IMG/VR virus record: IMGVR_UViG_3300046009_000358
Span: 1-22,785 of that record
Direction: 5' to 3' (one strand)
Length of the DNA: 22,785 nt
Source: a virus
Part shown: positions 1 to 22,785 of the stretch, piece by piece
Layout of the letters: each line of letters opens with the position of its first letter
Numbering within the stretch: position 1 is the first letter of the stretch
Notes under the pieces: model-generated
What the model saw: the letters and a program-made list of their open reading frames with translations, nothing else
Databases searched by the model: none
What the model was told of the DNA's origin: nothing
Translations under genes and position numbers: made by a program

Positions 1-654
1 TTTCTCAAGCAACTCACGCTTGACGGTCTCGTAGTCTTGACCCTTTTGACCGCCAACGCCCATCATTGCACCGACAGTAGATGCAGGGAGGGAAGAGGCA
101 ACCTTTGCGGCAGTACTGGCTGATACACCCAGCGAAGCCAATCGAGCGGCGGCGGCAGGCACAGCGGCGGCAGGCATTAACGCAGTACCAAGAACCATTG
201 GAACTATTGAGCCAGCACCCTGCGCAAGGGTCTGTAATGGAGCTTCAGCAAAACCACCAAGGACAGCTTTAACCTCTTCTAGTGTATTGCCTTCAGCTTT
301 CTTTTTAATTTCTTGACGGCGACGAATCTCAGCTTGACGCTCAGGAGACATAGCCTCGCCAGCGGCTTCTTGAAGACCGCTTAAGCCTTTAGAGACAACG
401 TTACCAGCACCAGCTATGTCAGTGAGTGCTTGCGTACCACCACCTACACCTTGACCGAAAGACAGGGCCAAGTCTTTAAGGGAGAAACCAGCGGCTTTCT
501 TTTCTTCTTCTTGATCAACTAACCATTGGTTATTGACTAGATAAGCTTTTTGACCTTTGTCGTTAGAAGCTGTCTTGGTAATTGGCAACCACTGATTGCC
601 AACCAACGCAACTGTTTCACCTGTATTTGGGTTGGTAGCAGTCTGTAGTGCCAT
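1..654 (-). CDS. N-terminus of a large virion (probably internal/ejection) protein, cut by window edge
   Basis: The reading frame is open from the ATG at 654 to the left edge, giving 218 residues without a stop. The N-terminus holds two copies of a short unit, ALVGNQWLPI (residues 16-25) and YLVNNQWLVD (38-47), joined by a polar linker. A Gly/Ala-rich helical stretch with little charge follows (about 60-80 and 135-205), separated by a charged RRRQEIKKK segment. I recall N-terminal NQW-type repeats on very large internal virion proteins of uncultured aquatic phages, some with a lytic transglycosylase further in, but no catalytic domain lies inside this window. The start is two bases after the stop of the 582-aa gene, with only a weak Shine-Dalgarno, which suggests translational coupling. 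Position at the end of the structural region supports an ejection-type role; the function is inferred. Confidence 0.7.
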   Translation of the reverse strand, partial: MALQTATNPNTGETVALVGNQWLPITKTASNDKGQKAYLVNNQWLVDQEEEKKAAGFSLKDLALSFGQGVGGGTQALTDIAGAGNVVSKGLSGLQEAAGEAMSPERQAEIRRRQEIKKKAEGNTLEEVKAVLGGFAEAPLQTLAQGAGSIVPMVLGTALMPAAAVPAAAARLASLGVSASTAAKVASSLPASTVGAMMGVGGQKGQDYETVKRELLEK

Positions 655-656
655 GC

Positions 657-2405
657 TTAGTTCACTCTAAATCCGGGGGGTGGAGGTACTGTACCAGATG
701 CGCTTGTAGCGGGCAATGTATCAATGCCAACACCGCCACCTTGACGTTGCATATATTCTCTAACTTCTTTGTCCCTAGCAGCTTTCATCTCAACGTACTT
801 GGGATTTTTAGGGTTCAAAGACAAGGCTTCAAGCAAACCATACTTCTTGTCAATGTCTGCAATACCTTTTTCAATGTTTTTCCGGCGAGTAACTTCGGCA
901 GATTCCATCTGTCCCGCAGCACCAATTTCTGCGGCTCTTTGCATAGCCTGCTCAAGAGTCATCTTCTTGCTTGGGTCAGCCGCCATCAAAGCTTTGGCAC
1001 GGCTCATCAAGTTGTCGCGGTCTTGAGCGCCAATCTGGGCAGAGCGAATCTGATTTAAACGGTTCTTTTCATTCTCCACAGCTTGTGCGGCAAGTCTCTT
1101 AGCCTCATCATCAGATGAGTTAACAGATTTAGCGGCATCAAATGCTCTCTTGAAGATTTCATCACGCTCTTTGGAAGTGAGGTCAAACATGCCCTTTTTC
1201 TCGGCATACTGAGCTTCAGACTTCTTACCGCCCAACTCAAGGATCTTGTCCATGAGAGCGTTCTCTTGCTCTTCAAGAGCCAAGCGTTTCTTTTTCTGCA
1301 ACGCACCGCCTCTAGAGCCTGCGTCATACCAAGTCTTACCGCCTGCTTCGGCAATGTTGTCAAGGTAATCCATCAAGCCTTCAAAGCCGGACTTGGGCGC
1401 TCTTTGTTGTGCTATTTTTTGTTTACGAGCCTCAAGCTCTGAGGTGGTCTTGTCATAGATAGACAGATCACGGTCACCAACTTCTTTCTTATAACGCTCA
1501 CGCAGTTCCTGAGCTTTTGCTTCAGGATCTTGGTTCATCATGTCAGTAAGCTTTTTGTAAGCAGCACTTGTAGAAGGAATACCAGCCAAGCCTTGTAAAG
1601 CACCGGGCATAGGTGCGCTATCAGCGTTTACACGAGTCTGTGTTTGTGCAGCAGGTCTTTCCCGTGGTGGTGGGGGTGTGCCGGGTTGTGACCTAGACGC
1701 TGCATCTGCGGCGTTAAGTTGACTGCGAATAGACGCAGTGGGAAGTTGTTGGGCAGGCAAAGAAACAGGCGTTCCTGATACTTGAGGTTTTTCTTTCTTA
1801 ATTCGTTCGGCAACCTCTGGAGCGGCTACCTCTAAGAATCTCATTTTCTCTTCTGCCTCTTGCTCTGCTTTTTTACGTGCAGCTTCTCTGGGGCGGTCTG
1901 CCAATATGTCAAATGTTTCCGATGAATCACCAGCATCGCTTAAGCTACCGGAGACCAATCCTTTGCTTTGGAAGTGCTGAACCCTGCCACCATCATCAAA
2001 CCCAATAATGCCACCCTCTGCATAGCCTCCGCCTACGTTAGTCTCCAGCATATCAAGACCTTGTGGTTGCTCTTCAGGCTGTGGTGTGCCTACAGGCAAA
2101 GTTGGAGGCTTTTGCTGTAAACGCTGTTGCTCACGAGCCATCTGCATCAAACGAGCTTGAATAGCTTGTTGTGCTTGGGCTTGCGTAGCTTGCGCTACAG
2201 TCGGCATGTTTGTAGGAATTTGCAAAGCTTGATCAATTCCGACAGAATTCTTGCCTTGGGCAATGTCGTTTAAAGCCATCAACTGACGCAGATCTTTGGG
2301 GATCCCGCCGTTCTGTTTTTTGTCTTGGTCTACTTTACGTGCCAACGGCGCAGGGTTGCCCTGATACGTAGAAGCAATCTGATTAACGGTTGGTTGTGTA
2401 AACAT
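657..2405 (-). CDS. Helical virion protein, candidate internal/ejection protein
   Basis: A protein of 582 residues with no membrane segment or signal peptide. Residues 70-100 are a Gln-rich helix. Residues 128-146 hold YAEGG followed by GGRVQHFQ, a motif shared with the next upstream gene. Residues 225-265 are Pro-rich. From about residue 330 to 560 it is almost entirely charged helix rich in Lys, Glu, Arg and Ala with likely coiled coils, and the tail is Pro-rich (PPPPGF). This layout (disordered front, long charged helix) fits ejection or internal core proteins of short-tailed phages, but I see no family-defining motif. AAGGA lies seven bases before the ATG. It sits between the 774-aa protein and the large left-edge protein in the same transcript. 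The function is inferred from composition and context. Confidence 0.8.
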   Translation of the reverse strand: MFTQPTVNQIASTYQGNPAPLARKVDQDKKQNGGIPKDLRQLMALNDIAQGKNSVGIDQALQIPTNMPTVAQATQAQAQQAIQARLMQMAREQQRLQQKPPTLPVGTPQPEEQPQGLDMLETNVGGGYAEGGIIGFDDGGRVQHFQSKGLVSGSLSDAGDSSETFDILADRPREAARKKAEQEAEEKMRFLEVAAPEVAERIKKEKPQVSGTPVSLPAQQLPTASIRSQLNAADAASRSQPGTPPPPRERPAAQTQTRVNADSAPMPGALQGLAGIPSTSAAYKKLTDMMNQDPEAKAQELRERYKKEVGDRDLSIYDKTTSELEARKQKIAQQRAPKSGFEGLMDYLDNIAEAGGKTWYDAGSRGGALQKKKRLALEEQENALMDKILELGGKKSEAQYAEKKGMFDLTSKERDEIFKRAFDAAKSVNSSDDEAKRLAAQAVENEKNRLNQIRSAQIGAQDRDNLMSRAKALMAADPSKKMTLEQAMQRAAEIGAAGQMESAEVTRRKNIEKGIADIDKKYGLLEALSLNPKNPKYVEMKAARDKEVREYMQRQGGGVGIDTLPATSASGTVPPPPGFRVN

Positions 2406-2415
2406 TTAGATGTCC

Positions 2416-4740
2416 TTAAGCGGGAACTTTAATACCAAGTGCTGCCAACAATTCGTTGACCGTTTTTGCACCTTTAGAGGCTGCGACAATTGCGCTCTCT
2501 GAGCCTGTGTTATACGCTTGAGAAGCCAATGGTAGACCTTGCAATAAAGACTGTTGGAACTGAACCATCTTATAAGGGTTTGCCCTAGCTTCTTCAAACT
2601 GCGCTCTATCGGCTGCGATGCCTTCAGATTCAATGCCACGTTGTGCTGTACCGGCGGCAAGTTGTTGAGCCAAGTTTGCCAAACCAACTTGATTCTGTTG
2701 CACACCTAAACCACCCTGAGTGGTGGCGGCTTCTAAGCCTGTTTTTAAACCTTGAAGCCCATAACCTGCGCCGTATTGATTTTCTTGCATCTTGCGATTT
2801 TGGTCGGCATTAAATTGCGCAAGAGCATTTTGGTATGCCGTATCGTAGCCTTTGCCTGTGATGCCTGCCTGAATATCAGCCAAATTACGCTGGGTTTCCG
2901 TATTCATAATTGCTTGACGGCCACCACCATAAGCACCTGCGGCAGTCATCTTGCCTGCGTTTTGAGTTTGTGTAATTTCCGATTGACGACGAGCCGCTTC
3001 CAACTGTGGAGTCAGTATCTTGTCAAGATACGGATTCATGTAGTTTGTAAGCTGCGATGAATCAAACGATGATGTCGTTGGTTTATAAGCAGCTAAATCT
3101 TTAGCTTTTGTGGCAATACTACCAGCGGTGGTAGCCGCATTGCCAATACTTGCTGGGGTAGATAAGCTGCTTGCATTGGTAAACGCAGATGAAAGGAGAG
3201 GACTTGTGCCCGCAGTCAAATCACCGGTATATGCCTGATAAGGCATGTTAGCCAAAGCTTGGCCTTGACCAAGCATGTTGGTTACATACGGGCCTGCCCA
3301 ATTAGAAAGGTTGGACTCTGTACCTGTATAACCTGCGTTTAAAAGAGAGGAAGTGGTAGGGCCACCTGTTTGAAAATGCTTAACCCTGCCGCCTTTGGCG
3401 TATTTAGATGCGGCCAGACCACCACCCATAAATTCATCAGGATTGATTTTCTTGCCTTGTTTTTTTGTACCTGTACGTGCCATACGAATTTTGTCCATCA
3501 TTTGGTAAAGCTTTTTGGCTCCGGCATTAGAGTTACCGTTACCCATGTGAGACACAACATCCGCAGGAATAACAAATTCACCGTGACTTAAAGCTGCCGG
3601 TTGGTTTTTGCCAATCCGCGCAGGAATTTTATCTGCCATGCCGTCTGTACCGCCTTGGAGATAACGGCCTTGAGCTATGCCACCTGCGGCCAAACCGACC
3701 TTCTGTCCTTGGCTGTCAACAACGCTGCCATCACGAGTTCTAAATATTCCACCGCCTATATGGACTTCTCCGGGAAGAATAGGAGTAGAGCCAACTACTT
3801 GCCGTTTAGCGGCGGCTTCCCCTGTATCGGCGGCGACTGTTTGAGTAGTAGCGGCGGTGTTTGTAGAGGCCGTACTAGGAGATGCTGGATAACTGCCCAC
3901 AGGATTATCAATTGTGGTTTGACTTGGCGCTAGACCTGCTGTTTTTTCATAATTAGCAACCCATTCAGGGGTAACGTCCATACCACTTGCATTAGCCACT
4001 GCTTTCACAGCGGCATAACCACCATACTTATTAAAATCTGAAGTGTTAGCCCCGGTAGTAGTGGCTTTGTACATCAAATAATTAGCAATCTGCGGAGTTA
4101 AACCGGTGTTATTTACCGGAGTTGTACTGCCGGGATAAGTTGCTGTTAATGTTGCCGTGTTTACAGGAGGGGCTGTAGTCGTGACATTTGAAGTCAATCC
4201 AACAAGCGCCGCAGCCTTAGCGTCTTCTGCGGCCTTAAGAGCATCTACTTCAGCTTTGGTATTGAAGTATGTAACGTCACCACCGTAGTTAATGCCTTGA
4301 CCGCCAGCACGACGGGGTTTACCGCCAATCATTGCAGGAGGCGCGGTGAGCATGTTGCGGCCAGCATACAGCGTTGGGATGCCGCCTTGGTAGCCTGCGC
4401 CTGAGCCGCCTTTATTACCTTGATTTGCATTAAACCCAGCTACAGCACCGCCAAGCAATGTTGCAACTTTGCGAAAATCTACAGCGCCATTGGTGGTGTA
4501 CAGATTCTTAGCAAACCCAGACAATTTGTCTATTAAGCTTGGATCAACAGAGGCAACATTGTTATAGTTATCTGCGGTAGTGCTGTACAAAATTTCATTA
4601 CCAACAGTCCTGCCGGTATCGTCATAAAGAGGATTGTCGTTTAAACCCATAGTATTGTCTACAGGTAAGCTTGTAACCGGAGTACCGCCACTGAGTGGAT
4701 CGTCTATATCAACGCCATATTCACTGCCATAAATTGACAT
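2416..4740 (-). CDS. Two-part virion protein with GEFVIPADVVS and YMNPYL regions
   Basis: A protein of 774 residues built from two parts. The first (1-460) is Gly/Thr/Ala-rich and contains DGMADKIPA (366-374), GEFVIPADVVS (387-397), a Lys-rich MMDKIRMARTG helix (414-424) and YAKGGRVKHFQTGG (447-460). The second (about 560-774) starts with YMNPYLDKILTPQLEAARRQ (567-586), passes AGAYGGGRQAI (601-611) and ends as a Gln/Ala-rich helix. I recall both regions as recurrent in uncultured aquatic phages, sometimes on separate proteins, with the YMNPYL region next to ejection or tail genes. No catalytic site is visible. AAGGGG lies six bases before the ATG. It is most likely a virion component that travels with the DNA or sits in the tail; the precise job is unknown. 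Confidence 0.8.
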   Translation of the reverse strand: MSIYGSEYGVDIDDPLSGGTPVTSLPVDNTMGLNDNPLYDDTGRTVGNEILYSTTADNYNNVASVDPSLIDKLSGFAKNLYTTNGAVDFRKVATLLGGAVAGFNANQGNKGGSGAGYQGGIPTLYAGRNMLTAPPAMIGGKPRRAGGQGINYGGDVTYFNTKAEVDALKAAEDAKAAALVGLTSNVTTTAPPVNTATLTATYPGSTTPVNNTGLTPQIANYLMYKATTTGANTSDFNKYGGYAAVKAVANASGMDVTPEWVANYEKTAGLAPSQTTIDNPVGSYPASPSTASTNTAATTQTVAADTGEAAAKRQVVGSTPILPGEVHIGGGIFRTRDGSVVDSQGQKVGLAAGGIAQGRYLQGGTDGMADKIPARIGKNQPAALSHGEFVIPADVVSHMGNGNSNAGAKKLYQMMDKIRMARTGTKKQGKKINPDEFMGGGLAASKYAKGGRVKHFQTGGPTTSSLLNAGYTGTESNLSNWAGPYVTNMLGQGQALANMPYQAYTGDLTAGTSPLLSSAFTNASSLSTPASIGNAATTAGSIATKAKDLAAYKPTTSSFDSSQLTNYMNPYLDKILTPQLEAARRQSEITQTQNAGKMTAAGAYGGGRQAIMNTETQRNLADIQAGITGKGYDTAYQNALAQFNADQNRKMQENQYGAGYGLQGLKTGLEAATTQGGLGVQQNQVGLANLAQQLAAGTAQRGIESEGIAADRAQFEEARANPYKMVQFQQSLLQGLPLASQAYNTGSESAIVAASKGAKTVNELLAALGIKVPA

Positions 4741-4742
4741 AA

Positions 4743-7175
4743 TTAACCCCTTAATAATCTTGCAAGAGCATCTATATCAGCAGATGCTAGGTTTTTAGGC
4801 GCTCCAAGCGCCCTCAGTTTGTAAGCAACATCTCCGCCAAACAACTCTTCCATCAATTTTATATTGGCATACGGATCTTGGCTAGGGGCATTTTTTGCCT
4901 CAGAAGCAGGTGTGTCCGTATCGGCAGTTTTCTTGGTTGGGGTTGTCACTTTTGGTGGTGTAACTTTGGGCGGCGTTACTTTAGGCGTTGTAGCCGGTGG
5001 TGTAGTGGTTACCACGTTTGTTGGTGTAGGTACAGTATCAAGAGTTCCTATTGTGCCTATTGGCCTAGGAGCCGTCATAACCAACTCGGGCACTTCTTCA
5101 TTTGGCGTTAATACAGGATCCAAAGCTCCCACAGTGCCGATTGGTCTAGGCGCTGTCATAAGCAACTCCGGCACTCCATCGCCGGTAGTAGTATTTTTAA
5201 TTATGTCTAAAATTTGTTCATCAGAAAACGGGCTGCCCGCCAAATCATCTGCGTTATTGATGCCCATAGACTTTAAAAAACTAGCTATGTAGTCGTCAGA
5301 TTTGTCGCTTGTTGTGGCCGCAATTTGATCTAAGTCGCCTTGAGACTGACGGAACAAAGATATATCGTTAGCAAATTGACCGCTACCTAAAAGTTGGGTT
5401 ATATCTTGTCGTACAAGCCACGCATTTGAGACAGGATCGTAATATGCACCTTCAGGCTTGGTGTAAACCGTCCTACCCGTCACAGGATCAACAGACTCAA
5501 TCTCTTCGTCAGCAGACATTAAACGAGCATCAAAAGGAACATCTACGGTGCTTGCGCGTTTATCGCCTGCAAAGATTGGCATACCGGTTGCCTCAACTCT
5601 GTATGGAGAATTTCCTGCGTCAGACATTGTGTCGGTGCTTGCCGAAGCCAACTGAACCCCCGGTGGCAATTGAAATTCTCCATCTACATCTGTACTTGCA
5701 TCTGCTACTTTCGTGGCTTTGCTTGTGTTTTTCATTGCCTGTTTGCCGTAAGTCAATGCCGCATTAATTGCCTCGCCGGGAGAAAGCTTTCCATCATTTA
5801 AGGTAGACGACACAATGTTGGTAACAAACCTTTTCTCTGTGGCGTTTAAACCATTAAACCCCGGAATCTCTCCAAGGACTGCGTTTGTTGCAGCTCCCAC
5901 GCCTTGGTTTAACAGAAGGTTTTCAATGTTTACTTTGCCTTCGCCAGCAACGTACTGCCCCGCAGTTTTCCCAACAATATCTGCCCCCGTCTTGCCAAAT
6001 ATGTCTTGTACGTCTTTGGCAAAGTTTGCACCTGTCTCGCCAAAAGTATTTGTATCAATGCCGGTGTCAGTCAAGCCTTTAAACGCCTCTTGCCCAAGCT
6101 GAGACAAGATGTAGGACTTGGCAATATCTTTTGGGTCTTTGCCCATAGCTGCGTTTAAAGCAACAGTACCCATAGGGCCAAAATAAGCTGCGCCAATCTG
6201 TGCGACGGCGTTAAGTATGGGGTCGTTGCCCAGCAAGTTAACAAGATCGTTAGAAGAAGCACCTGTTGTGTAAAAGTACGGGTTGCCTTGGTCATCAAAT
6301 TTAACACGATAGGCCGTGTTGCCTTTGCCTGCGTATGTACCAGACCAAGCATTATCTACACCACCGCGCTCACCGTAGTCATTGAGCAAACTTTGACCTG
6401 TGGCTTTATTGCCAATAATTTTTTGTGTGCCTATGGGCGCAACGTAGGCAGTGCTATCACTTCCACTTTCGCCGCCAGAAACAAACTCAGTTTTAACTAA
6501 ACTAGGGTCAACTGACTTGCCATATTGATCTACGTATCCTATTATTTTGCCGGTTAGTTGGGGGTTTCCATACTCGTCTGTACTGCCCTCATTAACATAT
6601 TCAATTTTTGGGGTAACAGCAACATCAACTGTTTTATCCACCAAGCCAACATCCTTAATATCTTTAACTCCGGATGCATACAAGTTTTCAGCCATAGCCT
6701 TAGCATTGGCTTGGGCAGAGCCAAAACCCTCTCCGCTCCACTTAGATGTGAGGTTTTGAGACAAAATCTGTTGAGTTAATTTGTCTACAGTTGCGGTGTC
6801 TAAACTGTAATCTTTGCCACCAAATTGTTTGGTATAAAGGTTTAAAGCATCAAGAGCATCCGCTGAGGCAGGTGGTGTTGCTCCAGCAACAACTGCGGCG
6901 GGTGGTGTTGCTCCAGCAACCACGCTTGGGCCTCCCACTACACCCGCATCAGCGCCTCCAACTACACCAGCAAGAGAGGCGGGTGGGATAAATTTAAAAA
7001 TATCTGCACCGGATACACTTGTATCTTTGGGGGTTGCAGCAGGCGCAGAAACACTTTTATTCTCATAGCCTTGAATAAGCCTTTCCAAATCACTAAGCTC
7101 ATCCGCCTTTTGAGAAGGCGTATCAACCCTTTGATAATTTTGTAATAACTTTTCAAACTCTGTTAGTGCTGCCAT
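4743..7175 (-). CDS. Large virion protein with internal repeats, function unknown
   Basis: A protein of 810 residues. It starts with a charged helix (1-40), then an Ala/Pro linker containing VVAGATPPAA twice (85-104). The middle (about 105-310) looks beta-rich (YGNPQLTGKIIGYVDQYG). Residues 318-480 are Gly/Ala-rich and fairly hydrophobic (AQIGAAYFGPMGTVALNAAMG), followed by a helical KLSPGEAINAAL region. Near the C-terminus a 27-residue unit with PEL(L/V)MTAPRPIGT is repeated in tandem (668-694, 695-721), followed by VTPP-K repeats (733-744) and a short charged helix. The initiator ATG directly abuts a GTTTAAAC palindrome, with TAGG as ribosome site. It lies between the 90-aa gene and the 774-aa gene. 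A tape measure was considered but no long tail genes accompany it. An internal virion or ejection role is inference. Confidence 0.8.
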   Translation of the reverse strand: MAALTEFEKLLQNYQRVDTPSQKADELSDLERLIQGYENKSVSAPAATPKDTSVSGADIFKFIPPASLAGVVGGADAGVVGGPSVVAGATPPAAVVAGATPPASADALDALNLYTKQFGGKDYSLDTATVDKLTQQILSQNLTSKWSGEGFGSAQANAKAMAENLYASGVKDIKDVGLVDKTVDVAVTPKIEYVNEGSTDEYGNPQLTGKIIGYVDQYGKSVDPSLVKTEFVSGGESGSDSTAYVAPIGTQKIIGNKATGQSLLNDYGERGGVDNAWSGTYAGKGNTAYRVKFDDQGNPYFYTTGASSNDLVNLLGNDPILNAVAQIGAAYFGPMGTVALNAAMGKDPKDIAKSYILSQLGQEAFKGLTDTGIDTNTFGETGANFAKDVQDIFGKTGADIVGKTAGQYVAGEGKVNIENLLLNQGVGAATNAVLGEIPGFNGLNATEKRFVTNIVSSTLNDGKLSPGEAINAALTYGKQAMKNTSKATKVADASTDVDGEFQLPPGVQLASASTDTMSDAGNSPYRVEATGMPIFAGDKRASTVDVPFDARLMSADEEIESVDPVTGRTVYTKPEGAYYDPVSNAWLVRQDITQLLGSGQFANDISLFRQSQGDLDQIAATTSDKSDDYIASFLKSMGINNADDLAGSPFSDEQILDIIKNTTTGDGVPELLMTAPRPIGTVGALDPVLTPNEEVPELVMTAPRPIGTIGTLDTVPTPTNVVTTTPPATTPKVTPPKVTPPKVTTPTKKTADTDTPASEAKNAPSQDPYANIKLMEELFGGDVAYKLRALGAPKNLASADIDALARLLRG
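5013..5174 (-). repeat. Tandem 27-codon repeat in the 810-aa virion protein
   Basis: Two adjacent 81-base units (5094-5174 and 5013-5093) each encode VPEL(L/V)MTAPRPIGT followed by an acidic/Thr linker. Only conservative changes separate the two core sequences. Confidence 0.85.
6867..6926 (-). repeat. Tandem 10-codon repeat VVAGATPPAA in the 810-aa virion protein
   Basis: The plus strand shows GGTGGTGTTGCTCCAGCAAC twice, 30 bases apart. It encodes residues 85-104 as two copies of VVAGATPPAA or near it. Confidence 0.75.
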
Positions 7176-7183
7176 GTTTAAAC

Positions 7184-7456
7184 CTATAGAGAAGTCTTAA
7201 TACGCAACATCTGACTTGTGTCTTGAACCCCGTCTTGGGTATCCCTGTACACATCACCCAATCTTAAGTTGGGTAAATCTACTTCTGTTGGTAAGGTATT
7301 AATGTTAATGTTTAACTGTGCAATATTGATAGGCTGAATAGCGTTTAAACGTTGAAAGAACAAATTCAACACATTCAACATCTGGCCCATATAAGCAGCG
7401 TCATACTCTGGCGGTGGAGCCGGTAGGCGAGGTGGAGCTTCTTGCATAAAACTCAT
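7184..7456 (-). CDS. Small conserved phage protein next to the gp10-like gene
   Basis: A protein of 90 residues. A Pro-rich start (MSFMQEAPPRLPAPPPEYD) is followed by a helix (AYMGQMLNVLNLFFQRLNAI) and then beta-type segments ending in LPTEVDLPNLRLGDVYRDT. The ATG overlaps the stop of the upstream gp10-like gene in an ATGA junction, so the two are probably translated together. I recall similar short proteins with a Pro-rich start and an LPTxxDLxNLRxGDVY ending beside the same large neighbour in uncultured marine phages. It may be a partner or cap of that neck/tail protein. No enzyme motif or membrane segment is present. The function is not established. Confidence 0.85.
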   Translation of the reverse strand: MSFMQEAPPRLPAPPPEYDAAYMGQMLNVLNLFFQRLNAIQPINIAQLNININTLPTEVDLPNLRLGDVYRDTQDGVQDTSQMLRIKTSL

Positions 7457-9387
7457 GAGTTACCCCTTCTGCCGTCTTGTTTAATGTCAATACGAGGTGC
7501 ACCCAACTGCCATGTAGTCCCAACTTGGGACGATTCCATCTGGAATATTAACTGCCTACCACGGACACGGATATACACTTGCCCCGTAAATTCCTCAATT
7601 GGAGCGGTGGCAATACGTTGAATTGATGCGTTACTTGTGCCTGCGGTTGAGCGTGGGTCAGTGGCTCCTGAGCCTGAGTTCTCAAACGGGATTAACGTCA
7701 TCGTGCATTGAGGCGTACCACTGTTAGAGCCTCGGAACGTCAAGTCAGGCAGAACACGCCAGATAAAACCAAAGTTATGACCGTCATCAATGTCAAACTC
7801 AGAAGAACTAATCAAAGCCGGAATGGCTGTAGTTGTGGCTGTAGAGTTATCGTCCACACCAAGCTCATGGTTGACCAAGTTATTGATGTACGTGGCCGCC
7901 AAGGGGTAGTTGCGTAAGCCTGAATCAAGCCACGCAGAACGCTCCATAGAACCGTAGTACCAGATGTCTTCTAGGTAATTGTAAATAACGTACCTATCTA
8001 CGGTATTACTACCAGCAGAACAGTAGAACCACCAAGCTTCGTTAAAGCCTTCGTTGGTTCCTGCAAACACTTGCAATGCCTGCGTCAGGTTAATGTCGCT
8101 AAAGATGAACTGACGGAGATCACAGCGCAGGGTCTGAACACGGCCATCGTATTTGTAGAACTTATCAATACCCATCCAATAGACCACGCCGGAAGCCAAA
8201 CAGACTGCGTTCGGGCCAATGATTGAGACATTGTCGCCAAGTAATTGAGAAGCCCAAACTACGGGTGGCCCTACGTATTGAAGCGAATAGATGGCGGAGT
8301 CCGTAAACACCACGATCTCTTGACGCGCTTGAATAGAGGTCACAATCTCAGAGCCGTGCGACAACTGTAAGCTACCTGCTTGGTTTGTCGGGGCAGGAGT
8401 CCAAACAAGAAAGTCTTCTTGATCCGACCAGCGAATCAGCATGGGGTTCAGGGTAGAAGAACTGTAATCATCACAGCCAAAACAGAATACAAAACGGCTT
8501 GCGTCTGATACAAATACAGACAGCACCACAGAAGGTACGTCTGCGTCTGCTCCCATAATGCTAGACACCAAAACTGCACGGGTGTTTAAACCGGTTGTTT
8601 GATCCCAATAATACAAGCCACCACCACGGGGGTTAATCAGCAAGTCTTCACCAAAGTTAGATTGACTCCACAACCGAATAGAAGATGTAGAAGATCCGCC
8701 TGTACCCCACAAGCCAGCACCCCAAGGGCCAGCACCCCAGCCTATAAGCGGGACTGCGTACTCAGGGCCAACGTTAATTTGATAAGCCGCAACAACAGAA
8801 GCACCGCCGCCGGGAGAGCCTGAAATAGCAGTAGCGTTTGGCGTAACTGAAATAACAATCGTATAGGTATTGGCATTAATAACCGTGACTTGAAATTCTT
8901 GATTTAAAACTGCCGCTGTAACGTTGGTTCCGCCACCGCCAATAGTTGTTGCTCCGCTAAAAGTTACAAAATCTCCCGTCACGCAACCATGAGCCGTGTC
9001 TGTAACCGTGACTGTAGTAGATGCCGTTAGCGCAAACGGGTTGTTGTTAATGGTAGGTGCAGGAACTACACGCAAGGGTGTGATGTCGTTATAAGACCCA
9101 CCGGATTCAATGTAAAACTTTAAGTTAGTGCCCACACCTACAAGGTTGGCTCCGGTTAGCGTGACCCAATTCCACAGTGAACGGCATACGCCCTCATAGG
9201 TTTCGTCGGATATGCGAACCCAACCACCAATCTTTTCAGGAGTTCCTGCGCGGAAACGAACTTTTTCAGATTCATACCATCCACCAGCCGCATTTGTGCC
9301 GGAATTTACAGACCCCAAAGCCTCGGATGCGTACCGTGTATTTTCTCGGTTAACTCCCGGACGAAATAGAATCTTTTTTAATGGCAT
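7453..9387 (-). CDS. Neck/tail structural protein, P22 gp10-like (packaged-DNA stabilisation type)
   Basis: A protein of 644 residues. The N-terminus has FRPGVNRENTRY (8-19) and WYESEKVRFRAGTPEKIGGW (37-56), a block I recognise from a large family in short-tailed aquatic phages often likened to P22 gp10 or a tail tubular protein. Residues 112-205 look like an inserted Thr/Val/Gly-rich beta domain, followed by a Trp/Gly loop (GWGAGPWGAGLWGTG, 216-230). The rest shows repeated Trp-rich beta segments that suit a propeller or tail hub. AAAGG lies six bases before the ATG. It follows the holin directly and overlaps the 90-aa gene. I am confident of a virion structural role; the gp10 assignment rests on remembered sequence resemblance. 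Confidence 0.8.
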   Translation of the reverse strand: MPLKKILFRPGVNRENTRYASEALGSVNSGTNAAGGWYESEKVRFRAGTPEKIGGWVRISDETYEGVCRSLWNWVTLTGANLVGVGTNLKFYIESGGSYNDITPLRVVPAPTINNNPFALTASTTVTVTDTAHGCVTGDFVTFSGATTIGGGGTNVTAAVLNQEFQVTVINANTYTIVISVTPNATAISGSPGGGASVVAAYQINVGPEYAVPLIGWGAGPWGAGLWGTGGSSTSSIRLWSQSNFGEDLLINPRGGGLYYWDQTTGLNTRAVLVSSIMGADADVPSVVLSVFVSDASRFVFCFGCDDYSSSTLNPMLIRWSDQEDFLVWTPAPTNQAGSLQLSHGSEIVTSIQARQEIVVFTDSAIYSLQYVGPPVVWASQLLGDNVSIIGPNAVCLASGVVYWMGIDKFYKYDGRVQTLRCDLRQFIFSDINLTQALQVFAGTNEGFNEAWWFYCSAGSNTVDRYVIYNYLEDIWYYGSMERSAWLDSGLRNYPLAATYINNLVNHELGVDDNSTATTTAIPALISSSEFDIDDGHNFGFIWRVLPDLTFRGSNSGTPQCTMTLIPFENSGSGATDPRSTAGTSNASIQRIATAPIEEFTGQVYIRVRGRQLIFQMESSQVGTTWQLGAPRIDIKQDGRRGNS

Positions 9388-9396
9388 TGACGACCT

Positions 9397-9834
9397 TTAT
9401 TTGCTGGCAACGCCTTTGGTCTTCTCAAAAGAACGCATACCGGCAATGCCCAAGATGCCTGATAATATCACCCATAGCTGGTCTGCGTCTAGTACCGGAG
9501 GGGGATCCATACCTACCGGAACCCAACCCATAGCCTGCAAGTATTTCCAACACCACTGAAACAGCGGATATAGCAAGAATTGATACCCCATAGCCGCCAC
9601 ACCGATCCAACCGATGGCCGGTCTCCAGCCGCTGACAAACACGCTACTAGACGAGGCTTCTATTTTGTTGACCTCAATCTGCGCTAGGTCTGTAGCTTGG
9701 TCAATGCGCTTCTCTTCAAGATCAAGCTTACGTTGCTCAATCTCCATCTCCATTTTTTCTTTGTCGGTGGTAATTAGGTCGCCTGCAACCTTGCCCACGG
9801 CTTCAATAATAGATCCAACGGCAAGCAAGCTCAT
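9397..9834 (-). CDS. Holin, 3TM superfamily
   Basis: A protein of 145 residues with a short amphipathic start, a charged helix (about 24-60, EKMEMEIEQRKLDLEEKR) and then GWRPAIGWIG (69-78), the typical entry to the first membrane segment of three-transmembrane phage and gene-transfer-agent holins. Hydrophobic segments follow at about 73-90, 91-104 and 119-133, the last ending in GMRSFEK. Such holins permeabilise the inner membrane at the end of infection and let the endolysin reach the cell wall. The start overlaps the endolysin stop in an ATGA junction, and AAAGG lies six bases upstream. It is the last gene of the lysis cassette before structural genes resume. Length and layout match the family well. 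Confidence 0.88.
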   Translation of the reverse strand: MSLLAVGSIIEAVGKVAGDLITTDKEKMEMEIEQRKLDLEEKRIDQATDLAQIEVNKIEASSSSVFVSGWRPAIGWIGVAAMGYQFLLYPLFQWCWKYLQAMGWVPVGMDPPPVLDADQLWVILSGILGIAGMRSFEKTKGVASK

Positions 9835-10346
9835 TTCAAACCTTTCAATGTGCGGTTTAGCCAGCCCTTGAGGAACTTAACTTGCACGGGATTCTTGTTG
9901 CATATCTCAACGTAGCGGGCAATCTTAGCCAAGGCGTAGGACTCTTTAAACCGTTGACCGTCTGTTACTTGGTTAAGTTTCTCGATGGTCTTAGCACCAA
10001 TACCGCCATCAGGGGTAGAACCAACAATCAACTGAGCCAGCTTTACAGCCATGCCTAGCCCTGCGTTTACACCAAAATTAAAAATAGTGTTAGCCACTTC
10101 TTGGTTTGCAATCTCGTTACCGCGCATCTTGTCCCAGAACTCCACACGATAAAACTCACGCACCATAGGTGTCAGGGAGCCACCAAACTCTTTCTTATCG
10201 ACAAGCGCCCAGCCATTCCATTGTGGGTTCTTGTTACGGGCAATGCCAGCATAGGTCATGCCGCCCGTGTCGCCGGGAACTTCATGGAGGACGTAGCCGC
10301 CCTCGTCCTGCATCATCTGCTCAAAGGCTGGTTCAAACTGAGCCAT
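9831..10346 (-). CDS. Endolysin, GH108 N-acetylmuramidase
   Basis: A protein of 171 residues that begins in the glycoside hydrolase 108 domain: the catalytic Glu is E15 in DEGGYV (14-19), followed by GDTGGMTYAGIAR with the family's D-GG-T-GI pattern. The C-terminal half (about 100-165, NFGVNAGLGMAVKLAQ onwards) fits the peptidoglycan-binding domain that usually follows. The enzyme would cut the glycan strands of peptidoglycan. There is no signal peptide or signal anchor, so export should depend on the holin encoded next. The ATG overlaps the upstream stop as TAATG with AAGGAG ahead of it, and its own stop overlaps the holin start. The length is normal for the family. Confidence 0.92.
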   Translation of the reverse strand: MAQFEPAFEQMMQDEGGYVLHEVPGDTGGMTYAGIARNKNPQWNGWALVDKKEFGGSLTPMVREFYRVEFWDKMRGNEIANQEVANTIFNFGVNAGLGMAVKLAQLIVGSTPDGGIGAKTIEKLNQVTDGQRFKESYALAKIARYVEICNKNPVQVKFLKGWLNRTLKGLK

Positions 10347-10957
10347 TACTGTTTACTCCTTGAAAGCATGGTGGCTGCAATATCCATCATGGTTCTTGTT
10401 ACTTGAATGTCGGCTGGTTCACTATCCCAACCCACAGTAATCTGGCCTACAAATCTGTTTGGGTCGGGTGGAATGCTAATTCGGCAAGTGTATGCAACCC
10501 CTTTGGCGATATACCACAAACCCATTTCGGACTGTGCTGAACGGTATTCCCCGCAAGGTATCTCACTAGCCATTAGCTTCACCACATCTGCGTTGTTGGC
10601 TGCGTTCTGAGTAAACAAGCCCACATCCAGCCCATCATTGGTTTTGTCTCGGCCTTCTTTGGTGTAAGCGCGATACAGCACTCTGGTTCCAAACATAGGG
10701 TTTACTTTAAACACAGCAACAATGGTGGCGTTGGTGGTTTTGAACAAGTGAGCAGCAGCGTCTTCTACCCTGTCTTCAACAATGCTTGGCATCTTCTTGG
10801 ACTCTTTGTACGCACCCATCAGCAGTTCTTGGTTCTGCCAAACAAAGTATCCAGAGAACGCAAGCACCGCCATAAGTATCAGCGCAAACAGTTTAAACGG
10901 GCTATCCACGTAGGACAGCACCTTGCTCAATATGTCTGCTGGCTTTTCGTCACTCAT
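10346..10957 (-). CDS. Single-pass membrane protein with periplasmic domain, lysis cassette
   Basis: A protein of 203 residues. One membrane segment (about 21-40, LFALILMAVLAFSGYFVW) comes after a short acidic start. The remainder is soluble and, by topology, probably periplasmic. It contains an alpha/beta domain (about 60-200) with ATIVAVFKVNP, C135, C158 and a final strand FVGQITVGWD; the two cysteines could form a disulfide. The strand and helix order is reminiscent of a GAF-like sensor fold, but that is only an impression. It lies immediately upstream of the endolysin and overlaps it (TAATG), and its start overlaps a 50-aa membrane peptide (ATGA). It is not a recognisable spanin, since no long coiled coil or lipobox is seen. 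A lysis-timing or membrane-disruption role is inferred from position. Confidence 0.8.
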   Translation of the reverse strand: MSDEKPADILSKVLSYVDSPFKLFALILMAVLAFSGYFVWQNQELLMGAYKESKKMPSIVEDRVEDAAAHLFKTTNATIVAVFKVNPMFGTRVLYRAYTKEGRDKTNDGLDVGLFTQNAANNADVVKLMASEIPCGEYRSAQSEMGLWYIAKGVAYTCRISIPPDPNRFVGQITVGWDSEPADIQVTRTMMDIAATMLSRSKQ

Positions 10958-11106
10958 CCTAGTCCAATCATTCCAAGTAGTTTGTTCACAATCTTGTCCG
11001 ACAAGTTATCAGGCAGGAACTGTAAAAACCCAAGCACCCACCAAGCAATGCACAACCGCACAAAGACTTTAAGGAAAAGGTCAAATTGCTTCTGGTACTC
11101 ATTCAC
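10954..11106 (-). CDS. 50-aa single-pass membrane peptide, lysis cassette
   Basis: A small open frame between two larger genes: 50 codons with one hydrophobic segment (about 14-31, VFVRLCIAWWVLGFLQFL) flanked by KQFDLFLK and a short polar tail. I chose the GTG at 11106 because it overlaps the preceding stop as GTGA and has AGGA nine bases upstream. An ATG at 11115 in the same frame would add three residues but has AGG directly against it, which is a poor spacing. Its stop overlaps the start of the 203-aa membrane protein (ATGA). The coupling at both ends and the clean membrane segment argue for a real gene. It could be an antiholin, pinholin-like or accessory lysis peptide; this is unproven. 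Confidence 0.7.
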   Translation of the reverse strand: MNEYQKQFDLFLKVFVRLCIAWWVLGFLQFLPDNLSDKIVNKLLGMIGLG

Positions 11107-11603
11107 CGCCCACATCCTGCTTTGCCGCACATATTTTGCAACTCAGTCAATCCGAAAGCAATCAGCGTTACAAGAAAAACAATTGCCAAGCCTGCAACTA
11201 AGTAAACCGTCTGCTCTTCCTCGGCCTCCTTTTGCTTCTTTTCTTCAAGCCGTAGCGCCTTCATCTCTTTGGCATCTGCCAAGTCCATCTCTGCTTGACG
11301 GGCTTTAATCTTCTGCCATACGTCAATCTTGCCTGTGGTCATAAAGAGCATCTTTAGCTCTTCTTCAAACGCTCTGGCTTGCTCAAGCACCATCTCAATC
11401 TGTAACGCGGCTCCCATGTTGGAACCCTTTTTGGAACGCTTGGCCTCGATCATCGCCTTGGTAGCGGTGCTCCTAGCATCAAACATCTTGCCGATCATCG
11501 GGGCAAGACCGCCTAAGTCATTGGCAACCTTGCTTGCCTTCTTGACCATGCTTATGGCATTTTGTAACCCATCTAATGCTGCTATGGGATCTATCAAAAT
11601 CAT
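11103..11603 (-). CDS. C-terminally anchored coiled-coil membrane protein
   Basis: A protein of 166 residues starting MILIDPIAALDGL. I chose the ATG at 11603 because it overlaps the stop of the 30-aa membrane peptide (ATGA); a GTG further up at 11648 would run through that gene. A helical N-terminal part with SMVKKASKVANDLGGLAPMIGKMFDA precedes EMVLEQARAFEEELKMLF (about 70-87). A strongly charged coiled coil (about 100-131, KEMKALRLEEKKQKEAEEEQ) leads straight into one membrane segment (132-152) and a tail with two cysteines. I recall relatives near lysis or fibre genes of uncultured marine phages, without assigned function. A role in lysis or in a membrane-bound assembly step is possible. 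Confidence 0.8.
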   Translation of the reverse strand: MILIDPIAALDGLQNAISMVKKASKVANDLGGLAPMIGKMFDARSTATKAMIEAKRSKKGSNMGAALQIEMVLEQARAFEEELKMLFMTTGKIDVWQKIKARQAEMDLADAKEMKALRLEEKKQKEAEEEQTVYLVAGLAIVFLVTLIAFGLTELQNMCGKAGCGR

Positions 11604-11692
11604 GACCATATCCAAATAATCGTAAATGTGCCCCACATAATGAAGCACACAACAAAGGCCGCCACAATCAATGCTTCAGCCCAATCTTGCAT
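11600..11692 (-). CDS. 30-aa membrane peptide at the head of the lysis cassette
   Basis: Thirty codons starting MQDWAEALIVAAFVV and ending in Trp-rich IIWIWS, almost entirely one membrane segment. AGGGA stands five bases before the ATG, partly overlapping the stop of the upstream fibre gene. The stop overlaps the ATG of the 166-aa membrane protein as ATGA. The good ribosome site, coupling and hydrophobic composition support translation despite the size. I recall similar tiny EAL(I/M)VAAFVV peptides in uncultured marine phage genomes. The function is unknown; a small holin-like or regulatory membrane peptide is the simplest idea. Confidence 0.7.
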   Translation of the reverse strand: MQDWAEALIVAAFVVCFIMWGTFTIIWIWS

Positions 11693-11697
11693 AATTA

Positions 11698-11702
11698 TCC
11701 CT
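11698..11702 (-). promoter_or_regulatory. Ribosome-binding site of the 30-aa membrane peptide
   Basis: AGGGA on the minus strand, five bases before the ATG at 11692 and sharing bases with the TAG stop of the upstream fibre gene. It supports translation of this very short gene. Confidence 0.6.
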
Positions 11703-13131
11703 AGTACGTAGATCTTGAGTAAGGGAATGTGTTGGCATTAAGCGCATAACCTTCAACTGTTCCGCGAGCAGTGCTTGTACTAAACGAAGGATATGACGGA
11801 TTTGTAATGTTAACGGTCACGTTACTAGCGGAAGCTGTAACGGATGTCAGCACAAGTTGTCCCGCATTAAATGACCCAAATACACCACCAGCAATAGGGT
11901 AGTTAAATATTGCGCCGTTACGAGGGGCGTCTTGGGTTCTTCCAAGAACAATAATACCATTTGCGGTAACAGTAATTCCGGTAACCCTTTGAATAAATGA
12001 GTTGTTTATTCTCACTGACCAAACAACATCTCCGTTTGATGGATTTATTCTCATTAACAGCGTACCTGTTGAGTTACGCTGATCTTGAACGGCATATAAA
12101 AAGCCATCGTAATAAGCAATGTACGTGTCTGAACTTGTTACTCCCGATTCAGAATACTGTTTACTCCAACTTATAGAAGTAATAGTTGAATTCATTTTAC
12201 AAATCTTGCCAGCATTACTTGACATGTACATATTGCCAGAAGGGTCGGAAACAAACCCCCACGGAGTATTCATGCCACTAAGATGATACCCATTTGAGCC
12301 ATTAAGAGCGCCTGTTGTTTTATTAAATTGCATAATGGCCCCACCAGCGGGGTTTCCCGTCCAACCGTTTACTTGAAAACACCAAGTTGCGTCAGTAAGG
12401 GATAAGCCCTCCCTAAATGCCGTCCAAAAATTATCTTGGCTTTGTTGCCGCCAATATTTAGAAACTACTGTATTGTTTACAAAATCTAACATTACCCAAT
12501 GCTGATCGTTTGCACCGGTTTCAGGATCAATTAATTGTGAGCGAACACAGTATGCTTGGGACGTAGATGCCGAAACACCTCCTAAAAATGCATCAGAATT
12601 TAGGTTTACACCGTGAACTACGGATTGAATAAGTGAGCCATTGGATGATAATCTTGCAATACCTCTTGTTTCTATTTTATAAAACATAGGTACAGTGTCA
12701 TTTGCAAATGCATGACCGTTCCCATCATTCATAGTTCCCAGAAATATAGGGTATTCACCTGATCCGCCTGATGGGGATGTGCAAAATGAAACAGCGCCTG
12801 TTGTGTTTAAAACATACACAAATTGTGAATTACCTAATCTGCGTAGTGAGCCAATTAAACTGCCGGTAGATAGTGGTTGAATGCCATTCAGTTGTACCTC
12901 AGTTCCAGAAGTAGGCGCAATAAAGTAATACCACCCCGAAACATTAGACGTACCGTAAAAATTTTGGATGCCAAGTGGCCCACTACTAGGCACAGCACCG
13001 TAAGTGCCAGATGTGCCCGCAGGGACTAACCCCCCGCCAGCGTAATACTCGTTTAAACCAATTGGGTTTGAACCACCAAACTCAGTTTGGATGGTAGTCA
13101 TGGATAGTGGGCCAGATGATGGGATAGCCAT
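11701..13131 (-). CDS. Tail fibre or appendage protein with propeller-like C-terminal half
   Basis: A protein of 476 residues. The N-terminus carries two related units, PSSGPLSMTTIQTEFGG (4-20) and PSSGPLGIQNFYG (48-60), of the kind that opens many phage fibre or particle-bound proteins. From about residue 65 to 425 the chain shows repeated beta segments resembling propeller blades (VTSSDTYIAYYDGFLYAVQD; MRINPSNGDVVWSVRI; ITVTANGIIVLGR). The pattern is close to PQQ-like or kelch-like propellers. A short beta-rich tail ends in SRSTY. TGAGGA lies six bases before the ATG. It is the last of the fibre genes and the 30-aa membrane peptide follows it. Receptor binding is inferred from position and fold; no catalytic residues are evident. 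Confidence 0.8.
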   Translation of the reverse strand: MAIPSSGPLSMTTIQTEFGGSNPIGLNEYYAGGGLVPAGTSGTYGAVPSSGPLGIQNFYGTSNVSGWYYFIAPTSGTEVQLNGIQPLSTGSLIGSLRRLGNSQFVYVLNTTGAVSFCTSPSGGSGEYPIFLGTMNDGNGHAFANDTVPMFYKIETRGIARLSSNGSLIQSVVHGVNLNSDAFLGGVSASTSQAYCVRSQLIDPETGANDQHWVMLDFVNNTVVSKYWRQQSQDNFWTAFREGLSLTDATWCFQVNGWTGNPAGGAIMQFNKTTGALNGSNGYHLSGMNTPWGFVSDPSGNMYMSSNAGKICKMNSTITSISWSKQYSESGVTSSDTYIAYYDGFLYAVQDQRNSTGTLLMRINPSNGDVVWSVRINNSFIQRVTGITVTANGIIVLGRTQDAPRNGAIFNYPIAGGVFGSFNAGQLVLTSVTASASNVTVNITNPSYPSFSTSTARGTVEGYALNANTFPYSRSTY

Positions 13132-13140
13132 GTGTAATCC

Positions 13141-14052
13141 TCAAGGTGTGCCGTAGGCAGTTACGTTCGCAATGGTTATTAAGTTACCACTGCTGTCCAT
13201 GCTTGCGATTGTAGTTGCGCCGTATTTAAATACCAACTTACCGCCGGATTCTTCAATACTAAAGTTTGTTGTTGCAAGCTTGGCTACCGTGCCGTTGATG
13301 TTCCCCGTACCGCCGTTGGCTGTGGGCAACGCACCGCTCAATGTAATGTTAGGGGTTGAACCGCCCGAGGATGCCAAGGGGGCGGAGGCTGTTACGTCTG
13401 AAACAGACCCTGTGCCGGAACCTGCTCCAATAGCTGTACGGAAAGCTGTTGCATCCAACGCAGAGACTGTATTGTCTGCATTAAATCGGGGAAAGGTAAC
13501 TGCGCTTGGGTTTGTGATGGTAAAAAGATTACCGCCCAGCGTAGTTGCACCAAGATTGGTACGTGCGCCAGAAGCTGAAGATGCTCCCGTACCGCCTTCT
13601 GTTAGTGCTAAGTCTGTGCCAAGTGTCAAGGAAGACATATAGTTGATTGCGTCAACTACGTCTGTACCATTGTTATAGACCATGCAGGCTTTACCCGCAG
13701 GGATTGCTACGCCTGTTAGACCGCTAACTTTAACCGTGACGGCAAAGCCACCCACAGAGTTATTCAAAATGATGTACGGCTTTTGAATTGCGGGGACGTT
13801 AAGAGTTGCCGCGCCTGTCAGCGTAGCTGTAATGTTTAAACATGCCGCTCGGGCATTTTGGGCTGCGTTTGTGTTGGTCAACGTTAATGTACAAATGTTA
13901 GTACTAAAGTCGGCGGTAAGCAAAGTCGCCATACCCACAATAGCCTGCTCAATTGCAGTACCCACGTTGGTATTGACAATTGGCCCCCATGTGCCGTCAT
14001 TGCCACCTACCTCAATGATCTCAAACTTTAGGTTGGAATACGTGTTTGACAT
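13141..14052 (-). CDS. Tail fibre protein lacking a C-terminal chaperone
   Basis: A protein of 303 residues. The first 140 form a beta-rich domain starting MSNTYSNLKFEIIEVGGNDGTWG, typical of virion-attached fibre bases. A fibre-type stalk follows with EGGTGASSASGARTNLGA (152-169) and a second NGGTG turn (246-250). The chain ends with MDSSGNLITIANVTAYGTP (285-303). In the neighbouring 798-aa fibre an equivalent NVTAF segment leads directly into an S74 chaperone, whereas here the stop comes at that point. AAGG lies six bases before the ATG, and the gene abuts the S74 fibre upstream. It may form a shorter fibre or a spacer that assembles with the chaperone-bearing one. Confidence 0.85.
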   Translation of the reverse strand: MSNTYSNLKFEIIEVGGNDGTWGPIVNTNVGTAIEQAIVGMATLLTADFSTNICTLTLTNTNAAQNARAACLNITATLTGAATLNVPAIQKPYIILNNSVGGFAVTVKVSGLTGVAIPAGKACMVYNNGTDVVDAINYMSSLTLGTDLALTEGGTGASSASGARTNLGATTLGGNLFTITNPSAVTFPRFNADNTVSALDATAFRTAIGAGSGTGSVSDVTASAPLASSGGSTPNITLSGALPTANGGTGNINGTVAKLATTNFSIEESGGKLVFKYGATTIASMDSSGNLITIANVTAYGTP

Positions 14053-14054
14053 TT

Positions 14055-16451
14055 TTAACCTTCAATAAGTTTGGCGACCAGCGCCTCAAGTTTGGCAATA
14101 CGCTCTTCGTGTTCAGCATTAGCAGCCAAAGCCAAAGCACTAAGCTTCTCGTAGTCTACCGCCAATGATCCGTCTGGTCGAGTGCGAACGGCAACAGGAA
14201 ATTTGGCTAATACGTCTTGGGCAATAACACCAAAATCAGCTTTTACAATAAAGTAACCGTCTTCGCCACCGTGTTCTTCAATGTACTCGGCCTTCCAATC
14301 AAACAACTTGCCACCAATAGCCGCTGCCGTAGCTGCCGCATTAGGTATGTTACGCACGTTTTCTTTGAATTTAATGTCAGAAGAGTAAAACGCAGTTACG
14401 TTGTTGGTTGCACGAATCTCGCCAGCCGTCCCGGAACCTGCTGTACCAACACCCAGAGAATTCATCTGGAAATTATTACCTGTGGCAGTTGCATTTGCGG
14501 TTGTGGCCGTGGTTGCTGTAGCAGCGTTACCTGAACACGAGGTAGACGAACCGTTGATGTTCATTGTCTGTCCGGACAAAAGTGTAGCAGCGGCGGCTGC
14601 TGTAAAGCCTCGACCAAAGTTGTCCGAACCGTTTGTTCCGGTAAAAGTGCCCATGCCGCTGGCGTTGGCGCTGCCCGTTACAGGAAATGTCCCTGTTCCG
14701 TTGAAGTAAACAGCATAAGCGTAACCACTAGCGTCTCGCAAAACAATTTGATTGGCGGTAGCTGCCGTTGACGCTGTAATTGTTGCGCTATTAGCTTGAC
14801 TAGTGATTGAGCCTGCGGTTGTTGCAGTTGTTGCATTTCCACTCAAAGCCGCAGTAATTGTGCCAGCAGAAAAGTCGCCTGAAGCATCACGAGCTACGAC
14901 TTTAGAAGCTGTGTTAGCCGAAGTAGCATCAACTGCCGCAGTAACTGTAGAGCTACCGTTGTAGCTTGTACCCGTCAAGTATGTGCCAAGCGTCAAAGCG
15001 TTTAGGTTAGAACCTAACGCCACGCCTGAGATTGTTCCGTTTACCCAGCTAAATCCCGAGCCGGTAAAGTTTAATACTGTGTTTGTGCCTGAAGCCGCAG
15101 TAGCAAACGATGTGGTTCCAGCCGCAGTTTGATATGGAATTTGATTAGCCGCACCGCCAGCTAAGTTGGTAGCCGTTGTTGCGCTCGTAGCCGCACCATT
15201 TAAAGTTGCTGTAATAGTGCCTGCTGAGAAGTCTCCAGAGGAGTCCCGTGCAACAACCTTAGAAGCAGTGTTTGCAGATGTGGCATCTACTGTAGCCGTG
15301 ACAGCCGCAGAGCCGTTGTAGCTTGTACCGGTCAGGTATGTGCCCAAGGTTAGGGCGTTAGCAACAGAACCTGCTTGACCAGCAATAGCGCCTGTTACAG
15401 CAGAACCGTTGATTGCAATCGTAGTGTTAGTTACAGAAGTTAGTTGCCCTTGGGCATTTACCGCAAACACAGGAACCGAAGAAGCCGATCCGTATGTATT
15501 GGCTGAAACAGTAGTATTGGCAATATTAAATGTGTAGGTTGGAGACTCATTAAGTCCTGTACCAGCCGTGTAGGTAATTGGCGCAGAGAACTGTTGAAAA
15601 ACAATTGGCGTTGTACCAACGGTGATAGGAGGGGCAGTCTGTTGCACCCATGCAGTGTTCAGGTTGGCTACACCACTAGTGACTAGGAAAAAGTCACCTT
15701 CATCAATTTGATTAACGCCCGTTCCTACAGTATCAAAGTCTGTAGCGCGGGTCAGAATGTAAGGCGTTCCAGCGGAACCAACTTGTGTCACAACATACAC
15801 GCCGTTATTTGCGCCAGCTACTTCATTCTTAACAAGTATGCGTTCCGCAACAATAGTAAGCGTTGAGTCCACAGACAGAGCGCCGTTAGCGTTTGCTGTC
15901 AGCGTTGCCCCTACACCGGATGTTCCGTTGTTGTATGTATTAGCTGGTAGTGCTGCGGTTGTTGCCAAAGCAACGGCTTCGTGGAAGTGGATGCCAGATG
16001 CAATAGCGTCGGCGTATTGTTTGTTAACAATATCTGTATTGCTAGTTGGAGCGGTAGAAATTGTTCCGGTAGTCAGTGCCGCAGACGTAGCTGTAATTGC
16101 ACCAAATGCGGTTTGGGCTACTTGCGTACCCGCTTCGTTTTGGTACGCCGACCGTGAGGATGGGTATGTACAAAAGACATCTACTGCGCCTGTAAAGTTA
16201 ACCAACGCCCCGCCATTAGAAGACGACAGAGGTGTGGCATTACGGCTCAATGTTGTGCCAGAAGCCGTGTATGTGCCGTAGTTAACTTCCCATGCACCAG
16301 AGCCAGAGTCAACAATAGCAAAATACGTTGTATTTCCGTTACCAACTGCGGAGAATGATTGAAACCCAGAGGCTGCGCCACCTAGCGTAATCGTGCCCGT
16401 GCCCGGTGCGGTAGCGGTTTCTTTGACCCGATCTTTTAATACTAAAGCCAT
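14055..16451 (-). CDS. Tail fibre with C-terminal S74 intramolecular chaperone
   Basis: A protein of 798 residues. An N-terminal attachment domain starts MALVLKDRVKETATAPGTGT (1-105). A fibre domain (136-290) carries DIVNKQYADAIASGIHFHEAV and VAERILVKNEVAGANNGVYV. A Thr/Ser/Ala-rich stalk follows with two copies of a block starting LTLGTYLTGTSYNG (about 366-417 and 485-536) and a degenerate third. The C-terminus is an S74 peptidase/chaperone: SDIKFKEN (691-698) supplies the Ser691-Lys696 pair for self-cleavage, followed by FGVIAQDV, DGSLAVDYEKL and a final coiled coil (EHEERIAKLEALVAKL). The chaperone trimerises the fibre and is then released. AAGGA lies six bases before the ATG. This is probably the main receptor-binding fibre. 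Confidence 0.92.
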   Translation of the reverse strand: MALVLKDRVKETATAPGTGTITLGGAASGFQSFSAVGNGNTTYFAIVDSGSGAWEVNYGTYTASGTTLSRNATPLSSSNGGALVNFTGAVDVFCTYPSSRSAYQNEAGTQVAQTAFGAITATSAALTTGTISTAPTSNTDIVNKQYADAIASGIHFHEAVALATTAALPANTYNNGTSGVGATLTANANGALSVDSTLTIVAERILVKNEVAGANNGVYVVTQVGSAGTPYILTRATDFDTVGTGVNQIDEGDFFLVTSGVANLNTAWVQQTAPPITVGTTPIVFQQFSAPITYTAGTGLNESPTYTFNIANTTVSANTYGSASSVPVFAVNAQGQLTSVTNTTIAINGSAVTGAIAGQAGSVANALTLGTYLTGTSYNGSAAVTATVDATSANTASKVVARDSSGDFSAGTITATLNGAATSATTATNLAGGAANQIPYQTAAGTTSFATAASGTNTVLNFTGSGFSWVNGTISGVALGSNLNALTLGTYLTGTSYNGSSTVTAAVDATSANTASKVVARDASGDFSAGTITAALSGNATTATTAGSITSQANSATITASTAATANQIVLRDASGYAYAVYFNGTGTFPVTGSANASGMGTFTGTNGSDNFGRGFTAAAAATLLSGQTMNINGSSTSCSGNAATATTATTANATATGNNFQMNSLGVGTAGSGTAGEIRATNNVTAFYSSDIKFKENVRNIPNAAATAAAIGGKLFDWKAEYIEEHGGEDGYFIVKADFGVIAQDVLAKFPVAVRTRPDGSLAVDYEKLSALALAANAEHEERIAKLEALVAKLIEG
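14844..14999 (-). repeat. Copy B of a 52-codon stalk repeat in the S74 fibre
   Basis: Encodes residues 485-536, starting LTLGTYLTGTSYNG and including SANTASKVVARDASGDFSAG. It nearly repeats residues 366-417 encoded at 15201-15356; the offset is 119 codons. Confidence 0.85.
15201..15356 (-). repeat. Copy A of a 52-codon stalk repeat in the S74 fibre
   Basis: Encodes residues 366-417, with the same LTLGTYLTGTSYNG start and SANTASKVVARDSSGDFSAG core as copy B. A weaker third copy (IVLRDASGYAYA, residues 569-580) follows in the protein. Confidence 0.85.
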
Positions 16452-16460
16452 GATAAATCC

Positions 16461-17123
16461 TTAAGTCGGTATATTTTGCCAATTTGGGTCAGGTGGCGTT
16501 TGATCAGTTGGAATAGTGCCCCAAACCAGCACATTACCCACGGAAACAGTTAACTGTAACCCTGCTGGGTACACGTTTGCAATTTTTAGTTTGTCGTATG
16601 CATCTAAACCACTTGCCAACTCAGCCACTGTTGCATTAACAGATGTTGTGGCCGTAGCCAATCCGTTACCCGTAGCGGATTCAGATACGGATACTAAAAT
16701 TAATAAACCGCCAGCGTTTGTGTCAGACCCTGTAGCAATTTCAGCAATTGCCGCTAACACCGTGGTTATGGCTAACTGAGCGTCTGTAGCTCTGGCTGCT
16801 TCTGATATTGAAGCCAATACAGTGCTGATTGCTACTTGTGTAGCTGTACCGGTCACTGTTTCTGCTTGGCTTGCAACCAATGTAGAAGCTATAAAATTTT
16901 GAACAGCGGTGGCGGTTCCGCCTTCAGCACGAACCGCAGTCATGATGTTGTTTAAACTAATAAACGTTTCAGCCGCTGCCGCTGTTTCTGCAATGTTTCC
17001 GCCCAACAAGCTCTCTTGGGAAACAGAATCTAAGCCTGTAGCAGATTCATTTAACGCAGAGGCAAGCGTTTTCCCGCCCTGCGAGGCGAAGGGTGCTTGG
17101 GCAAATGCAACATCTCCAAACAC
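16461..17123 (-). CDS. Ala/Thr-rich repeat virion protein
   Basis: A protein of 220 residues starting at a GTG (no in-frame ATG is close; AGG lies seven bases upstream, just past the previous stop). After FGDVAFAQAPFASQGG the chain is built from degenerate units of roughly 25-30 residues, each with an acidic turn such as NESATGLD, SEAARATD, AEIATGSD, SESATGN or AELASGLD, separated by hydrophobic beta-type stretches. The C-terminal 50 residues form a separate segment ending TPPDPNWQNIPT. This suits a fibrous or tail-attached structural protein. It sits between two minor structural genes and the S74 fibre. I do not recognise a named family. Confidence 0.75.
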   Translation of the reverse strand: MFGDVAFAQAPFASQGGKTLASALNESATGLDSVSQESLLGGNIAETAAAAETFISLNNIMTAVRAEGGTATAVQNFIASTLVASQAETVTGTATQVAISTVLASISEAARATDAQLAITTVLAAIAEIATGSDTNAGGLLILVSVSESATGNGLATATTSVNATVAELASGLDAYDKLKIANVYPAGLQLTVSVGNVLVWGTIPTDQTPPDPNWQNIPT

Positions 17124-17134
17124 CGCAGTACCTA

Positions 17135-17719
17135 TTAGGCTGCGTCAAGCGAGAACGTGTAAGTTACGTTCAGTGTATCGCCGTTATCAACAGTCTTATC
17201 ACCACCGGTAAAGTCACCAGCCGAGAACAATACACCTGATGTTCCGGAAGCTGCGTTTGTTAACAAAGCGCCAGCAACCACAGTACTGTTAACCAACATG
17301 GCAAAAGATGAAGGTGATGCAGAGTTTGTAATCACAGATGGATCAGCAGTTGTTGCCGTGCCAAATGTAACTGCCTTGCGGTTACCTGTGTATGCAGTAC
17401 CGGGAACTAACTCAGTCCAACCTGCGTGTGAAGCCAAAGTATCGCCCGCTGCAAACGTTGTACCTGAACCGGGGCCTTGAACTAAACCCAAGTACCAACC
17501 GGCTGTGTAGCCTGAGCCTTGAAAGTACTTAGCATTCATGTCTTGCAAGCCTTCGTTCACAACCAAGTTGTGGAAGGTGTCAGACCACTTTTCAACGCCA
17601 TCAGCGCCTACGCAAGTAACGGTAAATATACCGCCAGCGCCTGTACGCTCAATGGAACCTTTGTTTACGATCAAGCTTGCTGACACGTTGTCTTGGGCTT
17701 TTGAAGTTTCTGTACTCAT
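17135..17719 (-). CDS. Conserved minor virion protein, beta-rich
   Basis: A protein of 194 residues. Recognisable blocks are KWSDTFHNLVVNEGLQDMN (44-62), GWYLGLVQG (74-82), DTLASHAGWTEL (93-104) and a C-terminal pair of strands with DFTGGDKTVDNGDTLNVTYTF (169-189). I recall the W-x-D-x-F-x-NLVV-x-EGL and GWYLGL blocks as conserved in uncultured aquatic phages, always near fibre or neck genes, without an assigned role. Several of these blocks align with the 151-aa neighbour upstream, suggesting a shared fold. AAGGA lies six bases before the ATG. It is probably a minor head, neck or tail component. There is no enzymatic motif. Confidence 0.82.
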   Translation of the reverse strand: MSTETSKAQDNVSASLIVNKGSIERTGAGGIFTVTCVGADGVEKWSDTFHNLVVNEGLQDMNAKYFQGSGYTAGWYLGLVQGPGSGTTFAAGDTLASHAGWTELVPGTAYTGNRKAVTFGTATTADPSVITNSASPSSFAMLVNSTVVAGALLTNAASGTSGVLFSAGDFTGGDKTVDNGDTLNVTYTFSLDAA

Positions 17720-17728
17720 GATAAGTCC

Positions 17729-18184
17729 TTAAGATATGCGCACGATGGCGCTGTTCGCATCGGCAGTTGGGAAAATGATTTGAAAAGTGTCGTTGGTTAC
17801 CGTTTTATCAGCACCAAAGTCCAACACAGCGACGGATTTGTCACCCTGCGTTGAGTTGTATATTAACGCACCACGAGCAGTAAAAGAGGCGTTAGTCCAG
17901 CTTGTATTTGAGAATGAAATAAAAGCTGTAGGTACTGCGCTTTGATTATTGCCTGACGTAGGGAATTGGCTGATAACTAGCGTATTGCCGCCGGTTGTGT
18001 ACCCATTGCCGTTTGCTACTTGGCCCGTCATGCCTGCCGTGTAAACGGTAGTGCTGGCACTTAGATCTGCTGCGGCTGTAAACAGTGCAATCTTGAATGT
18101 ATTTGGGGTTGTAGGGCCAAAGTTGTGGATAGCTTGAAGAAGCTCAACCTTGCAACTTGTGGTTACGGTTTGAAGAATGCTCAT
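17729..18184 (-). CDS. Conserved minor virion protein, related to its downstream neighbour
   Basis: A protein of 151 residues, starting with a short helix (VTTSCKVELLQAIHNF) and continuing as a beta sandwich-like pattern: FKIALFTAAADL (30-41), a Gly-rich loop, TAFISFSNTSWTNASFTARGALIYN (86-110) and LDFGADKTVTNDTFQIIFP (121-139). The start overlaps the adaptor gene's stop (ATGA). The last two blocks match, in the same order, blocks in the 194-aa protein that follows. The position directly after the adaptor suggests a neck or tail component. No known catalytic or binding motif is present. Confidence 0.82.
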   Translation of the reverse strand: MSILQTVTTSCKVELLQAIHNFGPTTPNTFKIALFTAAADLSASTTVYTAGMTGQVANGNGYTTGGNTLVISQFPTSGNNQSAVPTAFISFSNTSWTNASFTARGALIYNSTQGDKSVAVLDFGADKTVTNDTFQIIFPTADANSAIVRIS

Positions 18185-19020
18185 GATACTTGTACCCTAA
18201 CTTGACCGTCGCGGTAAGCGTCAGCCCGTTGTTTGCCGTCACCCAAGTTCTTGAGCAGGGCAATAGCCTGCACATAACGATCTTGAGCTACTTTCATCAT
18301 ATCGGCCTCTTGACGCATATAAACAAATGCTTCACAGATTGTCCCATATAACAGCGTGGAATCAAAGTTATCTCCAAGCCAAGTTGTACCAGCGGTAACA
18401 ATAGACTCGGGGTAATAGTAATAATGCAACTCAGCCATGTACGCTAAGTTAGGTGTCGGGCCAACAATGAACGTCAACTCATTATCATCCGCAGATTGCG
18501 GGCCAAAGATGGCGTAATGTTTTGGCTCACCACGGGTAGCAGTTTGGGGATACGCTTCACGGATGAAGTTCACATCTTTGTTTAGCAGGAACAAGAAGTC
18601 GCCTTGGAAGATGATAGTACCTGAGACTGTCCCTGTGTTTGCTTGCGTCAGATAAACCGTAGTTCCGGTTACTGCACGAACGTAAGTTCCAGACGGAATG
18701 TTTGCATTAGAGACCGACTGCCCTACAGCGATACCAGTAGCATCCGCTACAACAACCGTAAAAGCACCGGAAGTGCCTGTGGCTGTGGTTGTGATGACAG
18801 GATAGATTGACAGGCTGTATGGCGACAGGAAGTCATATGGACAAGCCAAGTACTTATTGCCGGTATTCAGTGAGCCTGTCACGTTCTTTCTCAAGTTGGC
18901 AATCTGCACCGTGTTATAGATGCGTTGCTCCGCCTGACGGATAAATGTATCCATGTCAGTCGTTGGGAAAGTGTTCTCGCAGTAATCAGTTACTGCGGTA
19001 ACAAGCTGGCTGTAATTCAT
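18181..19020 (-). CDS. Head-tail adaptor, SU10 adaptor-like
   Basis: A protein of 279 residues. The N-terminal helices NYSQLVTAVTDYCENTF and MDTFIRQAEQRIYNTVQIANLRK (23-45) and the C-terminal helices FDSTLLYGTICEAFVYMRQE and ALLKNLGDGKQRADAYRDGQ fit the helical-bundle adaptor that sits under the portal in SU10-like and similar short-tailed phages. Residues 76-139 form what looks like an inserted small beta domain (GIAVGQSVSNANIPSGTYVR), which is unusual inside a helical adaptor. The start overlaps the previous stop (ATGA). Its role would be to extend the portal channel and receive the tail. The family assignment is from recognition of the pattern, not from a search. Confidence 0.8.
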   Translation of the reverse strand: MNYSQLVTAVTDYCENTFPTTDMDTFIRQAEQRIYNTVQIANLRKNVTGSLNTGNKYLACPYDFLSPYSLSIYPVITTTATGTSGAFTVVVADATGIAVGQSVSNANIPSGTYVRAVTGTTVYLTQANTGTVSGTIIFQGDFLFLLNKDVNFIREAYPQTATRGEPKHYAIFGPQSADDNELTFIVGPTPNLAYMAELHYYYYPESIVTAGTTWLGDNFDSTLLYGTICEAFVYMRQEADMMKVAQDRYVQAIALLKNLGDGKQRADAYRDGQVRVQVS

Positions 19021-19280
19021 GCCATCGGGCCTCTAGACATAAAGCCTTTGGTAGCCGCACCTGCGCCACGCATTTTGATACCAGACGTTTTAGCGGCTGG
19101 TTGTGAGCGGCGATACACGTTGCCTACAGCCATATTGACTGTGCCAGCATCACTGTGGTCAGGGCCAGAACCGGGATTGTCAGTAGCCTTAACAACTTTA
19201 CCCGTCATGGTATGAGGCGTAGCGTAGACTTCGGCATCGCCAACTTCTTTGCCCATCATCTTTTTGCTAAATGTAGCCAT
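19017..19280 (-). CDS. Small basic protein with RGAGAATKG...RGPMA ending
   Basis: A protein of 87 residues, basic, with no predicted membrane segment. The C-terminus KMRGAGAATKGFMSRGPMA (69-87) resembles endings of small proteins found beside connector genes in many uncultured phages. The centre (HTMTGKVVKATDNPGSGPDH) is Gly/Pro-rich and probably extended. GAGG lies six bases before the ATG, and the stop overlaps the adaptor start (ATGA). It could be a small head-surface or neck protein; the role is unknown. Confidence 0.75.
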   Translation of the reverse strand: MATFSKKMMGKEVGDAEVYATPHTMTGKVVKATDNPGSGPDHSDAGTVNMAVGNVYRRSQPAAKTSGIKMRGAGAATKGFMSRGPMA

Positions 19281-19282
19281 AA

Positions 19283-19471
19283 TTAACCTCGTTTCTGTGC
19301 GGCAATCTTTGCCAAACCACGACCCATAGTCTTCATGTCAGAGTTGGTTTTACCCTTACCCTTACCTTTTCCGCCCATCATTTCTTTTTGGGAAGGGCCG
19401 CTAGTAGGGAAAACTTGAACATCAGTTTTACCCTTTTTTGCAATGCCATCGGCTGATTTTGTGTATGCCAT
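19283..19471 (-). CDS. Small basic Lys/Gly-rich protein with DGIAKKGKT motif
   Basis: A protein of 62 residues, very rich in Lys and Gly, with SADGIAKKGKTDVQVF (6-21), GGKGKGKGKT (33-42) and a helical basic tail. The first motif resembles the DG(C/I)A(T/S)KGKTKG motif at the C-termini of three proteins about 2 kb upstream in the operon. A strong AGGAG lies seven bases before the ATG. The composition suits an unstructured nucleic-acid-contacting or head-associated protein. No named family is recognised. Confidence 0.72.
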   Translation of the reverse strand: MAYTKSADGIAKKGKTDVQVFPTSGPSQKEMMGGKGKGKGKTNSDMKTMGRGLAKIAAQKRG

Positions 19472-19472
19472 A

Positions 19473-19865
19473 TTAAGCTCCTATCTGTATCGTTACTGTA
19501 CCAACTTGTGCAGCTAATGCCAAGTAGTTTGGCGTTAAAGCTGAATCAAAAAACCTAGATCCGCCAACCGGATTCCATCCCCACTGAATATCCCGTGAAC
19601 CACCTCCGGTGTACCCGTTAGCGTTTACACCAGAAGTTACATATGTTGTATCCCTACGTGGGTTACGCAAAGCTTGAGGATCATCCACCGGGAACGTGCC
19701 CAACATTAACTGCGGCTGGTCAGGATCCCAACATTCCGGACAGACTAACAGTTGATACTTACGCTGCTTAATGATCTCTGTCTTAAGCTTCTTAAGTTTA
19801 AACTGCTGTCCACAGCGATCACACATGGCAATCGCTATTTTGCCGGATGTAAACCTATTTCCCAT
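19473..19865 (-). CDS. Zinc-ribbon virion-region protein
   Basis: A protein of 130 residues. Two CxxC knuckles, CDRC (15-18) and CPEC (42-45), 23 residues apart, make a treble-clef or ribbon-type zinc site. The block CPECWDPDQPQLMLG (42-56) and DPQALRNPRRDTTY that follows are conserved, as I recall, in uncultured aquatic phages beside connector genes. The rest is Gly/Asn-rich with a beta tail. The start overlaps the connector stop as TAATG. The setting suggests a small structural or assembly protein rather than a transcription factor, though a regulatory role cannot be excluded from sequence alone. Confidence 0.8.
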   Translation of the reverse strand: MGNRFTSGKIAIAMCDRCGQQFKLKKLKTEIIKQRKYQLLVCPECWDPDQPQLMLGTFPVDDPQALRNPRRDTTYVTSGVNANGYTGGGSRDIQWGWNPVGGSRFFDSALTPNYLALAAQVGTVTIQIGA

Positions 19866-20791
19866 TACGTACCACCAATAAACTGCTGGCGCGGAACAAA
19901 CCTAACCGCAGCCTTCTCTCGGTCTTCACCGGCTGCAATCTCAAATGTTTCGTCGTAAATCTGTTTGAGCATCTGAATGCGAGGCATTAACTCAGGCACT
20001 TTAACGGCAATGTGGTACGCCAAACCTGCAACAACGCAGGGCAGGAAACGGAAGTTCATATCAGCTGTTTCTACACCACCGCCTGCATCTTGCACTCGGC
20101 GCAGTCTCCAATACACAAATTGATATGGAGTGCTGTTATCAGGAGTAGGCCATACGGTTACTGCGGGTAGTTGAGGCACAAACACCGCTGTACCTACGTT
20201 ATGAGAAACCGCAGTTGTATTGTTCTGACCACGGTACACACCACCTAGGGTATTACCTGTGACGTAGGTGTAATAGATGTCTTCGCTATCAAGACGGATA
20301 AAGCCTGCCCCAGCTAACCCAACCACCGAGTTAAGGGTGATCGTCGTTGCCGTGGAGGTGACGGCTGTTTCAACCACTGATGCAGTTGGATTAACTTCGC
20401 CCGAAAGGCGCTGAATCCAAACTTGGATGGGTCGGGCTTGGCTGAGTTTGTTTGGGATTGTGGCATACGTAGAAACACTAATACGTGTGATGGTTAAGTC
20501 AGCCTGCGTAGAAGACGTGTTCTGCCCCGTGCGGATAACATGCTCAAGCAAGTCAATGGTATCTGTAGGCAGAGCATACGTGGCAAGTCCCGGAGTTAGG
20601 TTGATTACACCCTGCTCCATAGTCCACATGTTGATGCCTTTGTTCTGCCACTCTATGGTCATTAGGTTCATAGACCTACGTGCTGTACGCAAGTCATAAC
20701 CCGAACGCATTTCCCGCCCAGCCCTCTCCCACGCTTCCTCGGCAATCTCCGTGAAGTCCATATTGAAGAGCGTTGAGCCGGTAGTGGTCAT
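19865..20791 (-). CDS. Head-tail connector / tail-tube-like protein (P22 gp4 or T7 gp11 type)
   Basis: A protein of 308 residues. The N-terminal helices AEEAWERAGREMRSGYDLRTARRSMN (17-42) and IEWQNKGINMW, then ATYALPTDTIDLLEHVIR (70-87), are characteristic of a connector family in short-tailed aquatic phages. The C-terminal helices (FRFLPCVVAGLAYHIAVKVPE; RIQMLKQIYDETFEIAAGEDRE) complete the bundle. Residues about 135-208 look like an inserted beta domain (DIYYTYVTGNTLGGVYRG), a unit seen in many phage proteins. The start overlaps the upstream stop (ATGA) and AGGA lies six bases ahead. It probably assembles as a ring below the portal. Which known connector is the closest relative is uncertain. 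Confidence 0.8.
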   Translation of the reverse strand: MTTTGSTLFNMDFTEIAEEAWERAGREMRSGYDLRTARRSMNLMTIEWQNKGINMWTMEQGVINLTPGLATYALPTDTIDLLEHVIRTGQNTSSTQADLTITRISVSTYATIPNKLSQARPIQVWIQRLSGEVNPTASVVETAVTSTATTITLNSVVGLAGAGFIRLDSEDIYYTYVTGNTLGGVYRGQNNTTAVSHNVGTAVFVPQLPAVTVWPTPDNSTPYQFVYWRLRRVQDAGGGVETADMNFRFLPCVVAGLAYHIAVKVPELMPRIQMLKQIYDETFEIAAGEDREKAAVRFVPRQQFIGGT

Positions 20792-21021
20792 CTAAATCCT
20801 GCCGTTTTCTTTGCTATTGTTTTAGGTTGGGCTACAAACTGTTTGCCCGCCGCCTTGCCTGCGCGTTTGGCTTTGGTTGTAGCTGCGTACTCAGATGATG
20901 ACAAAGACTTGATAGCCGCTTCGGGCAAATACCGCTCCCCCGTCTTGCTAGATGGTTTGCCAGACTTAGTGCGCCATTTCTGGTCGCCCCAATCTTTAAG
21001 CGATTTTTGAGGGGCTTTCAA
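20788..21021 (-). CDS. Small basic conserved protein, WRTKSGKPS type, TTG start
   Basis: A protein of 77 residues starting at a TTG that overlaps the previous stop (TTGA) and is preceded by GGTGGAGG, the strongest ribosome site in the window. No ATG lies near the N-terminus. Conserved blocks are DWGDQKWRTKSGKPSSKTG, ERYLPEAAIKSLSSSEYAAT and a basic tail QFVAQPKTIAKKTAGFR. I associate this pattern from memory with a domain of unknown function (possibly DUF5872) found in phages and large viruses; this was not checked. It is strongly basic and probably binds nucleic acid or an acidic protein surface. It lies directly before the first connector gene. Confidence 0.82.
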   Translation of the reverse strand: MKAPQKSLKDWGDQKWRTKSGKPSSKTGERYLPEAAIKSLSSSEYAATTKAKRAGKAAGKQFVAQPKTIAKKTAGFR

Positions 21022-21293
21022 TCTCTATATCCTCCACCAGCTTCCTTGTATTTTTTAGCTACAAGTTGAGCTTTACGAGCAGACCATTCACCAGCGCCTG
21101 TACCATGCGTTGCCGCAGCTTTTACCTGAGACACAATTCTCTTACGCAAATCTGGCTTGGTATAGTTACCAGCAGCATTGACTTTACCGCCTTCGGCATA
21201 CTGCGTAAAGTCGGTATCATCCCGGCGAGCCTTACGCTTGCCTTTGGGCATTTTGCTAGGGAGCATAGCACCCATTCCACGGCTTGCCATCAT
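21018..21293 (-). CDS. Small basic protein with YAEGGKV and a helical KP-type domain
   Basis: A protein of 91 residues. A basic Met/Lys start (MLPSKMPKGKRKARR) leads to TQYAEGGKV (30-38), then AAGNYTKPDLRKRIVSQVKAA (40-60) and GEWSARKAQLVAKKYKEAGGGYRD. I recall the NAAGNYTKPxxRK...WSARKAQ block as a small domain widespread in uncultured phages, with no assigned function. The start overlaps the preceding stop (ATGATG, two possible in-phase starts). It is strongly basic, like its neighbours. A head-associated or DNA-contacting role is inference. Confidence 0.8.
   Translation of the reverse strand: MMASRGMGAMLPSKMPKGKRKARRDDTDFTQYAEGGKVNAAGNYTKPDLRKRIVSQVKAAATHGTGAGEWSARKAQLVAKKYKEAGGGYRD
21031..21038 (-). 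promoter_or_regulatory. Strong ribosome-binding site fixing a TTG start
   Basis: GGTGGAGG on the minus strand, with its GGAGG core nine bases before the TTG at 21021. It is the best match to the anti-Shine-Dalgarno in the window and supports a TTG start for the 77-aa gene, which otherwise has no start near its N-terminus. Confidence 0.7.
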
Positions 21294-21466
21294 TTGGGAT
21301 TGCCTTTGGCTTTCTTGGCTAGAAACAATTTATCAACCATTTCTATCCGTTGAGGTTTAGTTGTAACCTTGTTAATAATACCCAAACGTTTGGGTTTACT
21401 TGCGCCGTAAAACCCAGCCTTCTTTAAAGACTTAACTACTTTAGCAGTTGGTTTTACAGTTGCCAT
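21290..21466 (-). CDS. Small basic protein, function unknown
   Basis: A protein of 58 residues starting MATVKPTAKVVKSLKK. I chose the ATG at 21466, one base after the previous stop; a GTG at 21481 in the same frame would overlap the upstream gene by five codons and seems less likely. It has about one third basic and alcohol residues, two short helices (AKVVKSLKKAGF; QRIEMVDKLFLAKK) and no membrane segment. It overlaps the next start (ATGA). No family is recognised. Confidence 0.72.
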   Translation of the reverse strand: MATVKPTAKVVKSLKKAGFYGASKPKRLGIINKVTTKPQRIEMVDKLFLAKKAKGNPK

Positions 21467-21467
21467 A

Positions 21468-21761
21468 TCAGCATTTTCCACCGTTACGCATGGTAATCAT
21501 TGTGCCTTTAGTTTTACCCTTGGTAGCACAACCATCAGCACGATTGGAAGCTGTGCCGCCTTTAGCCATTCTTTTTACAGATTTGCCATCAATATCTTGG
21601 GGCACAGGCATACCTTCACGAAACACTGTATCTTTAGGTGTAGACTTTTTGGGCGGTGGCATTTTAGGCGCAGGCTTTTTAACAGCCGGTACACCTTCAG
21701 GGTCTGTGGGTGGTTTACCCATTTCAGCAGTATAGATACCGCCTTCAGCGTATTTTTTCAT
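21468..21761 (-). CDS. Small protein with YAEGG start and DGCATKGKTKG...GGKC ending
   Basis: A protein of 97 residues. It begins MKKYAEGGIYTAEMGKPP, then a Pro/Lys-rich linker (about 17-45), and ends with NRADGCATKGKTKGTMITM...GGKC (73-97). The last 25 residues are shared with the next two proteins upstream. It is likely disordered in the middle. GGAAAG lies nine bases before the ATG. The conserved terminal Cys and the shared tail suggest a common attachment or packaging signal, but the function is unknown. Confidence 0.78.
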   Translation of the reverse strand: MKKYAEGGIYTAEMGKPPTDPEGVPAVKKPAPKMPPPKKSTPKDTVFREGMPVPQDIDGKSVKRMAKGGTASNRADGCATKGKTKGTMITMRNGGKC

Positions 21762-21764
21762 ACC

Positions 21765-22232
21765 TTAGCACTTTCCGCCGTAGTTCATTTTGACCATAGT
21801 GCCTTTGGTCTTGCCTTTAGTGGCACAACCATCCGCACGACTAGAGGCGGAAGAAACAGAGCCACCGCTCTTCATGCCTTTAGCACGAGTTTTTAGTAGT
21901 GCTTCTTCTTCAGGACGACGACCACTTCTAATATTTTTAGGGTCAATAAGTCCTTCGTCGTCAAAACGAGGGCCACTTCTAATATTAGATGGATCAATAA
22001 GCTTAGGAGAACTCGACTTAGGCTCTTTACGGCGTGTCAAACCTTGTTTAGCATTTAAGTAATCACGCAAATTGTCATAGCCTGATTTAGCTAATTCTTC
22101 TTTGGTAACAATGCCAGCTTTTTTAGGCTTTGGTGATGGCATAGCCGCAGGAGGTGCGCCACTATTGTCGTCTTCAGGCATAGTGCCTGAGCCGGGTTCA
22201 ATAAACTCGTAGTTATTGATGTTTGGCTTCAT
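21765..22232 (-). CDS. Acidic/basic mosaic small protein with DGCATKGKTKG...GGKC ending
   Basis: A protein of 155 residues. An acidic, Pro-rich start is followed by a helix GYDNLRDYLNAKQGLTRRKE (51-70), then a 17-residue repeat with LIDPSNIRSG (78-87) and LIDPKNIRSG (95-104), a charged helix, and the shared tail SRADGCATKGKTKGTMVKM...GGKC (131-155). AAGGA lies six bases before the ATG. The G-x-x-x-LRDYLN block is one I recall from proteins of uncultured aquatic phages. Its role is unknown; the head-proximal position suggests a minor head or packaged protein. Confidence 0.78.
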   Translation of the reverse strand: MKPNINNYEFIEPGSGTMPEDDNSGAPPAAMPSPKPKKAGIVTKEELAKSGYDNLRDYLNAKQGLTRRKEPKSSSPKLIDPSNIRSGPRFDDEGLIDPKNIRSGRRPEEEALLKTRAKGMKSGGSVSSASSRADGCATKGKTKGTMVKMNYGGKC

Positions 22233-22241
22233 GTTAATTCC

Positions 22242-22733
22242 TTAGCAGGCTCTGCCGCCCTTGTTCATGGCAATCATTGTGCCCTTGGTTTTACCTTTAG
22301 AGGCAATACCATCACGGCTTGATGAGGATTTAACTGAACCCATCTTAGATGGAGCCATACCGCCTTTGGAAAGCTTGGTCATTTCTGCGCCTTTGTGCAA
22401 ACGGCCTTCGTGTTTGTTTACAGCCTTTTGCATCATGGACTTGTCCATCTTGACATCTTTGTGAGCCATGCCACCCTTAGCCATTTTGCCCTTGCCGTCA
22501 GCAGCAAAGTCAGGAACCATTTTGCCGCCCTTGTTGACCATAGTCATACCACCGTCAGCATATCCACCCATGTTCATCTTTTTCATGTCGCCACCTTTAA
22601 AAAATTTACGGCCTTTATCAGCCTTTGAAAAATCTTTTCCCACGGACTGTGGGACTCCTGCTTTCTTGGCGAACGATGGGTTATGAGCCACCGCCTCCAT
22701 GAAATTGTGTTGCTTCTTACTTGTGCTCGGCAT
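22242..22733 (-). CDS. Met/Lys/Gly-rich protein with MPSTSKKQHNFM start and DGIASKGKTKG tail
   Basis: A protein of 163 residues. I chose the second of two adjacent ATGs (22733 rather than 22736) because AAAGG then has six-base spacing and MPSTSKKQHNFM is the form I recall for this N-terminal block. Residues 1-42 (QHNFMEAVAHNPSFAKKAGVP) form a compact helical motif common in phage proteins near capsid genes. After that the chain is a run of KGGM-type units (46-49, 86-89, 123-126) with YADGGM at 58-63 and about 18 Met in total. The tail is SRDGIASKGKTKGTMIAM...GGRAC. It is extremely basic and probably mostly disordered. It may coat or condense DNA or line the head; this is inference. Confidence 0.78.
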   Translation of the reverse strand: MPSTSKKQHNFMEAVAHNPSFAKKAGVPQSVGKDFSKADKGRKFFKGGDMKKMNMGGYADGGMTMVNKGGKMVPDFAADGKGKMAKGGMAHKDVKMDKSMMQKAVNKHEGRLHKGAEMTKLSKGGMAPSKMGSVKSSSSRDGIASKGKTKGTMIAMNKGGRAC

Positions 22734-22735
22734 CA

Positions 22736-22783
22736 TCAGCCTTTTTGAATAAGCTGGTCAATCTTTGCTTCAAGCTTGTTTTC
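22736..22783 (-). CDS. 3' end of an upstream gene, helical C-terminus
   Basis: Only the last 15 codons and the stop lie in the window, read ENKLEAKIDQLIQKG. The stop overlaps the next start (TGATG), as at other junctions here. The heptad-like Leu/Ile spacing suggests a coiled-coil end. The gene cannot be identified from this fragment. Confidence 0.5.
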   Translation of the reverse strand, partial: ENKLEAKIDQLIQKG

Positions 22784-22785
22784 TT

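What the first reader, a model, noticed from the sequence alone, without database searches (positions are those of the whole stretch)
21471..22320. Three adjacent proteins share a C-terminal DG(C/I)A(T/S)KGKTKGTM...GG(K/R)(A)C motif
The last roughly 25 residues of the 97-, 155- and 163-aa proteins are near copies, each ending at a Cys, while the rest of each protein is unrelated. The DNA of the three tails is also similar (about 21471-21545, 21768-21842, 22245-22320). A related DGIAKKGKT occurs in the 62-aa protein at 19283-19471. A shared tail on otherwise different proteins looks like a sorting, attachment or packaging tag, or a metal/thiol contact.
Basis: partly seen in the sequence, partly recalled or inferred. 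Interest (0 to 1): 0.7.

Follow-up and report, generated by a model that had tools for sequence, protein, structure and literature searches.

The report
Shared C-terminal tag on phage proteins
A large group of mostly uncultivated water phages adds the same roughly 25-residue tail to the end of several otherwise different small basic proteins encoded next to the capsid gene, which looks like an undescribed address label for loading proteins into the virus particle, although the loading itself has not been shown.

Summary
Three adjacent minus-strand ORFs (97, 155, 164 aa) end in near-copies of RADGCATKGKTKGTM..GGKC; shuffled DNA gives 0.00 expected matches. The tail is not peculiar to this window. 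All but one locus, a likely assembly chimera, belong to one podovirus group related by capsid to Planktothrix phage Pag-Yong1 and pelagiphage HTVC023P. Tagged genes sit between the major capsid and head-tail adaptor genes. In 185 deduplicated loci 295 of 296 copies are C-terminal; a 62-aa family bears the motif N-terminally. All 37 complete capsid-to-adaptor loci carry tags (33 strict, 4 degenerate). At least 98 unrelated bodies carry it, mostly basic and predicted disordered. Conservation is at protein level. Variable tag residues agree within genomes more than chance (0.60 vs 0.41, 0/2000 permutations). Best explanation: a linear targeting peptide recruiting a variable set of small proteins into the virion, working like T4's capsid-targeting sequence or encapsulin cargo-loading peptides but unrelated in sequence. 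Virion presence and the receptor are not shown. A thiol role is unsupported in general: only 28/160 short tags end in Cys.

The parts
21468..21761 (-). 97-aa tagged protein; tag NRADGCATKGKTKGTMITMRNGGKC encoded by 21471-21545
   Evidence: body homologues in 12 loci
21765..22232 (-). 155-aa tagged protein; tag SRADGCATKGKTKGTMVKMNYGGKC encoded by 21768-21842
   Evidence: 39 of 39 body homologues in viral contigs end in a tag, long or short
22242..22736 (-). 164-aa tagged protein (163 aa if the second ATG is used); long tag SRDGIASKGKTKGTMIAMNKGGRAC encoded by about 22245-22319
   Evidence: AlphaFold gives the tag region pLDDT 47-57
22599..22733 (-). N-terminal three-helix module of the 164-aa protein (residues 2-46), PHROG 16759
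   Evidence: pLDDT 85-92; the same module starts CBB_322 of phage CBB, found in virions by mass spectrometry (PMC5259590 Table 4)
19283..19471 (-). 62-aa protein with the tag core at its N-terminus (MAYTKSADGIAKKGKT, 19424-19471)
   Evidence: 15 loci have such an N-terminal copy
19017..19280 (-). 87-aa protein whose C-terminus RGAGAATKGFMSRGPMA (19020-19070) resembles the tag; kept in all 18 family members
19865..20791 (-). 308-aa SU10-type head-tail adaptor, downstream landmark of the tagged cluster
   Evidence: Pfam PF24175; synteny in 21 loci
18181..19020 (-). 279-aa second SU10-type adaptor
   Evidence: Pfam PF24175, phrog_2941
19473..19865 (-). 130-aa zinc-ribbon-like protein conserved between the two adaptors
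   Evidence: family in 21 of 21 loci; weak zinc-ribbon hits only

Best explanation
The tail is a linear targeting peptide. It has a Gly/Ser/Ala-rich linker (GG.VSSAS) followed by a core R-A-D-G-(I/C)-A-x-(K/R)-G-K-T-(K/R)-G-(K/R/T)-M-(V/I), placed at a flexible protein end and exchanged between genes as a cassette. A common partner in the assembling virion, most likely on the capsid, scaffold or connector side, binds it and so brings usually one to three unrelated small, basic, disordered proteins per phage into the particle. Shown: sequence, terminal position, number of bodies, gene location, protein-level constraint, within-genome agreement. Inferred: that a partner binds it, that the tagged proteins are virion proteins, and that the partner is a capsid-side protein.
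For: 295/296 copies C-terminal in 185 deduplicated loci; in capsid-anchored loci 87 of 97 profile hits lie within 30 aa of the C-terminus and most of the rest are N-terminal copies. 98 non-redundant bodies, of which one genuine member has a known Pfam domain, DUF6321. Tagged genes lie a median 2.6 kb after the capsid gene and 0.9 kb before the adaptor, in the order terL-portal-GroES-...-capsid-...-tagged-...-adaptor. 33 of 37 complete capsid-to-adaptor loci have strict tags and the other 4 degenerate ones. Third codon positions vary twice as much as the others, and four-fold sites in shared residues differ in 55% of within-genome comparisons. Variable tag residues agree within genomes (0.605 vs 0.409, 0 of 2000 permutations). 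Tagged bodies: median pI 9.9, 89% predicted disordered, against pI 5.1 and 14% for core proteins. 39/39 body homologues of the 155-aa protein keep a tag; a 97%-identical body carries the short version instead of the long. The N-terminal module of the 164-aa protein also starts CBB_322, a virion protein by mass spectrometry.
Against: No tagged protein has been shown in a virion. No receptor emerged: tag divergence correlates weakly with every core protein (highest rho 0.19). The within-genome agreement could also come from old duplications inside a lineage. Cultured relatives with the same capsid family (HTVC023P, HTVC027P, DSL-LC04, CRP-902) lack the tag, so it is not needed for such capsids as such. 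The CBB evidence concerns a shared N-terminal module, not the tag.
Confidence: 0.5

Rival explanations
1. The tail is a nucleic-acid-binding peptide. Its lysines, arginines and glycines bind phage DNA, so the tagged proteins condense or coat the genome; any entry into the head would be through DNA rather than a protein receptor.
For: Tag and bodies are strongly basic (whole-protein median pI 10.2); basic residues hold several of the variable columns.
Against: The most invariant residues are mostly not charged contacts: G 100%, G 100%, T 100%, A 87%, together with an acidic D at 96%. General DNA binding would not demand an exact order, a terminal position, or within-genome agreement at a largely uncharged site (Q/T/V at position 4 agrees 0.59 vs 0.24 expected).
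Confidence: 0.18
2. The tail is a recognition signal for something outside the virion, such as a host or phage protease, chaperone or membrane site, and the tagged proteins act inside the infected cell, for example against host functions.
For: C-terminal placement and a hydrophobic last residue in most short tags (V 86, I 20, C 28 of 160) recall C-terminal recognition tags; bodies are diverse and lineage-specific.
Against: Long tags add 7 or more residues after the core, so a free end right after the core is not required; 15 copies are N-terminal. The genes lie in the structural cluster next to the capsid gene in every complete locus.
Confidence: 0.14
3. The tail is mainly a recombination cassette: shared DNA at gene ends lets neighbouring genes exchange their variable parts, and the peptide has little function of its own.
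For: Cassette exchange is seen: the same body with long or short tag at 97% body identity; small genes here are mosaics of short modules.
Against: The DNA is not what is conserved: four-fold sites in shared residues differ in 55% of within-genome comparisons, close to 59% between genomes, while core residues stay 87-100% fixed.
Confidence: 0.07
4. The terminal cysteine is a metal or thiol contact and the tail exists to present it.
For: In the 164-aa family the terminal Cys (C164) is present in at least 90% of 52 sequences and the preceding GG is invariant.
Against: Only 28 of 160 short tags end in Cys; the internal position is Cys in 30-34% and otherwise mostly Ile or Val. An orthologue of the 155-aa protein with a 97%-identical body replaces GTMVKMNYGGKC by GKIC.
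Confidence: 0.05

Closest known systems
T4 capsid-targeting sequence (CTS) of internal proteins IPI-IPIII
   Same: A short conserved terminal sequence is the only common part of a diverse set of small proteins and puts them into the head (review PMC3012670).
   Different: The T4 sequence is N-terminal and removed by the head protease (own knowledge); here the tag is C-terminal in 295/296 copies, no sequence likeness is claimed, and virion entry is unproven.
Encapsulin cargo-loading peptide (CLP)
   Same: Short peptide, usually C-terminal but sometimes N-terminal, shared by several cargo proteins encoded beside an HK97-type shell protein (PMC7355545).
   Different: CLPs of about 10 residues sit in a hydrophobic shell pocket; this tag is about 25 residues, basic and Gly-rich, in a phage; no binding site is known.
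DUF6321 (PF19846), a C-terminal module of cyanophage and pelagiphage proteins
   Same: A shared module that ends at or near the last residue of several PHROG families; common in the same kinds of aquatic phage.
   Different: Longer (about 80 aa) and unrelated in sequence; in tagged phages the tag can be added after it.
PHROG 16759 N-terminal module
   Same: A short module shared by the tagged 164-aa protein and by jumbo-phage virion proteins.
   Different: N-terminal, helical, and found in cultured phages; it is a second module on the same protein.

Membership tests
T4-type capsid-targeting sequence | Conserved short terminus shared by otherwise unrelated small proteins | tested here: met
   98 non-redundant bodies, one tag
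T4-type capsid-targeting sequence | Located at the N-terminus | tested here: not met
   295/296 copies C-terminal; N-terminal only in the 62-aa family
T4-type capsid-targeting sequence | Cleaved by a prohead protease during maturation | not testable with these tools
   needs protein analysis of particles; no protease gene was sought
T4-type capsid-targeting sequence | Carries the protein into the head | not testable with these tools
   no virion proteome of a tagged phage found
Encapsulin cargo-loading peptide | Terminal peptide behind a flexible linker, on several cargos encoded beside the shell gene | tested here: met
   GG.VSSAS linker, pLDDT 47-57 in the tag, gene order
Encapsulin cargo-loading peptide | Shell protein of the HK97 family | tested here: inconclusive
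   Major capsid protein matches Phage_capsid_4 and Mu gpT but no solved structure by sequence
Encapsulin cargo-loading peptide | Peptide bound on the inner face of the shell | not testable with these tools
   no solved chain matches the tag
Walker A (P-loop) motif, considered because GCATKGKT fits GxxxxGK(T/S) | Invariant lysine in GK(T/S) inside a P-loop fold | tested here: not met
   GHT and GRT variants occur; the tag is a low-confidence, unstructured C-terminus in the model
DUF6321 | Match to PF19846 | tested here: not met
   none of the three window proteins matches Pfam; one of the 100 scanned tagged proteins has DUF6321 upstream of the tag

The most novel reading that the evidence does not exclude
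A phage counterpart of encapsulin cargo loading: the capsid of this phage group carries a docking site for one peptide, and each lineage uses it to load its own changing set of small basic proteins, which are delivered into the host with the DNA.
Probability: 0.3. Interest if true: 0.85.

Novelty: new variant of a known kind. Interest (0 to 1): 0.66.

Why it matters
If the tag loads proteins into heads, one 25-residue motif would identify virion-delivered proteins of a widespread, nearly uncultured group of aquatic phages, of which at least 98 kinds were seen in this sample, almost all with no known domain. It would also give a portable loading label for a phage capsid and a direct way to find its docking site. 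No paper in the searched library holds any of six peptides from the tag, and neither Pfam nor PHROGs showed a model that recurs on the tag itself.

Tried and rejected
Chance: rejected. Recent DNA duplication or gene conversion as the sole cause: rejected by near-saturated synonymous sites. Walker A motif: rejected, lysine not invariant. tblastn of the bare tag against cultured phages gave nothing; a local control showed such a search finds more than 200 matches among the tagged loci, but it missed the divergent Pag-Yong1 copy, which was found by reading that genome. Solved structures: no match. Receptor by co-divergence: inconclusive. The tag on an acyltransferase in a Patulibacter MAG (L130) was rejected as evidence: the phage-like part is a block of roughly 120 bases (143-262) inside high-GC bacterial sequence, probably an assembly chimera. 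Literature on Pag-Yong1 virion proteins: none found.

Full report
OBSERVATION. The three ORFs at 21468-21761, 21765-22232 and 22242-22736 (minus strand) end in near-copies of SRADGCATKGKTKGTM(V/I)xMxxGG(K/R)xC. The core pattern occurs three times in the window and never in 100 shuffles. Without their tails the three proteins share nothing significant. The DNA of the two closest tails differs mostly in third codon positions (13 of 19). The DGIAKKGKT noted in the 62-aa protein is real but N-terminal.

HOW WIDESPREAD. The window is a 22.8-kb virus record. Those loci hold about 245 motif copies (the three window copies included in the count), of which 150 end exactly three residues after the core, consensus SSASKRADGIAQRGKTRGRMV-stop; most of the rest run on some 7-18 further residues, typically to ..GGKxC. 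In 85,000 bacterial and archaeal genomes the same pattern gave only 8 loci: seven carry C-terminal tags, all in metagenome-assembled contigs, and one is a chance hit. Because this pattern fixes several residues, I repeated the count on loci found through the capsid protein only. There a tag profile found 97 copies, 87 within 30 residues of the C-terminus; D 96%, G 100%, A 87%, G 100%, K 94%, T 100%, G 99%.

WHERE. 124 of the 127 tagged loci also carry core genes of one phage group. Of the other three, two are 1-kb pieces of longer contigs that do carry them, and one is a likely chimera. The gene order is terL, portal, a GroES-like gene, three or so head genes, major capsid protein (Mu gpT-like, Phage_capsid_4), then the tagged genes, then an SU10-type adaptor, a zinc-ribbon-like gene, small genes and a second adaptor. 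The tags lie a median 2.6 kb after the capsid gene and 0.9 kb before the first adaptor. Of 37 loci that span capsid to adaptor, 33 have one to five strict tags and the other four have worn ones such as SARADGAAVRGKTKTKYC. The nearest cultured relatives by capsid are Planktothrix phage Pag-Yong1 and its near-identical records (71%), HTVC023P (65%), DSL-LC04 (63%) and CRP-901/902 (55%). Only Pag-Yong1 has a tagged protein, ending RDGCAKRGRTKGRFI, between capsid and adaptor.

WHAT CARRIES IT. The tagged proteins fall into at least 98 non-redundant bodies. Pfam recognises a domain in one genuine member (DUF6321). They are small (median 128 aa), basic (median pI 10.2) and mostly predicted disordered, unlike the core proteins of the same loci. 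AlphaFold on the 164-aa protein with 52 aligned sequences gives a confident helical module at residues 5-42 and no confident structure in the tag. That N-terminal module, PHROG 16759, also starts CBB_322 of the jumbo phage CBB, found in CBB particles with 30 peptides (PMC5259590). This is indirect support for a virion role of the 164-aa protein; it does not concern the tag.

SELECTION. Within a genome, tags differ at 55% of third positions but about 25% of first and second positions; four-fold sites in shared residues differ in 55% of comparisons within genomes and 59% between. The peptide, not the DNA, is kept, and the copies are mostly not recent duplicates. Even at near-saturated codon difference, tags of one genome share their variable residues more often than tags of different genomes; after removing near-identical loci the agreement is 0.605 against 0.409 +/- 0.027 by permutation, 0 of 2000. 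This was seen for the short tags; the long tags did not show it in a small sample of 16 pairs. It fits one genome-specific partner for the tags of a genome, though old duplication within lineages is an alternative. A search for the partner by co-divergence was inconclusive. Body and tag exchange: a 97%-identical 155-aa body carries the short tag in L243 and the long one in the window, and 39 of 39 body homologues carry some tag.

MECHANISM. A conserved peptide at a flexible end, shared by several unrelated proteins encoded next to the capsid gene, nearly absent from the middle of proteins but occasionally at the N-terminus (15 loci), is what a targeting peptide looks like. Encapsulin cargo-loading peptides show the same pattern, including N-terminal use and several cargos per shell (PMC7355545). 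[quoted passage not shown] I therefore put 0.5 on virion targeting. Which virion part binds the tag, and whether the proteins are ejected with the DNA, is not shown. Membership in either known class is not claimed.

LIMITS.

Noticed in passing
window 19017-19280 (-), and the 17 other members of its family (L132-L151): The 87-aa protein ends in RG.G.A.KG (usually RGTGAATKG...RGPMA) in every member; the spacing resembles the tag (R-x-x-G-x-A-x-K-G), so the tag may be a special case of a wider C-terminal motif.
   Followed up: partly
L126:1404-1727, L133:8866-9120: DUF6321 is itself a C-terminal module: it ends at or near the last position of eight different PHROG families; in tagged phages the tag can be added after it.
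   Followed up: partly
window 22599-22733 (-): Short N-terminal helical module (PHROG 16759) shared with virion structural proteins of jumbo phages such as CBB_322 and with phiKZ gp165.1.
   Followed up: partly
L130:143-262: A phage-like block with tag embedded in high-GC Patulibacter MAG sequence, making a false acyltransferase-tag fusion; likely assembly chimera.
   Followed up: yes
window 19865-20791, 18181-19020 and 7453-9387 (-): Both adaptors seem to carry an inserted stretch (residues about 130-213 and 75-142) that matches tail-fibre or other PHROG families and, for the first, seems missing from several cultured relatives; the 644-aa protein has an extra stretch at 103-191.
   Followed up: no
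L141:13386-13652, L049, L056, L011: A PDLTGDGK(V/I)T.AD(I/V)LKGRGV stretch resembling an EF-hand calcium loop recurs in small proteins of the same cluster, sometimes just before the tag.
   Followed up: no
L139:3450-3857 and family members: A GroES-like gene lies between portal and capsid genes throughout this phage group.
   Followed up: no
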